From assembly GCA_018139225.1 (NCBI GenBank), contig JAGSNX010000006.1, positions 62,001-126,000 of the forward strand: 64,000 nucleotides of DNA, given 5' to 3'. The translations under genes and the position numbers were made by a program. Each line of letters begins with the position of its first letter. Position 1 is the first letter of the stretch. Of the stretch, positions 1 to 64,000 are shown in pieces. This stretch comes from Microvirga sp. SRT01 (GTDB lineage: Bacteria > Pseudomonadota > Alphaproteobacteria > Sphingomonadales > Sphingomonadaceae). The notes beneath the pieces were generated by a model that was not told the origin of the DNA, ran no database searches, and was given only the letters and a program-made list of their open reading frames with translations.

Positions 1-1803
1 CAGCGCCTCGTCGCGCTCGCGGGCCTGACGTGCCCACATCTCGGCATACAGCCCGCCGCGCCGCAGCAGTTCGGCGTGCGTGCCGCGCTCCGCCACCCGG
101 CCACGGTCGAGGACCGCGATCTGGTCGGCGTCGACCACCGTCGACAGGCGGTGCGCGATGACGATCGTGGTGCGACCGCGCTCCACCGCCTCCAAGGTCG
201 CGAGGATGTCGGCCTCGGTGCGGCTGTCGAGCGCGCTGGTTGCCTCGTCCAGGATCAGGATCGGGGGGTTCTTCAGCAGCGTACGGGCGATCGCCACGCG
301 CTGTTTCTCGCCGCCCGACAGCTTCAGGCCGCGCTCGCCCACTCGGGTGTCGTAGCCGTCCGGCTGGCGTTCGATGAAGCCGGCGATCGCCGCGCCCTCG
401 GCGGCGCGCGCGACCTCGTCCGGACCTGCGCCCTCGCGGCCATAGGCGATATTGTAGCCGATCGTGTCGTTGAACAGCACGGTGTCCTGCGGCACGATGC
501 CGATCGCCGCGCGCAAGGACGCCTGAGTCACCGCGGCGATATCCTGACCGTCGATCGTGATCCGCCCGGTGCCGACATCGTAGAACCGGTACAAGAGCCG
601 CGCGAGCGTGGATTTGCCCGCGCCCGAGGGGCCGACCACCGCCAGCGTCGTGCCCGCGGGCACGTCGATGTCGAGGCCGTCGAGGATCGGCCGCCCCTTG
701 TCATAGCCGAAGCTGACCCCCTCGAACCGGACATGCCCGTGCGCCACGTCCAGCGGTGTCGCGTCGGGCGCGTCGGTCACGTCGGCGGGCGTATCGACCA
801 GTGCGAACATGCTCGCCATGTCGATCACGCCCTGACGGATCGTGCGATAGACCATGCCGAGCAGGTCGAGGGGGCGGAACAACTGCGCCAGCAGCGTCGA
901 TACGAACACCACGTCGCCAGCCGAGAACGCGCCCCGGCTCCAGCCCCAGGCGACATAGGCCATGCCGCCGCCGAGCATCAGGTTGGTGATGAGTGCCTGA
1001 CCGATATTGAGCCACGCCAGCGAATTTTCGGACTTGGTAGCGGCCTTGGCATAGGCGTCGACCGCACGCTCGTACCGGCGCGCCTCGCGCTCCTCCGCGC
1101 CGAAATACTTGACCGTCTCGAAGTTCAGCAGCGAATCGACCGCATGCGCGACCGCGCCGGTGTCGAGGTCGTTCATCTGCGTGCGCAGGGCGTTGCGCCA
1201 GTCGGTGACGATCCGCGTGAACCAGATGTAGACGACGACCATCGCCACCGTCGCCGCGACCAGCCACGGGCCGAAGCTGTGCCAGAAGATCCCGAGCACC
1301 AGCGCCAGTTCGAGGATCGTCGGCGCGATGTTGAACAGGATGAAGTACAGCATCGTGTCGATGCTCTTCGTCCCGCGCTCGACCACCTTGGTGACCGCGC
1401 CGGTGCGGCGTTCGAGGTGGAAGCGCAGCGACAGCGCGTGCAGATGCCGGAACACATCCGCCGCCAGCCGCCGCGTCGCGTCCTGCCCGACGCGCTCGAA
1501 CACAGCATTGCGCAGATTGTCGAACAGCGTCGTGGAAAAGCGGGATGCGGCATAGGCGATCACCAGCAGGATGACGATCGTCGCCAATCCCCGGTCGCCG
1601 ACCGCCATCCGGTCGACCGCGTATTTCAGGGTATAGGCGGCACCGAACACCTGCACCAGCTTGGAGCAGACGACGAGCAGCATGGCGCCGACGATGCGCG
1701 CACGCAGCATCGGCTCCCCCGCCGGCCACAGATACGGCAGGAAACGGCGGAGGGTGGGGATCAGCGGCTGGTCTGAACTGGCGGTCGGAGCGGAGGGCGG
1801 CAT
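1..1803 (-). CDS. ABC exporter, ATM1/HMT1 type (3' end outside window)
   Basis: A half-transporter with an N-terminal membrane domain fused to a C-terminal ATPase. The start is the ATG at 1803-1801. The membrane domain carries the stretch FHLERRTGAVTKVVERGTKS, which is typical of the ATM1/HMT1 branch that exports glutathione- or sulfur-linked compounds. The ATPase has Walker A GPSGAGKST, signature LSGGEKQR, Walker B ILILDEATSALD and the switch AHRLST. About 601 codons lie in the window, close to full family length, so only a short C-terminal tail is missing. It is divergent from the small gene at 1939. The family is clear; the substrate is not visible. Confidence 0.93.
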   Translation of the reverse strand, partial: MPPSAPTASSDQPLIPTLRRFLPYLWPAGEPMLRARIVGAMLLVVCSKLVQVFGAAYTLKYAVDRMAVGDRGLATIVILLVIAYAASRFSTTLFDNLRNAVFERVGQDATRRLAADVFRHLHALSLRFHLERRTGAVTKVVERGTKSIDTMLYFILFNIAPTILELALVLGIFWHSFGPWLVAATVAMVVVYIWFTRIVTDWRNALRTQMNDLDTGAVAHAVDSLLNFETVKYFGAEEREARRYERAVDAYAKAATKSENSLAWLNIGQALITNLMLGGGMAYVAWGWSRGAFSAGDVVFVSTLLAQLFRPLDLLGMVYRTIRQGVIDMASMFALVDTPADVTDAPDATPLDVAHGHVRFEGVSFGYDKGRPILDGLDIDVPAGTTLAVVGPSGAGKSTLARLLYRFYDVGTGRITIDGQDIAAVTQASLRAAIGIVPQDTVLFNDTIGYNIAYGREGAGPDEVARAAEGAAIAGFIERQPDGYDTRVGERGLKLSGGEKQRVAIARTLLKNPPILILDEATSALDSRTEADILATLEAVERGRTTIVIAHRLSTVVDADQIAVLDRGRVAERGTHAELLRRGGLYAEMWARQARERDEAL

Positions 1804-1938
1804 TGCGTCCGTATGTCGTGCGCCCGAGCCTCGCGCGCAACTCCCCGGGCGTTAACCATCATGTCAAGCGCCGTCCGACCTTCGATGGAACCCGTTCGCC
1901 GCATCATATGTTGGATAGCACAGGATGGGAGACGCGTA

Positions 1939-2169
1939 ATGACTCCGATGTTTTTCGTGATGGCGATCCTCGGCTGCGGTGACGGTAACACCGAGTGCAC
2001 CGAGGCGCGGATCGTGCCGGCCCGCTATGCGACGATGGCGCAGTGCCGCGCCGCGCTGCCCGACCAGCTCGCCCGCAATACCGACGTGCCCTTCCCGATG
2101 ATCGGTGCCGACTGCCGCCGCTCGGGTGCGCAGATCGTCAAGACCGACGCCGCGACGCCGAAGGGCTGA
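1939..2169 (+). CDS. small secreted or membrane-anchored hypothetical protein
   Basis: A 76-residue protein starting at an ATG preceded by a GGATGGGAG ribosome site. The first ten residues are hydrophobic (MTPMFFVMAILGC) and four cysteines are spread along the chain (near residues 13, 20, 37 and 61), suggesting a small disulfide-bonded periplasmic protein. An in-frame start further upstream at 1813 exists, but its N-terminus is arginine-rich and lacks a good ribosome site. Its stop codon is immediately followed by the fliS stop on the other strand, so the two genes converge with no spacer. I do not recognise a function. Confidence 0.6.
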   Translation: MTPMFFVMAILGCGDGNTECTEARIVPARYATMAQCRAALPDQLARNTDVPFPMIGADCRRSGAQIVKTDAATPKG

Positions 2170-2571
2170 TCAGCCCCCCGACGCCGTCCGCCACGCCGCG
2201 GCAATCTCGTCGAGCGTGTCGGCAGTGTCACGGAACGGCTGCGGATCGTGACCAATGGACGCGTTGACGATCGTGCGCCGCGCACCGGCATACATCCGCG
2301 CCAGCGTCTTCGACACGTCGCCGCCCCGTTCGAAATCCAGCCCAGATTCCAGCGCGAACAGGATGGCGGTCGCGCGTGTCACGCGGTCGCTCTTGACCCG
2401 GTACTGCTGTTGTTCGGCGGCATAGGCGGCGGCGCGCAACGCGGCGACCAGTTCGCTGTACAGCAGCTGCACGAGGGCCGGGCCGGTCGCCGCCTGCGCC
2501 GTACGGCCGGCGGCGTCGATCTCGCGGTATGTGGACCAGGGGTCGCGGAGCAGGGTGGAAGCATAGGCCAT
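2170..2571 (-). CDS. fliS: flagellar export chaperone FliS
   Basis: A 133-residue, largely helical protein of usual FliS length. The FliS hallmark is a helix with a conserved tyrosine (LVQLLYSELVAALRAA) followed by an LFALESGLDFERGGDVSKTL segment that matches the family's region of the form 'L..aLd...ggeia..L'. FliS binds the C-terminal helices of flagellin in the cytosol, prevents premature polymerisation and delivers flagellin to FlhA. It follows fliD by a single base, so the two are almost certainly co-transcribed, probably from the sigma-28-like site at 4043-4069. Confidence 0.88.
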   Translation of the reverse strand: MAYASTLLRDPWSTYREIDAAGRTAQAATGPALVQLLYSELVAALRAAAYAAEQQQYRVKSDRVTRATAILFALESGLDFERGGDVSKTLARMYAGARRTIVNASIGHDPQPFRDTADTLDEIAAAWRTASGG

Positions 2572-2572
2572 G

Positions 2573-4018
2573 TCAGCTGCTCTTGTTCCAGGCGGCGATT
2601 TGGTTGGTCATGAACGCCTGCGTCGCCTTGTAGGCGGCGACGCGCGCATCCATCGCGGCATATTGCTTGGTCAGGCGGTCCGACGCGGCGGTCGACAGAT
2701 CGCTGATCTTGGACTGCGCCGTGCTCAGATCCGTCTGCTGCTTGGTGTATCGGGTCGCCGCCGCATCCAGTCCGCCGGTCTTGTTCGTCAGCCGCGTCGC
2801 GATGGCGGAGAATGCCGCGGCCAGGCCGCCGCCGCTCGCCCCGGTTCCGTCCGCGAACAGCGCCTCGACCCCCGCCGGATCGGCGAGCATCGCCCTGTTC
2901 AGGCGGGCGGTGTCGACGCTCAGCGAACCGTCGCGATTGGTCGATACGCCGATGTCGGCCAGCGTCTGCGGCCCGTTCGTGGTCGATGTCGCCAGCTTCG
3001 TCGTGGTCAGCGTCGACAGCGAGCGCGCGATGGCGGTTGCGCTGCTGTCGTTCTTCAGCGTGCCGGTGTTGATGTTGGTTTCGTCGCGAACCATGCTCAA
3101 CAGCTGGTTGAACGTCTCGACGAAGTCGCTGAGGCCCTGGCTGATCGCGCTGGTCGGCGCACTGGCCCCGAGCGTCACGGGTGTCGAGGAGGTGGAAACC
3201 AGGTTCAGCTTTACCCCGTCGATCAGGTCGTCGATCGTGTTGCTCGGTCGGCTGAACCGCGCGCCGTCCATCACCACGACGGCATTCTTCGCGGTCGTGC
3301 CGACCGTCGCGCCGCCCGAACCGCCGCCGACGCCCAGCGTCGTAAGGTCGGCCTGCGCACCGTCGGTGCCGGTCTGGTCCACGGCAATCTCGAACGCCTG
3401 ATCGGCCCCTGATGCGCCCTTGATGGTCAGGCGCTGGCCGGTGCCGTCATTGACGAGTTGCGTCTGGAGGCCGGTGTCCTTCGTGATCTGCTTGGCGATG
3501 TCGGCCAGCGTCGCGCCATCGGCGACCGTGATATCGACCGTCCTGCTCGGCGCCAGCGTACCGGATGCGTCGTAGGCGCCGATCGCGACGGTCAACTTGC
3601 CGCCCTTGAACCCCTGCGTCGCGGCGACCGGCGTATTGGTGGTGGCGGCCTGCGCTTGCGCCAGCGATTCGACGGTGATGCTCGCGGACAGTTTCGGGGA
3701 CACCGCGCCGCCGGTCTTGGTCGTGGCGGTCAGGATGCTGCTGTTGGAGCTTTGCGGCGCGGTCGCCAGCGTGCCGCCTTTCACCAGCGACTTCAGCGCG
3801 CTGTCGAAGCCGCTGACGGCGCTCTTCAGCTTCGCCACACCGCTGATCTGCGCGGTCAGCGTCTCGCTCTTGCTCGTCAGTTGCGCGGTCTTGGCGGCGA
3901 ACTGCGCCTGCACCAGGCTGGCGACCAGCGCCTTGGTATCGACGCCGGTGCCGACGCCCAGCGAACTGGCGAGGGAGGCGGTGGCGCTCGTGCCGCTGGT
4001 CGCTGTCGTCGTGGCCAT
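2573..4018 (-). CDS. fliD: flagellar filament-capping protein FliD
   Basis: A 481-residue protein with the N-terminal FliD domain (residues about 20-120, TGVDTKALVASLVQAQ), a variable middle, and a C-terminal FliD domain ending in coiled-coil-prone sequence (YTKQQTDLSTAQSKISDL...ALDARVA-like). The cap sits at the filament tip and assists flagellin polymerisation. It lies after flhB but has its own sigma-28-like promoter overlapping the flhB stop codon, as expected for a late filament gene. fliS follows directly. The ATG at 4018 is preceded by GAAGGAGCGGCAG. Confidence 0.93.
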   Translation of the reverse strand: MATTTATSGTSATASLASSLGVGTGVDTKALVASLVQAQFAAKTAQLTSKSETLTAQISGVAKLKSAVSGFDSALKSLVKGGTLATAPQSSNSSILTATTKTGGAVSPKLSASITVESLAQAQAATTNTPVAATQGFKGGKLTVAIGAYDASGTLAPSRTVDITVADGATLADIAKQITKDTGLQTQLVNDGTGQRLTIKGASGADQAFEIAVDQTGTDGAQADLTTLGVGGGSGGATVGTTAKNAVVVMDGARFSRPSNTIDDLIDGVKLNLVSTSSTPVTLGASAPTSAISQGLSDFVETFNQLLSMVRDETNINTGTLKNDSSATAIARSLSTLTTTKLATSTTNGPQTLADIGVSTNRDGSLSVDTARLNRAMLADPAGVEALFADGTGASGGGLAAAFSAIATRLTNKTGGLDAAATRYTKQQTDLSTAQSKISDLSTAASDRLTKQYAAMDARVAAYKATQAFMTNQIAAWNKSS

Positions 4019-4042
4019 CTGCCGCTCCTTCGTTCATTCCGG

Positions 4043-4069
4043 TAAACGACCGATGACCGGCCGGCTTTA
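4043..4069 (-). promoter_or_regulatory. sigma-28 (FliA)-type promoter for fliD-fliS
   Basis: Read on the minus strand: TAAA, a 15-base spacer beginning GCC, then GTCGTTTA. The same layout occurs before flgM (26576-26602) and, more weakly, before flagellin (19064-19090). The TAAA overlaps the TAA stop of flhB. The predicted start of transcription is near 4037, about 20 bases before the fliD ATG. The classical consensus is TAAA-N15-GCCGATAA; this match keeps the spacing and five of eight bases of the -10. Confidence 0.65.
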
Positions 4070-5200
4070 GGATTGTTTGTTGCCGTGCTCGTCGAAACGG
4101 GCGCTCGGCGGTACATCGATCCGCGGCTGCGGCAGGGCTCCTCCTCCGGCCGCGGCGTTGAGGCCGAAAACGAAGGCGAGCACGGCGGCGATGGCGACGT
4201 ACAGATCGTCGCGCACCTCCTGCCCCTCGCGGCTGGTATAATAGACGGCGCGGGCGAGCGCCGGATATTCCAGGATCGGCACCTGCGCGGTGCCGGCGAA
4301 CTCGCGGATCGCCAGCGCCAGTGCGCCGCGACCCTTGGCAACCACCACCGGCACCTGATCGCGCCCGCGGTCGTAGCGAAGGGCGACCGCGAAGTGCGTC
4401 GGGTTGGTCAGGATGACGTGCGCCTCCGCCACTGCGGCCCGCGCGCCGCCGGACAGCATCGCACGCTGGCGCGCGCGCATATGGCCCTTCGCTTCCGCAT
4501 TGCCCTCGCTATCCTTGTGCTCGTCCTTGATCTCCTGCTTCGTCATCTTCAGCTTGCTCAGCCGCTGGATGATCTGGATCGGGATATCGATGCCGGCGAT
4601 TGCGAACAGGCCCAGCGCCATCGCGATCAGGATGCCGGTGAAGGTACCCCCGACCTGCCCCAACGCGTCCTGAAGGTTGGACGACGACAGCCCCAACGTC
4701 GACCGCGACGCCTTCATCAGCATGTACCCGCCGATGCTGCCGAGCAGGATGACCTTGAGCAGCGATTTGCCGAGTTCGATCCAGCCGTTCATGCCGAAGA
4801 TGCGCTTCAGGCCGGCGGCGGGGCTGATGCGGCTGAACTTGGGAGCCATCAGCGCGCCGTTGAAGCCGACATGGCCCAGCATCATGCCGCTGACGATCGC
4901 CGCGGCGACGCTGACCGCGAACAGCGACGCCATCGGCATCGCCAGCCGCCAGCCGGCCTCGGCCAGCGGTCGCCAGGGCGAGAACTCCTCGACATCGCCG
5001 CGCCCGAACTGGAAGCTGGCGGCCATTACCTCCTTGCACGCAGCGAGCAGGGCGGGACCCATGAACACCACCCACGCGACACCGGCCAGCACGACGAACG
5101 CAGTCGCCAGATCGCGGGAGCGCAGGACGTTGCCGTCCTCGACCGCCTTTTCCTGGCGGCGTTGGGTTGGGGCTTCTGTCTTTTCGCCGCCCTCCGACAT
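4067..5200 (-). CDS. flhB: flagellar type III export switch protein FlhB
   Basis: A 377-residue protein starting at an ATG that overlaps the fliR stop (TGATG). It has four transmembrane helices in the first ~215 residues and a cytosolic domain with the autocleavage motif NPTH at about residues 266-269 (ILTNPTHFAVALRY). Cleavage there switches export from rod/hook to filament substrates together with FliK, which is also encoded here. The usual SGEKTE-type N-terminus is present. The downstream neighbour fliD is separated by a 48-base gap that holds a promoter. Confidence 0.95.
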   Translation of the reverse strand: MSEGGEKTEAPTQRRQEKAVEDGNVLRSRDLATAFVVLAGVAWVVFMGPALLAACKEVMAASFQFGRGDVEEFSPWRPLAEAGWRLAMPMASLFAVSVAAAIVSGMMLGHVGFNGALMAPKFSRISPAAGLKRIFGMNGWIELGKSLLKVILLGSIGGYMLMKASRSTLGLSSSNLQDALGQVGGTFTGILIAMALGLFAIAGIDIPIQIIQRLSKLKMTKQEIKDEHKDSEGNAEAKGHMRARQRAMLSGGARAAVAEAHVILTNPTHFAVALRYDRGRDQVPVVVAKGRGALALAIREFAGTAQVPILEYPALARAVYYTSREGQEVRDDLYVAIAAVLAFVFGLNAAAGGGALPQPRIDVPPSARFDEHGNKQS

Positions 5201-5973
5201 CAGCCGAGCACCAGCGTCTGGACCGCGCCGAGGCTCTCGGAGATGATGATGAGCATGTAATCGCCCATCGCCGGGAAGGCGATCGCCAGCGCGATGACGC
5301 CGACCGCGAGGCTGGCCGGCATGCCAACGGAGAACAGGTTGAGGGCAGGGGCCGCGCGGCTCATCATGCCGACGACGATGTTGAGGCAGAGCAGCAGGAA
5401 CCCGACCGGCAGCGCCAGCAACAGCCCGGCGAGAAACGCATAGCCGCCGAAGAACGCGATCGCCTTGATCTTCTCCGCACCCAGCCACGCCTGACCGGGG
5501 GGTAGCGCGTCATAGCTCTTCACCAGCATGTCGACGAGCACCAGATGCCCGTCCAGCGACAGGAACAACAGCGTCAGCATGACGGAGAAGAACTGGCCGA
5601 GCGCCGGGGTCGACTTGCCGTTCTGCGGATCGATCGAGGAGGCGAAGCCGATGCCCATCGACCCGCCGATGATCTCGCTCGCGATCAGCGGTCCGGCGAA
5701 CGCGACCTGAAGGATGAAGCCCATCGAAAAGCCGACCAGCGCCTCCGCCGCGACCGAGACGAAGGTGGTGACAGAGAAGACGGAGGGCGGCGGCACGATC
5801 GGATGCGCGGCGAGGACGAGGATGCCGATCGCGCCGGTCAGCGACACGCGCACCACCAGCGGCAACGCCACCGCGCCGAACACGGGCGCGGCGATGAATG
5901 CCGCCCCGATCCGCACCATGACGAAGATCAGCGCCCAGAGCTGCGGCTCGATGGCGAGGCCGAGTCCTAACAC
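5200..5973 (-). CDS. fliR: flagellar export gate protein FliR
   Basis: A 257-residue polytopic membrane protein, a subunit of the FliP5Q4R1 export gate. The FliR-type motif GFASSIDPQNGKSTPALGQF is present. I place the start at a GTG (5973-5971) giving VLGLGLAIEPQLWALIFV; this gives normal family length. The longer open frame upstream encodes an arginine/alanine-rich stretch covering the palindrome at 6053-6112 and is unlikely to be translated. The stop overlaps the flhB start by one base. Confidence 0.9.
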   Translation of the reverse strand: MLGLGLAIEPQLWALIFVMVRIGAAFIAAPVFGAVALPLVVRVSLTGAIGILVLAAHPIVPPPSVFSVTTFVSVAAEALVGFSMGFILQVAFAGPLIASEIIGGSMGIGFASSIDPQNGKSTPALGQFFSVMLTLLFLSLDGHLVLVDMLVKSYDALPPGQAWLGAEKIKAIAFFGGYAFLAGLLLALPVGFLLLCLNIVVGMMSRAAPALNLFSVGMPASLAVGVIALAIAFPAMGDYMLIIISESLGAVQTLVLG

Positions 5974-6199
5974 GGCGCGGCCTGCGAGAGCGCGCACGTT
6001 GCGCGCCACGCGGGCAAGCCCGGCCGGCCTCGGCAGGGCCGAGGACCGACGGCGCGGCTTTGCCGCGGCGCTACAACGCTGTGGACGGGAGGCGCGCCGC
6101 GGCAAAGCCGCGTCGTCGGACGGGTGCTGCGCCCCGCCGGCCGGGCTTCCGCCCCGGCGTGCGCCGGACGCGGGGGCGTGGCCGCGCTGGCGCTGCGCC
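5974..6199 (-). repeat. fliQ-fliR spacer with strong palindromes
   Basis: A 226-base non-coding gap inside an otherwise tightly packed operon. It contains a perfect 18-base inverted repeat (arms 6053-6070 and 6095-6112, CGCGGCTTTGCCGCGGCG and its reverse complement) around a 24-base loop, and a smaller perfect hairpin (CCTCGGC 6028-6034 / GCCGAGG 6038-6044). No run of T follows either hairpin. It may be a REP-like element inserted between genes or an RNA processing or stability element. Confidence 0.7.
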
Positions 6200-6469
6200 T
6201 CACTTCACCAGATCCGGGATGCGCTCGAACATCGCGACGGTGAAGTCGCTGAGCAGGCCGAGGATCAGGCTGCCGAAGATCAGGATCGACACCGCCACCA
6301 CGACCAGCTTGGGCACGAAGGTCAGCGTCTGTTCGTTGATCGACGTCGCCGCCTGCACCATGCCCAGAATCAGGCCCGCGAGCAGCGCCGGCACCAGAAT
6401 GGGCGCGCTGGCTAGCGCCAGCACCCACATCGTCTGGTTCGCGATCGTGAGGAAGTAATCGGCGTCCAT
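6200..6469 (-). CDS. fliQ: flagellar export gate protein FliQ
   Basis: An 89-residue protein, exactly the usual FliQ length, when started at the ATG giving MDADYFLTIANQTMWVLALAS. It has two transmembrane helices separated by the conserved QAATSINEQTLTFVPKL segment. It is a subunit of the inner-membrane export gate with FliP and FliR. An in-frame ATG seven codons upstream (MIADRRD) is possible but charged and poorly conserved. fliP ends 62 bases upstream; a short hairpin (CTCCCC/GGGGAG) lies in that gap. Confidence 0.93.
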   Translation of the reverse strand: MDADYFLTIANQTMWVLALASAPILVPALLAGLILGMVQAATSINEQTLTFVPKLVVVAVSILIFGSLILGLLSDFTVAMFERIPDLVK

Positions 6470-6531
6470 GTCTCGGCGGTCCGCAATCACGAGGGTTGTT
6501 CAGGCGCTCCCCAGAAGGGGAGGAGGAGTGT

Positions 6532-7365
6532 CTAGACCGCGAACGAGTTCGCCAGACTGCCCATCGTCAGTGCCCAGCCATCGACCAGCACGAACAGCAG
6601 CAGTTTGAACGGCAGCGAGATGATCGTCGGCGACAGCATCGCCATGCCCAGCGCCATCAGCACGGTCGCCACGACGAGATCGATGACGATGAAGGGCAGG
6701 AAGACGAGGAACCCGATCTGGAACGCGGTCTTCAGTTCCGACGTGATGTAGGCCGGCAGCAGGATCGCGAACGGGATGTCCTTGGGACTGGCGAACGGGC
6801 CCGCCTTCGCCATGCCGGCGAACATCGTCACGTCCTTCACCCGCGTCTGCTTCGTCATGAAGTCGTGCAGCGGCGCGCCGGCGGTCTGGATCATCTGCGT
6901 GCCGGCAAGCTGCCCGGCGGCATAGGGCTGGATCGCGGTCGTGTTGATCTGCGAGATCGTCGGCGCCATCACGAACAGCGACAGGAAGAGCGACAGGCCG
7001 ACGAGCACCTGATTGGGCGGAGTCTGTTGAAGCCCCAGCGCCTGACGCAGGACCGACAGGACGATGATGATCCGCGTGAAGCTGGTCATCATCAACAGGA
7101 TGCCGGGCAGGATCGTCAGCAGGCCCATGATGATGAGCACTTGCAGCGACAGCGACAGCGGCGCCGACTGACCCTGCTGCCCGCCGAGCTGGCCGAGCGC
7201 GCGGTCGACCGCGTCGCCGACACCCGGAGCGGGCGCTGCGGCCGGGGCAGCGGCCGGCGCCGCCTGTGCCAGCGCCGGGGCCGACACGATCATCGCCAGC
7301 AGGATCGCGAGCACGATCCACAACAGCGTGCCGCGCGGGGCCTTGAGGGTAACGGCGAGGCTCAC
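6532..7365 (-). CDS. fliP: flagellar export gate protein FliP
   Basis: A 277-residue protein started at a GTG that overlaps the fliO stop (GTGA). It has a signal peptide (residues about 10-35, ending APALAQA), a Pro/Ala-rich periplasmic linker, then the FliP core with MTSFTRIIIVLSVLRQALGLQQTPPNQVLVGL and a C-terminal hydrophobic hairpin. FliP is the main subunit of the export gate. The order O-P-Q-R-flhB is the usual one. Confidence 0.94.
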   Translation of the reverse strand: MSLAVTLKAPRGTLLWIVLAILLAMIVSAPALAQAAPAAAPAAAPAPGVGDAVDRALGQLGGQQGQSAPLSLSLQVLIIMGLLTILPGILLMMTSFTRIIIVLSVLRQALGLQQTPPNQVLVGLSLFLSLFVMAPTISQINTTAIQPYAAGQLAGTQMIQTAGAPLHDFMTKQTRVKDVTMFAGMAKAGPFASPKDIPFAILLPAYITSELKTAFQIGFLVFLPFIVIDLVVATVLMALGMAMLSPTIISLPFKLLLFVLVDGWALTMGSLANSFAV

Positions 7366-7658
7366 CGGATCGCTCCCGTCCTGATCGGGACCGGAAGGGT
7401 CTGGCCCGCATCGATCTTGTCGACCAATGTCACGCCGCCGCGCGCGACCGAGACGAGCAGGTTCCTGCCCTCGAACTCCAGCACCGCGAGGCGGACGCCG
7501 GGGGAGATCATCATCGTCTCCTTGACCACGATCAGCCGCGTCGCCGACTTGCCGGGCATCCGCGTCTCCAGCTTGCGCCAGAGATAGAGGCATCCGATCA
7601 TCAGGCCGCAGACCAGCGGCAGCAGGACGACCAGTTTCAGGATATAGGACCAGAGCAT
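7362..7658 (-). CDS. fliO: flagellar export protein FliO
   Basis: A 98-residue protein with one N-terminal transmembrane helix (LKLVVLLPLVCGLMIGCLYLW) followed by a small basic cytosolic domain containing LIVVKETMMISPGVRLAVLEFEGRNLLV, the FliO pattern. FliO helps the FliP ring assemble and then leaves. It lies between fliN (six bases upstream) and fliP (four-base overlap). Sequence conservation in FliO is low in general, so the call rests on size, topology and position. Confidence 0.88.
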   Translation of the reverse strand: MLWSYILKLVVLLPLVCGLMIGCLYLWRKLETRMPGKSATRLIVVKETMMISPGVRLAVLEFEGRNLLVSVARGGVTLVDKIDAGQTLPVPIRTGAIR

Positions 7659-7664
7659 CGTGGA

Positions 7665-7955
7665 TCAGCCGCGCTTGTCGGGGGAAACCAGTTCGGTCAT
7701 CCGAACGCCGAAACGATCGCCGACCGTCACGACTTCGCCGCGACCGATCAGCGTGCCGTTGACGAACACGTCGAGCAGCTCGTTGGCCTGACGATCGAGC
7801 TCGATGACGCTGCCTTCGCCCAGCGCGAGCAATTCGCGCAGCGTCAGGTTGGTCGAACCGATCTCCACGGTGAGCTTCACGTCGACGTCCTGAAGCAGCC
7901 GGAAATTGGCGGCGACGGCGCTGTCGACGGGGAAGCCGCCGGTCATGTCGTTCAT
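7665..7955 (-). CDS. fliN: flagellar motor switch protein FliN
   Basis: A 96-residue protein consisting of one SpoA domain (LLQDVDVKLTVEIGSTNLTLRELLALGEGSVIELDRQANELLDVFVNGTLIGRGEVV). FliN forms the base of the cytoplasmic C-ring and docks FliH for export. The ATG overlaps the fliM stop by four bases, implying translational coupling with FliM in the complex. Confidence 0.95.
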   Translation of the reverse strand: MNDMTGGFPVDSAVAANFRLLQDVDVKLTVEIGSTNLTLRELLALGEGSVIELDRQANELLDVFVNGTLIGRGEVVTVGDRFGVRMTELVSPDKRG

Positions 7956-8884
7956 TGGTCGGATCCTTCGGGAAAGGCGAGGCTGGTGAGGCGGATGGCG
8001 GCGCGGCCGTTGGAGGTGCCGACGGTGCCGCAGCCGAGACGGTCGCGGCCGACCATCACGGGGACGTCGGCGTTGATCGAGATCGGGATGACGTCGCCGG
8101 GCTTCAGGTCCATCAGCTTCGTCAGCGCCACCACCGGCTCGGCGAGCACGGAGCGGACGGGAAAGCGAACGGCCATCGTCGCGCGGGTCAGGTTGTTGCG
8201 CCAGACGGGATCGGGCTCGGCCTTGTCGAGCACCTTGCCGGTCAGCGTCGCACCGTGCGGCTTCAGCGCCGCGACGGGGTACAGGATGTCGACGAACTGC
8301 GGCTGTGCGTCGCCCGCGGCGATGCCGAACCGGGTGACGATGACGGCGTCGTCGGGATCAATGTCGGCATTCGCCTCGGTCCGCTCCGCCTGGAACGCGA
8401 CGCGGGTCAGGGGTTCCCACGCGGCGGCGAGCGGCGTGGCGATCGCGCGCGCGATCCGTTGCGCCATCGCCTCCGCAGCGGGCGAGAATTCGGTCGGCAG
8501 CGGCTGCGATACCGTTCCCGATCCGCCGAAGAACAGGTCGAGCAGTTCGAGCACGAACCGCCCCTCGACCACGCACCACGCCTTGCCGCCGTTCGCGCCG
8601 GCCTCCGGCGACATGCCCAGCGGGGCCCAGGCGGTCAGCGCGTCGCCGCGCTCCACCCGGTAGTCGCCGAACCGCTGGACGCTCAGCGGCTCTGCCCAGC
8701 AGCGGATTTCCTGACGCAGCAACTGCTCCCAGACCGGGCGCAGCGTACGTGCCAGCCGCGCCGACAGATGTTGCAGCGTATTGAGGTCGCCGAACGGGTT
8801 CAGCTTCGCCGCGCCCAGCACCGTCTCCCGCGCGGGCTCGCGCTCGCGGGTGCGTCGATCGGATGTTGGCGGGGCGTTAACCAT
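7952..8884 (-). CDS. fliM: flagellar motor switch protein FliM, lacking the usual CheY-binding N-terminus
   Basis: A 310-residue C-ring protein with the middle domain (LNPFGDLNTLQHLSARLARTLRPVWEQL...LFFGGSG) and a C-terminal SpoA domain (VRSVLAEPVVALTKLMDLKPGDVIPI). The first ~25 residues are Arg/Glu-rich (MVNAPPTSDRRTREREPARE) and do not contain the EIDALL-type peptide that binds phospho-CheY in most FliM proteins. The ATG at 8884 has a TGAGG site and lies three bases after fliL. Its stop overlaps fliN. Confidence 0.9.
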   Translation of the reverse strand: MVNAPPTSDRRTREREPARETVLGAAKLNPFGDLNTLQHLSARLARTLRPVWEQLLRQEIRCWAEPLSVQRFGDYRVERGDALTAWAPLGMSPEAGANGGKAWCVVEGRFVLELLDLFFGGSGTVSQPLPTEFSPAAEAMAQRIARAIATPLAAAWEPLTRVAFQAERTEANADIDPDDAVIVTRFGIAAGDAQPQFVDILYPVAALKPHGATLTGKVLDKAEPDPVWRNNLTRATMAVRFPVRSVLAEPVVALTKLMDLKPGDVIPISINADVPVMVGRDRLGCGTVGTSNGRAAIRLTSLAFPEGSDQ

Positions 8885-8887
8885 GCC

Positions 8888-9541
8888 TCACTGAACAACG
8901 AAACTGGTAAAGTAAACGTTACGAATGCCTCCAAATCCCTCTTTTTGCTCCAGCGTGTCGTTGATTGCCTTCACCAGTTTCGCCTGGAGCTGGCGCTTCC
9001 CCTCGGTGCTGAAAACCTGTTCCTCGGTGGTGTCGCCCAGCGCCATCAGGATCGCCGAGCGGACCGCGATGTCGTTGGTCTTCAGGTTGGTGATGACCTT
9101 GTCGTCATAGGGCGTGGACACCGCGACGCCGACCTGGACGAAGTGCACCGAATCGCGCAGGTTGGAGGTGAAATCCTTCTCCATCGCGAAATAATTGGAC
9201 GCGAACTTCTCGCCGCCCTCGCCCTCGGGCGTGGGCTTGCCGGCATGCGCGGTCGACGCGCCTTCCTCGCCTTCGCCGCCGCCGTGGCCGCCGCCTTCAC
9301 CCCCCTCGGCACCCTCGCCGGCCTGCTTCTGCTCGCTTTTCGGGACGAGCTTGGGCTTGTCCGGGTCTTCATGCTCCGCCTTCGCGTCGTGACTGCCGCC
9401 GATCATGCCAGATTGCGCCGCATAGACGCCCGCGCCAACGCCGCCGCCGACCAGCACCAGCAGGCCGACGACTCCGATCAACAGCTTCTTCTTCCCGCCC
9501 TTCTTCTTGGCGGGCGCGGCGTCTTCCTTGGCTTCGCTCAT
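8888..9541 (-). CDS. fliL: flagellar basal-body-associated protein FliL
   Basis: A 217-residue single-pass membrane protein: a short lysine-rich cytosolic tail (KKKGGKKK), one transmembrane helix (residues about 20-43), a long acidic Glu/Gly-rich periplasmic linker (about 50-115), and a C-terminal FliL domain ending FGGIRNVYFTSFVVQ. FliL surrounds the stator and supports torque. The linker is longer than usual. It is placed directly before fliM, as in other proteobacteria. Confidence 0.9.
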   Translation of the reverse strand: MSEAKEDAAPAKKKGGKKKLLIGVVGLLVLVGGGVGAGVYAAQSGMIGGSHDAKAEHEDPDKPKLVPKSEQKQAGEGAEGGEGGGHGGGEGEEGASTAHAGKPTPEGEGGEKFASNYFAMEKDFTSNLRDSVHFVQVGVAVSTPYDDKVITNLKTNDIAVRSAILMALGDTTEEQVFSTEGKRQLQAKLVKAINDTLEQKEGFGGIRNVYFTSFVVQ

Positions 9542-9559
9542 GGTTCGAACTCCCGAAAA

Positions 9560-11983
9560 TTATGCGATGCGGCCGTCGCCGGTTTCGTCGGCACTGGTCG
9601 TCGCGGTGAAACTGTTCCGGCGCACCGGCTGGGCGGCGGATTGGTGGGGCTGTTGCTGCTGGCGCTGCTGGCTGTGCCCCGCATCGGTACCGACGGAGGT
9701 CTGCCCCAGCTTCAGGCCGCGCGCTTCCGCGGCTTCCGCAAGTCGCGGCTGCGCCTCCTGAAGCAAGGCGCGCGTCTGCGGCTGATCGGCGGCGAAATGG
9801 ACGTGCAGCGTGTCGCCGTCCTGCCGCACGCCGATGTCGATCCCGCCGAGCGCGTCGGGCACCAGCCGGATGCGGGTGTCGGCGGCGTTCGCGGCATCCG
9901 CGACGGCATCGCGCAACGCCTCGATATGCGCGACCATCGCATGCGGCCATCGCTGGTCCGTCATGTTTAGGCTGGGCTGGTTGCCCCCCTGAGTCGCGGC
10001 CACCGCCAGCCGCTCGGCCGGCGCGGTCGTCGCCGCCAGCGCCTCGCTGCCGAGCGTCAGGGTGCGATCCTCGCGCTCGCTGCGCTGCGCCGCCAGCTTG
10101 GCGGCACCGAAGACGATGCCGGCGGCGGCTGTGGTGCCGACCGGCGCGGGCGACAGATCGGGGGCTGAAGCCGGCCGCACGGCGTCGGCGCGGGTCTCGA
10201 TCGCAGGCTTGTCGATGGTACGAGCGGCGACCGGTACCTCTGCTACCGTCACGGGTGTGGTGACGAGCGGAGGAGTGGCCGCAGCCGGCGTGATCGGGGA
10301 CGCGGCCCCGGTGGTGATCGGCAGGGTCGGAGGCGGCGAGGCCACCGGCGTCGGTGCCGGCGTAGCCGAAAATGCGGGCGGTGTTGCGAGGACCGGTGCC
10401 CCATCGCGCGCTCCGACGGGGTCCGGGTGCGATGTGGCGACGGTGACTGGTGCAGGCGCGGTGATCGTGGCGTTCATCGCAGCCGCCATTTCTGCGACCT
10501 CGTCGCGCGGCGGCGCCGGTGCGACACCGGCGGGCGCCTTTGGTGCAGGCTGCTGGACCAGGGCGCCGGCGATCGGGACTGCCGCCGCCAGTGCGACGAT
10601 CGGCGGCGAGACGGGTAGCATGTGGGCTTCGGACGTGGCGGGATTCACGGCATTCTCGGCAGGTGCCGCAACCGTGCTCGGTTTCGCCGCGTCGACCGGC
10701 ACCGGTGCTGCGTCTACCGGCGCATGTTCCACGATCGGAAGCGATCGCGGGAGCGTCATCGTCGGTGATGCGTCGAGAGCGACGGATATCTGCTCGGGCG
10801 CTGGTGGCTTGGCCACGACGGGGTCGGACGTGGGCACAGGCGTCCGGGCGGGCCGCAGCTGCGCGGTCGCTGCCCTGTCCTTCTTGACGCCCACGTGGCT
10901 CGACACGCCGACCGGCGCGCTGGCCGACGCCAAAGGCGGCGCAACCTCGGTGACGGGCAGGGTCGCTGGCGACACGTCCGTCGGGGTCGGCGTCGGCGTC
11001 GGTGTCAGGGTCGGCAAGACGGGGGCGGACGATACGATCGGCGCGGCGATGTCGGCACCGACGGGCGCCGGGTCGCTCGGTGGCGATTCGGTCGGTCCCC
11101 CGGAGTCGGCATCGACAGGCGGCGTGCCGGGCTTCGACGGCGGCGGCGTATGCGCCGCCACGACAGCAGCGGCCGCGACCGGAGGGCCGTCCGCCACCTG
11201 TTTCACCGGCATGTCGACATCGACATAGATGATCTCGACCGGCAGCGGGAATTCCTCCGCGACGGTGGGCCGCGGCGCGGGGACGGGCGGAGTGAGGATG
11301 GTGGGCGGCACGAACGGCTTGCCACTCGCCGGCGGCATGAGCGGTGGCGTGAGAATGTCGGGCAGAATCGCTGGCGTATCCGCCTGAGGCTGCGGGGCTG
11401 CGGTCGGAGCGTCGATCGGTACGGCGGTCGGCGGCGTCAAGATGACAGGCGCAACGGCGGGAGCACCGGCGACCGGTGGGGAGGCAGGGTTTACCGGCGC
11501 TGGCGCGGGCGGCGTGTCCGATCGCGGAGCCTTGACGGGCAGCGGGACCTTCGGTGTCGGCATCAGCACCGGTCGCGGATCGCCTGGCGCAACCGGCTTC
11601 AAACCCAGCGGCTTGTCGATGATCAGCCCGCACGAGATGGGTTCGTCGTCTGCTGCGTCCGGTGCGGGCTGCGGCATCGACGAGGTCAGGGCCACGGGCA
11701 GGCTCTCGCGGGGCGAAGCGTCGCCCGCGGGCGGCAGTGCCGGCGATACGCCCGGCATCGGCAAGCCCTTGCCGGTCGCGGCATTCGGCTGCCGATCGTC
11801 GGCCGATCCGGCGACCATCATTGCGGGGAGGTTCGGCATCGACGCGCCGGGCGTCACGTCGCCGGCCACGTCGATGCCCGGCAGCGTGAACACACCGCCC
11901 CCGTTCACCGCGACCGGCGCACCGGGAGCGGCAGCGCCCGGCAAAACGGCGAGGCGGAGCGTGGCGGCAGTGGACTGGATCAT
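9560..11983 (-). CDS. fliK: flagellar hook-length control protein FliK
   Basis: An 807-residue protein, long for FliK. Residues 1 to about 640 are low-complexity, rich in Pro, Ala, Val and Thr, consistent with an extended molecular ruler; it includes a TPTPTPTP tract encoded by near-repeats at about 10983-11010. The C-terminal domain (about 660-770) has the FliK pattern IRLVPDALGGIDIGVRQDGDTLHVHFAADQPQTRALLQEAQPRL-type, which contacts FlhB to trigger the substrate switch. The tail is Gln-rich. A sigma-54 site lies inside the upstream fliJ. Confidence 0.9.
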   Translation of the reverse strand: MIQSTAATLRLAVLPGAAAPGAPVAVNGGGVFTLPGIDVAGDVTPGASMPNLPAMMVAGSADDRQPNAATGKGLPMPGVSPALPPAGDASPRESLPVALTSSMPQPAPDAADDEPISCGLIIDKPLGLKPVAPGDPRPVLMPTPKVPLPVKAPRSDTPPAPAPVNPASPPVAGAPAVAPVILTPPTAVPIDAPTAAPQPQADTPAILPDILTPPLMPPASGKPFVPPTILTPPVPAPRPTVAEEFPLPVEIIYVDVDMPVKQVADGPPVAAAAVVAAHTPPPSKPGTPPVDADSGGPTESPPSDPAPVGADIAAPIVSSAPVLPTLTPTPTPTPTDVSPATLPVTEVAPPLASASAPVGVSSHVGVKKDRAATAQLRPARTPVPTSDPVVAKPPAPEQISVALDASPTMTLPRSLPIVEHAPVDAAPVPVDAAKPSTVAAPAENAVNPATSEAHMLPVSPPIVALAAAVPIAGALVQQPAPKAPAGVAPAPPRDEVAEMAAAMNATITAPAPVTVATSHPDPVGARDGAPVLATPPAFSATPAPTPVASPPPTLPITTGAASPITPAAATPPLVTTPVTVAEVPVAARTIDKPAIETRADAVRPASAPDLSPAPVGTTAAAGIVFGAAKLAAQRSEREDRTLTLGSEALAATTAPAERLAVAATQGGNQPSLNMTDQRWPHAMVAHIEALRDAVADAANAADTRIRLVPDALGGIDIGVRQDGDTLHVHFAADQPQTRALLQEAQPRLAEAAEARGLKLGQTSVGTDAGHSQQRQQQQPHQSAAQPVRRNSFTATTSADETGDGRIA

Positions 11984-12017
11984 GACGTGGCAGTGTCCCG
12001 GACTTTTCAGGACCCGA

Positions 12018-12446
12018 TCAGCAAGGACCGTGCCGTTTTCCCCGCGGGATGCCCGGCGCGTCTTCCAGCGCGCGCATTTCCTTCATCGTGGCGGCTTGGC
12101 GCGCGCGCTCCATCAGCTTCTCGACGGCGCTCTGATCTCGCTTGGCAGCGCGCGTGGCCTCCGTCGCGGCATCGGCGCGGCGCTCGGCCATCTCGACGCG
12201 CGTAAAGGCGGCGTCGGCGGTCTTTTGCAGGCGCTCGCGGTAATAGGCGGCGGCGGACAGGCTGTGCGCGCCCGTCGCTTGCGTCGTCGGGGCGACCGCG
12301 TCGACCAGCGCGGAGATACGCTGCGTCAGTTGATGCTCGCTCGCGAGCGCTTCTGCATGCCGGACCTCGTCCGCGCGCGCCAGACCGAGCTGGAGCGTGC
12401 GGACCCGGTGCAGCCGCGCCAGCATCTTCGACTTGTCGGCGCTCAT
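12018..12446 (-). CDS. fliJ: flagellar export ATPase stalk protein FliJ
   Basis: A 142-residue protein that is almost entirely helical and coiled-coil-prone, with evenly spaced Arg, Ala and Leu residues (ADEVRHAEALASEHQLTQRI and AEKLMERARQAATMKEMRAL-like). FliJ sits in the centre of the FliI hexamer and links it to FlhA. Sequence conservation is weak; the call rests on size, helical content and its place ten bases after fliI and before fliK. A sigma-54 promoter for fliK overlaps its last codons. Confidence 0.8.
   Translation of the reverse strand: MSADKSKMLARLHRVRTLQLGLARADEVRHAEALASEHQLTQRISALVDAVAPTTQATGAHSLSAAAYYRERLQKTADAAFTRVEMAERRADAATEATRAAKRDQSAVEKLMERARQAATMKEMRALEDAPGIPRGKRHGPC
12021..12035 (-). 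promoter_or_regulatory. sigma-54 promoter for fliK
   Basis: On the minus strand the sequence is CGGCAC-GGTCC-TTGC, matching the -24/-12 sigma-54 consensus with GG and GC ten bases apart. It lies inside the last codons of fliJ; transcription would begin about 12009, some 26 bases before the fliK ATG at 11983. The same architecture is seen at four other flagellar transcription units in this window. Confidence 0.7.
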
Positions 12447-12456
12447 GCGTCAGGGC

Positions 12457-13776
12457 TCACGGGGTGCCGAACACGCCGACCAGTTCGGCGGCGGCGTCGC
12501 CCAGCGACACCGTCTCCTCCGGGTCCTGCCGGATATAGTCGGTGACGGCGGGGTGGTAGGCGATGGCGGCGTCGATCGCCGGATCGGTGCCGGCCCGGTA
12601 TGCGCCCATCAGCACCAGATCGCGGTTCTCTTCATAGGTCGCCAGATGCCGGCGCAGCACGCGCGCGGCGGCGAGGTGGTCGTGCCCGGCGATGTCGGTC
12701 ATCACGCGGCTGACCGAGGGGCCGACGTTGATCGCGGGATAGACGCCGCGCTCCGCCAGCGCACGGCTGAGCACGATATGCCCGTCGAGGATCGATCGCG
12801 CGGAGTCGACGACCGGATCGTTGCCGTCGTCGCCGTCCGCCAGCACGGTATAGATCGCGGTGATCGCGCCCGTTCCGTGCGCGTCGGTGCCGGCGCGCTC
12901 GATCAAATTCGGCAGCATCGCGATTGCGGAGGGGGGATAGCCGCGTGCTGACGCCGGCTCGCCGAGCGCCAGCCCGATCTCGCGACCGGCATGGGCGACG
13001 CGGGTCAGCGAATCCATGATGAGCAGCACGTTCTTGCCCTGCGCGCGAAAATACTCCGCGATGGCATGCGTGCGCAGCGCGCCGCGGATTCGCAGCACCG
13101 GCGAGTGGTTGGCGGGTACAGCAACGACGACCGAACGCTTGCGCGCCTCACCCGCGACCTTGGTATCGAGGAAGTCGGCAACCTCGCGGCTACGCTCGCC
13201 GATCAGCCCGATGACGATCACGTCGGCCTTGGCGGCGCGGACCATCATGCCGAGCAGCACCGACTTGCCGACACCGGAGCCGGCCATGATGCCGATGCGC
13301 TGGCCCTTGCCGACCGTCAGCAACCCGTTGATCGCGCGGACGCCGACATCGAGCGGCTCCAGCACGCGGCCACGGTCCAGCGGTCCCTGCAACTTGCCCG
13401 CCAGCGGCCAGGTCTGCGCGCCGCGGATCGGGCCCAGCCCGTCGATCGGCTTGCCAGCGCCATCGACCACGCGGCCCAGCATCGCGTCGCCGACCTCCGC
13501 CTCGCCGGCCGCACCGAGCGGCCGCACCAGCGCCTTCGGCAATAGCGGCGCGGGGCCGCCCAGATTCATCAGCAGCGTACGCTCGCCGCGAAAGCCGATG
13601 ACTTCCGCCTCCACCGTGTCGCCGACCATACAGACGGTGCCGACCGGCAACGACAGCCCGACCGCCTCCATCAACAGGCCGTCGCACGACATCAGCCGGC
13701 CCGACACCTTGGCGGTGGGGCGGAAATCGGCATTGGCGAGCGTGTCGAGGTAATCGGCGGCGAAGCGGTTCAGCAT
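12457..13776 (-). CDS. fliI: flagellum-specific export ATPase FliI
   Basis: A 439-residue ATPase related to the F1 beta subunit. Walker A AGSGVGKS lies at about residues 165-172, Walker B LLIMDSLTR at about 250-258, with the FliI hallmarks GEPASARGYPPS and a GDDGNDPVVDSARSILDGH segment. It energises unfolding and delivery of export substrates. The ATG at 13776 overlaps the end of fliH by seven bases, and FliH regulates FliI directly. A longer in-frame extension upstream is the fliH reading region and not part of the protein. Confidence 0.96.
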   Translation of the reverse strand: MLNRFAADYLDTLANADFRPTAKVSGRLMSCDGLLMEAVGLSLPVGTVCMVGDTVEAEVIGFRGERTLLMNLGGPAPLLPKALVRPLGAAGEAEVGDAMLGRVVDGAGKPIDGLGPIRGAQTWPLAGKLQGPLDRGRVLEPLDVGVRAINGLLTVGKGQRIGIMAGSGVGKSVLLGMMVRAAKADVIVIGLIGERSREVADFLDTKVAGEARKRSVVVAVPANHSPVLRIRGALRTHAIAEYFRAQGKNVLLIMDSLTRVAHAGREIGLALGEPASARGYPPSAIAMLPNLIERAGTDAHGTGAITAIYTVLADGDDGNDPVVDSARSILDGHIVLSRALAERGVYPAINVGPSVSRVMTDIAGHDHLAAARVLRRHLATYEENRDLVLMGAYRAGTDPAIDAAIAYHPAVTDYIRQDPEETVSLGDAAAELVGVFGTP

Positions 13777-14510
13777 GCGACGGCACCCTGCGGGAGCGGC
13801 ACGCGATCGATCGCGTCGGTCAATTGCTCCAGCCACAGACCGGGTCCGTCCTCGACCATCGTCGAGGCGCTTTCGAGGACGAAGCTGCCGCGTGCGACAT
13901 GCGCGTCCCCGACCGCGAAGATGGTCGCGGGCAGGCGCCCCTCCAGCAGTGCGACATCGTCCGGGTGGACGCGCAGCATCGCGGACTCTTGCGCATCGGC
14001 CAGCATCCTGGCGGCGACCTCGACCCGCGCACTCAGGCGATCGGCGGCGACGCCGACATCACCGACGACGCGGGTGACGAGCAGCATGACGGTCTGGCGA
14101 AGCTGCGCGGCGATCACGGTGCGGTCGATACGATCTGTGGAAAGTTGCCCGGCGATGCCCTGGATCAACGCCGCATCGCGGTCGCGCTCGGCCCCCGCCA
14201 GCGCCGTGGCGTCGGCCAGCCCCTCTGCATAGCCTTCCGCCCGCGCGGCGGCGACGGGGTCGACGAGCGGCTGCTCCGCAGCGGGTGCGCATGCATCGAG
14301 CGGGTTCCAGCCCGCGGTGGGGTTGCTGCCCGGATTGGCGGGCGAGAAGTGGCGCGGCATCCCTCCGCTCGCCGTCGCGATCCGGTCGCGCGGGTCGGAC
14401 GGCGCGAAGCCCCCCGGCGGGGAGAAGGCTGCCTGCAACAGGCCGGCTGCAACTTCGTGGCGCGCGGCGAACCCCGCGACGAAGCCGCCGGAAGGCTGAA
14501 AGTCAGACAT
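13770..14510 (-). CDS. fliH: flagellar export regulator FliH
   Basis: A 246-residue protein: a Pro/Gly-rich N-terminal region, then AARAEGYAEGLADATALAGAERDRD, the AxxxGxxxG-type repeat helix typical of FliH, and a C-terminal domain (LRQTVMLLVTRVVGDVGV...LRVHPDDVALLEGRL) like the F-type ATPase delta/E subunit. It binds FliI and docks it to FliN. It overlaps fliG by eight bases and fliI by seven. Confidence 0.88.
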   Translation of the reverse strand: MSDFQPSGGFVAGFAARHEVAAGLLQAAFSPPGGFAPSDPRDRIATASGGMPRHFSPANPGSNPTAGWNPLDACAPAAEQPLVDPVAAARAEGYAEGLADATALAGAERDRDAALIQGIAGQLSTDRIDRTVIAAQLRQTVMLLVTRVVGDVGVAADRLSARVEVAARMLADAQESAMLRVHPDDVALLEGRLPATIFAVGDAHVARGSFVLESASTMVEDGPGLWLEQLTDAIDRVPLPQGAVAC

Positions 14511-15519
14511 AGTCGTCCTCGCCTGCGCCCATCATGATCGTGCCGTCCTTGGCCAGCGTGCGGGCGACGGCGATCATTGCCTTCTGCGCCTCCAGCACCT
14601 CGGCCAGCTTCATCGGGCCGCGCGATTCCATCTCGTCGCGGATACCGTCCGCGGCGCGGGCCGACATGCAGCCCAGGAAGCGTGCCCGGATCGCCTCGTC
14701 CACGCCCTTCAGCGACTTGACCAGCACTTCGCCGTCGACGTTGCGGATCAGCGTCGCCAGGTTCTTGTCGTCCATCTCCAGCAGGTTGTCGAAGACGAAC
14801 AGCGCCTCCTCGATCTGCTTGGCGACATCGCGGTCGATCTTGAACAGCTTGGGCATGACCCGCTGCTCGGTCGCCTTGCGCGCGCCCGACAGGATCTTCG
14901 CCGCCTCGCGTGCGCCGCCCAGCATCACGGTCGAGCTGCTGCCGCCGGTCCGCCGCGACAACACGTCCTTCAGCGTCTCGACCGCATCGGGCGTGATCGG
15001 GCCCAGCTTGGCGATGCGGTGCAGGATGTCGGGCTGGGCCACCTCCGGCATCAGCTCCAGTACCTGACCACCGATCGCAGGATCGAGATTGGCGATGACG
15101 ACGGCGGCGATCTGCGGATGCTCCTTCTCGATCATCGACGCGATCTCGTTCGGCTCCATCCAGTCGAGCAGTTCCAACTCGCACGCCGCCTCGGGCGGCG
15201 TGATGCGCGCCAGCACGCTCTCCGCCTTCTCGGGGCCGAGCGCACGGTTCATCACCGCCTCGATCTGCGGACCCGGATCGAAGGTGATGCCGGTCCGGTC
15301 GCGGGCGCGGCCGACGAAATCGTCGAGGACATGCTCGACCTCCTCCTCGGACACGTCGGCGACGGCGAACATCGCGCTGCCCAGCTGGCGAACCTCGTCG
15401 GGCTCCAGTTTTTGAAGGATCGCTGCGGCCTCTTCCTCGCCGACGATCATCATCAGTACGGCGGCGCGTTCGATTCCGGTATAGCTGCGGGGTGGTGCCC
15501 CGGCGGCGGCTTCGCTCAC
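14503..15519 (-). CDS. fliG: flagellar motor switch protein FliG
   Basis: A 338-residue C-ring protein with all three FliG domains. The EHPQ motif (MIEKEHPQIAAVVIANLD) is at about residues 125-130, and the C-terminal torque helix contains the charged residues expected (DDKNLATLIRNVDGEVLVKSLKGVDEAIRARFL). It couples the MS-ring protein FliF to the stator. The ATG overlaps the fliF stop by four bases. Confidence 0.96.
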   Translation of the reverse strand: MSEAAAGAPPRSYTGIERAAVLMMIVGEEEAAAILQKLEPDEVRQLGSAMFAVADVSEEEVEHVLDDFVGRARDRTGITFDPGPQIEAVMNRALGPEKAESVLARITPPEAACELELLDWMEPNEIASMIEKEHPQIAAVVIANLDPAIGGQVLELMPEVAQPDILHRIAKLGPITPDAVETLKDVLSRRTGGSSSTVMLGGAREAAKILSGARKATEQRVMPKLFKIDRDVAKQIEEALFVFDNLLEMDDKNLATLIRNVDGEVLVKSLKGVDEAIRARFLGCMSARAADGIRDEMESRGPMKLAEVLEAQKAMIAVARTLAKDGTIMMGAGEDDYV

Positions 15520-17207
15520 TTCGCGTCCGCCTTGATCATGTCGCGCACGGCCAATGCAGCGCGGGCGGGATTGTCCCGCGTGAAGCCGCGCACCGCACCG
15601 ATCCGCTCGTCATAACCGCGTGAATTCTCCATCTGGTCGAGGCTGACGGGGGCGGTGACGACCGGCACGCCGTCCGGACCGACCGTGGTCACGCCCGCGC
15701 CGAGGGCACCAAGCGGGGCGCCGGCCTGCGCCGCACCCGGCATCGCATCGTCGCGCTTCTTCATCAGCGACTTGGCGAGCGGGCGGACGCCGAGCAGCAG
15801 CACCAGCAGCACGATGACGACGGCGGTCAGGTTGCGCGCCACCATCGGCAGCCACGCGTTGTCGTACCACGCGGGAGCTACGACCGCGTCGGTCGAGCCG
15901 GCGAACTTCTTGCTGATGACGGTGACCTGATCCTGACGATTGGCATCATAGCCAACGGCGCTCTTCACCAGATCGGTGATCTGCGTGATCTCCATCGCGG
16001 TCCGCCGACCCTTGTCGGGCTCGCGCAGAACGACGGCGACCGACAGGCGCTTGATCGATCCCGGCGCAGCGCGCGTGACGGAGACTTCGCGGCCCAGATC
16101 ATAGGCGCGCTGGTAGCTGTCCGACTGTTTCGCGGCGTCCGGGGCGGGACCGCCGGCAACCGGCTGCGGTCCACCACTCGCGCCGACCGCAGGCGTCGGG
16201 ACCTGCAAGGTCGAGGCGGGCGGCGGCGTATTCGACAGTGCGCCGGGAATGCCGCCGGGCGCCTGCCCGCCGGACGCCTGATTGCCCGTCCAGTTGCCGG
16301 TTTCAGCCCGCAACGCGCCCTGCTTCTCGTAGCTTTCGCGCGTCGCCTGCGTCTCGTCGAGATTGACGTCGGCCTGCACCTCGGCGCTGAAATTGCCCGC
16401 GCCGAGCAGCGGCGTCAGCAACTGCGTCAGTTGCTGGCGGTATTTGTCCTCGACCCGGTTCTGCACGTCGAGGCGCTCGTCGCCCGCCGCGCCGAGCGCG
16501 TCGCGCCCGCCCGGCTTGGTCAGAAGCGCGCCCGCCTGATCGACGATCGTCACCGAATCGGGCTTCATCCCCGGCACCGACGAGGCAACGAGGTTGATGA
16601 TTGACGACACCTGCGCGTCGGACAGCGAGCGGCCGGCGTTGAGCTTGACGATCACCGACGCGGTCGGCTCCGCCTTGTCGCGGACGAATACCGATGCCTC
16701 GGGTGTCGCGAGATGCACGCGCGCCTCGGCGACGGCGTCGATGTCCTGGATCGACCGCGCCAGCTCGGTCTCGCGGGCCTGACGCAGCCGCTCGCCCTCA
16801 ACGGCGCGGCTGACGCCCATCGGCAACTGGTCGAGGATCGCGTAGCCGCCGGGTGCCGCCTTGGGCAGGCCCTGCGACGCCAGCAGCATCCGCGCCTTGC
16901 TGTACGCGTCTTCGTCGACGGTGATCGCGCCGGTGCCGTCGTCGACATGCGCGGTGATGCTCGCCTGTTCCAGACTCTGCACGACCGCGGCCTTGTCCGC
17001 ATCGGCGAGACCGGAGAACAAGGTCTTCTGCGGCGGCGTCGACAGGCTGGTCCATGCCAGCGCGGCGGCACCGATCAGGCCGACCATCAGCGCCATCGGC
17101 GCGGTCCGGCGCACGGCCGGCTGCGCCATGACGCCCTGGATCTGGCGGAGGGGATTGGCGAACCGTTCGGGGCCGCCGGCGGAGGTGGTGGTGAGGGCGG
17201 TGCTCAT
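15516..17207 (-). CDS. fliF: flagellar MS-ring protein FliF
   Basis: A 563-residue protein with an N-terminal transmembrane helix (about 40-57), the secretin-like ring-building motifs (KTLFSGLADADKAAVVQSLEQ... and ARVHLATPEASVFVRDKAEPTASVIVKL), a Gly/Pro-rich periplasmic loop, a second transmembrane helix (about 445-467) and a cytosolic tail ending ARAALAVRDMIKADAK that binds FliG. It lies three bases after fliE and overlaps fliG. Confidence 0.96.
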   Translation of the reverse strand: MSTALTTTSAGGPERFANPLRQIQGVMAQPAVRRTAPMALMVGLIGAAALAWTSLSTPPQKTLFSGLADADKAAVVQSLEQASITAHVDDGTGAITVDEDAYSKARMLLASQGLPKAAPGGYAILDQLPMGVSRAVEGERLRQARETELARSIQDIDAVAEARVHLATPEASVFVRDKAEPTASVIVKLNAGRSLSDAQVSSIINLVASSVPGMKPDSVTIVDQAGALLTKPGGRDALGAAGDERLDVQNRVEDKYRQQLTQLLTPLLGAGNFSAEVQADVNLDETQATRESYEKQGALRAETGNWTGNQASGGQAPGGIPGALSNTPPPASTLQVPTPAVGASGGPQPVAGGPAPDAAKQSDSYQRAYDLGREVSVTRAAPGSIKRLSVAVVLREPDKGRRTAMEITQITDLVKSAVGYDANRQDQVTVISKKFAGSTDAVVAPAWYDNAWLPMVARNLTAVVIVLLVLLLGVRPLAKSLMKKRDDAMPGAAQAGAPLGALGAGVTTVGPDGVPVVTAPVSLDQMENSRGYDERIGAVRGFTRDNPARAALAVRDMIKADAK

Positions 17208-17210
17208 GGC

Positions 17211-17567
17211 TTAGACCGGCATGCTCATGATGTCCTTGTAGGCGGACAGCAGTTTGTTTCGGACCTGCAGCGTGGCTTCGAAGCCGACGCTGGCCTGCTG
17301 GCGGGCGAGCATCACCTTGGCGATGTCGACCGTCTCGCCGCGCTCGTAGCTTTCGGAGAGCTTGGCGGCCTCGTTCTGGCTGTCGTTGACGCTCTTCAGC
17401 GCACCTTCCAGCGTGTCGGCGAAGCTGGTCGGCTTCGCCTCCGTCGCGGCAGTGGGAGCCGGCGCGGCGCTGGCGCGGGCGAGCGCCTGATTGCGTTCGA
17501 GGATCTGGGCGCGAAGCTGCATCACGCGGTCGATGCCGCCGACACCGCCGACTGGACCGACGCTCAC
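17211..17567 (-). CDS. fliE: flagellar rod/MS-ring junction protein FliE
   Basis: A 118-residue protein whose C-terminal half is the conserved FliE domain (FADTLEGALKSVNDSQNEAAKLSESYERGETVDIAKVMLARQQASVGFEATLQVRNKLLSAYKDIMSMPV-type ending). FliE joins the rod to FliF and is the first export substrate. The N-terminal 45 residues are Ala-rich and variable. The ATG overlaps the stop of the FlbD-like gene by four bases. Confidence 0.94.
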   Translation of the reverse strand: MSVGPVGGVGGIDRVMQLRAQILERNQALARASAAPAPTAATEAKPTSFADTLEGALKSVNDSQNEAAKLSESYERGETVDIAKVMLARQQASVGFEATLQVRNKLLSAYKDIMSMPV

Positions 17568-18865
17568 GAGTTGGCCACCCGGGCGAGATCCTCACCCTGT
17601 TCGCGCGCCTTGGCGAGGCGATAGCGCAGCGTCCGTTCGGAAATGCCGAGCCGCTTCGCCGTCTCGATCCTGCTGCCGCCGCACGCCTTCAGCGTCTCGC
17701 GGATCGCCGCGAACTCGCTCATCTGCACGACGTTGCCCAAGGTGGAGGGTGACGTCGCCTCGACCGGAGCCGCCGCCTGCACGGGGGCGGACGCGGGCTG
17801 GAAGGTGAAGGCGACGCGGCGGTCGAACACGATATGCTCGGCCTCGATCGTGGCACCGCCGGCGAAGAGCAGCGCGCGCTGGATCACATTCTCCAGCTCG
17901 CGGACATTGCCTGGCCAGTCGTGCTGGACCAGCGCCTCGATCGCGCGGTGCGTCGGCCACGGCACCACGGCGCGGGTGCCGGCATGGCGCAGGATCATCG
18001 TCGCGGCGAGCGCCGGGATATCCTGCGGCCGGTCGGCGAGCGAGCGCGTCGTCAGCGGGAAGACGGCGAGGCGGTAATAGAGATCGGCGCGGAAGCGGCC
18101 TGCGGCGACTTCGGACTGGAGGTCGCGGTTGGCGCAGGCGACGACGCGCACGTCGATCGGCTGCGGCACGGAGGCGCCGATCGGCACCACCTCGCGCTCC
18201 TGCAACACGCGCAGCAGCTTCGCCTGAAGCGACAGCGGCATCTCCGCGATCTCGTCGAGCAGGATCGTGCCGCCCTCCGCCGCGCGGAAAAAGCCCTCGC
18301 CACCCGAAGACGCGCCGGTGAACGCGCCCTTCTGGTGACCGAACAGCAACGCTTCCAGCATCGATTCGGGCAGGGCTGCGCAGTTGATCGCAATGAAGGG
18401 CTTGGCGGCGCGGGTCGATCCCATATGGATCGCGCGTGCCAGCACTTCCTTGCCGGTGCCGGTGGGGCCGTTGATGAGGACGGTGATGTCCGCCTGCGCC
18501 ACCCGTTCGGCCAGCGCGAACAGCGCCAGCGTCTCCGGATCGGCGGCGGTCGGCATCTCCGGCCCGCCGACCAGCGCGCGGACCATCGCGGAACCCACCG
18601 CGGCATCGTTGGCGTCGAAGGTCACGCGGTGCGGCGCACCGTCGCGACCCGGCACCACGGACGGACCTTCGCCCGGTGTCGGCTCGGCGAGGATCACGGT
18701 GCGCGCGGGAGCCGGAGCGGCCTCCCCGGCGCAGACCATGAACAGGTCGCCCGGCAAGGGCTGGCCGGTTTCGAACGAGCCGATACCGAGCCCCTGCGCG
18801 CGCAACGACGACAGCAGCGCGTAGCGGGTCTGGGTGACGGCGGCAGACGGAAAAATCGAACGCAA
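17564..18865 (-). CDS. flbD: sigma-54-dependent flagellar activator, FlbD-like
   Basis: A 433-residue activator. An N-terminal region of about 105 residues lacks a recognisable phospho-acceptor, followed by an AAA+ domain with Walker A GPTGTGKE (133-140), the sigma-54 contact loop GAFTGA (180-185) and Walker B ILLDEIAE (201-208), and a C-terminal Fis-type helix-turn-helix (KACGGSRIETAKRLGISERTLRYRL). I use the TTG start at 18865, which has AGGGGG about ten bases upstream. It heads the fliE-fliS run and is the obvious activator for the five sigma-54 promoters in the window. Confidence 0.88.
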   Translation of the reverse strand: MRSIFPSAAVTQTRYALLSSLRAQGLGIGSFETGQPLPGDLFMVCAGEAAPAPARTVILAEPTPGEGPSVVPGRDGAPHRVTFDANDAAVGSAMVRALVGGPEMPTAADPETLALFALAERVAQADITVLINGPTGTGKEVLARAIHMGSTRAAKPFIAINCAALPESMLEALLFGHQKGAFTGASSGGEGFFRAAEGGTILLDEIAEMPLSLQAKLLRVLQEREVVPIGASVPQPIDVRVVACANRDLQSEVAAGRFRADLYYRLAVFPLTTRSLADRPQDIPALAATMILRHAGTRAVVPWPTHRAIEALVQHDWPGNVRELENVIQRALLFAGGATIEAEHIVFDRRVAFTFQPASAPVQAAAPVEATSPSTLGNVVQMSEFAAIRETLKACGGSRIETAKRLGISERTLRYRLAKAREQGEDLARVANS

Positions 18866-19157
18866 GGCTGAATACCCCCTGGAATGCTGAAGCTTTGCGC
18901 CCGGTTCGGTAAACGCGGAGTAAACACCTTGCCGGGGGCGGCAGATATTTTCCGGGCGCGCGCGAGCGTGTCGTACGCGGGGTTCATCCTACGGGCGCGG
19001 ACACACCCGTGAGGGTGCCGATCCGCCGCCGAAAGCTATTTCGCGACCGCTCATTTTTTCCGCTTAAGTCGCGGCCTTCCCTGTCGTTCCTTGCTGTGAC
19101 GGCTCGGCCCTCCGCTCTGGGGGCGGCGGGGAAGCCGTAGACCAACGGAGACAGATG
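18866..19157. other. divergent intergenic region, flbD-like / flagellin
   Basis: About 290 bases between the divergent regulator and flagellin genes. On the plus strand it holds the weak sigma-28-like element at 19064-19090 and a GGAG ribosome site at 19147-19150. I found no convincing sigma-54 element (GG-N10-GC with flanking consensus) for either gene, so the promoter of the flbD-fliE operon remains unidentified. Confidence 0.5.
19064..19090 (+). promoter_or_regulatory. possible sigma-28-type promoter for flagellin
   Basis: TTAA, a 15-base spacer, then GTCGTTCC. The -10 half (GTCGTT) and the spacing equal those before fliD and flgM, but the -35 half is TTAA rather than TAAA. Transcription would begin near 19096, leaving a leader of about 60 bases before the flagellin ATG. 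Late expression from sigma-28 is what is expected for flagellin; the sequence match alone is modest. Confidence 0.45.
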
Positions 19158-20513
19158 ATGACCGTTATCGCGACCAACACCTCGGCAATGCGCGCTGCCA
19201 ACGCTTCGATGAGCGCGTCCTCCGCGCTGTCGACGGCAATGGAGCGCCTCTCGACCGGCAAGCGTATCAATTCGGCCAAGGACGACGCCGCCGGCCTGGC
19301 GATCTCGAACCGCATGGCGAGCCAGGCGCGCAGCATGGCGATGGCCGTCCGCAACGCCAACGACGGCATGAGCCTGGCGCAGACCGCGGAAGGCGCGCTC
19401 GGCGAGGTCACCTCGATGTTGCAGCGTATGAAGGAACTGGCCACCCAGTCGGCCACCGGCACACTGCGCGACTCGGATCGCACCGCCCTGCAGGCCGAGA
19501 TGTCGCAGCTGACCAGCGAAATCGCCAATGTCAGCAAGACCACCACCTTCAACGGTGTCAAGCTGCTCGACGGCAGCGCCAGCACGATCAAGCTCCAGAC
19601 CGGCATCAACTCCGGCGAGACGATCGACATGAAGATGGTCAAGGCGACCAGCGCCGACCTCGGTCTTCAGGCGCAGGTGACGAGCACAGTCGTGACCGCT
19701 GCCCTGGGTGCAGGCGATTTGCAGATCAACGGCGGCGCCGACATCATCGCAGCGTCGGCCAACGCCAGCTTGGTCGCCACGGCGGTCAATGCACAGAGCA
19801 GCACGACCCGCGTCTCGGCGACGGCAGAAAACTCGATGACCGTCGCCGTTGGTGCGGTCGCCAGCTCCGGCGCGCTGACGATCAACGGCCTGTCCGTTAC
19901 GCTCAGCCCGGCCGAAAGCAACGCAGAGGCGTTGGCCGCCAAGATCAATCAGGTGTCGGGCTCGGGTGGCAACATCGTCGCCAGCACCGAGAGCGGTCGA
20001 CTGAAGCTGACCGCCAAGGACGGCACCAACATCACGCTCGGCGGCACGACCACCGGCCTGTCCGATGCCAAGGGCATCGACAATGCCAGCTTGGCCTCGG
20101 TCACGACGGCGGCGGTCGGTCGCGTCACCCTGACGGCGGAGCCGGGCGCGGCGCTGAACATCACCGGCACGGGCACGGCCGATGCGGGCCTGACAGTCGG
20201 CAGCACGTCGGCGGTGTCGATTGGTAGCCAGACCGGAGCCTCGGCAGCGATGGCGGTGATCGATGCGGCGCTTGACAAAATCTCCGCCGGTCGCGGCGAT
20301 CTGGGTGCGGTGCAGAACCGCCTTCAGTCGACGGTCAACAACCTGACCACCACGTCGACCAACCTGATGGATGCCAAGAGCCGGATTGAGGACGCGGACT
20401 TCTCCGCCGAATCGACCGCCCTCGCCAAGGCGCAGATCCTCAGCCAGGCTTCGACCGCGATGCTCGCCCAGGCGAACCAGTCGCAGCAGTCCGTGCTGAA
20501 GCTGCTCCAGTAA
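19158..20513 (+). CDS. fliC: flagellin
   Basis: A 451-residue flagellin with the conserved D0/D1 regions at both ends ([20 protein letters not shown] and [20 protein letters not shown] near the N-terminus; [27 protein letters not shown] near the C-terminus). Residues from about 165 to 360 form a Thr/Ala/Gly-rich surface-exposed insert. Two ATGs lie in tandem; the second (19158) has GGAG seven bases upstream and is preferred, giving MTVIATNTS. It is the only flagellin gene in the window. A strong bidirectional terminator follows. Confidence 0.95.
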
Positions 20514-20615
20514 TCCGAACGGTCGGATCGATCCCGGCGCCAGCCCCCCAAGCCTGACAGGGCGCCGGCATCGGCCCTATTCGCCGCCTCCCCAGGCATT
20601 GGCGATAGGGCGAAG

Positions 20616-20649
20616 AAAACCCCGACGGTCGCGAGACCGCCGGGGTTTT
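20616..20649. terminator. bidirectional rho-independent terminator
   Basis: Arms AAAACCCCG...CGGTC and GACCG...CGGGGTTTT pair around a GCGA loop with one mismatch; T-runs end the hairpin on both strands. It lies between the convergent flagellin and metalloprotease genes and would stop transcription from either side. Confidence 0.9.
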
Positions 20650-20711
20650 CCGTTTTCGACTCTCCGTTTAGGAGCGCGACGCGCGACCCACCGGGCCGCG
20701 CATGCGTTCGG

Positions 20712-21905
20712 TCAGGCGAAGCTGACGGTCGTCTTCACCGCGCGGCGACGGCGGAGAGCGCCACCGACCAGCCCGAAGCCGCCGATCATCATCGCCCACG
20801 TCGCGGGCTCCGGCACGGCGAGGTTGCCGCCGACCGACTGGATGAAGCCGGTCGAGAAATAGGCATCCCTGTTCCTCAGCACGTCGAGACGAACGTCCCA
20901 GCCCATCGCGTCATAGGCGGCGAGATCGAGCGCCTCGACGGCACCCATCTGGCCGCGGCCGAGCGTCGGATCGAGCAGGCCGAGGATTTCGGGCGATGGC
21001 GGCGTGTCGAGCCAATGCGACGCCTGCTGGCCGTTGCCGTTGGCGCGACCAGTGGAGAAGTACGAGTTGGCGTCGTAGATCGTCTGGCCGCGATCGAGCG
21101 AGAAATACGGATTGCCGCCGATCGCCCAGTCCAGCACGCCCGCCGATGCGCTCTGCTCGCTGTAGCGGAACAGGTCCCAGATCGACATGATCGCGAAACC
21201 GTTCAGGTTGCCGCCGAAACCCGTGTTGCCGTCATAGACGTCGACGCCCGACCGAAAGCCGAGCGCGTGGCCGATCTCGTGGATCGCGACGGCCAGGAAG
21301 TCGAAGCTGCCGGCAGTGATGCCGTCGCTGGCGTTGAAGTCGAAGGCGAAGCTGGACGAGAAGCTGACCGAGCCATCGATCTGGTTCGGGTTGTTCGCGG
21401 CGTATGTCGGCGTCAGGCCGAGCGCCTTCATCAGCGAAGTGTTGGCCGACAGCGCCGAATTGTTGGCGCTGGCATCGTTGTCGATGACGCGGGTCAACGG
21501 CAGTTGCACGCCGTTGCCGTTCGCATTCGGGCCGGAGATGACCGCATCGACGGCCACGCCGCCGACGAAGTTGCTGCTGCGGGTGTTGGGCAGCAACGTC
21601 TGCATGTCGAGCGCGGTGGTGCGCGAGCGGTCGAGCGCGCGGAGCACGTCGCCGGTATAGGCGACGTTCGTCGTGCTGCCGGTGGAACCCAGAATGCCCG
21701 GCCCGAGCGCGCTGAAGCCGACGTTGAGGTTCACGCTGCTGTTGTTGCGAAGCACGCTTTCCCAGAAGTTCGCCGCGGTGCGGAAGCCGTTATAGGCAGC
21801 CGTGCCCTGCTCGACTCCGCCCGTGTTGAACAGGTTGATCGTAATAGCCGATGCCGGCTGCGCGACGACGAGCGCCGCGACCGCGGCGAGTGCGTACTTC
21901 TTCAT
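20712..21905 (-). CDS. secreted zinc metalloprotease-like protein with PEPxxWA-CTERM signal
   Basis: A 397-residue protein with a signal peptide (1-20, cut after PASA), a metzincin-like zinc site HEIGHALGF at about 209-217, and a C-terminal sorting signal (VPEPATWAMMIGGFGLVGGA followed by RRRR, from about residue 364). Such proteins resemble the NF038122-type PEP-CTERM metalloproteases of sphingomonads; the sorting signal implies transient membrane anchoring and processing by an exosortase-like system not seen in this window. It interrupts the flagellar cluster and is transcribed on its own; the 152-base upstream gap is AT-richer than its surroundings. Confidence 0.87.
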   Translation of the reverse strand: MKKYALAAVAALVVAQPASAITINLFNTGGVEQGTAAYNGFRTAANFWESVLRNNSSVNLNVGFSALGPGILGSTGSTTNVAYTGDVLRALDRSRTTALDMQTLLPNTRSSNFVGGVAVDAVISGPNANGNGVQLPLTRVIDNDASANNSALSANTSLMKALGLTPTYAANNPNQIDGSVSFSSSFAFDFNASDGITAGSFDFLAVAIHEIGHALGFRSGVDVYDGNTGFGGNLNGFAIMSIWDLFRYSEQSASAGVLDWAIGGNPYFSLDRGQTIYDANSYFSTGRANGNGQQASHWLDTPPSPEILGLLDPTLGRGQMGAVEALDLAAYDAMGWDVRLDVLRNRDAYFSTGFIQSVGGNLAVPEPATWAMMIGGFGLVGGALRRRRAVKTTVSFA

Positions 21906-22057
21906 GGTCTTTAAACCCCCGTTATGCGGGGCCGTTCTCCGGCCCGCGATACGAAGGTTAAAGCAAGGTTAATCTTGTTCGTAAAGGCCTAGTCCCGTTT
22001 CGGAACGACCTGAGGTAAAAAAGTAACAGCGGTTTCATGTTGTGCCGCAACAATCGT

Positions 22058-22831
22058 TTAGCTGCGTCCCATCGCCTTTTTCAGCCTTGCGTGTGCCGCC
22101 GCCTTGATCTGGCAGACCCGCGCTGCGCCGACGCCCAGCACCTGCCCGATTTCCTCCAGGTTGAGTTCCTCGATATAGTAGAGCTGGATCACCTGCGCCT
22201 CGCGCTCCGGCAGGGCGGTGATCGCTGCGATCAGCCGCGTGCGCACCTCGCCTTCGGCCAGCTGCTCGAACGCGTCGGGGCCGTTATCGGCGAACCAGGG
22301 CAGGTCGTCGGCATAGACTTCGTCGATTGAGTCGAATCGGACCGCTTCCGCCGTGGCATAGTCGGTGCGCAGCCGCTCGACCGTCACGTCCAGCTTCATC
22401 GCGAGCGTCGCCTCGTCCGGCGCGCGGCCGGTGGCGCGGGTCAGCTCCGCGACCGCGTTGCTATAGAGCCGCCTCCGCTTCATCGCGCCGCGCGTGGTGG
22501 TCGCCTGACGCCGCAGTTCGTCGATCATCGCGCCGCGTACGCGCGTGACGCAATATTGCTTGAACGTGACCTGCCCGCGATCCTCGAACCCGGCCGCCGC
22601 CTCGACCAGCGCGACGAGGCCGACCTGCACCAGATCCTCGACCTCGACGATCGTCGACATCGATCCGTGCACATGCCACGCCAGCCTGCGCACCAGCGGC
22701 AGATGCTGCCGCACCAGTGCGTCGCGGTCGGTGGCGCGCTGGCCGGGGCGATAGGTGAGGGGGGCCGCGACCGGGCCGGCCATCAGCGGGCTGGCATCGG
22801 CGAACGCATGGCGCATCGGTTCGGCGCTCAT
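22058..22831 (-). CDS. fliA: flagellar sigma factor FliA (sigma-28)
   Basis: A 257-residue sigma-70-family factor without region 1. Region 2 contains LVRRLAWHVHGSMSTIVEVEDLVQVGLVALVEAAAGFEDRG-type sequence and region 4 ends in a helix-turn-helix (LPEREAQVIQLYYIEELNLEEIGQVLGVGAARVCQIKAAAHARLKKAM). This is the FliA/WhiG group that reads late flagellar promoters. The ATG at 22831 overlaps the flhA stop by four bases; longer upstream in-frame starts lie within flhA. FlgM, its likely antagonist, is encoded at 26243-26539. Confidence 0.94.
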   Translation of the reverse strand: MSAEPMRHAFADASPLMAGPVAAPLTYRPGQRATDRDALVRQHLPLVRRLAWHVHGSMSTIVEVEDLVQVGLVALVEAAAGFEDRGQVTFKQYCVTRVRGAMIDELRRQATTTRGAMKRRRLYSNAVAELTRATGRAPDEATLAMKLDVTVERLRTDYATAEAVRFDSIDEVYADDLPWFADNGPDAFEQLAEGEVRTRLIAAITALPEREAQVIQLYYIEELNLEEIGQVLGVGAARVCQIKAAAHARLKKAMGRS

Positions 22832-24903
22832 GCGGCCAGCGCCTGCGGCTGATGCGCGCCGCCGATGATCGCGACGACCTCCACGGCCTTCTCCTCGGGC
22901 ACTTCGAAGAACGACAGCACCGGCGTGTCGGGAAGACAGGTCTTGACCAGCTTGCGCACGGCGATGCGGATCGTGGGCTGAACGACGAGGGCGAAGGGCT
23001 TGGCCTCCGCCAGCAGCGGCTGTGCCGCCATCTGCAGCGCCTCGACGATACGCCGGCCGAGATCGGGTTCGATGACGTGGCGACGGGCGGTATCCGCGCG
23101 CATCGCCTGTCCCAGCAGACCTTCCAATTGTCCCTCCAGCGTCATGACGCGCAGCGGCTCGCGGACGCCGCACAGTTTCTGGATGATGAGCGGGCCGAGT
23201 GCGGGGCGGATCGCCTCCATCAGCTCCTCCGGATCGTGGGTGCGCTGCGCGGCGGTGGCGAGCGCGGCGGCGATGCGGCGGAATTCCTTGAGCGAGATGT
23301 TCTCGGCCAGCAGTCCCTTCAGGACCGCGGTCAGCGTCGTCAGCGGCAGCGGGGCGGGGCAGAGCGACGCCACCAGCTGGCCGGCGCGATCCTTCAGCCC
23401 GTCGAGCAGCGACTGGACCTCGTCCGGCCCCAGCAGCTCGGACGCATGCACGCCCAGCACGTGGTTCAGATGCGTCGCCATGACGGTGCCGGGATCGACC
23501 ACCAGATAGCCCGCGCCGGTCGCCGCATCGGCGTCACCGGACGCGATCCAGGTGGCGTCGAGGCCGAAGGTCGGGTCCTTGGTCGCCTTGCCGGACAGCG
23601 AGCCGAAGGCCTGACCGGTGTCGAGCGCCAGCATCTCGTCGGGCGACACCTGATCCTCGCCGACGCAGACGCCGTTGACCATGATGCGATAGGTGTATGG
23701 GGCGAGATTGATGTCGTCGCGCACCCGGCATTGCGGCACGACGAAGCCCAACTCCTTCGACAATTGCCGGCGGACGCCGGTGATCCGGCCCATCAGCGGC
23801 GCACCGCGACGCTCGTCCACCAGCGGCACGAGGCCGTAGCCGATGTCGAGATTGACCTGCATCGCGTCGGTGACCTCGTCCCATGCGATCTTCGATGGAT
23901 CGGGCGTTTCCTCGGCGATAGGGGCGGGGACGAAGGCGGGGCGGGCGGCGATCTGGCGCAGCTTCCACGCGGCGAAACCGGCGATACCGGCAGCGGTCAG
24001 GATGATGAGGTGCGGCATTCCCGGCAGCAGGCCGAGCAGGCCCAGGATGACCGCGACGGGGGTCCAGGTGCGGGGCGACCCGAACTGGCCGCCGATCTGG
24101 CCGGCGAGATCCTTGTCGGACGACACGCGGGTCACGATCGCGGCGGCGGCGATCGACAGCATCAACGACGGCAACTGCGCGACCAGCGCGTCGCCGATGG
24201 CGAGCAGGATATAGCCTTTGGCGGCGTCGGCGATCGACATGCCGTGGCTGACCGGCCCGAGGATCAGGCCGCCGACGACGTTCGCCGCCAGGATCAGCAT
24301 CGCGGCGACGGCGTCGCCCTTCACGAACTTGGACGAACCGTCCATCGAACCGTAGAAATCGGCTTCGGTCGAGACTTCGACGCGGCGCGCCTTGGCTTCA
24401 TCGGGCGTGATGAGGCCGGCGTTCAGGTCGGCGTCGATCGCCATCTGCTTGCCGGGCAACGCATCTAGGGTGAAGCGCGCGCTGACCTCGGACACGCGGC
24501 CCGCGCCCTTGGTCACGACGATCAGGTTGATGATCATCAGGATCGCGAACACGAAGATGCCGACGACATAGTCGCCGCCGATCAGGAACGTGCCGAACGC
24601 CTCGATGACGTGGCCCGCCGCGCTCTCGCCCTCATGCCCGTGGACCAGCACGATGCGGGTCGAGGCGACGTTGAGGCCGAGGCGGAACAGCGTCGCGAAC
24701 AGCAGCACGGTCGGGAAGGACGAAAAGTCGAGCGGCTTCTGCGCGTTCAGCGCGACCATCAGCACCGCAAGGCTGATCGCGATGTTGGCGATGAAGAACA
24801 CGTCGAGCAGCGGCGCCGGGATCGGCACCACCATGACCACGACCAGCAGCAGGATCGCGAGCGGCAGCGCCGTCCCGCGGGCATTGGCGAGCAATTTGCC
24901 CAT
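22828..24903 (-). CDS. flhA: flagellar export apparatus protein FlhA
   Basis: A 691-residue protein with eight N-terminal transmembrane helices (about residues 10-320), the conserved FHIPEP-like loop with DADLNAGLITPDEAKARR, and a large cytosolic domain (about 340-691) that binds chaperone-substrate complexes. It forms the nonameric export ring. It follows the transglycosylase gene by one base and overlaps fliA, giving a three-gene operon from the sigma-54 site at 25765-25779. Confidence 0.96.
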   Translation of the reverse strand: MGKLLANARGTALPLAILLLVVVMVVPIPAPLLDVFFIANIAISLAVLMVALNAQKPLDFSSFPTVLLFATLFRLGLNVASTRIVLVHGHEGESAAGHVIEAFGTFLIGGDYVVGIFVFAILMIINLIVVTKGAGRVSEVSARFTLDALPGKQMAIDADLNAGLITPDEAKARRVEVSTEADFYGSMDGSSKFVKGDAVAAMLILAANVVGGLILGPVSHGMSIADAAKGYILLAIGDALVAQLPSLMLSIAAAAIVTRVSSDKDLAGQIGGQFGSPRTWTPVAVILGLLGLLPGMPHLIILTAAGIAGFAAWKLRQIAARPAFVPAPIAEETPDPSKIAWDEVTDAMQVNLDIGYGLVPLVDERRGAPLMGRITGVRRQLSKELGFVVPQCRVRDDINLAPYTYRIMVNGVCVGEDQVSPDEMLALDTGQAFGSLSGKATKDPTFGLDATWIASGDADAATGAGYLVVDPGTVMATHLNHVLGVHASELLGPDEVQSLLDGLKDRAGQLVASLCPAPLPLTTLTAVLKGLLAENISLKEFRRIAAALATAAQRTHDPEELMEAIRPALGPLIIQKLCGVREPLRVMTLEGQLEGLLGQAMRADTARRHVIEPDLGRRIVEALQMAAQPLLAEAKPFALVVQPTIRIAVRKLVKTCLPDTPVLSFFEVPEEKAVEVVAIIGGAHQPQALAA

Positions 24904-24904
24904 C

Positions 24905-25729
24905 TCAGTTCCCCATCCGGCTGAGCATCATGTACGCCAGCCGCGCGGTATCGGGCGTGGGGCGCAGGACGCTGTTCGTCGCGCCCTCCAGCTTCCCCTG
25001 CGCCCACGACAGCGCATCGGCGGCGCTTTCGTTGTTGCCGGTGACGACGGTGGCGTCGCCCATGTTCAGTGCCTGTGCGGCGAAGGTCAGGTTGGCGTTG
25101 CGCGTCTCGTCGACGGTGTCGGACGCTGCGCCCAGCTTGGTGGCGAAGCGCTGATACACCTGCTCCAGCGAGCGCGGGCTGCCGTTGCTGGCGTAGAAGA
25201 CGCTGCGGTTGGCGCGCGCGGCGGACGGGAACAGCGCCGCGGCGCTGGCGTCCGGATTGCGCTCCCGCGCCGACAGGAACTTGGTCGCGCCGCCGATCCC
25301 CAGAAAATGCGCCATGTACAGGTCGGTGCCGGTCGCGGACCGGCCCAGCGAACCCTCGATCGCGTCCTTGTTGTCGGCGGCGTGCTCGGCGGCCATCAGG
25401 CTGGCGGCGGCTGGATCGTTGCGCAGGTTCAGGATCGCCTGACGTGCACCCGGCGCGACCGTGTAGCGGCCCGACGCGGTCTGACCGATCGAGTTCGCGG
25501 CCCAGCCCATGCCGTGTTCCGCGCCGTGCTTCTTGACGATGCCTAGCCAGCTCGATTCGATGAACTGGTACAGGCCGGACGCGGAGGAGGTGCCCGAGCG
25601 GGCATTGGCGTTGAAGCCGCTTTCCAGCTTGGCCTGCCCCATCAGGTAATCGAAATCGACGCCGGTCGTACTCGACGCCTGCGCGATGGCCGACTGGATG
25701 CGGCTCGTGTTGATGGGACTGACGGTCAC
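24905..25729 (-). CDS. flagellar lytic transglycosylase (SLT domain)
   Basis: A 274-residue protein with an SLT-type lysozyme-like domain at about residues 20-170. The catalytic glutamate is in GQAKLESGFN, followed by SSASGLYQFIESSWL and, further on, YMAHFLGIGGATKFL. No signal peptide is visible, as in FlgJ-type enzymes that leave through the flagellar pathway. The window's FlgJ lacks a muramidase domain, so this enzyme probably opens the peptidoglycan for the rod. It leads the operon with flhA and fliA. Confidence 0.88.
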   Translation of the reverse strand: MTVSPINTSRIQSAIAQASSTTGVDFDYLMGQAKLESGFNANARSGTSSASGLYQFIESSWLGIVKKHGAEHGMGWAANSIGQTASGRYTVAPGARQAILNLRNDPAAASLMAAEHAADNKDAIEGSLGRSATGTDLYMAHFLGIGGATKFLSARERNPDASAAALFPSAARANRSVFYASNGSPRSLEQVYQRFATKLGAASDTVDETRNANLTFAAQALNMGDATVVTGNNESAADALSWAQGKLEGATNSVLRPTPDTARLAYMMLSRMGN

Positions 25730-25764
25730 GGTTGCTGGATCACCTCTGTTCGAAGTGCATCACA

Positions 25765-25779
25765 GCAAGGGGCGTGCCA
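25765..25779 (-). promoter_or_regulatory. sigma-54 promoter for transglycosylase-flhA-fliA operon
   Basis: On the minus strand: TGGCAC-GCCCC-TTGC, a perfect match to the -24/-12 consensus. Transcription would start near 25753, about 24 bases before the transglycosylase ATG. It places fliA under sigma-54 control. Confidence 0.85.
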
Positions 25780-25810
25780 GTTTGTTGCTAACCGGAACCC
25801 AAGGCTCATC

Positions 25811-25897
25811 CGTCACCGCAGCGAAAGCTGAGGTCTCCTGTCTTTGGAGGTCAGATCAGGGATGGAGCCGCTTAACCCCAGCTTTCGCCGGGGTGGC
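25811..25897. repeat. sphingomonad-type dispersed inverted repeat
   Basis: Two related arms in opposite orientation: 25811-25838 (beginning CGTCACCGCAGCGAAAGCTG) and the inverse at about 25873-25897 (containing CCCCAGCTTTCGCCGGGGTG). Similar sequence recurs at 28378-28470. It sits between the flgN-like gene and the sigma-54 site of the transglycosylase operon. Confidence 0.6.
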
Positions 25898-25944
25898 GGG
25901 GAAGGGCGGGTGACGGCGCTGGCGAGCAGTGCGCGCCCACCGCC

Positions 25945-26256
25945 TTACGCGTAGGCGTTCACCATCGGCCGGTGACCGGCAAAGCTGTCGCCGGTCAAGG
26001 TTTGCAGGCGGCGGCGAGTATTTGCCGCCATAAGGTTCACATAGATCCGGCACGTCTCGTTCAGCCGGTTCGCCTCATCGGCCAGCGCACGCAGCTCGGG
26101 CGCGGCGGGGCCGGTGCCGGCAACGGCGATCGCCTCGATCCCGGCCAGCTTGTCGGCGGTGGCGCGTTCAAGACCGCGGACATCGTTGGACTTCAGCGCG
26201 GCGATCTCCGCATGCAGGGCGTCAATTACCCGAATCAGAGCATCACGCCTTTGCAT
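25945..26256 (-). CDS. FlgN-like flagellar chaperone
   Basis: A 103-residue helical protein (RRDALIRVIDALHAEIAALKSNDVRGLERATADKLAGIEAI...LADEANRLNETCRIYVNLMAANTRRRLQTL). The pattern of a long N-terminal helix and a C-terminal N-E-x-x-R-I-Y-V-N segment resembles FlgN, the export chaperone for FlgK and FlgL, both encoded in this window. It overlaps flgM by 14 bases, which is the common flgM-flgN arrangement. Sequence conservation in this family is low, so position carries much of the weight. Confidence 0.72.
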   Translation of the reverse strand: MQRRDALIRVIDALHAEIAALKSNDVRGLERATADKLAGIEAIAVAGTGPAAPELRALADEANRLNETCRIYVNLMAANTRRRLQTLTGDSFAGHRPMVNAYA

Positions 26257-26539
26257 TCGAGTTCCACTCCAGCTTCAACGCGATGAGGCGGTCGGCGATG
26301 GTCGACGGCAGCAAGGGAAACTTGCCGGTCGCGATCGCCTTCTTGATCTCGGCCACACGCTCGGTGTTCACCGGCGGCGAGGTCGCCATCGACTTCGTCA
26401 GCGTGGCCGAGGCGACGGCTGCCGTATCGATCGCAGAGGATGTCTGGACCGCGGGTTCGGTCGCGGCCTTCGCCGCCTGCACGGGTGCGCTCGGCGCGAT
26501 CCGCGCTATGCTCCCTGTCTTGATTCCGATTGAGTCCAT
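26243..26539 (-). CDS. flgM: anti-sigma-28 factor FlgM
   Basis: A 98-residue protein with a disordered Ala/Thr/Ser-rich N-terminal half and a C-terminal helical region VNTERVAEIKKAIATGKFPLLPSTIADRLIAL, which matches the FlgM motif (RV..I+.AI..G.Y.....+IA..L). FlgM holds FliA inactive until it is exported through the finished hook. It has its own sigma-28-like promoter (26576-26602), giving the expected feedback loop. Confidence 0.9.
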   Translation of the reverse strand: MDSIGIKTGSIARIAPSAPVQAAKAATEPAVQTSSAIDTAAVASATLTKSMATSPPVNTERVAEIKKAIATGKFPLLPSTIADRLIALKLEWNSNAKA

Positions 26540-26575
26540 GACGTCCGCACCTTCCGGTTCTCGCTGACATCGGGG

Positions 26576-26602
26576 AAAACGACCGTTCGCGGCAAGGCTT
26601 TA
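26576..26602 (-). promoter_or_regulatory. sigma-28 (FliA)-type promoter for flgM-flgN
   Basis: On the minus strand: TAAA, a 15-base spacer beginning GCC, then GTCGTTTT. It is nearly the same as the site before fliD (4043-4069). It lies in the 70-base gap after flgA; transcription would begin near 26570, about 30 bases before the flgM ATG. Confidence 0.7.
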
Positions 26603-26609
26603 GCGTTTT

Positions 26610-27122
26610 TTATTCGGTCCATCCGGGCAGCGTCGCGCGACCCGACGCAAGCGCCATTGCCTGGACCGGTGCCTTGCCATCGTCGACTCGCACCATGAAA
26701 CGGGCGCCCGGCGCGGCGTCGGCCATCGCCACGCCTTCGCGGCTGATCGCGAATCCGTTCGATCCCGCCTCGATCACGACCGGATCGCCGCGTCGGATCA
26801 CCGGATCGACCTTGGCGGGACGGGTGATCGCCGCCGTGGCGGTGGGCGGCGGTGCGGCGACGAGGCCCGGTGGCGTGCGCACCGGCACGAACAGGCGCCA
26901 ATCGGGGCCGGAACAGGCGACAACGACCGCGTCGTGGGCCGCCGTACGCCACGACAACGCGACGGTGGGGCAGGTCTGGAGCCGTAACCTCGGGTCGATG
27001 CCCGCACGTGCGCCGCCTTCGTCGCCGATGCCGCGGCCGGTGAAGGCGGCGACGGCCCGGTCGAGGGCGGCAACGTTCTGGAAGGACGGCGTCGCGGCGG
27101 CGAGCAGCAAGACAGCGATCAT
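26610..27122 (-). CDS. flgA: flagellar P-ring assembly chaperone FlgA
   Basis: A 170-residue secreted protein with a short hydrophobic leader (MIAVLLLAAATPSFQ). The second half holds the SAF/FlgA beta-clip pattern: KVDPVIRRGDPVVIEAGSNGFAISREGVAMADAAPGARFMVRV, as in other FlgA proteins. It is shorter than many FlgA homologues (about 220-250 residues). The ATG overlaps the stop of the MotB-like gene by four bases. It chaperones FlgI polymerisation in the periplasm. Confidence 0.88.
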   Translation of the reverse strand: MIAVLLLAAATPSFQNVAALDRAVAAFTGRGIGDEGGARAGIDPRLRLQTCPTVALSWRTAAHDAVVVACSGPDWRLFVPVRTPPGLVAAPPPTATAAITRPAKVDPVIRRGDPVVIEAGSNGFAISREGVAMADAAPGARFMVRVDDGKAPVQAMALASGRATLPGWTE

Positions 27123-27619
27123 GGCTTCTTTTCCTGGCGGTCACCCGTGAAGGCGAGGGTAACGGTGACGCCGCGCGCGCGTGCGCTGGCGGTGGACACG
27201 GTGATACGCCGTGGCGCGAGCGGAGCGAGGATCGCCGCGACGGCGCGTGCGCGGTCGGCGGCCAGGAGCGAGGCCGAGCCAGTCGCGGCATCGACATCGT
27301 TCGCGGTGCCGTCGGTCGCGCCGGTCACGGTCAGCGATACGCGCGGATCGGCCAGCACGCCACGCGCCCAGGCACTGATCGCGGCACCGCCGTCCGGCAC
27401 GACCGCCGATCCGGGCGCGAAGCCCATCACGCCCTCGGCTGCGACCGGCAGCACCGGCTCATCCGCCGCGAAGCCTGCACGCAGCGAGTGCGCCAGCGCG
27501 CTCGGCTGAGCGCGGGTCGCCTGGATCAGCACGAAGAAGCCGACCAGCAGCAGTGCCAGATCGGCCAGCGTCACCAGCCACAGGGGACGGGGCGCGGCGG
27601 TATCGGGCCAGTCGTTCAT
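27119..27619 (-). CDS. compact MotB/OmpA-like stator protein
   Basis: A 166-residue protein with one N-terminal transmembrane helix (WLVTLADLALLLVGFFVLI) in which the aspartate of LAD matches the proton-carrying Asp of MotB, and a short OmpA-like domain (ADRARAVAAILAPLAPRRITVSTA; TGATDGTANDVDAA). It is about half the length of the full MotB at 38527 and has a shortened linker. The ATG overlaps the MotA-like gene stop by four bases, and its own stop overlaps flgA. It probably forms an alternative or accessory stator with its neighbour; peptidoglycan binding is uncertain. Confidence 0.72.
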   Translation of the reverse strand: MNDWPDTAAPRPLWLVTLADLALLLVGFFVLIQATRAQPSALAHSLRAGFAADEPVLPVAAEGVMGFAPGSAVVPDGGAAISAWARGVLADPRVSLTVTGATDGTANDVDAATGSASLLAADRARAVAAILAPLAPRRITVSTASARARGVTVTLAFTGDRQEKKP

Positions 27620-28263
27620 GCGGCGCTCCTCAACTGATGCACGGGTGTCTCGCGCGCCGCGAGGGCGACGAGCGGCGCCTCGATCCGCAGGCGCTCGGAC
27701 GCTTCACGGCGACCGGCGGCGCGCAGACGGCCCGCGACCGGTGCGAGCACGAGGTTGGCGAGGACCGCCCCGTAGAGCGTGGCGAGCAGCGCGACGGCCA
27801 TGCCGCCGCCGATCGCCGATACGTCGTCGATCGATGCGAACATCCTGGCGAGGCCGACCAGCGTGCCGATCATGCCCATCGCCGGGGCGACTTCGGCCGC
27901 GGCCGCCCAGACATCGGCGGCGACGACATGGCGTTCGATGCGGGTGCGGCGCGCGTCGCGGATCAGGATTTCGACTTCGGTCGCTGGCGCGCCGTCGACG
28001 ATCGCGGCGATGCCGGCGGCCAGATCGCGGTCGGTGATGACGGTGCGGTCGAGCGCGACGACGCCGCACCGCTGCGCGATGCGCGCAAGCGCGCCGATCT
28101 GGAGCAGCAGCGGCTCGGCCGAGAACCGGCGGCGCGGCAAGACGCGAAGGGCGTGGAGTGCACGGGCGAGATCGGCTGCCGGCGTGCGCAGGATCACGGC
28201 GGCTAGCGTGCCGCCGCCGACAATCGCCATCGCCGCCGGGTCGATGAAGGTGGAAACATCCAT
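27616..28263 (-). CDS. compact MotA/ExbB-family protein lacking the first transmembrane helix
   Basis: A 215-residue protein aligned to flagellar MotA/PomA: MAIVGGGTLAAVILRTP corresponds to their second helix, followed by a cytosolic domain and then the channel helices APAMGMIGTLVGLARMF and GMAVALLATLYGAVLANLVLAPVAGRL. The normal first helix is missing, and an in-frame TAA eleven codons upstream (28296-28294) rules out a longer start. The sigma-54 site at 28277-28291 puts transcription about two bases from this ATG. It pairs with the MotB-like gene and flgA. Confidence 0.78.
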   Translation of the reverse strand: MDVSTFIDPAAMAIVGGGTLAAVILRTPAADLARALHALRVLPRRRFSAEPLLLQIGALARIAQRCGVVALDRTVITDRDLAAGIAAIVDGAPATEVEILIRDARRTRIERHVVAADVWAAAAEVAPAMGMIGTLVGLARMFASIDDVSAIGGGMAVALLATLYGAVLANLVLAPVAGRLRAAGRREASERLRIEAPLVALAARETPVHQLRSAA

Positions 28264-28276
28264 GCGGGTCGTGAAT

Positions 28277-28291
28277 GCAAGGGGTGTGCCG
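28277..28291 (-). promoter_or_regulatory. sigma-54 promoter for compact motA/motB-flgA
   Basis: On the minus strand: CGGCAC-ACCCC-TTGC. The predicted transcription start is near 28265, only two bases before the ATG at 28263, so the message would be nearly leaderless unless a later start is used. Confidence 0.78.
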
Positions 28292-28377
28292 GTTTATGGC
28301 GGCTCGGTTGAAAGGACCCAAGCCTCGCTCGCCCATCGTCACCCCGCAACACCATCGGCTGCTTACCCATCACTCCG

Positions 28378-28470
28378 CCACCCCATCGGAAGCTGGCGTC
28401 TCCCCCGTTTTATTTCCAGACCGCGCCGCACAAGCCGGTCGAGACCCCCAGCGTTCGCTGGAGTGACGGA
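28378..28470. repeat. sphingomonad-type dispersed inverted repeat (second copy)
   Basis: Arms at about 28378-28404 (containing GGAAGCTGGCGTCTC) and 28439-28470 (containing GAGACCCCCAGCGTTCGCTG) are imperfect reverse complements, and both resemble the element at 25811-25897. It lies in the shared promoter region without touching either sigma-54 site. Confidence 0.55.
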
Positions 28471-28628
28471 TGAGGCGTGGGTTAAACCTCCTGCGCCTCG
28501 GTTTCCCCGCTTCGCCGGCGATCTCCAGCGCACCTCCCGGCAAGGCGGTTGCCGGCGGCCGGCAACATCCTGCCGCGCGCCTTGCCGATCGCCGGCAAAT
28601 CACGCCGCCACAAGCGTTTTCCGAAAAC

Positions 28629-28643
28629 TGGCACGGCGGTTGC
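28629..28643 (+). promoter_or_regulatory. sigma-54 promoter for the flgB operon
   Basis: TGGCAC-GGCGG-TTGC is a perfect -24/-12 match, with GG and GC ten bases apart. Transcription would begin near 28655 and reach the flgB ATG after about 29 bases. It probably drives the rod-hook operon flgB to flgL. Confidence 0.88.
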
Positions 28644-28683
28644 TTATGGTCGGTTGCGCCATCGGGGCGTGACGGAGGCCATG

Positions 28684-29028
28684 ATGGCAGGCGACAGTCT
28701 TTTCGGGGTGCACGGTGCGGCGCTGGAGGTGCGTGCCAAGCGCATGGGCGTACTCGCATCGAACATCGCGAATGCGTCGACGCCGGGCTTCAAGGCGCGC
28801 GACATCGATTTCCAGGCGGCGCTGAAGTCCGCCGAGGGCAGCAACGATCGCGGCATCGACGCCGCGACCCAATACCGCGTGCCGACGCAGACCTCGATGG
28901 ACGGCAACACTGTCGAGCTCAACAACGAGCAGACGGCCTTCGCCGAGAACGCGGTCCAGTATCAGACGACGCTGTCGTTCCTGAATGGTCGCATCGGCCA
29001 GATCACCCGCGCGCTGAAGGGCGAATGA
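28684..29028 (+). CDS. flgB: flagellar proximal rod protein FlgB
   Basis: A 114-residue rod protein with the conserved N-terminal heptad helix motif (RMGVLASNIANASTPGFKARDIDFQAAL) shared by rod and hook proteins and a C-terminal helix (YQTTLSFLNGRIGQITRAL). Two ATGs lie in tandem; the second (28684) has GGAGG five bases upstream and is preferred. Its stop overlaps the first of the flgC start codons. Confidence 0.95.
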   Translation: MAGDSLFGVHGAALEVRAKRMGVLASNIANASTPGFKARDIDFQAALKSAEGSNDRGIDAATQYRVPTQTSMDGNTVELNNEQTAFAENAVQYQTTLSFLNGRIGQITRALKGE

Positions 29029-29450
29029 TGTCGCAGGTCAACGGAAACGGCCCGCTCTCCATCTTCCAGGTCGCCGGCCGCGCCATGAGCGCGCAGCTGG
29101 TGCGGATGAACACCACCGCGTCCAACCTCGCCAATGCCGGCAACTCAGCATCGACGGCGGAGGCGGCCTACAAGACCATGAAGCCGGTGTTCCGCACCAG
29201 TTTCGACGCCGCCAGCGGCATGTCCACGGTGGATGTCGAGAAGGTCGTCACCGCCGGCGAAGCGCCGACGCAACGCTACGATCCGTCCAACCCGATGGCG
29301 GACAAGGACGGCAACGTGTTCGACGCCGCCGTCGACGAAACCCGCGAGCTGGTCGACATGATGGAGACCGCGCGTGGCTACCAGAACAACATCGAGGTGA
29401 TGAACACGGCCAAGAGCCTCATCATCGACACCCTCAAGCTGGGACGCTGA
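29028..29450 (+). CDS. flgC: flagellar proximal rod protein FlgC
   Basis: A 140-residue rod protein with the motif RMNTTASNLANAGNSASTAEAAYK at the N-terminus and the family ending DMMETARGYQNNIEVMNTAKSLIIDTLKLGR. It contains YDPSNPMADKDGNV, typical of FlgC (normally YDP.HP.A...G.V). Of the tandem ATGATG, the second has AGGG six bases upstream. flgD follows after four bases. Confidence 0.95.
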   Translation: MSQVNGNGPLSIFQVAGRAMSAQLVRMNTTASNLANAGNSASTAEAAYKTMKPVFRTSFDAASGMSTVDVEKVVTAGEAPTQRYDPSNPMADKDGNVFDAAVDETRELVDMMETARGYQNNIEVMNTAKSLIIDTLKLGR

Positions 29451-29454
29451 TATC

Positions 29455-30141
29455 ATGGCCCTCGACACCAATTATGCGATCCAGCCTGGCATCGACGCCT
29501 ATTCCGCCAAGATGGCGTCGAAGGTGTCGACTGCGGGCACCAAATCATCGCTCGACCAGACGGATTTCCTCAAGCTGATGACGGCGCAGCTGAACAACCA
29601 GGACCCGTTCAGCCCCGTCGACAACACGCAGATGGTCGCGCAGATGGCGCAGTTCTCGTCGGTTGCGGGCATCAGCGAGATGAACGCGACGATGAAGGCG
29701 ATCTCGACCAAGCTCGGCTCGACCAGCGCGACCGACGCGATGAGCTTCGTGGGCAAGACCGTGCTGACCCAAGGCGATACCGCCTACGAGCGTCAATCGG
29801 GCGGTATCACCGGCGCGGTCGAACTGGACAAGCCGGCGACCGACGTTCTCGTGACGATAGCCGACGCCAACGGCAGTGTCGTCAAGACGCTGCAACTCGG
29901 CGCGCAGCCCGCGGGCAGCACCACCTACGACTGGAACGGCAAGGACGACGCCGGCAACGCGATCGAAGGCGGCCCGTACAAGGTCACGGTAGATGCCGCG
30001 AACGGCGGCACCACCGTCACCGCGCGCGGTCTGGTCTGGGCACCGGTCCAGTCCGTGTCCGTGCCCGCCGGCGGCGAACCCACGCTCAACATCACCGGCC
30101 TCGGCCAGGTGCCGACCTCCGCGATCCGCTCGATCGCCTGA
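29455..30141 (+). CDS. flgD: flagellar hook-cap protein FlgD
   Basis: A 228-residue protein. The N-terminal region LDQTDFLKLMTAQLNNQDPFSPVDNTQMVAQMAQFSSVAGI is the FlgD signature; the C-terminal half is a FlgD Ig-like and Tudor-like fold (TYDWNGKDDAGNAIEGGPYKVTV). FlgD caps the growing hook and is not kept in the finished organelle. It lies between flgC and flgE as usual. Confidence 0.95.
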   Translation: MALDTNYAIQPGIDAYSAKMASKVSTAGTKSSLDQTDFLKLMTAQLNNQDPFSPVDNTQMVAQMAQFSSVAGISEMNATMKAISTKLGSTSATDAMSFVGKTVLTQGDTAYERQSGGITGAVELDKPATDVLVTIADANGSVVKTLQLGAQPAGSTTYDWNGKDDAGNAIEGGPYKVTVDAANGGTTVTARGLVWAPVQSVSVPAGGEPTLNITGLGQVPTSAIRSIA

Positions 30142-30197
30142 TTTCCCCGCGCGATCCGCCCCCGATCGCCTGACCCCTTTCACGCAGGAGCTACCCA

Positions 30198-31505
30198 ATG
30201 TCCTTCTACACCGCGCTTTCCGGCCTCCAGGCGTCGCAGACCGACATGGCGACGATCAGCCACAATCTGGCGAACGTCGCGACGACCGGTTTCAAGAGGA
30301 GCCGCACCGAATTCGCCGACGTCATCGCGTCGAGCGTGTCGACCGATCCGCGCAAGATGGTCGGTTCCGGCGTGGTCGTGAAGGGCAACACGCAGCAATT
30401 CAAGGAGGGCAACCTCCAGACGACGTCGAACGCGCTCGATCTGGCGCTGGTCGGCGAAGGCTTCTTCATCATGAAGTCGACCGGCACCAGCGACTCCGTC
30501 AACTATACGCGCAACGGCAGCTTCTCGGTCGATTCGAACAACAACGTCGTCGATGCGCAGGGCAGCTATCTGATGGTGTACCCGGTCGACAGCGACGGCA
30601 ACGTCACCGCGACCGGCAATGACGGCCTGACCAACCTGCAGATCCAGCAGACCAGCGGTACGCCCAAGGCGACCGGCGTCGTGTCGTATCCGGTGCAGGT
30701 GTCGTCCACCTCGACGCTGAAGGGCAACACCGCGAACTACCAGTTCGATCGCGCCGATACGTCGACCTACAACAACTCGGTCGCGACCCGCGTGTACGAC
30801 GCGAACGGCAATCCGCAGACGATGACCAGCTATTACGTCCGCACCAAGGAGGGTACCGCCGCCGATCCGGCCGCGCAGCCGCCGGTCGAGGCGACGACGG
30901 GTGAGTGGGACGTCTATACCTTCATCGGCGACCAGCGCATGACGACGGGCAGCCCCGCAGTCGACAAGGTGACGATGGTGTTCGACGACAAGGGCGCGTT
31001 GAAGACGCCGACCGCCGCCGTGACGTTCAATGCGTTCGTTCCGACGTCGGGCGCCGCATCGCAGACGGTGTCGCTGAACCTCTCGGGTTCGACGCAGCTG
31101 TCGAGCGCCTTCTCGGTCGGCACCAAGAAGCAGGACGGCATCGCGGTCGGCCAGCTCGCCGGCGTCACGGTGACCGACTCGGGCCTGATCCGCGCCAGCT
31201 TCTCGAACGGCGACATCGTGCCGCTCGGCAAGGTCGCGCTGGCGAAGTTCTCGACCCCCACCGGCCTGCGCCAGATCGGTACCGCCTATTGGGAAGCGAC
31301 CGGCGTGTCCGGTGAGGCGTCGCTGGGTTCGGCGAGTGCGGACGGCTTCGGCAAGCTGATGTCGGGCACGATCGAGGGTTCGAACGTCGACATCACCGAG
31401 GAACTGGTCAACCTGATCGCGGCACAGCGCAATTTCCAGGCGAACGCCAAGGCGCTGGATACCGCCAGCCAGGTTTCGCAGACCATCTTCAACATCCGCA
31501 GCTGA
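30198..31505 (+). CDS. flgE: flagellar hook protein FlgE
   Basis: A 435-residue hook protein. N-terminus MSFYTALSGLQASQTDMATISHNLANVATTGFKRS and C-terminus LVNLIAAQRNFQANAKALDTASQVSQTIFNIRS are the shared hook/rod ends. The middle contains the FlgE beta-rich domains, including an acidic segment (SDSVNYTRNGSF). An AGGAG site lies seven bases before the ATG. The 56-base gap before it contains no visible promoter. Confidence 0.96.
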   Translation: MSFYTALSGLQASQTDMATISHNLANVATTGFKRSRTEFADVIASSVSTDPRKMVGSGVVVKGNTQQFKEGNLQTTSNALDLALVGEGFFIMKSTGTSDSVNYTRNGSFSVDSNNNVVDAQGSYLMVYPVDSDGNVTATGNDGLTNLQIQQTSGTPKATGVVSYPVQVSSTSTLKGNTANYQFDRADTSTYNNSVATRVYDANGNPQTMTSYYVRTKEGTAADPAAQPPVEATTGEWDVYTFIGDQRMTTGSPAVDKVTMVFDDKGALKTPTAAVTFNAFVPTSGAASQTVSLNLSGSTQLSSAFSVGTKKQDGIAVGQLAGVTVTDSGLIRASFSNGDIVPLGKVALAKFSTPTGLRQIGTAYWEATGVSGEASLGSASADGFGKLMSGTIEGSNVDITEELVNLIAAQRNFQANAKALDTASQVSQTIFNIRS

Positions 31506-31531
31506 TCTGACGCGGGGCGCGGAGGTACAGG

Positions 31532-32281
31532 ATGGACAAGCTCGTCTATACCGCGGCGACGGCGCTTCGGGCGCATATGTCGTCGCAGGCGGCGATCGCC
31601 AACAATATGGCGAACGTCTCGACCACCGGCTTCCGCGCCGACCGCGTCGTGTTCGATCGCATCGAGCTGAAGGGCGGCGGCACCCAGATCGAGGCGCGTG
31701 CGCCGACGTCGGAGGAGGTGACCGACGCCGATCGCTCGCCGGGCGTCATCAGCCGCACCGGCCGTGCGCTCGACGTGGCGATGGCCGGCGACTCGTGGAT
31801 GGCGGTGCAGGCGTCGGACGGATCGGAAGCCTATACCCGTCGTGGCGACCTGACGATCGCGCCGTCGGGCGTACTCCAGACCGGCGACGGCTTTCTGGTG
31901 ATGGGCCAGTCCGGCCCGATCACCTTGCCGCCGGCCAATTCGGTGACGATCGGCGGCGACGGCACGATCTCGATCGTGGCGCAGGGCGATGCGACGGGCA
32001 CGCCCCAGATCGTCGACCGGCTGAAGCTGGCGTCGACCAAGGGCACCGACACCGTCAAGGGTCTCGACAACCTGCTGCGCGTGCGCGGCGGCGGCACCCT
32101 GCCGGCCGATCTCGACGCCAAGGTGGAGGGCGGGGCACTGGAAGGCAGCAACGTCAACATGACGCAGGCGCTGATCGACATGATCGAGAACCAGCGCGCC
32201 TACGAAGTGTCCGCCAACATGATGAAGTCCGCCAAGGACATGGATGAAAGCGGTGCATCGCTGATGCGCCTGCCGTCTTAA
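31532..32281 (+). CDS. flgF: flagellar proximal rod protein FlgF
   Basis: A 249-residue rod protein: AIANNMANVSTTGFRADRVVFD near the N-terminus, GRALDVAMAGDSWMAVQASDGSEAYTRRGDL in the middle, and MTQALIDMIENQRAYEVSANMMKSAKDMDESGASLMRLPS at the end. It precedes flgG by 12 bases, the usual order. Confidence 0.94.
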   Translation: MDKLVYTAATALRAHMSSQAAIANNMANVSTTGFRADRVVFDRIELKGGGTQIEARAPTSEEVTDADRSPGVISRTGRALDVAMAGDSWMAVQASDGSEAYTRRGDLTIAPSGVLQTGDGFLVMGQSGPITLPPANSVTIGGDGTISIVAQGDATGTPQIVDRLKLASTKGTDTVKGLDNLLRVRGGGTLPADLDAKVEGGALEGSNVNMTQALIDMIENQRAYEVSANMMKSAKDMDESGASLMRLPS

Positions 32282-32293
32282 GGGAGAAATCGC

Positions 32294-33082
32294 ATGACCT
32301 ACGCCGCCATGCACATCGCACGTACCGGGCTCGACGCTCAGGATACGCGCATGCGGGTCATCTCGAACAACCTCGCCAACGTCAACACGACGGGGTTCAA
32401 GCGCGATCGCGCTTCGTTCGAGACGCTGTCCTATCAGGTCGTGACCGCGCCCGGCGCGCAATCGACCGGCGAGACGCGCTACGCGACCGGCCTGAACCTC
32501 GGCACCGGCGTGAAGGTGCAGGGCACCGCGCGGATCGAGACGCAGGGGTCGATGCAGCAGACGACCAACAGCCTCGACATGGCGATCGACGGCGACGGGT
32601 ACTTCCAGGTGCAGTTACCGGGCGGTGGCCTGGGCTATACGCGCGCCGGCAATTTCTCGCGCTCGCCGGAGGGGCAGATCATCACCAGCGAAGGCTATCA
32701 GGTGATGCCCGGCATCACCATTCCGGCCAACGCCACGACGATCACGATCGGCAACGACGGCACCGTGTCCGCAACGATCCCGGGTCAGGCGGAGGCGTCG
32801 CAGCTCGGCCAGATCCAGGTCGCGGGCTTCCCGAATGCCGCCGGCCTGCAATCGACCGGCGACAATTACATGATTGAGACGGCGGCGAGCGGCGCGGCCA
32901 ATCTCGGCATCGGCGGTCAGGACGGCCGCGGTCGCGTGCGGCAGGGGATGCTGGAGGCATCGAACGTCAACGTCGTCGAGGAACTGGTCGACATGATCGA
33001 GACGCAGCGCGCCTACGAGGTCAATTCGAAGATGATCTCCGCGACCGACGACATGCTCAAATACGTCAACCAGAACCTGTGA
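32294..33082 (+). CDS. flgG: flagellar distal rod protein FlgG
   Basis: A 262-residue protein, standard FlgG length. MRVISNNLANVNTTGFKRDRASFE, LDMAIDGDGYFQVQLPGGGLGYTRAGNF and the end EELVDMIETQRAYEVNSKMISATDDMLKYVNQNL are diagnostic. An AGGGAGAAATCGC ribosome site precedes the ATG. Its stop overlaps the GTG start of flgH. Confidence 0.97.
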   Translation: MTYAAMHIARTGLDAQDTRMRVISNNLANVNTTGFKRDRASFETLSYQVVTAPGAQSTGETRYATGLNLGTGVKVQGTARIETQGSMQQTTNSLDMAIDGDGYFQVQLPGGGLGYTRAGNFSRSPEGQIITSEGYQVMPGITIPANATTITIGNDGTVSATIPGQAEASQLGQIQVAGFPNAAGLQSTGDNYMIETAASGAANLGIGGQDGRGRVRQGMLEASNVNVVEELVDMIETQRAYEVNSKMISATDDMLKYVNQNL

Positions 33083-33825
33083 GGCGTCGCATCGTGACAT
33101 CCGCCCATCGCACCGTCCGGCTCCAGTGGATCGAGGTCGCGCTTGCCGCGGCGTCGGGCCTGCTGGTGCTCGCCGCCGCCGCTCCGTCGCCCGCGCATGC
33201 CGGGCTGTTCGGCAAAAAGAAGCCGGTCGAGGACTTCACCGCGGTCCGCCCTGCGCCGCTGCCTCTGCCGGTTCCGGTTGCCGCGCCTGCCAACGGCGCG
33301 ATCTTCCAGGTGTCGAGCGGTTATGCCGCCTTGTACGAGGGCTGGCGCGCGCGCCGGGTCGGCGATCCGCTGACGATCGTGCTGGTCGAGCGCACCGCCG
33401 CGTCGAAGACGGCTAATTCCAAGCTCGACTCGTCTGGCGGGGCCAGCATCACGCCGCCGGCATCGGGCCTGCTCAACCTGTTCTCGCCGACCGACGCGTC
33501 CGCCAGCGGCAATCGCAATTTCAAGGGCGGCGGGTCTGCCGATCAGGCCAATTCGCTGTCGGGCGAAGTCAGCGTCACGGTGGCTGAAGTCTATCCGAAC
33601 GGCACGATGATGGTGCAGGGGCAGAAGCGCGTCACGCTGAACCGCGGCGACGAATATGTCCGCATCAAGGGCATCGTCCGCTTTGCCGATGTCGATCTCG
33701 ACAACCGCGTTCCCTCGACCCGCGTCGCCGATGCGCAGATCTCCTATACCGGCAAGGGCGACGTCGCGCGCGCCAGCCGTCAGGGGTGGCTGTCGCGCTT
33801 CTTCTCGGTGGTGAGCCCGTTCTGA
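33079..33825 (+). CDS. flgH: flagellar L-ring protein FlgH without lipobox cysteine
   Basis: A 248-residue outer-membrane ring protein started at the GTG that overlaps the flgG stop. The FlgH core is clear: WRARRVGDPLTIVLVERTAASKTANSKLDSSGG, LSGEVSVTVAEVYPNGTMMVQGQKRVTLNRGDEYVRIKGIVR and GKGDVARASRQGWLSRFFSVVSPF. The leader ends SPAHA-GLFG, a signal-peptidase I type site, and the protein contains no cysteine, so it cannot be lipidated as most FlgH proteins are. Confidence 0.94.
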   Translation: MRRRIVTSAHRTVRLQWIEVALAAASGLLVLAAAAPSPAHAGLFGKKKPVEDFTAVRPAPLPLPVPVAAPANGAIFQVSSGYAALYEGWRARRVGDPLTIVLVERTAASKTANSKLDSSGGASITPPASGLLNLFSPTDASASGNRNFKGGGSADQANSLSGEVSVTVAEVYPNGTMMVQGQKRVTLNRGDEYVRIKGIVRFADVDLDNRVPSTRVADAQISYTGKGDVARASRQGWLSRFFSVVSPF

Positions 33826-33893
33826 TGCCTTCGCTGCTGCACGGCGGAAAACGTGAACGATTCGGTAACCATCTTGCTGGCAAGACGGTGGCC

Positions 33894-35000
33894 ATGATCC
33901 GTCATCTCCTCCTCGCGCTCACGATCCTGATCGCCGCTTCCGCGGGGATCGCTCCCGCGAGCGCCGATCGCATCAAGGATCTGGGCGGGTTCCAGGGCAT
34001 CCGTTCGAACCAGCTCACCGGCTACGGCGTCGTCGTCGGTCTGCCGGGCACGGGGGACGACAACCTCGAATATACGGTGCAGTCGCTGAAGGCGGCGACC
34101 TCGCGCTTCGGGCTGCAATTGCCGCCGACCGTCAACCCGGCGATGAAGAACGCCGCGGTGGTGATGGTCACCGCCGACCTTCCGCCCTTTGCGAAGCCCG
34201 GTCAGCGGATCGACATCACCGTCGCATCGATGGGCCGCGCCAAGTCGCTGCGCGGCGGCAGCCTCATCATGATGCCGCTCATGGGCGCGGACGGCCAGAT
34301 CTACGCAATGGCGCAGGGCAACCTGGCGGTTGGCGGTCTTGGCGCGGAAGGCGCGGACGGATCGAAGATCGTCGTCAACGTCCCCTCGACCGGCCGTATT
34401 CCGGAAGGTGCGACGGTCGAGCGCGCAGTCGCGACCGGGTTCGACAGCGCGCCGAATCTGACCTTCAATCTTCAGCGCGCCGATTTCACGACGGCACAGA
34501 ACGTCGCCGCCGCGATCAACGGTCGCCTCGGCGCCGGCGTCGCGCAGGCGATCGATGCGGTGTCGGTGCAGGTGCGCGCGCCGATGGGCGCGGAGCCGCG
34601 CGCAACGCTGATGTCGGCGATCGAGAATCTCGATGTCGTCTCCGCCGAACCTCCTGCCAAGGTCATCGTCAATGCGCGTACCGGCACCGTCGTCATCAGT
34701 TCCGCGGTGCGGGTTGGGGCGGCGGCGGTGACGCACGGCAAGTTGACCGTGCGCATCGACGAGAATCAGCGGATCAGCCAGCCGGCGCCGCTGTCGAACG
34801 GCCAGACCGCGGTCGAGCAACGTTCCAACGTCTCGGTCGACGAAGAGAAGAAGCCGATGTTCCTGCTGACGCCCGGTCCGAAGCTGGCCGATGTCGTCAA
34901 GGCGGTGAACGCGATCGGCGCATCGCCCGCCGACCTCGTCGCGATCCTCGAAGCGCTGAAGGAAGCGGGCGCGCTGAAGGCGGAGTTGATCGTCCTGTGA
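33894..35000 (+). CDS. flgI: flagellar P-ring protein FlgI
   Basis: A 368-residue periplasmic ring protein with a signal peptide (MIRHLLLALTILIAASAGIAPASA) and the conserved start of the mature form DRIKDLGGFQGIRSNQLTGYGVVVGLPGTGD. It continues with GRAKSLRGGSLIMMPLMGADGQIYAMAQG and ends LVAILEALKEAGALKAELIVL. An in-frame ATG overlapping the flgH stop (33825) would add 23 residues before the signal peptide; I prefer 33894 because it gives a normal leader. Confidence 0.95.
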   Translation: MIRHLLLALTILIAASAGIAPASADRIKDLGGFQGIRSNQLTGYGVVVGLPGTGDDNLEYTVQSLKAATSRFGLQLPPTVNPAMKNAAVVMVTADLPPFAKPGQRIDITVASMGRAKSLRGGSLIMMPLMGADGQIYAMAQGNLAVGGLGAEGADGSKIVVNVPSTGRIPEGATVERAVATGFDSAPNLTFNLQRADFTTAQNVAAAINGRLGAGVAQAIDAVSVQVRAPMGAEPRATLMSAIENLDVVSAEPPAKVIVNARTGTVVISSAVRVGAAAVTHGKLTVRIDENQRISQPAPLSNGQTAVEQRSNVSVDEEKKPMFLLTPGPKLADVVKAVNAIGASPADLVAILEALKEAGALKAELIVL

Positions 35001-35323
35001 CCGACATCCCGTCCATTGCGTCCGCGACGGCGGCGCCGACCACCGGCATCTCGGTCGACTCGAGCCGGGTGACGAGCAAGGCCAATCTGAAAGAGGCCGG
35101 TGACAAATTCGAATCAGTGTTCACCGGCATGATGCTGAAATCGATGCGCCAGGCAAAACTGGCCGACCCACTGTTCGATTCGAAGGCGAGCGACACCTTT
35201 CGCGACATGCAGGATCAGCTGACCGTCAAGGACATGGCGCAGCACACGCCGCTCGGCATCGGCAAGGCGATGACGGAGTTTCTGTCGCGCTCTCAACCAG
35301 ATCTTAATCAGCCCCCCGGATAA
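34997..35323 (+). CDS. flgJ: FlgJ-type rod-binding protein, single domain
   Basis: A 108-residue protein that corresponds only to the N-terminal rod-cap domain of FlgJ (DKFESVFTGMMLKSMRQAKLADPLFDSKASDTFRDMQDQLTVKDMA). The C-terminal peptidoglycan hydrolase domain found in enterobacterial FlgJ is absent; the SLT enzyme at 24905-25729 probably replaces it. The start is a GTG overlapping the flgI stop (GTGA). Confidence 0.92.
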   Translation: MTDIPSIASATAAPTTGISVDSSRVTSKANLKEAGDKFESVFTGMMLKSMRQAKLADPLFDSKASDTFRDMQDQLTVKDMAQHTPLGIGKAMTEFLSRSQPDLNQPPG

Positions 35324-35332
35324 CGGCCGGTC

Positions 35333-36670
35333 ATGAGCGATCTTCTCTCGATCGGCGCATCCGGCGTCCGTGCGTACCAGAGCGCGCTGACCGTCACTGG
35401 CGAGAATATCGCCAATGTCGGATCGGCCGGCTACACGCGTCGCAGCGTGCGGATGACGGAGATCAGCGCCGGGGTCGGCGCGGTTGATCGCAGCGCCGCG
35501 AACGGCGTGCTGATGACGGGCATCGTCCGTGCGGGCGACGGCTACGCGCAACTGGCGGTCCGGTCCTCGGGCGCCGACCTCGCCCGCTCGGCGTCTGGCG
35601 CGCAGTGGCTCGACCGGATCGAGAAGGCGATGACGGGCAACCAACTCGCCAGTCGCGTCACCAGCTTCTTCAACGCCGCGACCGGTCTGGCGGCCGAGCC
35701 CGATTCGGGTGCGCTGCGCACTACGATGCTGAACGCGGGTGGCTCCGCGGCGATCGCGTTCACCGCGACCGGGCAGGCGTTCGACCAGATCGACGCCGAT
35801 CTCGACACCGCCGGCAATCAGGCGACGACGCAGCTGAACTCGCTCGCCACGTCGCTGGTGCAGATCAACGAAGGCCTCGGCCGGACCCCGCCCGACAGCG
35901 CGGCGGCGGCGCAGCTGGCGGACCAGCGCGACCAGATCCTCGACCAGATGAGCACGCTGGCGGATGTCGGCGTCACGCTCGACGCGCTCGGTCGCGCCAG
36001 CGTGAAGCTGGGTGGTTCACAGGGTACCGCGTTCGTGGAGAAGAACACGGTCAATGGTCTCGCCTATTCGCGCAACACCGACGGTTCGGTCGGCCTGTCC
36101 GTCGTCAACGGCTTCGACCGCCTGACCGTGTCGCTGAACGGCGGCGAATTGGCGGGCATCGTCGACGGTGCCCAGAAATCCGCCGCATCGCGCACGAACC
36201 TGAACAACGTCGCCAAAGATCTGGTCGACAAGGTCAACACGACGCAGCTCGCGGGCGAGGACCAGACCGGCACGACCGGCGTGGAGATGTTCAAGGTGGG
36301 CACCAAGCCCACGGAGATTTCGCTGAACTTCGACAGCGGCGCGAAGATCGCGGCGGCGAAGGGCGGCCTCGGCAAGCGCGACGCCAGCAATCTCGCCGAC
36401 CTTCAGAAACTGCGCACGGACAGCGGTTGGGAAGGTCAGCTGACTCAGATCACGACCGACAACGCCAGCGCGCTCGATCAGAAGAACACGATCGTCGCTG
36501 CGCAGACCGCGATCCGCGACGGCGCGGTCAGCGCGCTGACCAGCGTGACGGGCGTGAACATGGACAGCGAGGCGGTCGAGCTGATGCGCTTCCAACAGGC
36601 CTATTCGGCCTCCAGCCGGGTGATCCAGGTCGCCCGCGACACGCTGCAAACCATCCTGGATATCCGGTGA
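35333..36670 (+). CDS. flgK: flagellar hook-filament junction protein FlgK
   Basis: A 445-residue protein with the shared N-terminus (ALTVTGENIANVGSAGYTRRSVRM) and the FlgK C-terminus (SVTGVNMDSEAVELMRFQQAYSASSRVIQVARDTLQTILDIR). The middle carries LADQRDQILDQMSTLADVGVTLDALGRASV, a FlgK hallmark. An AACGGCCGGTC sequence precedes the ATG, which is a weak ribosome site. Its stop overlaps a possible GTG start of flgL. Confidence 0.95.
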   Translation: MSDLLSIGASGVRAYQSALTVTGENIANVGSAGYTRRSVRMTEISAGVGAVDRSAANGVLMTGIVRAGDGYAQLAVRSSGADLARSASGAQWLDRIEKAMTGNQLASRVTSFFNAATGLAAEPDSGALRTTMLNAGGSAAIAFTATGQAFDQIDADLDTAGNQATTQLNSLATSLVQINEGLGRTPPDSAAAAQLADQRDQILDQMSTLADVGVTLDALGRASVKLGGSQGTAFVEKNTVNGLAYSRNTDGSVGLSVVNGFDRLTVSLNGGELAGIVDGAQKSAASRTNLNNVAKDLVDKVNTTQLAGEDQTGTTGVEMFKVGTKPTEISLNFDSGAKIAAAKGGLGKRDASNLADLQKLRTDSGWEGQLTQITTDNASALDQKNTIVAAQTAIRDGAVSALTSVTGVNMDSEAVELMRFQQAYSASSRVIQVARDTLQTILDIR

Positions 36671-36675
36671 TCGCC

Positions 36676-37569
36676 ATGCAGATATCGACCGCATCCTTCT
36701 ACGACCTGAATGCTAAGCGCATCTCCGCGATGACGGCGCGCGCGACGCAGCTGCAGACGGAGATCGCGACCGGCAAGAAGGTGCAGGCGCCATCGCAGGA
36801 CCCCGCCGTGTCGCAGCAGCTGGCGGAGATCGCGCGCAAGGACCAGGATGCGCAAGTCTACGGCAAGAACATGACGCTGGCGGGATCGCTGCTCGATCAG
36901 GCGGACGGCGTGCTCGGCCAGATCGGCACGCAGATCCAGCGCGCCCGCGAACTGGTGACCAAGGCCGCGAACGGCACGGAAACGGTCGAGTCGCGCCGGA
37001 TCATCGGCACCGAACTGGCGTCGATCGTCGACGCGATCGTCGGCCTGGCCAACACCCGCAACGTCCGCGGCCAGCCGCTGTTCGGGACGCCCGACGGCAC
37101 GCTGGCGGTCACCCGCGATACGGACGGCGTCTTCCAGTACGCGACGACCAACGTGTCCGAAGTGCCGATCGCCGACAACCAGTCGGTGCAGGCCACCGAA
37201 AGCGCGAGCCGCATCTTCAAGGGCGCGACCGGCGACACGCTGAACATGCTCGACACGCTGGCCAAGGCGCTGACCGCGGGCGACCCCAACGGAACATCGG
37301 CACGCGCCGCGCTCGACGAGATTCAGGTCGCCGGCGACCGGGTCGATGTCGTGCAGGCGTCGGTCGGCGCGCGGTCTGCCCGCGTCGAGCTTCAGCAGTC
37401 GTTGCAGACGACGACTGGCACGGACCGCAGCGAACTCCGCTCGAAGCTGGAGGATACCGACGTTCCGGCGGCGTATATCGAAATGCAGCAGCTGATGACG
37501 GCGTTGCAGGCGACGCAGCAGAGCTTCAGCAAGCTGTCGCAGCTGTCATTGTTCGATTATCTACGCTGA
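36676..37569 (+). CDS. flgL: flagellar hook-filament junction protein FlgL
   Basis: A 297-residue protein related to flagellin at both ends (SAMTARATQLQTEIATGKKVQAPSQDPAVSQQLAE and ALQATQQSFSKLSQLSLFDYLR). I choose the ATG at 36676, with GGTGA five bases upstream; a GTG three codons earlier (36667) overlaps the flgK stop and is also possible. It is the last gene of the flgB operon. Confidence 0.93.
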   Translation: MQISTASFYDLNAKRISAMTARATQLQTEIATGKKVQAPSQDPAVSQQLAEIARKDQDAQVYGKNMTLAGSLLDQADGVLGQIGTQIQRARELVTKAANGTETVESRRIIGTELASIVDAIVGLANTRNVRGQPLFGTPDGTLAVTRDTDGVFQYATTNVSEVPIADNQSVQATESASRIFKGATGDTLNMLDTLAKALTAGDPNGTSARAALDEIQVAGDRVDVVQASVGARSARVELQQSLQTTTGTDRSELRSKLEDTDVPAAYIEMQQLMTALQATQQSFSKLSQLSLFDYLR

Positions 37570-37590
37570 GTTACTAGGCCGGTAACCGAA

Positions 37591-37605
37591 TGGCGACGAC
37601 TTTGC
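37591..37605 (+). promoter_or_regulatory. sigma-54 promoter for motA-motB
   Basis: TGGCGA-CGACT-TTGC, with GG and GC ten bases apart. Transcription would begin near 37617, about 43 bases before the motA ATG. The -24 half differs from the consensus at two bases, so the match is weaker than at flgB. Confidence 0.65.
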
Positions 37606-37659
37606 GCTAATCGGGTGGGGTAACGCCGGCGATGCCGGCCACCGGAGGCAGCCCCCACA

Positions 37660-38523
37660 ATGTTCCCAACCATCGGCATAGTCGTCCTGATCGCGATGGT
37701 GTTCGGAGGCTTCGCGTTCACCGGCGGTGCGCTCGGCCCCGTCATGCACGCGATCCCGCACGAAATGCTCATCATCGGCGGCGCGGCCGCCGGCGCGCTC
37801 ATCATCGGCAACTCGGGCGCCGAACTGAAGGCGATGGGCGGCGGACTGGGCAAGGTCTTCAAGGGACCGAAGTACAAGAAGCAGGATTATCTCGACGTCA
37901 TCTTTCTGGTGTCGAAGCTGATGAAGATGCTGCGCATGGAGGGCCCGATCGCGGTCGAGCCGCATGTCGAGGACCCCAAGTCTTCCGCCGTCTTCGCCGA
38001 ATACCCGAAGCTGCTGAAGGACCACACGCTCATCAACCTGATCGCCGATACGCTGCGCCTGGTCGTGGTGTCGTCGGGGACGCTGGACGTGCATGCGGTC
38101 GAAGAGGTGATGGACCACTCGATCAAGACCCACCACCATGAGGTGGAGGGACCGCATACGACGCTGTCCAGCCTCGCCGATTCGCTGCCCGCGCTGGGCA
38201 TCGTCGCGGCGGTGCTCGGCATCGTGAAGACGATGGGTTCGATCGACAAGCCGCCGTCGGTGCTGGGCGGCATGATCGGCTCGGCGCTGGTCGGTACCTT
38301 CATGGGCGTGTTGCTGGCGTACGGCGTCGTGTCGCCGCTCGCTGGTCGCCTGAAGCAGGTCATCGACGCCGATGCCGCGATCTACGACGTCGTCAAGCAG
38401 ATCATCATCGCCTCGCTCCACGGCCATCCGCAGCCGCTGGTGATTGAAGCGGCGCGTTCCGGCATCAAGCACAAGAACCAGCCCGGCTTCGCCGAAGTGT
38501 TCGACGGCCTCCGGGGCAAGTAA
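37660..38523 (+). CDS. motA: flagellar stator protein MotA (full length)
   Basis: A 287-residue protein with four transmembrane helices (about 1-20, 33-50, 175-195, 205-230), of the MotA group with the long first helices (MFPTIGIVVLIAMVFGGFAF; HEMLIIGGAAAGALIIG). The channel segment is ADSLPALGIVAAVLGIVKTMGSI followed by LVGTFMGVLLAYGVVSPLAGRL. It forms the proton-driven stator with MotB, whose gene starts three bases downstream. Confidence 0.95.
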   Translation: MFPTIGIVVLIAMVFGGFAFTGGALGPVMHAIPHEMLIIGGAAAGALIIGNSGAELKAMGGGLGKVFKGPKYKKQDYLDVIFLVSKLMKMLRMEGPIAVEPHVEDPKSSAVFAEYPKLLKDHTLINLIADTLRLVVVSSGTLDVHAVEEVMDHSIKTHHHEVEGPHTTLSSLADSLPALGIVAAVLGIVKTMGSIDKPPSVLGGMIGSALVGTFMGVLLAYGVVSPLAGRLKQVIDADAAIYDVVKQIIIASLHGHPQPLVIEAARSGIKHKNQPGFAEVFDGLRGK

Positions 38524-38526
38524 ACG

Positions 38527-39435
38527 ATGGCGAAGGCAGCTCCCCACGGGCACAACGTCCCGCCGAAGGTGATCGTCAAGAAGATCTACATCGAGGGTCA
38601 CGGCGGCCATCACGGCGGTGCGTGGAAGGTCGCCTATGCCGATTTCGTGACCGCGATGATGGCGTTCTTTCTTTTGCTGTGGTTGCTTGGAGCGACGACC
38701 GAGAAGCAGCGCAAGGGATTGGCCGATTACTTCGCGCCGACGCTGATGGATTCGAAGAAGCTCGGCATCGGCGGCTCGGGACCGCTGGGCGGCGAATCGA
38801 TGATGTCGAACAACAAGACCGGCCCGAAAGCGGCGGCGGCGGCGATCGCGTCGATGGGTATCCCGTCCGCGTCGGTCCAGGCCGGCCCCGAAGTGGGCAT
38901 GGGGAAGAAGGGTTCGCTGCGCAGCACGCCGGCCAGCCGTGCGGAGGATATCAAGACTTTCGAGCAGATGAAGCGGCAGGTGATGCAGAAGATGGCACAG
39001 TCCGCGGACCTCGCCAAGCTCGCGAGCCATGTGAAGTTCGTGCGGACCGACGAGGGATTACGCATCGATCTGGTCGACGACGCCGATTATTCGATGTTCG
39101 CGATGGGGACGACCGCGCTCGACCCGCGTGCGGCGGAGTTGATCGGCATGATCTCGGAATCGATCCGCAGCACCGCCAACCCGATCATGATCCGCGGGCA
39201 TACCGACAGCGTGCCGTACGGCGATCCGCGCGCGATGAACAACTGGATGCTGGCGACCGGCCGGGCGGAAGCGACGCGGCGGCGTCTGGCGCTCGGCGGT
39301 ATTCCGGAAAACCGGTTCGAACGCATCGAGGGCGTCGCCGACCGCGAGCCGATGATCGTCAAGGACCCCAGCGACCCGCGCAACCGGCGCGTCGCGATCA
39401 CCCTGCTCTATCGAAGCGGCGTGTTCGGTCAGTAG
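38527..39435 (+). CDS. motB: flagellar stator protein MotB (full length)
   Basis: A 302-residue protein: a basic N-terminus, one transmembrane helix with the proton-binding Asp (WKVAYADFVTAMMAFFLLLWLLG), a plug/linker region, and an OmpA-like peptidoglycan-binding domain (RGHTDSVPYGDPRAMNNWMLATGRAEATRRRL). The KKIYIEGHGGHHGGAWKVAYADF start is typical of alphaproteobacterial MotB. A strong terminator follows. Confidence 0.96.
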   Translation: MAKAAPHGHNVPPKVIVKKIYIEGHGGHHGGAWKVAYADFVTAMMAFFLLLWLLGATTEKQRKGLADYFAPTLMDSKKLGIGGSGPLGGESMMSNNKTGPKAAAAAIASMGIPSASVQAGPEVGMGKKGSLRSTPASRAEDIKTFEQMKRQVMQKMAQSADLAKLASHVKFVRTDEGLRIDLVDDADYSMFAMGTTALDPRAAELIGMISESIRSTANPIMIRGHTDSVPYGDPRAMNNWMLATGRAEATRRRLALGGIPENRFERIEGVADREPMIVKDPSDPRNRRVAITLLYRSGVFGQ

Positions 39436-39441
39436 GCAAAG

Positions 39442-39474
39442 AAAAAGGGGCGGCCGAGCGGACCGCCCCTTTTT
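39442..39474. terminator. bidirectional rho-independent terminator
   Basis: A perfect 12-base stem AAAAAGGGGCGG / CCGCCCCTTTTT with a nine-base loop lies between the convergent motB and mucR genes. The A-run and T-run make it effective on both strands. Confidence 0.95.
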
Positions 39475-39492
39475 CCTTGCGTCGGCAGAGGC

Positions 39493-39984
39493 TTATTCCG
39501 CCGCCTGCGCCTCGGTCGCCTTGCGACGACGGTTCGCGCCCTGGTTCTCGACCTTGGTGCCCGGCTTGCGGCCCAGACCGATCTTCTTCGCCATCGCGCG
39601 ACGGCTTTCCGAGTAGTTCTCGGCGACCATCGGATAGTCGGGCTTCAGGCCATAACGCTCGCGATACTCGACCGGGGTCAGGCCGTTGGTCGCCAGATGG
39701 CGGCGCAACGTCTTGTACGGCTTCCCGTCGATCAACGAGATAATGTGATCCTTGGACGCGAGCGACTTGCGCGCGCTGACCGCTGGTACATACTCGGTCG
39801 ACGTTTCGGCCGTCGGAGCGGGCTGGCTGCCGGCGTTCAGCAGCGCGGAGACCGTATCGTGCATCTTGCCCAGGAAGGAAGGAACTTCATCGGCGGAGGT
39901 GCGAGTGTTGGGGTTGCCGAGCCAAGCAATCGTCAGCTCGGTTGCCAATTCAACGGCATTGGTATCAGTGGTGTCGGGGGACAT
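39493..39984 (-). CDS. mucR: MucR/Ros-family transcriptional regulator lacking zinc ligands
   Basis: A 163-residue regulator with the Ros/MucR core HIISLIDGKPYKTLRRHLATNGLTPVEYRERYGLKPDYPMVAENYSE-type sequence at about residues 79-122. The protein contains no cysteine: the position of the ligand in C-L-E-D-G is serine, and the second histidine is asparagine, so it is a metal-free variant like some rhizobial members. MucR proteins silence AT-rich promoters and control motility, exopolysaccharide and cell-cycle genes. It stands alone next to the flagellar cluster, with an AT-richer upstream region. Confidence 0.88.
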   Translation of the reverse strand: MSPDTTDTNAVELATELTIAWLGNPNTRTSADEVPSFLGKMHDTVSALLNAGSQPAPTAETSTEYVPAVSARKSLASKDHIISLIDGKPYKTLRRHLATNGLTPVEYRERYGLKPDYPMVAENYSESRRAMAKKIGLGRKPGTKVENQGANRRRKATEAQAAE

Positions 39985-40007
39985 CAGTTACTCCTTTGGT
40001 CCGAGTG

Positions 40008-40035
40008 TACGTAGCGATGCGCAACAGTGCGTCAA
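40008..40035 (-). promoter_or_regulatory. possible sigma-70 promoter for mucR
   Basis: On the minus strand: TTGACG, a 16-base spacer, then TACGTA, about 25-50 bases before the mucR ATG. The surrounding region (39985-40143) is AT-richer than its flanks and contains several short palindromes, as expected for a site that MucR might bind itself. Confidence 0.35.
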
Positions 40036-40143
40036 CACCCAGACCAACATCGTATACAACATAGTTGACTCAAATGCACGTAAACACGTGAGTGTGCGAA
40101 ACACGAACGCTGCGTTTCAAAAGCTGTTTTCAAAGGTATCGCG

Positions 40144-40908
40144 ATGAACGATGATCGGAACGATGTGGAGGGCCGCCTGGAACGACTGCAATTGGGACTT
40201 GTGCATCTGCAGACTGCGATGGCAGCGTCCGGTGAGCGCGTCGTCGTGGTGCTGGAGGGGCGCGACGGAGCCGGCAAGGACGGCACAATCAAACGGATCA
40301 TCGAGCATTTGTCCCCGCGCGCGACTCGCGTCGTGGCGCTGCCCAAGCCCTCGGACCGGGAGCGGACGCAGTGGTATCTGCAACGCTATGTCGCACATCT
40401 GCCGGCGGCCGGGGAACTCGTGATCTTCAATCGCTCCTGGTACAACCGTGCCGGCGTCGAAGTGGTGATGGACTTTTCCAGCAAGGCGGAACAGGCGGAG
40501 TTCCTTCGCGACGCGCCAGATTTCGAGCGAATGTTGGTCGAAAGTGGCATCAAGCTGGTGAAGATCTGGCTGGATATTACAAAGAAGGAACAGAAGAAGC
40601 GACTGGACGCGCGCCGCACCGATCCGCTCAAGGCGCTGAAGGTGTCGGACATGGATGCCGTCGCACAGAAGAAGTGGAAGGCGTACTCGGCCGCTCGCGA
40701 CACGATGCTGGCGCGCACGCACAGCGCGATCGCGCCGTGGTACTGCGTCCGTGCCGACGACAAGAAGGCCGCGCGCCGTGCGATCATCGCCCATATCCTG
40801 CATCAGGTCGCACCGGCCGCGATCGTCGACGACCTGCCGCGGCCCGATCCCGACATCCTGTTCGCCTATGATCCCGCCGCCGGAGAGGACGGACGGCTCT
40901 CTCAGTAA
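40144..40908 (+). CDS. ppk2: polyphosphate kinase 2 (PPK2 family)
   Basis: A 254-residue kinase of the PPK2 family: Walker A in VVVLEGRDGAGKDGTIKRI (about 36-54), IFNRSWYNRAGVEVVM in the Walker B region (about 93-108), and the lid segment KKEQKKRLDARRTDPLK. Such enzymes transfer phosphate between polyphosphate and nucleoside di- or monophosphates; the direction and nucleotide cannot be read from the sequence. The start ATG lies three bases after an in-frame region without a strong ribosome site. It is transcribed away from mucR. Confidence 0.92.
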   Translation: MNDDRNDVEGRLERLQLGLVHLQTAMAASGERVVVVLEGRDGAGKDGTIKRIIEHLSPRATRVVALPKPSDRERTQWYLQRYVAHLPAAGELVIFNRSWYNRAGVEVVMDFSSKAEQAEFLRDAPDFERMLVESGIKLVKIWLDITKKEQKKRLDARRTDPLKALKVSDMDAVAQKKWKAYSAARDTMLARTHSAIAPWYCVRADDKKAARRAIIAHILHQVAPAAIVDDLPRPDPDILFAYDPAAGEDGRLSQ

Positions 40909-40965
40909 GGGGGGCGGGTCGGCAGCCGGGTTGCGCGCCGCGAAGCGCTGTCGCATGGCGTCGGC

Positions 40966-42057
40966 ATGACGATCGCTCCCCGCGGATATGACGCCGTTCC
41001 AGCCGGTGCGTCGCTGGTCGCCGTGGCGCTGGGCGACGCCGACGCACCGGCGGTGCTGATGCTCCACGGCGAAGGGCAAAGCCGGGCGATGTGGGCGGAG
41101 GCGGTGACGGCGCTGGCCGAAGCTGGCCGCTACGTCATCGCGCTCGACCTGCGCGGCCACGGCGAAAGCCGTGCGGCGAGCGAGGGCGCGGCGGATCTCG
41201 ACGCGCACGTCGCGGATGTTCGCGGCGTGCTGGAGACGCTCGGGTCGCGACCGGTCGTGGTCGGCTCCGGCCTCGGTGCGCAGGTCGCGCTGGCGACGCT
41301 GGGGGAGGGGGGCGAGCACCTCGCGACCGGGCTGGTCCTGCTCGACGAAGACGAGGGCGACGCCCCGATGCGGACGCGCCTCGATGCGGCGGCGACCCGG
41401 ATCAAGGTGCCGACGCTGGTGATCGACGGCCCCTGCCACGACATCGCGGGGGCACGCAAAGCCGCCATTTCCGAAGGTGGACCGTTGGTTGCGGCCGATC
41501 GCGCCGACGCGTTCAACGCGCTGTTGCTCGAATTCCTCGAACAGGCGGCGCCGCGCGCGGTGCCGGAATATCGCGCGGGCAGCGACCCGCGGACGCTGCG
41601 CGATGCGCTCGGGTGCTTCGGGACGGGCGTGACGGTGGTCACGACGATCGACGTGGAGGGCAAGCCGGTCGGGCTGACCGCCAACAGCTTCACCGCCGTG
41701 TCGCTCGACCCGCCGTTGCTGCTCGTCTGCCTCGCGAACACCGTTCAGTCTTTGCCGGCGTTTGCCGCGGCGAAGGGGTTTGCGGTGAACGTACTGCACA
41801 CCGGGCAGCAGACCGTATCCGGCCGCTTCGCCAGCCGCCACGAAGACCGCTTCGCCGCGACGCCGTGGGAGACGTGGGACACAGGCGCGCCGATCATCGA
41901 GCACTCGCTCGCCAGCTTCGACTGCACCAAGTTCGCGTGGCACGAGGCGGGCGATCATGTGATCCTGGTCGGTCACGTCCAGCGCGTCCGCTTCGAACCG
42001 CGCCGCGATCCTTTGCTGTACTTCCGCGGGCGATACCGGCGGCTGCATTTCAGTTGA
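40966..42057 (+). CDS. fusion of a reduced alpha/beta hydrolase domain to a flavin reductase
   Basis: A 363-residue two-domain protein. Residues about 10-195 resemble an alpha/beta hydrolase: oxyanion LMLHGEGQSRAMW, ALDLRGHGES, and a nucleophile elbow VVGSGLGAQVA with Ser101. The cap domain is missing and the usual C-terminal GxGH histidine region is replaced by DGPCHDIAGARK, so catalysis is doubtful. Residues about 203-363 form an HpaC/DIM6-type flavin reductase (LGCFGTGVTVVTTIDVEGKPVGLTANSFTAVSLDPPLLLVC). The start ATG at 40966 follows 57 bases after ppk2. Confidence 0.85.
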   Translation: MTIAPRGYDAVPAGASLVAVALGDADAPAVLMLHGEGQSRAMWAEAVTALAEAGRYVIALDLRGHGESRAASEGAADLDAHVADVRGVLETLGSRPVVVGSGLGAQVALATLGEGGEHLATGLVLLDEDEGDAPMRTRLDAAATRIKVPTLVIDGPCHDIAGARKAAISEGGPLVAADRADAFNALLLEFLEQAAPRAVPEYRAGSDPRTLRDALGCFGTGVTVVTTIDVEGKPVGLTANSFTAVSLDPPLLLVCLANTVQSLPAFAAAKGFAVNVLHTGQQTVSGRFASRHEDRFAATPWETWDTGAPIIEHSLASFDCTKFAWHEAGDHVILVGHVQRVRFEPRRDPLLYFRGRYRRLHFS

Positions 42058-42078
42058 GGCGGTTGCCCCGGCGAGCGA

Positions 42079-42774
42079 TCAATCGGCCGCCGTATCCAGC
42101 ACGTTGATCCCGGCGTGCGCCTGCGCCTCCGCCTCGTCGCGGGGCAGGCCGGGCGGGACCGGTTCGCCGTATCGAAACGTCACGACACCCGGCAGCTTCA
42201 ACCCTTTGCGGGGCCAGAGCCGGCCGCTGTCGTTGGCAATGCTCACCATCGGCAGGTTCAGCGACCGGTACAGGCCCGCGAAGCCCGGCCGCAACGGTGG
42301 CTGCTCGCCAGCGGCGACCCGAGTCCCTTCCGGGAAGATCAGCACCGACCGGCCGGCGGTTCGTGCTGCGGCGGCTTCGCGCAGCATCCGGCGCAGCGCG
42401 ACGCCCGACGCTTCGCGGTCGACAGCGATTGCGCCGTACCGTTTGGCGGCCCAGCCCCAGACGGGGATGTCGGCCAACTCGCGTTTCAGCACGATGACGG
42501 GCGCCTGAAACAGGTCGGGCGCGATGATCGCGTCGAACATCGACTGGTGCTTGGCGACGTACAGGACCTGTCCGGTCGGCTTCGGCCCCTCGACACGCAC
42601 GGTGATCCCCAGGAATATGCGCGCGCACCAGACGTGATATTTCACCCAGCCGCGCACGTAGACGCGCAGTACGCGGCGTCCGAACAGCGCCCCGACCGGC
42701 GCGAACAGCACGATCGGCACCGATCCTGTCCAGAAGACCAAGGCGAACAGGATATTACGCAACCGGACGATCAT
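42079..42774 (-). CDS. plsC: 1-acyl-glycerol-3-phosphate acyltransferase
   Basis: A 231-residue membrane acyltransferase. The catalytic motif is HQSMFD (HX4D; about 78-83), with the acceptor-binding motif FPEGTR (about 150-155) and a third segment PMVSIANDSGRLWPR. N-terminal hydrophobic helix at about 5-28. It makes phosphatidic acid from lysophosphatidic acid. The ATG overlaps the stop of the YdcF gene by four bases. Confidence 0.93.
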   Translation of the reverse strand: MIVRLRNILFALVFWTGSVPIVLFAPVGALFGRRVLRVYVRGWVKYHVWCARIFLGITVRVEGPKPTGQVLYVAKHQSMFDAIIAPDLFQAPVIVLKRELADIPVWGWAAKRYGAIAVDREASGVALRRMLREAAAARTAGRSVLIFPEGTRVAAGEQPPLRPGFAGLYRSLNLPMVSIANDSGRLWPRKGLKLPGVVTFRYGEPVPPGLPRDEAEAQAHAGINVLDTAAD

Positions 42775-43301
42775 GATCTTCCCAACCAGATGGCGACCCG
42801 GCGCAGGATCAGCTTGTTGTATTCGTTGACCAGCGTACCCAGCCGCGGGCTGCTCGGCACGCCGTCGCCCAGCACCAGCACGCCCTTGCCCATCGACGCG
42901 CGCAATTCCATTCCCGCCCGTGCCAAATGCCAGTCTGACGTGACGAGGCGCACGGTGCGGTAATTGTGCGCGCGAACCCACTGCGCCGTCTCCTCGCCGT
43001 TCGAGCGCGTATCGACGGCATCGGTGCCGAGATCGACGCAGCATGCGAACAGACGCGTCGATCCCGGATAGGTCCGCGCGAGATCGGCAGGCCTCACCCC
43101 GGAGCCGACTCCCGTCACCAGCATCCGCTTCGCCTGTTTGCTGCGCAGCAATTCCAATCCGCGATCGATGCGTCCGGCCCCGCCGGTCGGCACGACGATG
43201 CCATCGGTGGTCGTCCCCTCCAGCGGTTGCGGCAAGGAGACCATGAACACGGCGAAACCCAGCGCCCACACCAGACCCAGGAACCCCAGCAGCCGGATCA
43301 C
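42771..43301 (-). CDS. YdcF/DUF218-family membrane protein
   Basis: A 176-residue protein with one N-terminal transmembrane helix and a DUF218 domain: DGIVVPTGGAGRIDRGLELL, RMLVTGVGSG, DTRSNGEETAQWVRAHNYRTVRLVTSDWHLARAGMEL. The conserved Glu and His residues are present. YdcF-type proteins are linked to envelope biogenesis, but the reaction is not known with confidence. It lies between ftsX (overlap of four bases) and plsC. Confidence 0.87.
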   Translation of the reverse strand: MIRLLGFLGLVWALGFAVFMVSLPQPLEGTTTDGIVVPTGGAGRIDRGLELLRSKQAKRMLVTGVGSGVRPADLARTYPGSTRLFACCVDLGTDAVDTRSNGEETAQWVRAHNYRTVRLVTSDWHLARAGMELRASMGKGVLVLGDGVPSSPRLGTLVNEYNKLILRRVAIWLGRS

Positions 43302-44209
43302 AGCGTACGCCTGAGTGCACGGGTCACGGCGAAGCGAGCGGCGGCCATCGCCAGCGCGACGAAGCCCAGCGGCAGGATCGCGAGCAGCACCCAGTCCGCC
43401 GGTCCCAGCGTGACGCCGCCGATCAGTTCCGACCCCAGTGCCGCGAGTTGTCCGCCGATCAGCGCGATGACGCCGAGCGCCACGACGGTCCCGACGATCC
43501 CGCCGATGCCGGTGTCGAGCGCGATGCGCCGCTGGAACAGCCGAGCGACCTGCACGTCGGTCGAGCCGAGCATGTGCATGACCTCGATCGTGGCGCGGTG
43601 CGCCTCCAATCCCGCGCGCGCCGCCAGCACCACGACCGCCGCCGTCGCCCCCGCCATCAGCAGCACGACCCCCGCCGCCAGCCAGGTGACGGAGCGCATC
43701 AGGCCACTGACCGGCGACATCCAGCGCGCGTGCCGGTCGACGCGCGCGGCCTTGCTCGCCGCGGTGACGCGCGCGACGACGCGGTCGGCTGCCCGATCCT
43801 CGGCGGCACCGTCTTCGTTCGCGGCGAGATCGACATCGATCATCGCCGGCACCGGCAGGCCCGCATCAGCGGCGTCGCTGCCCAGCCAGGGGCGCAGCAA
43901 CCGCGTCAGCTCGGCGCGATCTACGGGGGTCGCCTGCGCCACCTCCGGCATCGTCCGCAACACCGCCAGGACGCGTGCAGCGGCGGCGTCGCGACGCGCT
44001 GCTTCGCCCTCGACGACCTGCACGGTCAACCGTCCCGCCAGTTGCCGGTCGAGCAGCCGTCCCGCACTCGCAGTGCCGAGGCCGAGTGCGGCGGCGAGCA
44101 CGGTCAGGAACACCATGATCGCCATGACCCACGTCATGGCGCGCACGCCGCCGGCTTCGTCGAGCAGGCGCGTCGTGTCGGGGCGGCGGCGGGCCGCAAA
44201 GAGCGTCAC
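43298..44209 (-). CDS. ftsX: cell-division ABC permease FtsX
   Basis: A 303-residue permease with a cytosolic N-terminus, a first helix (TWVMAIMVFLTVLAAALGLGT), a periplasmic domain of about 110 residues (containing LRTMPEVAQATPV), and three further helices. FtsEX controls peptidoglycan hydrolases at the septum. The start is a GTG overlapping the ftsE stop (GTGA). Confidence 0.9.
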   Translation of the reverse strand: MTLFAARRRPDTTRLLDEAGGVRAMTWVMAIMVFLTVLAAALGLGTASAGRLLDRQLAGRLTVQVVEGEAARRDAAAARVLAVLRTMPEVAQATPVDRAELTRLLRPWLGSDAADAGLPVPAMIDVDLAANEDGAAEDRAADRVVARVTAASKAARVDRHARWMSPVSGLMRSVTWLAAGVVLLMAGATAAVVVLAARAGLEAHRATIEVMHMLGSTDVQVARLFQRRIALDTGIGGIVGTVVALGVIALIGGQLAALGSELIGGVTLGPADWVLLAILPLGFVALAMAAARFAVTRALRRTL

Positions 44210-44913
44210 GGCTCGCCTCGCGGCGGCGGATAGCGCAGCGCACCGGTGGGATCGAGCAGGCGGCCGTGATCCAGCCGCATCATTTGCGCGGTCGGGATGC
44301 GCGACACGAGGTGCAGATCGTGGGTCGCGACCACCACGGTGGTGCCGATCGCGTTGAGCGATCCAAACAAATGGATCAGCCGGTCCGCCATATCCGGGTC
44401 GACGTTGCCGGTCGGCTCGTCCGCGACCAGCATCTCCGGCCGGGTGATGACCGCGCGCGCGATCGCCACGCGCTGTTGCTCGCCACCGGACAGCGTGGCC
44501 GGCTTCGCGTCGGCGCGCTCGGCCAGCCCGACCCAGGCGAGCATCTCGCGCACCGGCCGCTCGATCTCCGCATCGGCGATGCCGGCGACGCGCAGAGGCA
44601 GCGCGATATTGTCCCAGGTCGACAGATGCGGAACGAGGCGGAAATCCTGGAACACCACGCCGATACGGCGGCGGAAACCCGGCAATCGTTCGCGCGGCAG
44701 CACCACCGCATCCTCGCCGAACAGGCGGATCACGCCGCGGCTGGGGCGTTGCGCGAGGTACAGCAGCTTCAGGAGCGACGTCTTGCCCGCGCCGCTCGCC
44801 CCGCTCAGGAAATAGAAGGACCCGGCCTGCAGGCTGAAGCTGATATCGGTCAGCGTCTCCGCGCCGGTGCCATAACGCAAGCCGACATTCTCGAATTGCA
44901 CGATCGTCGTCAT
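44206..44913 (-). CDS. ftsE: cell-division ATP-binding protein FtsE
   Basis: A 235-residue ABC ATPase: Walker A SGASGAGKTSLLKLLYL (about 38-54), Q-loop VFQDFRLVPHLSTWDNIALPLR, signature LSGGEQQRVAIARA, Walker B MLVADEPTGNVD and switch VVVATHD. The VFQDFRLV sequence is characteristic of FtsE. I use the ATG at 44913; a longer in-frame stretch upstream crosses the tandem repeats and encodes an Arg/Ala-rich tail unlikely to be translated. Confidence 0.94.
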   Translation of the reverse strand: MTTIVQFENVGLRYGTGAETLTDISFSLQAGSFYFLSGASGAGKTSLLKLLYLAQRPSRGVIRLFGEDAVVLPRERLPGFRRRIGVVFQDFRLVPHLSTWDNIALPLRVAGIADAEIERPVREMLAWVGLAERADAKPATLSGGEQQRVAIARAVITRPEMLVADEPTGNVDPDMADRLIHLFGSLNAIGTTVVVATHDLHLVSRIPTAQMMRLDHGRLLDPTGALRYPPPRGEP

Positions 44914-44926
44914 GGCCGCCCAGTGC

Positions 44927-45040
44927 TTGGCACGTGCGGCGCGCCGCTTCAAGCTTGGGAGCCGGCGCGGAGGCGCGCCGCTTCGCGCTTGGCAGCCGGT
45001 GCGGAGGCGCACCGCTTCGCGCTTGCCAGCCGCGGCGCGG
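44927..45040 (-). repeat. tandem 34-base hairpin repeats upstream of ftsE
   Basis: Two complete 34-base units in direct tandem (44955-44988 and 44989-45022), preceded by a shorter copy (44927-44954) and followed by a partial copy (45023-45040). Each full unit folds into a hairpin; GGCGC/GCGCC in the first becomes GGTGC/GCACC in the second, a compensatory change that keeps the pairing. The array fills most of the spacer between ftsE and the zinc-ribbon gene. Confidence 0.75.
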
Positions 45041-45090
45041 GCGTGGCACATTCATGACGGCCGCGCTTCGTCGGCGTGCTGGGGCGTAGC

Positions 45091-45867
45091 ATGATCCTCG
45101 AATGTCCAGAGTGCCGAACACGTTATCTGGTGCCCGACAGCGCCATCGGGGTGGAGGGGCGGACCGTCCGCTGCGCCAATTGCCGGCATAGCTGGTTTCA
45201 GGAACCGACGCCGGTAGACCTGCCGCCGGAGCCGCTCACGCCTCTCGCCGCCGAGGCCGAACCGGTGCGGGCCGAACCGCCGCAGCCCGAGGAGCCGCCG
45301 GTCTTCGCCGACCCCAGCTATTCGGACCCGATGCAGCCGGAGCCCGCCTTCGCCGAACCCGTTTATGCCGGTCCTGCGGTGGAGCAGCAGGCGGAGGATT
45401 ACGATGCCTTCGCGCATCAGGCCCCGTTCAAGCCGCGGCGCAAGCCCGCCCGGTTCTGGACGTTGCTCGCGGTACTGGCCGGATTGTTGATGCTGGTCGG
45501 CGCGGCCGCGATCCTGTGGGTCGGCGCGCCCGGACTGGCGCAGCAACTGGGGCTGAGCATCGGTCCGGCTGAAAGCCCGCTGCGGCTGCGCGACAATCCG
45601 ATCGAGCGGCGCGAGCTGGAGAACGGGTCGGAACTGTTCGCGGTCAGCGGTCAGGTCATCAATCCCTCGTCGGAGCGGCAGCGGGTACCCGACATCCGCG
45701 CCGAACTTCGCGATGCGCAGGGGCGGCTGGTATACAGCTGGACGATCACGCCCGAACGCCGGACGCTGGCACCGGGAACGACGCTGGACTTCAATTCCGC
45801 CAAACTCGACGTGCCCTCCAATTCGAAACAACTGGAACTGACGTTCGCCGGCGACGGCGGAGCATAG
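45091..45867 (+). CDS. MJ0042-type zinc-ribbon membrane protein
   Basis: A 258-residue protein. The N-terminal zinc ribbon has two CxxC pairs (ECPECRTRYLVP, residues 5 and 8; VRCANCRHSW, about 28 and 31). An acidic, Pro/Glu-rich linker follows (about 38-115), then a transmembrane helix (FWTLLAVLAGLLMLVGAAAILWV) and a C-terminal domain of about 110 residues. Proteins of this type are common and uncharacterised in sphingomonads. The ATG at 45091 follows GGGGCG; a GTG five codons upstream is possible. Confidence 0.85.
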   Translation: MILECPECRTRYLVPDSAIGVEGRTVRCANCRHSWFQEPTPVDLPPEPLTPLAAEAEPVRAEPPQPEEPPVFADPSYSDPMQPEPAFAEPVYAGPAVEQQAEDYDAFAHQAPFKPRRKPARFWTLLAVLAGLLMLVGAAAILWVGAPGLAQQLGLSIGPAESPLRLRDNPIERRELENGSELFAVSGQVINPSSERQRVPDIRAELRDAQGRLVYSWTITPERRTLAPGTTLDFNSAKLDVPSNSKQLELTFAGDGGA

Positions 45868-45872
45868 GCATA

Positions 45873-45974
45873 TAGCCCCTCCCCATGAGGGGACGGGTTG
45901 AGGTGGGGCCTCTCCACGCGCGATGAGCATGCGGCACCGCCCCACCCCCGGCTCCTCCCCTAAAGGGGAGGGGA
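45873..45974. repeat. long imperfect inverted repeat, intergenic
   Basis: Arms 45873-45909 and 45939-45974, each about 36 bases, are imperfect reverse complements (CCCCTCCCCATGAGGGGACGG against CCCCTCCCCTTTAGGGGAGGA-type sequence); each arm also contains its own short hairpin. No target-site duplication or coding capacity was seen. It looks like a dispersed palindromic repeat of sphingomonads. Confidence 0.6.
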
Positions 45975-46097
45975 CAAGAGTAAGCCTCCCCCTGCGACGA
46001 GGATCGCAACGCCGCTGACGATTCCCGTTGCGGTCCCCCGCACCGCTTGCTAGTGGCCGCGGCCTGCCAGCTGCCGGTTACCCGGCGGAGTTCACGT

Positions 46098-46184
46098 GCG
46101 GTCGTGGCGGAATTGGTAGACGCGCAACGTTGAGGTCGTTGTGTCCGAAAGGACGTGGAAGTTCGAGTCTTCTCGACCGCACCA
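46098..46184 (+). tRNA. tRNA-Leu (anticodon GAG)
   Basis: An 87-base cloverleaf including encoded CCA. Acceptor arms GCGGTCG and CGACCGC pair perfectly; the anticodon stem CAACG/CGTTG encloses the loop TTGAGGT with anticodon GAG at 46132-46134; a long variable arm (TCC-GAAA-GGA) marks a class II tRNA; the T arm contains GTTCGAGTC. It reads CUC and CUU codons. Confidence 0.97.
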
Positions 46185-46236
46185 GACATCCCCTGAATAG
46201 AGCATTCCCCCCGCCGGGGATCACGCCATAAGACGA

Positions 46237-46872
46237 TCAGCCCGCCAGGATGTGCGCCAGCGCCTCCAGCGACAGTGGCGTGACGAAGCGGAAACCGCAT
46301 CGCACCCCGGCCTCGCCCGCCGCATCGCTCGGCCGCACCCAGCACATGCGCCCGTAGAGCGACGATCCCGTGTCGGGCAGCAGCAACTGTCCCGTGTCGC
46401 CGACCCGCATCGGCCACGGTGTTGCGATCTTCGCGCCGCCCGCCGACACGTCGATCGTCCGTGCCGCCAGCCGCTTGTCCCCGAACCGGAGCAGCGCCGG
46501 CCGGACCAGCGCGAACCGGGGGGCGCGCGCGATCAGCCCGGCCTCGTCGACCGGTTGGAACACCCGCTCCACCGGTTGCGGCATCGCGAACTCCAGCCCG
46601 GCCTTGCGGTCCCGCACCCAGCGCACGGTCGCCTCCACCATGTCCAGGCCCCGCATCGCGATCGTCATCCGGTCTCCCACCACCGGCGGCACCGCGAACC
46701 GCGCCATCATCCCGCCCGCCGAGATGTCGTGGATCAGGCACGCGACCTCTGTTCCCGCATAGGTCGCGCGCCCGATCAACAATACGGCGCGGTGGCGTTT
46801 GCCCGGTCGCCGCCGGTCGGCCACCCCCGCGGCGGCCAGTCCGTCGTCCCGCAGATCATAGTCCTTCAGCAA
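46237..46872 (-). CDS. protein with two PilZ domains
   Basis: A 211-residue soluble protein with two PilZ-type domains. The first has RRRPGKRHRA and, further on, DISAGGMMARF; the second has RPALLRFGDK and DVSAGGAKIAT. The RxxxR and [DN]xSxxG motifs suggest binding of cyclic di-GMP, more convincingly in the first domain. Its start overlaps the end of the small gene at 46866, which in turn is coupled to the DUF11 operon, so it may be the regulatory end of that operon. Confidence 0.85.
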   Translation of the reverse strand: MLKDYDLRDDGLAAAGVADRRRPGKRHRAVLLIGRATYAGTEVACLIHDISAGGMMARFAVPPVVGDRMTIAMRGLDMVEATVRWVRDRKAGLEFAMPQPVERVFQPVDEAGLIARAPRFALVRPALLRFGDKRLAARTIDVSAGGAKIATPWPMRVGDTGQLLLPDTGSSLYGRMCWVRPSDAAGEAGVRCGFRFVTPLSLEALAHILAG

Positions 46873-47105
46873 AACCGTGGCTCCCCCATCGTCCCGCGCG
46901 GCCTCGCCTGCGCGCGAAGCTGCCGGGTCCGGTACCGGACCCGCTGCCAGAAGGTCGCGTCGTCGAGCAACCAGCGCTCCAGCGCCTCCGCGATCAGCGT
47001 CGCGATCAACGCCTCCGCCTTGGCTTCGTTGTGCGTGACGAAGATTTTGGCGACGACGGTGACGTCGCTGCCATGATCGCTACAGTTGCGGGGGAGGGGG
47101 GGCAT
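46866..47105 (-). CDS. small hypothetical protein, coupled between a DUF11 gene and the PilZ gene
   Basis: A 79-residue protein; the ATG overlaps the upstream stop (TGATG) and its stop lies inside the start of the PilZ gene. Residues about 20-70 form a likely long helix (AKIFVTHNEAKAEALIATLIAEALERWLLDDATFWQRV). No signal peptide or transmembrane segment. I do not recognise it; the tight coupling on both sides is the main argument that it is real. Confidence 0.5.
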   Translation of the reverse strand: MPPLPRNCSDHGSDVTVVAKIFVTHNEAKAEALIATLIAEALERWLLDDATFWQRVRYRTRQLRAQARPRGTMGEPRFC

Positions 47106-47635
47106 CAGTTTACTCGCGTGCGGAAGCGGAGGCGGAAGGTACCGCCGGTAAAATGGTTTCCATTCAGCTTCATCCTGATCTGCTTCACCTTCACATCGCA
47201 CCCGTTCGCGTCGGGTACGGGAACATAGTTCCAGGTCGTGCCGTCGTAGAATTCGATTCCGTCGGTGAGGCTGGCAAGCGAGGTGTACGGCAGCGTCAGC
47301 CCACTGCCGATCAGCGCGCCCGCCGCCACGCCGTCCGCCAGTTCGACGGGGGCGGTCGCGCCCGGATAGTTGGTCACCACCAGGCACATGTTGACCGGGA
47401 TCGGATCGGTGAACTGTTCGCCCGTCACCACGGCGCCGGTGTTGCCCGCACTGAACGTGCCCAGCGGGTTGGTGACGAGGATGCTGTAATCGACCAGCGC
47501 CCCCGGCAGCGCCTTGGGATTGAGCGTGCTGATCCTGTCGTCCGCGACCGCGCTGGTTTTCACGATCGTCAACGGCGCCGTCGCCGTCAGGATCGGGAGC
47601 AGCATCGCCGCGGTCAGGAAGCGGACCCGGATCAT
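47105..47635 (-). CDS. small secreted DUF11-type protein
   Basis: A 176-residue secreted protein with a hydrophobic leader (VRFLTAAMLLPILTATAP). The mature part resembles the C-terminal part of the 370-residue protein at 52715: both have the phrase STLNPKALPGA-(L/V)-V-(D/E)-Y, and both end in beta-rich sequence. The ATG overlaps the stop of the giant gene by four bases. It may be a partner or subunit of the same surface structure. Two cysteines are present (about residues 80 and 147). Confidence 0.75.
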   Translation of the reverse strand: MIRVRFLTAAMLLPILTATAPLTIVKTSAVADDRISTLNPKALPGALVDYSILVTNPLGTFSAGNTGAVVTGEQFTDPIPVNMCLVVTNYPGATAPVELADGVAAGALIGSGLTLPYTSLASLTDGIEFYDGTTWNYVPVPDANGCDVKVKQIRMKLNGNHFTGGTFRLRFRTRVN

Positions 47636-50600
47636 GGCCGCTGCCCGAAGAGTCGGCCCGCCACCGACTTCAGCGACCATTGATCGAACTTCACGCGCAT
47701 CGTCACATATGGCCCCTTTCGCGTGTACCGGTCGGCGGAGAAATCGCGGTCGCGATAGCCGCCGATGTTGTAGCCGGCGCTGACCCACACATTCCCGCCG
47801 GGGGTGACGCCGACCGAAGGGCCGCCGCTCCACGACCACACGCCGCGGTCCCAGGCGTGGCTGACCGAACCCTGCACGCCGATGTCGAAGCGCTTGGCCA
47901 CGTCGTGGCGCAGTTCGAAGCCGGCGACGTCGATGAAGCCGTCGTACACGTCGTCGGCGAACCGGCCGCGGACATACTTCGCACCGTAATAGAGCGTGGC
48001 TTCCGTCCCGTGCGACAGCCCCTCCGGTCCGGTGCGATAGTTCAGCGCCAGATTGTTGACGATGCGATCGGTGATCTGGTCGCCGCCGCCATACGCGGGC
48101 ACCCCCAGCGCGTTGGCGGCGGAGAAGCCGCTATCCGCCCGCTCGTGACGCAGCTCCAGCCGCTCCAGCACCGACCAGCGGCTGTCGAGCGGGCGCAGCG
48201 CCAGCGCGATATCCGCAGAGGCCGTCGCCGCGATCCGCCCCGCCTCGTCCCGCACGCGATACGCGCGGACCGACGACGCCAGCGTCTGTCCCTCGCCGAG
48301 CGCGCGCAGCAGGTTGCTGGTGAAGCCGAGCCGCTGCTCGGTATCGGCATCGCGATATTCGGCGCGGCCGTTCCACGACCAGCGCGGACCGCGATAGGTC
48401 GTGCCCAGCGTCAGCGCGGCATAGTCGCCGTTGGTCTGCGTCTGCGACAGGAAGCCGCCCGACGCCGCCGGCTGGAACGCGTTGACCGCGGCGAGGGGCG
48501 AGATGTTGCCCTTCACGGTGTTCGCCGCATCGATGGTCGCGTCGATCGTCCAGCGCGTGCCGATCGGCACCGACTGGCTGAGGCCATATTGCGCGAAGGT
48601 GCGGCTGCCATTCTCGCCCGCCGCCTGCTGGTTCAGCGTGCTCGACAGCTTCGCACCGCTCCAAGGAGTCAGGTCAAAACCGGCCTGCGCGGTGTGCGCG
48701 ACGAAATCCCGGCCCGAGGCGATCTCGTACCCGCCGATCAGGCGGATGCCAGGCGTGATGCGATAGCCGGCGGTGACGCGCGTGCGCTCCGGGAAGTCGG
48801 TGCTCGCCTTGTCGCCGCCCGGTGCGATCTGCGTCTCCGCGCCCAGCGTCAGCTTGTCGCCGAACAGCGCCTGCGTGCCACCCAGCGTCAACAGCCGGCT
48901 GTCGCGGTCGCGCCCGTCGAGGCCGCGGTCGGACGCGATTTGGGTACCGGCATACAGCGTGCCGGTGTTGCGGCGGTACTCGACGCGCGCATCGGCGGCG
49001 ATCCGCTCGCCCGGGCCGACCAGTTGCGTCTGGTACCAGGCGGTGCCGGTGACCGACAGGCGATCGCTCAGCTTCAGGCGGCCGTCGACGCCCAGCTTGC
49101 GCGTGCCCGCCTCGACCAGATTCTGCTGGCCGACGCCGAACATCGCATCCTGCTGCCGCGCATAGGCGAGCACGTCGATGCCGCCGGTGTGCGTGTCCGC
49201 CTCGACCAGATAGGCGGTGCCGGCGCCGATGCCGCCGCGTCCGCCTGCGGCCAGTTCGGCGCGCAGTTCGGTGACGCCGAGCTTCGCCTTCAGGTCGGCG
49301 CCGATCACGGTCGACTTGGCGATCGTCTCGTCGCGGATCATGCTGGTGCCGATTTCGACCCGACCGACGCGGGCGGCGACGCGCGCGGCGGCGGCGAGCT
49401 TGCTCGTCCGGCCACCCTCGACCTCGTAATCGGCGACGATGAACACCGGATTCTGGTTGCCGTCGCGGCTCAGGATCGGGTTGCGGAAGCGGACGGTGCC
49501 CGCCGCCGTGTCGATGTCGTAATCGATGTGGCGCGTCAGCTGGCGCACGTCGAGGATCAGCTCCGACCGGAAGCGGTCGCGCGTCTCGATGCGCAGCTTG
49601 TCGCTGTTCGGCACGATGCGGCGCGTCGACAGGCGATACGGGCCGGACAGGCCGTTGCCCTGGATCTCGTCGCGCGCATACAGCGTGTCGGTCTTCGCGG
49701 CGAAGCCGGTCGCGCGGATCGTGCGGCCTTCGTAGGCGGCCTTCACGCCGTTCAGCGTGCGGCTGTAGCGGGTCAGCTGCGTATCGGTGAAGCCGGTCTC
49801 GAAATCGCCGAACAGCGCGTACAGCTCACGCCGCTCCAGGCGCAGGTACAGCTTGCGGCGGGTCGGCGCGTCGTAGCCCTGCACGCTGCCGTCGCCATAG
49901 ACGGTGTAGTAGCGATCGGGATCGATCACGCCGAGCAGGCCGCGCTGCGGATCATAGGCACGGTCGCTGTCATAGGCCATCGTCAGCAGCCACTGACCCT
50001 TGATCCGGCCCTTGGCATAAACGGCGAGCTGACCGTCGGTGACGAGCTTGTTGCGCTCCGAGCGAGGCAGCGCGGTCGACCGGCTCTTCAGCGTGTCGTA
50101 GCCGATCGTGCCCGCGCCGAAGCCGACCACCGACCACTGCTTGGCGGCACCCGACAGCCAGGCGCGGATGTCGCTCGACCGCACGGTCTTGTCTTCGGTC
50201 AGCAACACGGTCGCGTGGACCGCACCTGCCTGCGTCGTCGGCTCCAGCGCGATGAAGGCATAGCCGTCGTCGCCGACGACATTGACGAGCGTCTCGGTTT
50301 TCTCGCGCCCGGCAAGCTGGCGGCGCTGCTCCAGCGCGGCTTCGACCGCGGCGCGGTACGGCTGGTTGAGGCGGAAGGGCACCGGCGTGCCGGCGCGCAC
50401 CGGGCGATTGTCCTTGTCGACGACGCGCACGGCGATCAGCGGGCGGGTCAGGCCGTCCGCGACCAGCCGGCTCTTGGCGGCATCGAACGTCGCACGGACG
50501 CCGGCGCCGGCATAATGCACGGTGCGCTCCAGCGTGGTCACGGTCTTGCCCCCGGCGTCGAGGACGCGGGCGGTCAGCAGGTTGTTGCCTGCATGCAGTG

Positions 50601-52617
50601 GCACGCCCGTCCACTTCGACACCGCGACACCGCCATCTGGAGCCGTATCGGAGCCGTCATAGGTCAGCGCCTCGACCGGCGTACCGTCGACGCTCAGCGC
50701 GATCCGTTCGGACGGGGCATGCTTGATGACGACGCGAAGCGCGGGGTCGCGGGGGTTGTGATCGGCGGCCGGAAACAGCCAGTCGGTGCCGGGCGTCTGT
50801 CCGCTGATCCAGTCGCGGTTGCCCGCGGCGGCGGCATCGTCGGCGACGGCGACGGGCAACGCATCGCTGGCGGCGGCGGTGCGGCCGGTCGGCTCCAGCT
50901 GGAAATCGACGCGCTTCAGCGTGCCGCCCACGCCCTCGACGAAGCGCGAGATGGCGGAACCGGCCGCGCGCGTATCGGCGTCGCAGGCCACGGCGCGGTG
51001 CGTCGCGGGCAGGCTGTTCTCGTCCAGTTGCACGACATGGCGGCCCGCGCGCAGGCCTTCGACATGGTACAACCCGTCCTTGTCGGTGACGGTGAAGGTG
51101 CCGTCTTCCATCATCAGACGGATTCCGGGCACGCCCTTGCGCTTTTCGACCGGATCGCCGCACGCACCCTCGGTGACGCGGCCGATCAGCGTCATCGCGT
51201 CGCTGAACAGCAGCGCGCGCAGGCGGACGGAGGCGGCGGCCTCGTTGCTGGTCACGCCGCTGCCGGCGACGCGGGCACGGTTCAGCGCCTCGCCGACCGG
51301 CGCACCGGGGGCGATCGACACGACATAGCGCACGTCGACGCTGCCGCCGACGCCGACGTCGGGGATCGTGAACGACAAGGTGCGGCCGTCGCTGGCGACG
51401 TCGGGCTCCGCCGCGCCGCGGGTCGATCCCCGCTCGTACCGCAGGCCGGTCGGCAGGGTGTCGGTGACCTTCAGCGCACGGGCGGGCGCGTCGCCGCGGT
51501 TCGACAGTTGCAGGCGGTACTGGACGAAATCACCCGGCGACGCGTCGCGGACGGAGGCGGTCTTGGTCAGCAACAGGCTGTTCGATCCCGGCCGGTCGAG
51601 CGGGATATCGGTCAGGAAAGGGTCGGGCGTCTCCAGCACGAAGGGCAGGCCGAACGACGCATCGTTGATGATGTATGCGCCGTTGCTGCCGGTCAGCTTC
51701 GCCAGATCCTCGCGCGGGACGACGGAGGGCGCGGTATAGTCGCCCGGCGGCTGGATTCGGATCGTATAGGTGCCGGGCAGGGTCAGCGGGAACCAGTAAC
51801 GACCCTTGTCGGCGACGTAGACGCGACCGCTGGCGTCGGTCACCTCTTGGCCGCTGACGACGGTGGACGGATAGCGGCTGATGCCGTCGACGCCGAAGAC
51901 GGTGGCGGGGGCACCGTTGGCATCGACCAGGCTGACGATCGCGCCGTCCACCAGCGTGCCGTCGCGCGAATCGAAGACGTAGCCGGCGGGATCGATCAGC
52001 AGCGAGTTGGTCGACGAAAAGCTGAAATTATCCTCGGTATAGCTGAAGCTCAGCCGCTCTCCGCGTTTCAGGATCGCTTCGCACGGCTTCAGCTCGGCTT
52101 GCGTGCCGACCTGCGGAACGCCGCCGGCGAAGACACCGCTGTCGGGGGCGGTTTCCAGTATCGGGATCTCGCCTTTGTAGCTGGGCGTGGAGATGCCGAT
52201 GTTGGCGGTGTCGCGGACGGCGGGATCGCGATTGGCGCCGGGGGCGTCGAGCACGAAGATCATCGGCTGCGACAGGTCAAACGCGGCGAGGGGCGGGGCG
52301 GACGCCAGCATCGCTTCGTCGATCGGGGCGGGGGTGTATTGCGGGGACGGCGTCAGGTCGCAGCGCGCGCCGGTCAGTTCGCGACCGGGAGGGGCAAGGC
52401 GGAAGCTGATGCGTGTCGGGCGCTTGGAGCGCGAAAAGGGCAGGGTGACGGTGTTCGAGCGGACCGTAGCGGTTTCGCCGGTCGCGGCGCGGAACGACAG
52501 CGTCGCCGTATTCTCGACGCGTCCGCCTGTTGCCGTCTGCGCCAATGCCGCCACGCCCGCCGACAACAGGGCGAGGGGGAGCATGATCGGCAGGGCAAGG
52601 CGGTGAAGCGGTCGCAT
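47632..52617 (-). CDS. giant outer-membrane protein: DUF11 and SdrD-B-like domains fused to a large beta-barrel
   Basis: A 1661-residue protein. Signal peptide 1-27; a VENTATLSF beta segment; an SdrD-B-like region (about 215-295); a DUF11 domain (about 347-466, SLLLTKTASVRDASPGDFVQYRLQLSN); a second SdrD-B/carboxypeptidase-regulatory-like domain (about 474-540); Ig-like regions to about 860; then about 790 residues of alternating, aromatic-rich strands that look like an outer-membrane beta-barrel, ending GPYVTMRVKFDQWSLKSVAGRLFGQRP. The barrel end resembles that of a widespread unnamed proteobacterial family. The start has AGGATATC before ATG. It is the largest gene of a run of DUF11 genes and probably anchors or exports the others; that is inference. 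Confidence 0.85.
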   Translation of the reverse strand: MRPLHRLALPIMLPLALLSAGVAALAQTATGGRVENTATLSFRAATGETATVRSNTVTLPFSRSKRPTRISFRLAPPGRELTGARCDLTPSPQYTPAPIDEAMLASAPPLAAFDLSQPMIFVLDAPGANRDPAVRDTANIGISTPSYKGEIPILETAPDSGVFAGGVPQVGTQAELKPCEAILKRGERLSFSYTEDNFSFSSTNSLLIDPAGYVFDSRDGTLVDGAIVSLVDANGAPATVFGVDGISRYPSTVVSGQEVTDASGRVYVADKGRYWFPLTLPGTYTIRIQPPGDYTAPSVVPREDLAKLTGSNGAYIINDASFGLPFVLETPDPFLTDIPLDRPGSNSLLLTKTASVRDASPGDFVQYRLQLSNRGDAPARALKVTDTLPTGLRYERGSTRGAAEPDVASDGRTLSFTIPDVGVGGSVDVRYVVSIAPGAPVGEALNRARVAGSGVTSNEAAASVRLRALLFSDAMTLIGRVTEGACGDPVEKRKGVPGIRLMMEDGTFTVTDKDGLYHVEGLRAGRHVVQLDENSLPATHRAVACDADTRAAGSAISRFVEGVGGTLKRVDFQLEPTGRTAAASDALPVAVADDAAAAGNRDWISGQTPGTDWLFPAADHNPRDPALRVVIKHAPSERIALSVDGTPVEALTYDGSDTAPDGGVAVSKWTGVPLHAGNNLLTARVLDAGGKTVTTLERTVHYAGAGVRATFDAAKSRLVADGLTRPLIAVRVVDKDNRPVRAGTPVPFRLNQPYRAAVEAALEQRRQLAGREKTETLVNVVGDDGYAFIALEPTTQAGAVHATVLLTEDKTVRSSDIRAWLSGAAKQWSVVGFGAGTIGYDTLKSRSTALPRSERNKLVTDGQLAVYAKGRIKGQWLLTMAYDSDRAYDPQRGLLGVIDPDRYYTVYGDGSVQGYDAPTRRKLYLRLERRELYALFGDFETGFTDTQLTRYSRTLNGVKAAYEGRTIRATGFAAKTDTLYARDEIQGNGLSGPYRLSTRRIVPNSDKLRIETRDRFRSELILDVRQLTRHIDYDIDTAAGTVRFRNPILSRDGNQNPVFIVADYEVEGGRTSKLAAAARVAARVGRVEIGTSMIRDETIAKSTVIGADLKAKLGVTELRAELAAGGRGGIGAGTAYLVEADTHTGGIDVLAYARQQDAMFGVGQQNLVEAGTRKLGVDGRLKLSDRLSVTGTAWYQTQLVGPGERIAADARVEYRRNTGTLYAGTQIASDRGLDGRDRDSRLLTLGGTQALFGDKLTLGAETQIAPGGDKASTDFPERTRVTAGYRITPGIRLIGGYEIASGRDFVAHTAQAGFDLTPWSGAKLSSTLNQQAAGENGSRTFAQYGLSQSVPIGTRWTIDATIDAANTVKGNISPLAAVNAFQPAASGGFLSQTQTNGDYAALTLGTTYRGPRWSWNGRAEYRDADTEQRLGFTSNLLRALGEGQTLASSVRAYRVRDEAGRIAATASADIALALRPLDSRWSVLERLELRHERADSGFSAANALGVPAYGGGDQITDRIVNNLALNYRTGPEGLSHGTEATLYYGAKYVRGRFADDVYDGFIDVAGFELRHDVAKRFDIGVQGSVSHAWDRGVWSWSGGPSVGVTPGGNVWVSAGYNIGGYRDRDFSADRYTRKGPYVTMRVKFDQWSLKSVAGRLFGQRP

Positions 52618-52633
52618 GATATCCTGAAAAGTG

Positions 52634-52677
52634 CCGGCACGCGCGAAACGAGGGGACAGACGGTCCGCGCGTGCCGG
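52634..52677 (-). repeat. perfect 12-base inverted repeat within the DUF11 operon
   Basis: Arms CCGGCACGCGCG (52634-52645) and CGCGCGTGCCGG (52666-52677) around a 20-base loop, followed on the gene-distal side by a second hairpin CCCGAGG/CCTCGGG (52680-52701). No T-run follows. It fills most of the 97-base gap between the 370-residue gene and the giant gene and could attenuate transcription or protect the upstream message. Confidence 0.75.
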
Positions 52678-52714
52678 AGCCCGAGGGGGAGGGGCCTCGG
52701 GGAGGGGGAGGGGC

Positions 52715-53827
52715 TTAGTTGATCGTCACATTGAAGGCGGCGCTGACGGCGGCGCCGCCGTTCACGGTCGGGATGATCGCCGTGACCGTCTTGGTCTGCG
52801 TGTCGAAGCTGCCCTTGTACGTCGTGCCGTCGGTATCGTCGGTGGCGTCGTCGTCCTGCGCCTCGCCGCCGAGCAACACGCAGCTACCGCCCGGCAGGCC
52901 GATCTTCAGCGATCCGGGGACATAGGTGGTGTTGGTCGGGATGACGTCGGTCAGCGTCACCGCATTGGCGCCGGTGCCGAGCGTCGCGTTGCGGACGGCG
53001 AGGCAGTATTCGACGACGGCACCCGGGAGTGCCTTCGGGTTCAGCGTGCTGACGCCGTCGCTGACCACGAACGACGATTTGGTGACGCTCAGCGCGACGT
53101 CGTGAATACCGACGACATAGGCCAGATAGGCACGCGCCTGCCCGTCGCGCAGCAGATCGGCACCGACGCCGTCGGTGTCGGCGTCGGCGAAGACGACGTC
53201 GACATCGTCCTTGCTGTTGAGCAGCGTTGCGGTGAGCGCGGCCCCCTTGGTGCCGGCCTGCCCACCCGCCGCGACAGTCGCGTGCAGGTTGACGATGGCG
53301 AGCTGCGCGGAGCTGGCCGGCACGTCGCCGACCAGGAACACCGTCACCGCGCCGTCGGGAGCCAGTTCGTCGATGAAGGTCGCAGTGTCGACGCCCGGAT
53401 CATACTGGTTGTTGCCGTTCGAATCGACGTACGCCTTCAGGTTCTGCATGTCGAAATTGTCGGTGCCGAGACCAAGGCCGAGCGACAGGTTCTGGTCGCC
53501 GTCCAGCAGGATGTCCTGAATGGCGTTGGTCTTGTTGGTGACGCGGTACGTCGTCACCGCGCCGACCTGACCCTGGTTCACCTGCGTGTCCGCCGATTGC
53601 AGCGCGACGACGGTCAGGTTGACCTTGCGATCGACCACGAACGTCGCGGCGTTGGACGCGGTCGTCTGCGACTGGCCGTTGACCGAATAGGTCGCATTGG
53701 CGGTGTTGGTGACCAACACGCCGGCGGCGGTGCCGTTGGGGGTGGTCTGCGCTCCTGCCTGCGACGCCGCGATGCCGGAAACGGCCGCGGTGCCGGTCAG
53801 CAGCAGGCGCATGGTACGCGTGAACAT
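52715..53827 (-). CDS. secreted DUF11-type beta-rich protein
   Basis: A 370-residue secreted protein: signal peptide (MFTRTMRLLLTGTAAVSGIAASQAGAQ), a VTNTANATYSVNGQ segment like that of the 331-residue protein, a Ca-binding-like acidic stretch (VDSNGNNQYDPGVDTATF and ADADTDGVGAD), and a C-terminal DUF11-like region (STLNPKALPGAVVEYCLAVRN). Only two cysteines. The ATG at 53827 has a strong AGGAGG site; an in-frame ATG at 53878 would translate a GGT-repeat-derived Thr run and is less likely. It is a likely structural subunit. Confidence 0.82.
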   Translation of the reverse strand: MFTRTMRLLLTGTAAVSGIAASQAGAQTTPNGTAAGVLVTNTANATYSVNGQSQTTASNAATFVVDRKVNLTVVALQSADTQVNQGQVGAVTTYRVTNKTNAIQDILLDGDQNLSLGLGLGTDNFDMQNLKAYVDSNGNNQYDPGVDTATFIDELAPDGAVTVFLVGDVPASSAQLAIVNLHATVAAGGQAGTKGAALTATLLNSKDDVDVVFADADTDGVGADLLRDGQARAYLAYVVGIHDVALSVTKSSFVVSDGVSTLNPKALPGAVVEYCLAVRNATLGTGANAVTLTDVIPTNTTYVPGSLKIGLPGGSCVLLGGEAQDDDATDDTDGTTYKGSFDTQTKTVTAIIPTVNGGAAVSAAFNVTIN

Positions 53828-53848
53828 GGTGCCTCCTGTCGTTCGGAT

Positions 53849-53866
53849 GGTGGTGGTGGTGGTGGT
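53849..53866. repeat. (GGT)6 trinucleotide microsatellite
   Basis: Six uninterrupted GGT units on the plus strand (ACC on the coding strand), in the short gap upstream of the 370-residue secreted protein gene. If the upstream in-frame ATG at 53878 were used it would encode a Thr run. A change in unit number would alter leader length without a frameshift. Confidence 0.85.
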
Positions 53867-53874
53867 GGGACGGG

Positions 53875-54348
53875 TCATCGGACGATCGCCTGGAAGGCGA
53901 GTTCGCCGCCGGTGCCCGCGGTCACCGGCGAATTCAGGCGCCACCGGACGTGCGTGACGTCGTCGGCGGTGGCAGGACGCGTGCCGCCCGCGACGGCGGG
54001 CACGCGCAAGGTGGACAGCGGTCCAAAGGTGCGGCCGTCGACCGACACTTCCGGCGCGGCGCCGGCCCCGCGCGGACCGCGATAGGCAAGGCCGTTCGGC
54101 ACCGGATTGGCGAGCACCAGCCCGGCGATCGGCGCGGTGCCGCGGTTGCGATAGGCGAGCTGCACGACGACGCGGTCGCCGGGTCCTACATGGTTCGGCG
54201 CGGCGAGTTTCATCGTGACGCTGCCGTCCGCCGCCGGCACCCGCGTCTCCGCGAGCATCGTCGTCGTCAGGGCGAGCGGGGAAGCGGCAGCGGCAGCGGG
54301 TTGGGGACTCGCTGCCGCCGCGACCGCGGCGAACAGGAACGGGATCAT
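53875..54348 (-). CDS. secreted DUF11-type single-domain protein
   Basis: A 157-residue protein with a signal peptide (MIPFLFAAVAAAASPQPAAAAA) and one DUF11 domain (VPAADGSVTMKLAAPNHVGPGDRVVVQLAYRNRGTAPIAGLVLANPVPNGLAYRG). No cysteine in the mature part. The ATG at 54348 has AAGGA seven bases upstream; a GTG at 54363 overlapping the previous stop is an alternative. It sits between two larger DUF11 proteins in the same operon. Confidence 0.8.
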   Translation of the reverse strand: MIPFLFAAVAAAASPQPAAAAASPLALTTTMLAETRVPAADGSVTMKLAAPNHVGPGDRVVVQLAYRNRGTAPIAGLVLANPVPNGLAYRGPRGAGAAPEVSVDGRTFGPLSTLRVPAVAGGTRPATADDVTHVRWRLNSPVTAGTGGELAFQAIVR

Positions 54349-54359
54349 CGCAATTTCCT

Positions 54360-55355
54360 TCACTGGAGACGGACCTTGAACTGGACGGTGTGGGTGGTGG
54401 CGGGGCCGCCCGGCCGGTCGGGCAGGCGGATGGACACGGACTGGCCGTCGAAGCCGCCGGCATCGCCGTCGGCGGCGTCGCTGATCCTGGCGTCGTCGAG
54501 GGTCAGCGTGCCGGGCAGGTAGACCGCGTCGGAGGGGACAGGGTCGTCGATGATCGCCGCGGAGAGGGCGGCATCGGTGGGGATCCGGGCCACCAGCGTG
54601 TAGGTGACGACGGCGCCGCTGCCGGCGGTTGCCCCTGCTGTCAGCGGGGTGCCGTCCGCGGCGGCGACCGACTGCGACTTGACCAGCGTCGGGGTGGTGG
54701 AGGCGGTGGCGACGAACGGGATCGCCGCACTCGCGATCGCGCCGGTATCGCCGACGATCGCATCGCTGCCATCGTCGCCAAGACCCGGCAATTCCTGCCT
54801 GGGGTCGCCGTGACCGGTGGTCGCCTCCGCCGTCACCGTCAGGCTGCCGTCGGCCGGGGTGGTGCCGGCGGTCGGAGCGAGCACCGCGACGAGCGGCAGC
54901 GTCTCCCCGGGCGCGAGGACCGGCGTCGCCCCGGTCAGGACGATGTCCTGCTCCGGCTCGAACCGGCCATCGCCGTTGGTGTCGATCGCGACGGTCTGCA
55001 CCGTCGTCGTCGGCGTGGAGGTGCCGGCGGTGACGGTGAAGCTTTCCTGACCAGAACCCTGATTAGTCAGTTGCACGGGCACCGACACGGGCGTCGTGTC
55101 GATCGTGACCATGCCGCCGTCATGAGACAGCCCGATGTCCAGGCGTTCCGCGACGACGATCGTGACGGTGTTGGAGGGCATGGACTGCGACTTGCCGTCC
55201 ACGTCGTAGCGAAGCTGCGCGGTATTGGTGATCGCGGTGCCGGCGCGGGTGTCCGCCGTCGCGGGCGAAGCGGGGACGCACGCAGCGGCAGTAGCAAGGG
55301 CGGCTGCGGGAAGCCCCCCCATCCACAGTCGCAACGTTGTACCCGAACACGTCAA
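54360..55355 (-). CDS. secreted DUF11-type protein, first gene of the operon
   Basis: A 331-residue secreted protein. The start is a TTG at 55355 with GGGAG seven bases upstream; the leader runs LRLWMGGLPAAALATAAACVPASPATA. The mature protein begins with AGTAITNTAQLRYDVDGKSQSMPSNTVTIVV, close to the N-terminal segment of the 370-residue protein, and contains a Ca-binding-like DTNGDGRFEPEQD and a C-terminal DUF11 region. A sigma-70-like promoter lies 43 bases upstream. Confidence 0.8.
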   Translation of the reverse strand: MTCSGTTLRLWMGGLPAAALATAAACVPASPATADTRAGTAITNTAQLRYDVDGKSQSMPSNTVTIVVAERLDIGLSHDGGMVTIDTTPVSVPVQLTNQGSGQESFTVTAGTSTPTTTVQTVAIDTNGDGRFEPEQDIVLTGATPVLAPGETLPLVAVLAPTAGTTPADGSLTVTAEATTGHGDPRQELPGLGDDGSDAIVGDTGAIASAAIPFVATASTTPTLVKSQSVAAADGTPLTAGATAGSGAVVTYTLVARIPTDAALSAAIIDDPVPSDAVYLPGTLTLDDARISDAADGDAGGFDGQSVSIRLPDRPGGPATTHTVQFKVRLQ

Positions 55356-55397
55356 ATTTCGCTCCCAGCGCTTTTTCGCGGGAACAAAATCGCTCGA

Positions 55398-55426
55398 TTT
55401 ATATTAAGCAGAATCTACCAAGTCAC
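55398..55426 (-). promoter_or_regulatory. sigma-70-type promoter for the DUF11 operon
   Basis: On the minus strand: GTGACT, a 17-base spacer, then TATAAA. The predicted start is near 55391, giving a leader of about 36 bases before the TTG. Four of six and five of six bases match the consensus. Confidence 0.6.
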
Positions 55427-55651
55427 ATTGGCGATCAACAGCTTCGCCATTCGCTTCCATAAGCAAAAGCGGACGTGGTTAACATCGTCGTAACCATGGA
55501 ACTCACCGGAATACTGCGCCCCAACTCGGCTTTCGCAGGTGAAATGGCTCCTGAACTGACTGCAATTGCGCCATGTTACCGATCCGGATGTATTCCGGTT
55601 GGAATTTTGCTGTCGATGCAACCGCTTCTCAACGCGACCGTTGATCGATCA

Positions 55652-55679
55652 CACCACGCATGTTCGTTTATGCGTGGTG
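55652..55679 (-). terminator. hairpin downstream of the DUF1810 gene
   Basis: A perfect 10-base stem CACCACGCAT/ATGCGTGGTG with an eight-base loop, just after the stop of the DUF1810 gene. There is no T-run, so intrinsic termination would be weak; it may mark the 3' end of the message. Confidence 0.45.
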
Positions 55680-55689
55680 ACCATATTCC

Positions 55690-56103
55690 TCATTTCAGCA
55701 GGTCCAGCGTCGCCCTGTCGCGCTCGCCGCTATAAAACCGGTCCAGCCCGGCCGTGAACACGGCTTTCTGCGAATCGGCAGCGACCGCTTCGAACAGCGT
55801 GAGCGAGGACCGCAGCTTCATCGCGTCGATCGATCCGAAGATCGTCTCCGCCGACCCCGATGCCGTGATCGCCGCTCGCGTCGCTTCGATCAGCCGCGAT
55901 CCGAGCAGCGGGTCCGCCAGATAGGCGCGGGCCTCGTCGGCCGAAGCGATCGCGTAATGCCGCGCGGTTTCGCTGCGCCCCAGACCGGCGATCTGCGGAA
56001 AGATCCACCACATCCAGTGGCTGCATTTCCGTCCTGCAGTGACCTCGGCGATCGCGGTCGGCCAGCTCCGGGCCTGTGCATCGATGAAGCGGGACAGGTC
56101 CAC
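55690..56103 (-). CDS. DUF1810-family protein
   Basis: A 137-residue soluble protein with the DUF1810 signature DLSRFIDAQ...KCSHWMWWIFPQIAGLGRSETARHYAI and the later YLADPLLGSRLIEAT. The start is set at a GTG (56103) with GGGAG seven bases upstream; a TTG eleven codons earlier is less likely. The function of the family is unknown. Confidence 0.85.
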   Translation of the reverse strand: MDLSRFIDAQARSWPTAIAEVTAGRKCSHWMWWIFPQIAGLGRSETARHYAIASADEARAYLADPLLGSRLIEATRAAITASGSAETIFGSIDAMKLRSSLTLFEAVAADSQKAVFTAGLDRFYSGERDRATLDLLK

Positions 56104-56198
56104 GGCACGGCTCCCATCGTTCTGTGCCGACTGCAACCGCCGTCCGTGCGGCGCGTTCCCACCGCCAAGACCATAATCGCAGGGAGGAACAGCTGCGC

Positions 56199-56720
56199 AT
56201 GTCGCGTCACACGATCATCGCCACGGCGATCCTCCCCGTCGCGTTGTCGATCGCCGGGTGTGGCAAGGGCCAGCCGGACGGCAATACCCTCGCTCCCAGC
56301 GGCTTCGTGCCACCCGCGACCCAGGCGCCCGCGCCGATCGCCGGGCAGGCGCAGACGACACCGCTGTCCAATTATGTCGGGCATCTGCCGAACGACGCGG
56401 TCGACGGCGTGACCTTCTTCGACCGCAGCGAGGTCGCGAATGTGCTGATCGAACTGGTGCCGGACGAACGCCCGCGGCACCTGATCGCCGGGCGGGAGGC
56501 GACGACGACGCCGATCTTCCGCCGCGGCGCGCTGGTGGCGGCGCATGGGTGCGAGCAGAACAATTGCGGCGACCGGAACTGGACCGTGATGATCGCCGCG
56601 GACGCCAACGCCGACAAGGCGGTCGTGTGCTACCACGACGCGGCGTCGATGGGCGACGCCAGCCGCTGGACCACCCGCGCCCGCGCCGAACGCCGGCCCG
56701 GCGACTGCCCCTCCGCCTGA
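56199..56720 (+). CDS. lipoprotein of unknown function
   Basis: A 173-residue protein with a lipoprotein signal (HTIIATAILPVALSIAGCGKG, Cys about residue 21) and a soluble domain with four further cysteines (HGCEQNNCGDRNW; VVCYHDAA; GDCPSA). The middle has YVGHLPNDAVDGVTFFDRSEVANVLIEL. An AGGGAGGAAC ribosome site precedes the ATG. I do not recognise the domain; the HGCEQNNC segment recalls Ivy-type lysozyme inhibitors, which is only a guess. Confidence 0.7.
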   Translation: MSRHTIIATAILPVALSIAGCGKGQPDGNTLAPSGFVPPATQAPAPIAGQAQTTPLSNYVGHLPNDAVDGVTFFDRSEVANVLIELVPDERPRHLIAGREATTTPIFRRGALVAAHGCEQNNCGDRNWTVMIAADANADKAVVCYHDAASMGDASRWTTRARAERRPGDCPSA

Positions 56721-56730
56721 AGGATACGAC

Positions 56731-57360
56731 ATGCTGGAACACGTGCCGCATTGGCTGGGAAGTGCGCTGAAGGGCTTGCGCGCGGGCACCGACAAGCTGG
56801 CGGTCGCGCAGGAGGGGTTGGGGGCGTTCGAGGCGTTGACGCTGTCCAGCCCGGCCTTCGCCGATGGCGGGCGCCTGCCGGACCGGTTCACCGCGGATGG
56901 TGCGGGCGTGTCGCCGCCTTTGATGTGGCGCGATCCACCGCCGGGCACGGCCCGGCTCGCGCTGCTGGTCGAGGATGCGGATTCGCCGACGCCGCAGCCC
57001 TTGGTGCATGCGGTGGTCTGGGACCTCGCACCGGAGGCGGGGCATTTGGCGGAGGGGGCGATCGTCGCCGACGGGAAGGGCGACACGGCGGGCCGCGATG
57101 TCGGCCGCAATTCCTATTACCGGGAGGGCTGGTTGCCGCCCGATCCGCCGACCGGCCACGGCGAGCATCGCTATGCGTTTCAGCTTTTCGCGTTGGCGGA
57201 GGGGGCGGGCGATCCGGGCGATACGCCGGGTCGGACGGCCCTGCTGGCGGCGATGGCCGGGAAGGTGTTGGCGGCGGGGATCCTGATCGGGACCTATTCG
57301 CGGATGGAGGAGGCTCCGGTCGGCCCGGTAGGCGCTGGGGCGGGGGCGGCGGCGGCCTGA
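56731..57360 (+). CDS. YbhB/YbcL-type PEBP-like protein
   Basis: A 209-residue protein with the phosphatidylethanolamine-binding-protein fold: FTADGAGVSPPLMWRDPPPGTARLALLVEDADSP, LVHAVVWDLAP, RNSYYREGWLPPDPPTGHGEHRYAFQLFAL. The DPD/GxHR-type motifs (DADSP and GEHRY) are present. No signal peptide. An additional N-terminal stretch of about 35 residues precedes the usual start of the family. The ligand is unknown. It follows the lipoprotein gene by ten bases. Confidence 0.88.
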   Translation: MLEHVPHWLGSALKGLRAGTDKLAVAQEGLGAFEALTLSSPAFADGGRLPDRFTADGAGVSPPLMWRDPPPGTARLALLVEDADSPTPQPLVHAVVWDLAPEAGHLAEGAIVADGKGDTAGRDVGRNSYYREGWLPPDPPTGHGEHRYAFQLFALAEGAGDPGDTPGRTALLAAMAGKVLAAGILIGTYSRMEEAPVGPVGAGAGAAAA

Positions 57361-57385
57361 TCGGCACACCGCCCGCGGTTCAGCT

Positions 57386-57472
57386 TCAGATCAGCGTGGC
57401 GTGCGCCGATCCCATCATCAGCATCACGGTCGAAGCGAAGCCGATCAGGCCGATGAGGATGCTCTGTTTCAT
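57386..57472 (-). CDS. tiny membrane peptide (28 residues)
   Basis: ATG at 57472, GGAG eight bases upstream; the peptide MKQSILIGLIGFASTVMLMM continues for eight residues and ends HATLI. It is a single hydrophobic helix. It lies 23 bases downstream of the 36-residue peptide gene and on the same strand. No function is recognisable. Confidence 0.45.
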   Translation of the reverse strand: MKQSILIGLIGFASTVMLMMGSAHATLI

Positions 57473-57495
57473 GTCCGTTGCTCCGGGTGGATCGT

Positions 57496-57606
57496 TCAGG
57501 CGATCGGAACGATGGGAACGGCGGCGCTGACGGCGATTGCGGCGAAGCTCAGGGCAGCGACGAAGCAGACGGCGAAGCGCTGGGCGGACTGAAAATACTG
57601 GGTCAT
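57496..57606 (-). CDS. tiny membrane peptide (36 residues)
   Basis: ATG at 57606 with a strong AAGGAG seven bases upstream. The peptide begins MTQYFQSAQRFAVCFVAALS and ends in a hydrophobic Ala/Val/Pro-rich segment (VPIVPIA). It is one membrane helix or an uncleaved leader. Similar small proteins seem to occur in other sphingomonads, from memory rather than from a search. Confidence 0.55.
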   Translation of the reverse strand: MTQYFQSAQRFAVCFVAALSFAAIAVSAAVPIVPIA

Positions 57607-57782
57607 GGTCGTTCTCCTTTTGGCGGAACCGACCGTTCGGCTCCGATGTCAGCAGCTTTGCAGACACCGTGCCAATTTTCTAAGCCATTGATAACTATGA
57701 CTTCTGTTCGCCCTGACCAAAGCGTCTGGCGTTCTTCGCCATTTCGCATGGGGTTCAGCGCCAGCTAATGGCGCGGCCTGCG

Positions 57783-58826
57783 TCAGGCGGCGCAGACCTT
57801 GTCCCGGCCCGTGTCCTTGGCCGTGTACAACAGCCGATCGGCGCGCTCGAAGGCGGTATCGGCCTTCTCGCCCGCCCGGATCGCCGTCACGCCCGCAGAG
57901 ATGGTGACCATGCCCAGCGGCTTGCCGGTATCGCGGTCGCGGAACCGGCGCGAAGCGACCTCGGCCCGCGCCGCGTCGAGCAATGCGGCGGCACTCGCCA
58001 GGTCGCATCCCGCCAACAGGATCGCGAACTCCTCGCCGCCGTGGCGCGATACGATATGACCGTCGCACGTCTTGGCCAGCGCCTCGCCAATCGCCGAGAG
58101 CACGCGGTCGCCCACGGGATGTCCGAACTCGTCATTGACGCGCTTGAACCGGTCGATGTCGCACAGGGCGAGGCAGTGCGGGCCGCTGCCCTCCACCCGC
58201 TCCGCAAACGCGTCGGCGAAGCCGAGTCGGTTGCACAGACCGGTCAGCGGATCGCGCCGCGCGTCGTCGCGCGCCTGTGCAAGCTTGGCGCGCAAGGTGT
58301 CGGCTTCCTCGGTCGCCTGCGCCAGCTTCGCTTCCGATTCGCGGATGCGGCGGATCATTGCGGTGGCGATTCGCGTCACTTCGTCGCTGTGCTGGAACCG
58401 GGGCGAGCGTTCGATCGCGGCGGCGCTGGCGGCGAGATCACGACCGAAGTCGCGCGTTTCGACATGCATCGCCCGTGTCATGGCCGCGAACACGTCGACC
58501 TGCGCCTGGGTCTGCGCAACGAGCGCTTCGGCCTGACGGTCGAGCGCGACGTCGCCGCCAGCCCACCGCGCCGGCGGCATCCCGCCGGCGACCACCTCGC
58601 CGCCGAGCTGCTCGATCTGCTCGTGCGTCAGCCGATATCCGCCGTCGGTCAACAGCGCGACTTCGCGTGCCAGATCCCCCCCGGGCTCCGCCAACACGGC
58701 ATGAGCGAACATGTAATGCGCAGGATCGGGGCTCAACCGGTGCGCGGCCAGAAATGCCCCGATCCGATCGTACAGGTCTTCCCCATGATCCTGTCGCCGC
58801 GCAATGCCGGCGTGTCCCATTCCCAC
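57783..58826 (-). CDS. diguanylate cyclase (GGDEF protein)
   Basis: A 347-residue soluble protein. Residues about 1-170 form an alpha-helical N-terminal domain of unknown role; a coiled coil (about 165-185, ESEAKLAQATEEADTLRAKLAQARDDARRDPLTGL) leads to the GGDEF domain with DPLTGLCNRLGF, CDIDRFKRVNDEFGH and an active-site motif RHGGEEF. The RxxD inhibitory site normally a few residues before GGEEF is absent (TCDGHIVSRHGGEEF). It probably makes cyclic di-GMP without product inhibition. Confidence 0.92.
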   Translation of the reverse strand: MGMGHAGIARRQDHGEDLYDRIGAFLAAHRLSPDPAHYMFAHAVLAEPGGDLAREVALLTDGGYRLTHEQIEQLGGEVVAGGMPPARWAGGDVALDRQAEALVAQTQAQVDVFAAMTRAMHVETRDFGRDLAASAAAIERSPRFQHSDEVTRIATAMIRRIRESEAKLAQATEEADTLRAKLAQARDDARRDPLTGLCNRLGFADAFAERVEGSGPHCLALCDIDRFKRVNDEFGHPVGDRVLSAIGEALAKTCDGHIVSRHGGEEFAILLAGCDLASAAALLDAARAEVASRRFRDRDTGKPLGMVTISAGVTAIRAGEKADTAFERADRLLYTAKDTGRDKVCAA

Positions 58827-58955
58827 CCTCCGCTGATCTCCAGCGAAGGCGTTTACGGGACAACCGTTAGCATCCGGTAATCATGTCGGAGCCGCAACAT
58901 TAACGGTTGGCGCTGGGTCAAGAGCGTCAACCGACTGACAAAACGCGTAAAAAGA

Positions 58956-59483
58956 TCAGGATTTCAGCTTCTGGACGGCCGCCAGCGTCTCTTCGACATG
59001 GCCGCTGGCATCCATATTGTCATGGACGAACGCGATCCGGCCGTTGCGGCCGATGACGTAGCTGGTGCGCTTCGTGATGTCGCGACCGGCCATCTGCTTG
59101 CCGAGCGACACGTTGTAGCCGGCGATGACCTTCGGCCCGGCGCTCGCGACCGCGAACTTGCCGGCGCACTTCTCCGACGAGAAGCGCTGGAGCGTCGGCA
59201 CGTCGTCGGCGGACATGCCGATCACGGTCGCGCCCGCCTTGCGGAAGGCGGGCATCGCTTCCGCGAACGCATGCGCCTCCGCGTTGCAGCCGCCGGTGAA
59301 CGCCGCCGGGAAGAAGTAGAGCACGACCGGGCCCTTCTTCAGCAGGTCGGCGAGGTGGACGTTGACCACCTTGCCCGCGACCGCGCCGCGCGTGGTGAAG
59401 TCGGGTGCCTGCGCACCGGGCGCCAGCGCCGCACAGGCAGGGGCGGCGATCGCAACGGCGGCAATGATCGGCAGCAGGCGCAT
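58956..59483 (-). CDS. exported peroxiredoxin (BCP/AhpC type)
   Basis: A 175-residue thioredoxin-fold protein with a signal peptide (MRLLPIIAAVAIAAPACA) and the peroxidatic motif PAAFTGGC (Cys about residue 66), then SADDVPTLQRFSSEKC (second Cys about 106). Likely reduces peroxides in the periplasm. Most family members with this form are cytosolic; the leader is the unusual point. It is transcribed alone. Confidence 0.85.
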   Translation of the reverse strand: MRLLPIIAAVAIAAPACAALAPGAQAPDFTTRGAVAGKVVNVHLADLLKKGPVVLYFFPAAFTGGCNAEAHAFAEAMPAFRKAGATVIGMSADDVPTLQRFSSEKCAGKFAVASAGPKVIAGYNVSLGKQMAGRDITKRTSYVIGRNGRIAFVHDNMDASGHVEETLAAVQKLKS

Positions 59484-59552
59484 GGAAAATCCTCTCGGGC
59501 GTTATCGGACAAGGCTGTAGCGCGGGCGCGTGCGCCGCGATAGGCCGGTGTC

Positions 59553-60359
59553 ATGCCAGTCCGCCCCGCCGATATCGACCTCGCCCACCGCCTCGCCGAC
59601 GCCGCGGGCGCGGTGATCCGCCCCTATTTCCGCAAGCCTCACGGGCTGGAGACGAAGGCCGACCACAGCCCCGTCACCCTCGCCGACAAGGAAGCCGAAG
59701 CGGCGATGCGCCGCCTGCTCGACGCCGAATGCGCGGGCGACGGCGTCCACGGTGAGGAATACGGGATCAAGCCGGGGGTGACGAACCGGCAATGGGTGCT
59801 CGACCCGATCGACGGTACGCGCAGCTTCACCGCCGGCCGCGCGATCTTCGGCACGCTGATTGCGCTGCTGGAGGATGGCTGGCCGGTGCTCGGCATCATC
59901 GACCAGCCGGTGCAGCGCGAACGCTGGGTCGGCGTTGCCGGCCGCCCGACGACGTTCAACGGCGTCCCCGTTCGCACCCGCGCCTGCCCCGCTCTGGAAG
60001 GCGCGGTCGTCGCCACCACCAGCCCGCATCTGTTCGCGGAGGGTGACGTGCCGCACTACATGGCGCTCGTCGCAGCAGCGTCGGGCGGGCACGTCCGGCA
60101 GGGGCCCGTCTATGGCGGCGATTGCTACAATTACGGGCTGCTCGCGTCGGGACACCTCGATATCGTCTGCGAATCGGGGTTGCAGCTATACGATTTCGCC
60201 GCGCTCGCGCCGATCGTGGAGGGAGCCGGCGGACGCCTGTGCGACTGGAACGGCGACCCGCTCACCGCATCAAGTGAAGGTCATGTCCTGGCGATCGGAG
60301 ATCCCGCGCGGGCGGAGGAGGTGCTGGAGGCGCTGAGGGCGACTCCGCACGAGCACTGA
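59553..60359 (+). CDS. hisN: histidinol-phosphatase / inositol-monophosphatase family
   Basis: A 268-residue phosphatase: metal-site motifs GEEYG and WVLDPIDGTRSFTAGRAIFGTLIAL, and YDFAALAPIVEGAGGRLCDWNG near the C-terminus. The HisN branch is suggested by GTRSFTAG in place of GTxNFxxG and by length. It would complete histidine biosynthesis in organisms without the HisB-type phosphatase; inositol phosphate activity is an alternative. Confidence 0.85.
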   Translation: MPVRPADIDLAHRLADAAGAVIRPYFRKPHGLETKADHSPVTLADKEAEAAMRRLLDAECAGDGVHGEEYGIKPGVTNRQWVLDPIDGTRSFTAGRAIFGTLIALLEDGWPVLGIIDQPVQRERWVGVAGRPTTFNGVPVRTRACPALEGAVVATTSPHLFAEGDVPHYMALVAAASGGHVRQGPVYGGDCYNYGLLASGHLDIVCESGLQLYDFAALAPIVEGAGGRLCDWNGDPLTASSEGHVLAIGDPARAEEVLEALRATPHEH

Positions 60360-60515
60360 GGCCTTAATCGGGGGCTTCCCCGAGAGAGGGTTGCCATTCG
60401 ATCGTCGCTCAGGAGCGCATCGTGACGTTCAGCGTCGCCGATGAAGGGCACGCGAAGCCTTCACGAGAGACCCGCACGAACAGCAATGGTCGCCGGACCT
60501 TGCACTGCCCGATAA

Positions 60516-61133
60516 TCAAGCCTCGCAGCCGATCGCGGTCCCACTCGACGCGCCGTCGATAAGGCAGGAAATGAGCTTGGCGCTGGCGGCTTGTACCGCC
60601 TCGCTGTGCAGCGTTCGGGTGAAGACCGAGCCGATCGATACGATCATGAACGATTCCGCGAGCAGCCGATGTTCGTGGGTGACGGTCGTGCTGCCCATCA
60701 GGCCGGCGAAAGCCCTGCTGATGTTGTCCGACATCATCAATCGTATCTTCGTGAATATCGCGTGGATGCGATCGTTGCGGGATGCTTCCGCTGCGATCTC
60801 CAGGAAAAGGCGGTCGCCTTCCTCGTCCTCCTTGCACGTCGCCGAATCGAGCCAGGTTCGCACGCCGGTCCGATCTTTCGCCGCCAAGGCTGCGTCCAGC
60901 GTGGCGAGGTCGGCGAACTTCCTGCAATCTTCCTCGACGATGGCCGCGATGATGTCCTCCTTCGACGGGAAGTCGCGGTAAAGTTGCTGGACGGCAACGC
61001 CCGATTCCTTCGCGATCAGTGCGATACCGGTGGAATGGAAGCCGTGCTCCACGAACAGCCTTCGTGCCACGTCCTTGACGTTTTCCCGGCGCAACTCCGC
61101 ACGCGACAAGGGCGGGCATTCGACAATCGACAA
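60516..61133 (-). CDS. TetR/AcrR-family repressor
   Basis: A 205-residue regulator with an N-terminal helix-turn-helix (VKDVARRLFVEHGFHSTGIALIAKESGVAVQQLYRDFPSKEDIIAAIV) and a helical ligand-binding domain. It is divergent from the efflux genes by 102 bases, so it likely represses the RND pump. The gap 60360-60515 between it and hisN holds only a small CGGGG/CCCCG hairpin. Confidence 0.9.
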   Translation of the reverse strand: MSIVECPPLSRAELRRENVKDVARRLFVEHGFHSTGIALIAKESGVAVQQLYRDFPSKEDIIAAIVEEDCRKFADLATLDAALAAKDRTGVRTWLDSATCKEDEEGDRLFLEIAAEASRNDRIHAIFTKIRLMMSDNISRAFAGLMGSTTVTHEHRLLAESFMIVSIGSVFTRTLHSEAVQAASAKLISCLIDGASSGTAIGCEA

Positions 61134-61156
61134 TTCAGAACCTCTCTCAAGCCTTG

Positions 61157-61185
61157 TTGACGCGTCCGAATGGCGCGGCTAACGA
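61157..61185 (+). promoter_or_regulatory. sigma-70-type promoter for the RND pump
   Basis: TTGACG, a 17-base spacer, then TAACGA, in the gap between the TetR gene and the adaptor gene. The start would be near 61192, about 44 bases before the ATG. The spacer overlaps sequence with short GCGC repeats where the repressor could bind. Confidence 0.55.
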
Positions 61186-61235
61186 CCGATTTCGTGAGTG
61201 ATCGCTCTCTTCCCTTTTTTCAAGCAGGAAAATTT

Positions 61236-62426
61236 ATGTTCTCCAAGCGGCTGATGGGCTGTGTGTTGGCGTCGTCCGCCTTGCTCGCCTTGTCGGCGTG
61301 CGGGGGCGGTGCACCGCAGCAGCAGGCTCCACAGGGCCCGGCGCCGGTCGGCTACGTCGTCGTTCGCGAGGAGCCGGTGCAGCTGACGACCGAACTGCCC
61401 GGTCGAACGACCGCGTTCGAAACGTCCGAGGTTCGGCCGCAGGTCAACGGGCTGGTACAGGCGCGCCTGTTCGTGGAGGGCGACGTGGTCCGCAAGGGGC
61501 AGGCGCTCTACCGGATCGATCCCGCCCCGTACGAGGCACAGGTCGCGAGTGCGCGCGCCGCCCTGACCCGCGCGCGGTCCAGCATCGCGTCGAGCGCCGC
61601 CCTTGCCCGCCGTTACGGCGAGTTGGTGAAGATCAACGCGATCGCGCGGCAGGAGTATGAAAACGCCCAGACCACCGCGGCGCAGGCGCGGGCCGATGTC
61701 GCCGCTCAGCAGGCGGCGTTGCGCACGGCGCAGATCGATCTCGCACGCACGACGATCCGCGCGCCGATCACCGGCCGCATCGGCCGATCGGTGTTCACGA
61801 CCGGCGCACTCGTCTCCGCGGCGCAGACCAACGCGCTCGCCACGATCCAGCGCATCGACCCGATCTATGTCGACATACAGGAGTCGAGCGCCGACCTGTT
61901 GAAGCTGCGCCGGCAGATCATCAGCGGGCAATTGACCCGTGACGGCAATGCCCGCGTCAAGCTGATGCTGGAGGACGGCAGCGACTATGGTCCCGAGGGT
62001 ACGCTGCGCTTCGCGGACGTGACCGTCGATCCGACCACCGGTTCGCAGGTGATCCGGGCGCTGTTCCCCAATCCCAACGGGCTGCTGCTGCCGGGCATGT
62101 TCGTCCGCGCCTCGCTCGTCGAGGGGACGCAGTCGAAGGCGATGCTGGTCCCGCAGCGTGCGGTCAGTCGCGACGAAAAGGGTCAGGCGACCGTGCTGGT
62201 CGTCGGGGCCGGCGACAAGGTCGAGCCGCGCACGCTTCAGACCAACCGCGCGATCGGCGACAACTGGCTGGTCACCGGCGGTCTGAAGCCCGGCGACAAG
62301 GTCATCGTAGAAGGCGGCATGATGCTGCGTCCGGGTATGCCGGTGCAGGGCAAGCCGTGGAATCCCAACGCCAAGCCCGCCGGTCAGCCGCCGCAGCAGG
62401 GTCAGGCGCAGGCGCAGGCGAAGTAG
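61236..62426 (+). CDS. RND efflux periplasmic adaptor (AcrA/MexA type)
   Basis: A 396-residue lipoprotein adaptor: lipobox LLALSACGGG (Cys about residue 20), lipoyl-type barrel-sandwich pieces (VRPQVNGLVQARLFVEGDVVRKGQALYRIDP and TTIRAPITGRIGRSVFTTGALVS), a coiled-coil hairpin between, and a beta-barrel and membrane-proximal domain (LLLPGMFVRASL). The tail is Gln/Ala/Pro-rich. It links the permease to an outer-membrane channel not seen here. The ATG at 61236 follows GCAGGAAAATTT. Confidence 0.95.
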   Translation: MFSKRLMGCVLASSALLALSACGGGAPQQQAPQGPAPVGYVVVREEPVQLTTELPGRTTAFETSEVRPQVNGLVQARLFVEGDVVRKGQALYRIDPAPYEAQVASARAALTRARSSIASSAALARRYGELVKINAIARQEYENAQTTAAQARADVAAQQAALRTAQIDLARTTIRAPITGRIGRSVFTTGALVSAAQTNALATIQRIDPIYVDIQESSADLLKLRRQIISGQLTRDGNARVKLMLEDGSDYGPEGTLRFADVTVDPTTGSQVIRALFPNPNGLLLPGMFVRASLVEGTQSKAMLVPQRAVSRDEKGQATVLVVGAGDKVEPRTLQTNRAIGDNWLVTGGLKPGDKVIVEGGMMLRPGMPVQGKPWNPNAKPAGQPPQQGQAQAQAK

Positions 62427-62432
62427 ACGCTG

Positions 62433-64000
62433 ATGGCACGCTTTTTTATCGAGCGCCCGATTTTCGCCTATGTGCTGGCGGTGATGGTCGTCATCGTCGG
62501 AATCCTGTCGATCCGCGTCCTGCCGATCGCGCAGTTTCCCGCCATCGCGCCGCCCGCGGTGTCGATCACCGCGAACTATCCGGGTGCCGACGCGCAGACG
62601 CTGGAGAACACGACGACCCAGATCATCGAGCAGCAGATGAAGGGGATCGACCACCTTCGCTACTTCTCGTCCTCGTCGTCGTCCGCCGGCATCGTCACGA
62701 TCACCCTGACGTTCGAGCAGGGCACCGATCCCGACATCGCGCAGGTGCAGGTCCAGAACAAGTTGCAGGCGGCGACGCCGCTGTTGCCGCAGGAAGTGCA
62801 GCGTCAGGGCATCGTCGTGGCGAAAGCGACGCAGAATTTCCTGCTGTTCGTCGGCCTGTATTCCGAGAATGGCAGCCACGACGCCGACGATCTCGCCGAT
62901 ATCGTCGCCTCCAAGATCCAGGACCCGCTGTCGCGCGTCACCGGCGTCGGCGACACGCAGATTTTCGGTTCCCAGTACGCGATGCGGATCTGGGTCGACC
63001 CGCTGAAGCTCAACAATTTCGCGTTGACGATGGCGGACGTGACCAGTGCGGTCACCGCGCAGAACGCGCAGGTGTCCGCCGGCCAGATCGGTGCGCAGCC
63101 CGCCCCCAAGGAGCAGATGCTCAACGCCACCGTGTCGGTGTCATCGCGCCTGACCTCGCCCGAGCAGTTCGCGCAGATCCGTCTGAAGAGCAACGCGAAC
63201 GGATCGGTCGTGCGGCTGGGCGACGTCGCGCGCGTCGCGATCGGGGCCGAGAACTACGCCTTCTCGGCGCAGTGGAACGGCAAGCCCGCGTCCGGCATCG
63301 GCATCAAGCTGGCACCGGGCGCCAACGCGCTCGACACGGTCGAGGCGGTCAAGGCGCGCGTCAACGAGATCGCCAAGCAGTTCCCGCCCGATGTGAAGGT
63401 CATCTTCCCGTACGACACGTCGCCGTTCGTCCGGCTGTCGATCGAACAGGTGATCCACACGCTGGTCGAGGCGGTCGTGCTCGTCTTCCTCGTCATGTTC
63501 CTCTTTCTCCAGAACTTCCGCGCGACGCTGATCCCGACGATCGCGGTGCCGGTCGTGCTGACGGGGACGTTCGCGGTGCTGGCGGCGTTCGGCTATTCGA
63601 TCAATACGCTGACCCTGTTCGGCATGGTGCTGGCGATCGGTCTGCTGGTCGACGATGCGATCGTCGTCGTCGAAAACGTCGAGCGCCTGATCACCGACGA
63701 GGGCCTCACGCCCAAGGAGGCCGCGCGCAAGTCGATGGACGAGATCACCGGCGCGCTGATCGGCATCGCCGTCGTCCTGTCCGCGGTGTTCCTGCCGATG
63801 GCATTCTTCGGCGGCTCCACCGGCGTCATCTATCGCCAGTTTTCGATCACGATCGTGTCGGCGATGGTCCTGTCGGTCGCCGTCGCGCTGATCCTGACGC
63901 CGGCGCTCTGCGCCACGATCCTGAAGCCGCACGACAAGAACAAGAATCAGGGTAACGGCCCGCTGACGCGGTTCTTCCGCTGGTTCAACGACCGCTTCGA
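62433..64000 (+). CDS. RND efflux permease, HAE1/AcrB type (3' end outside window)
   Basis: The first 522 codons of an inner-membrane drug/proton antiporter. It begins [20 protein letters not shown], has the porter domain motifs ([21 protein letters not shown]), and the proton-relay helix [22 protein letters not shown] with the paired aspartates. It starts six bases after the adaptor stop, so the two form one operon. The remaining half, including the second porter and six helices, is beyond the right edge. Confidence 0.95.

Follow-up and report, generated by a model that had tools for sequence, protein, structure and literature searches.

A Sphingomonadaceae operon with apparently split DUF11 domains and isopeptide triad suggests a self-crosslinking surface fiber on a giant barrel

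In chaperone-usher pili (FimD, PapC), an acceptor domain without its last strand is paired with an N-terminal donor, the tip protein has no donor, and the outer-membrane barrel carries an insertion. SpyTag/SpyCatcher, engineered from a CnaB domain, is an isopeptide domain cut into two parts that bond on contact. DUF11 (CLIPPER, PF01345) is itself a known isopeptide-forming domain; its crystal structure 9IFR has a Lys–Asn bond with an Asp nearby, the bond lies inside one domain, and some DUF11 domains do not keep it (PMC12617251). The sortase pili of Gram-positive bacteria have CnaA-like domains with Lys–Asn bonds catalyzed by Asp; these bonds are intrasubunit, and sortase joins the subunits (PMC4014117). 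Archaeal threads combine donor-strand complementation with a proposed intermolecular isopeptide bond, in which the N-terminal amino group of Asp24 is bonded to Asn57 two subunits away (PMC9715654). Type IX secretion pairs a giant barrel (SprA, 36 strands) with unlinked cargo that carries a common C-terminal domain (PMC7463736), and tag/catcher design is mentioned in PMC5487036. In the available part of a paper on spore appendages, DUF11 occurs only as a repeat within the protein proposed as the anchor. Type 11 secretion was rejected as a relative: in the 12 of 14 places covered in that paper "DUF11" stands for DUF1194 save for one mention of PF01345, and our large barrel protein matches no such family. 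A search of the open-access literature, with subscription literature outside it, found no paper on a fiber of split DUF11 domains.

The window, the whole stretch of 64,000 nucleotides analyzed here from Microvirga sp. SRT01, carries seven genes, A to G, all present as open reading frames on the minus strand (Table 1). Overlaps at four of the six junctions (A/B 4 nt, D/E 4 nt, E/F 1 nt, and F/G 7 nt) bear out the original prediction of seven mostly overlapping genes on one strand. C and D are separated by 97 nt. Whether B and C overlap depends on the start chosen for C: the one at 53827 has aggaggcacc upstream, and the other ATG, at 53878, would overlap the end of B. A tRNA-Leu gene on the opposite strand (46098–46184) comes after the operon.

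Table 1. Genes and features of the operon (positions in the window)
Feature	Position	Strand	Description
Gene A	54360–55355	−	Secreted; N-terminal donor hairpin, C-terminal acceptor DUF11 core; proposed link subunit
Gene B	53875–54363	−	Secreted; acceptor-like core alone, without Lys–Asp pair; possible cap or holder
Gene C	52715–53827	−	Secreted; donor hairpin, middle domain, acceptor core; proposed link subunit
Gene D	47632–52617	−	1661 aa; donor hairpin, DUF11, SdrD/carboxypeptidase-like and Ig-like domains, giant barrel; predicted base
Gene E	47105–47635	−	Signal peptide and acceptor core only; possible tip
Gene F	46866–47105	−	79-residue protein, function not assigned; relatives in 21/111 loci
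Gene G	46237–46872	−	Tandem PilZ protein; Pfam PilZ 1.8e-25, two stretches; local addition
Donor hairpin of A	55146–55250	−	Residues 36–70, Asn44
Donor hairpin of C	53624–53731	−	Residues 33–68, Asn41
Donor hairpin of D	52426–52530	−	Residues 30–64, Asn36
Acceptor core of A	54363–54692	−	Residues 222–331, Lys226 and Asp271
Acceptor core of C	52718–53110	−	Residues 240–370, Lys250 and Asp294; runs to stop codon
Complete DUF11 of D	51208–51582	−	Residues 346–470, Lys352, Asp386, and Asn446 in one chain; Pfam 8.6e-11
Predicted outer-membrane barrel of D	47683–50133	−	Residues 829–1645; AlphaFold2

Many Sphingomonadaceae carry operons of this type, and modified versions occur in other Pseudomonadota. 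We compared 111 loci, a set that leaves out nine whose barrel is of a distant type or whose sequence is cut at an end (L053–L059, L061, and L062). Gene order was scored by stop positions, since over-long ORF starts had distorted the first order patterns. Of 106 loci, 103 keep A-B-C-D in this order on a single strand (the upstream sequence was too short in the other five), and these four genes are a conserved unit. E is facultative, being linked in at least 35 of the 111 loci, and F has relatives in the 21 counted in Table 1. The PilZ gene G is a local addition, scored in 14 loci; L115, found by tblastn, would make 15. The seven genes had been predicted to recur together in other genomes. That expectation holds for A-B-C-D and fails for E, F, and G as general members; given the counts for F and G, the proposed cyclic di-GMP input can be no more than a local addition. 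A diguanylate cyclase gene lying upstream was ruled out as a steady neighbor: a related match occurs in only 8 of the 111 loci, with the full-length gene upstream in two of them (L104 and L119).

Profile searches placed most of the proteins in the predicted families. The DUF11 domain of D exceeds the thresholds of both Pfam (42.6 bits) and TIGR01451, and C exceeds the TIGR01451 cut-off. A and B match DUF11 below threshold (Pfam and NCBIfam), and E gave no DUF11 match in the same profile search; A, B, C, and E all relate to the DUF11 domain of D by hhalign. The secreted proteins are thus DUF11-like as first described, E by the hhalign comparison only. For D, the DUF11 assignment stands and a barrel is predicted, but the SdrD-B part falls short (SdrD_B, 20.5 bits against a Pfam cut-off of 29.7). 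The profile agrees with G as a tandem PilZ protein; what we take to be its PilZ binding motif was read by eye.

We then aligned the last domains of the small proteins with the complete, 125-column DUF11 domain of D. Using hhalign, the cores matched columns 3–90 (A, E 2.8e-13), 12–91 (B, E 2.8e-9), 1–90 (C, E 1.4e-10), and 1–67 (E, E 6e-10). In A, B, and C the last domain covers only columns 1–91, and the protein terminates there. On these alignments, A, B, C, and E appear to end in a DUF11 core that stops short of the terminal hairpin. A core HMM built from D only placed the end of A well (median 1 residue to the C-terminus) but was a poor ruler for B, C, and E (medians of 49 to 87 residues), so core ends were taken from hhalign and a strand-pattern count. 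The strand pattern is permissive, and only its constant distance from the stop codon is informative.

A matching piece lies at the other end of A, C, and D. A hairpin profile from C and D matches 97 of 105 A proteins; one from A matches 78 of 109 C proteins, and one from A and D matches 60 of 109. The profile built from A and C only matches 97 of 112 D proteins, always at the N-terminus, and the motif therefore opens D as well, an observation absent from the original prediction. The same cross-profile search found the hairpin in 0 of 108 B and in none of 36 E proteins. By these cross-profiles the N-terminal hairpins of A, C, and D are homologous. The shared N-terminal segments first used to relate the secreted members are accordingly more than chance, and the STLNPKALPGA phrase is present. 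Similarity between the hairpins and the DUF11 tail was not significant in sequence: the best hhalign E value was 0.12, with the right place hit for A only, and a Pfam search with eight hairpin fragments gave no DUF11 match and one spurious match to Dmrt1. With a hairpin HMM, 25 of 87 matched D proteins scored best on their own DUF11 tail; other places recur, and these proteins are homologues rather than independent cases. We equate hairpin and tail on the strength of their position and motif, together with the invariant Asn and the structure model described below.

The residues of the isopeptide bond follow the same division. The donor Asn is present in 103 of 104 A and 108 of 108 D proteins (non-gap rows) and in 109 of 109 C proteins. 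The acceptor Lys is found in 105/105 A, 109/109 C, and 33/36 E proteins, and the acceptor Asp in 105/105, 109/109, and 30/36. The complete DUF11 domain of D holds the full triad within one domain (Lys, Asp, and Asn in 108, 109, and 108 of 109 non-gap rows). Its Asp lies 34 residues past the Lys, the same spacing as in the aligned printed sequence of 9IFR; by the residue numbers in the available part of PMC12617251 the spacing is 33. A, C, and E are complete only if a donor and an acceptor are combined. The triad thus appears to be split: Lys and Asp lie on the acceptor side (A, C, and most E proteins) and Asn on the donor side. This apparently split domain with its split isopeptide triad is our main finding and is absent from the original prediction. 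The read-through alignment, with near-identical rows dropped, did not use the C rows of L146, L159, L166, L175, and L181 and had no separate D rows; for L134 and L149 the E-type rows were omitted from alignment A3.

We propose that the operon probably encodes a surface fiber or short chain, in which donor hairpins complement split DUF11 domains and crosslink themselves to them, on a barrel anchor. A and C, which begin with a donor hairpin resembling the last two DUF11 strands and end in an acceptor core without them, would be the links. B and E, with an acceptor only, would be caps or tips, and D, with a donor only, would be the base, carried by its own giant barrel. A donor hairpin filling an acceptor would bring the acceptor Lys and Asp to the donor Asn. 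The Lys–Asn amide would then form spontaneously, as it is known to do in the intact domain, and the chain would weld itself together. Gene order, the donor and acceptor pattern, triad conservation, and the joint occurrence of E-type acceptors with D can be read directly from the genes. Inferences beyond these are bond formation, export through D, how the chain is ordered and how long it runs, and what B does. The surface structure with a barrel anchor or export pore that was originally suggested fits the predicted barrel and the conserved A-B-C-D unit, with a general cyclic di-GMP input removed from it.

Complementation could instead be real but noncovalent, as in chaperone-usher pili, with Lys, Asp, and Asn kept for packing. 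B has no Lys–Asp pair (102 of 108 B proteins have Asn in place of the Asp), the donor Asn is replaced by Ser in the D proteins of two related loci from another class, and among 20 unlinked E-type proteins the Lys is missing in 4 and the Asp in 3, the one of this genome being in both groups. Bond-free complementation is at least plausible in these incomplete cases, and the bond, as noted above, is not kept in all DUF11 domains. Against this reading, all three residues are near-invariant in the A, C, and D proteins of about 105 operons, in which only 24 positions of A and 25 of C are at least 97% identical, and we consider it unlikely. The residues missing from B, from some unlinked E-type proteins, and from the two D proteins with Ser also count against the self-crosslinking fiber, as do the lack of a recognizable chaperone among the seven proteins (Pfam and NCBIfam) and the nonsignificant sequence similarity between the hairpins and DUF11 tails.

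The C-terminal half of D, said in the original prediction to be a barrel, was predicted as one by AlphaFold2 (pLDDT 81.0, pTM 0.75), with about 38–40 strands, compared with 24 in an usher barrel, and a small insertion that is not part of the barrel near residues 990–1050. Foldseek matched the model to outer-membrane barrels, FimD and SprA among them; a second aligner gave deviations of 6 to 21 Å, supporting a barrel and no particular relative, and a family missing from these match lists was given no weight. A pore of the predicted strand number would be larger than that of SprA.

E-type acceptors accompany D. They were found in 32 of 32 D-positive genomes, a count partly given by the operon itself because the E-type profile picks up A and C too, and in none of 37 genomes lacking a D match. 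In 20 of the 32 an E-type protein is unlinked to the operon; the search covered 32 of 77 D-positive genomes, picked by handle rather than randomly. E is longer elsewhere and carries varied passengers, including H-type lectins, pilin-like, cadherin-like, and other domains (Pfam scan of 10 of the 20 unlinked and 10 operon-linked proteins). In 17 E proteins of more than 330 residues, the last 150 residues are alike in 115 of 136 pairs and the region before them in 57 (BLASTP, E below 1e-5); the passengers are therefore more variable than the acceptor, yet not all different. In the proposed fiber, the unlinked proteins would be exchangeable tips, several of them scattered within one genome.

C and D were modeled as a tethered read-through chain, without a control fold. 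The model puts the D hairpin inside the last domain of C (pLDDT about 70–74), which predicts, with medium confidence, that it completes this domain. In the model, the completed domain has a CnaA-like fold. All 50 structural matches listed for the model end within the D hairpin, 32 of these 50 span just the last domain of C and the hairpin, and the best is a BcpA pilin (Z 12.3, 2.7 Å, 131 residues). The N-terminal hairpin of C itself is placed at pLDDT 90–94 and may act in cis. This confident placement without a partner, together with the several unlinked proteins that have a C-terminal domain in common and are found in genomes with a giant barrel, recalls type IX secretion: the DUF11 core could be just a sorting signal read by D, with the proteins secreted or displayed singly, no polymers formed, and the hairpins being ordinary N-terminal strands. 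We regard this as quite improbable, since it leaves unexplained both why a homologous hairpin occurs in A, C, and D but not in B and E, and why the hairpin Asn and the acceptor Lys–Asp are retained together. That A and C, which have both halves, fill their own last domains and form no chain is very improbable despite the well-placed hairpin of C, given that B and E are acceptors only, D is a donor only, and the model completes C with the D hairpin although that of C is in the same chain.

The proposed self-crosslinking fiber shares with CLIPPER the domain family, the Lys–Asp–Asn triad, and the CnaA-like fold of the completed model domain, but its triad is spread over two proteins, part at the C-terminus of one and part at the N-terminus of the other. 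It resembles chaperone-usher pili in the unfinished acceptor, N-terminal donor, donor-less tip protein, and barrel with an insertion; it differs in its DUF11 fold, two-strand donor, barrel-fused base, and predicted covalent joints. Searches of Pfam and NCBIfam found no usher family for D up to E 1 and no PapD-like or other chaperone among the seven proteins. The proposed complementation and intermolecular bond have a parallel in archaeal threads, whereas here a Lys–Asn bond would form inside the completed domain; the text consulted on the threads describes no barrel. The CnaA-like domain and Lys–Asn chemistry recall sortase pili, yet the seven proteins match no sortase or LPXTG family (Pfam and NCBIfam). 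Like type IX secretion, the operon pairs a giant barrel with unlinked proteins sharing a C-terminal domain; that domain is an unfinished DUF11, the phylum is another, and, with E values up to 1 allowed, none of the seven proteins matched SprA or another type IX family (Pfam and NCBIfam). Unlike SpyTag/SpyCatcher, the donor and acceptor would form a naturally occurring pair derived from a CnaA-like domain. Whether they represent a natural counterpart used as a polymerization principle, in a sortase-free Gram-negative fiber with a pore-fused base and several exchangeable tips, we judge evenly balanced.

If the proposal is true, the operon would define a class of bacterial surface fiber assembled by a principle of its own. 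It would assign a function to the unfinished DUF11 domains that end some proteins and explain a large barrel family unnamed in Pfam. The operons would also supply natural donor/acceptor pairs for protein ligation, and surface attachment of these environmental bacteria would become directly testable.

The seven genes of the operon, A to G in transcription order, encode four secreted proteins (A, B, C, and E), a 1661-residue protein with a predicted barrel (D), protein F, and a tandem PilZ protein (G). D is single copy in its own genome, where its sole other match is the DUF11-like part of gene B. Of 296 genomes searched in the order, 77, from 28 of 79 genera, matched its last 1022 residues, in most cases over nearly the whole query; all of them belong to the window's family. 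A scan of species genomes returned at least 573 related stretches, 80 of which were kept; among those listed, the nearest named relative was in Sphingomonas sp. Leaf343 (97% over the barrel fragment). Other classes of the phylum also hold full-length relatives, and relatives of the first part of the barrel alone are spread more widely.

We compared 111 neighbourhoods, limiting the analysis of gene order to the 106 with at least 2.7 kb upstream of D. The order A-B-C-D on one strand was found in 103; the remaining three lacked an ORF scored as A. Downstream, relatives of F were scored in 21 of the 111 loci, of the PilZ gene G in 14, and of E in 35, the last a lower bound because the E-like genes of loci L047, L048, and L051 were missed by the window's E. 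A-B-C-D is therefore the core, with E facultative and F and G local additions. Outside the operon, flanking genes vary among loci; those of the window are listed in the table. The diguanylate cyclase gene recurred upstream at full length in just two further loci of the 111 (L104 and L119), and any link to the operon is therefore local.

Features of the operon and its surroundings, in window positions unless a locus is named
Feature	Position	Strand	Remarks
Operon A-G, seven ORFs	55355-46237	-	tRNA-Leu gene then follows on the other strand
Last domain of C	52718-53110	-	Carries Cys275 and Cys316
DUF1810 gene	55693-56136	-	3.3e-52; just upstream of operon
Phosphatidylethanolamine-binding protein gene	56731-57360	+	1.4e-29; just upstream of operon
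GGDEF diguanylate cyclase gene	57783-58826	-	Pfam 1.9e-32; 2.4 kb upstream of the PilZ-ending operon
ABC ATPase and FtsX-like permease genes	43298-45051	-	1.9e-32 and 8.4e-7; overlapping, order as in ftsE-ftsX
Unlinked E-type gene of own genome (the only one), 343 aa	L236:2059-3090, contig C1 near 700 kb		Spore coat U, Pfam 2e-6

D contains one complete DUF11 domain (residues 346-470), to whose 125 columns the secreted proteins were aligned with hhalign: A over columns 3-90 (E 2.8e-13), B over 12-91 (2.8e-9), C over 1-90 (1.4e-10), and E over 1-67 (6e-10). The alignments of A, B, and C stop at columns 90-91 because the proteins themselves end, at most one residue later; what their last domains miss is the terminal hairpin of DUF11. 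Across loci, the stop codon falls one residue past the alternating strand pattern in 99/105 A, 108/108 B, 107/109 C, and 28/36 E proteins. At their N termini, A, C, and D carry a hairpin (consensus ISNTATASWTVGGGPRSIPSNTVTLDV) after an apparent signal peptide. Searched at i-E < 0.01, profiles of this donor hairpin matched 97 of 112 D when built from A and C, 97 of 105 A when built from C and D, and 78 of 109 C when built from A. Single-protein profiles were weaker, that of D matching 49/109 C and that of C 8/112 D; every match was N-terminal. No profile found the hairpin at this threshold in the 108 B and 36 E proteins. By eye, complete DUF11 domains of other proteins close with similar hairpins; comparison of the donor hairpin with the DUF11 tail by profile gave no significant likeness. 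The distribution thus follows a simple grammar: D is donor only, A and C are donor and acceptor, and B and E are acceptor only. A set of this kind allows chains that start with D and finish with B or E.

The division also separates residues that, in the intact domain, form an isopeptide bond. A 2025 study demonstrated that DUF11 is an isopeptide domain and renamed it CLIPPER; in structure 9IFR, Lys715 is bonded to Asn806, with Asp748 presumably the catalyst (PMC12617251). By our numbering of the printed alignment, Lys352 and Asn446 of D's complete DUF11 align with the bonded pair. In the split proteins, the acceptor carries Lys and Asp and the donor hairpin carries Asn. Among non-gap rows, the donor Asn is kept in 103/104 A, 109/109 C, and 108/108 D. 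The acceptor Lys and Asp are both kept in 105/105 A and 109/109 C; 33 of 36 E proteins keep Lys and 30 keep Asp, with Glu in 4 further E. Identity reaches 97% or more at just 24 positions in A and 25 in C, both sets including all three residues; the first such positions in D are Asn36, Ala38, Ser54, and Asn55. For B, Val, Ile, Met, or Ala stands near the approximate Lys position, and 102 of 108 proteins have Asn at the Asp position. The bond in SpaD's CnaA domain links the first and second-last strands (PMC4014117), which correspond to the sites of the acceptor Lys and donor Asn here. Separately, Cys275 and Cys316 of C are invariant in 109/109 C proteins and may form a disulfide.

A close relative, locus L104, has C in frame with D apart from one stop codon. 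We folded this read-through, comprising C, the stop as Ser, a linker of ∼68 residues including D's signal peptide, and D's hairpin, using an alignment of 94 rows of which 25 were read-throughs. C's domains mostly had pLDDT of 85-98 and its own N-terminal hairpin was confidently placed (90-94), most of the linker lay below 60, and D's hairpin formed two long strands at medium confidence (70-74). In none of the 50 listed structural matches of the model does the aligned range end before residue 463, and every one stops inside D's hairpin; by our count 32 of them begin at 241-247, spanning C's last domain plus the hairpin. The best was the pilin BcpA (Z 12.3, 2.7 Å, 131 residues), and the match to 1edy_B covers 128 of the 130 residues of that domain. 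From these extents, D's hairpin completes the last domain of C in the tethered model. This complementation is a prediction tempered by the tether, by the medium confidence of the hairpin, and by the confident placement of C's own hairpin.

For D itself, an AlphaFold2 model of residues 591-1661 (50 sequences; pLDDT 81.0, pTM 0.75) predicts a barrel. By our count of the listed strands, there are 38 to 40 over model residues 239-1055, omitting four short strands of an insertion at about model residues 400-460; a 2020 review described SprA, with 36, as the largest known barrel (PMC7463736). Foldseek's best matches were mostly outer-membrane barrels (SlpA, Mtr, SprA, LptD, BtuB, and FimD), and a second structural aligner also found barrels, with large deviations.

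The plan varies among distant loci. L183, outside the family, retains A, B, C, D, and E, and L190 has consecutive B-like, A/C-like, D, and E-like genes. D of L185 and L187 carries Ser where the donor Asn would stand, and the joint it makes may therefore be non-covalent at these loci. A second barrel type is shorter, matches part of D only, and is preceded by giant or multiple DUF11 proteins at L053, L055, and L194 (also L054, L057, and L059); it measures about 1250-1430 aa in the three loci read and has a stop/start overlap with the preceding DUF11 gene in L053 and L194. In L055, three long proteins precede the barrel gene; by eye, an NTA hairpin opens two of them and a strand closes two.

E-type proteins are candidate tips. 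Eight from other genomes (366-1093 residues) share a C-terminal core and differ in their N-terminal parts; Pfam domains in ten comprised P-proprotein (3), beta-helix/NosD (1), DUF7933 (2), and further DUF11. An E-core profile, which operon A and C also match, mostly over its first half, found matches in all 32 D-bearing genomes searched (12 + 20), in 0/20 same-genus genomes without a D match, and in 0/17 family or class genomes without a D match. Counting as unlinked any match that reaches the profile end and lies either 50 kb or more from D or on a different contig, we found such copies in 20 of the 32 (10/12 and 10/20; own count). Among 20 unlinked proteins read, none had the donor hairpin, 17 had a profile match ending at most 2 residues from the C terminus, and a similar strand closes the remaining three; 16 retain Lys and 17 Asp. 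Ten scanned with Pfam carried H-type lectin (2), spore coat U (1), SpaA pilin-like (1), and Big_9/cadherin-like (1) domains, or DUF11 only; one had no domain match. The unlinked copy of the window's own genome has the C-terminal core and lacks both Lys and Asp.

In archaeal threads, donor-strand complementation goes together with a proposed intermolecular bond of another kind than the one proposed here (PMC9715654). A search of the open-access literature found no description of a split DUF11 fibre, and the operon's proteins matched no usher or chaperone family. The fibre we propose would work like a chaperone-usher pilus, but with covalent joints. SpyTag/SpyCatcher is the engineered analogue. 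Sequence comparison establishes the genes, the donor-acceptor pattern, its conservation, and the co-occurrence of E-type cores with D, whereas the barrel and the complementation are predictions. Subunits would reach the periplasm through their signal peptides, read by eye. Each acceptor would then receive and be completed by the following subunit's hairpin, after which the isopeptide bond would form spontaneously; B, whose acceptor lacks the reactive residues, could bind donors reversibly. We infer the order and length of the chain, which would have B or E at its far end and D at its base, and which D would both export and hold.
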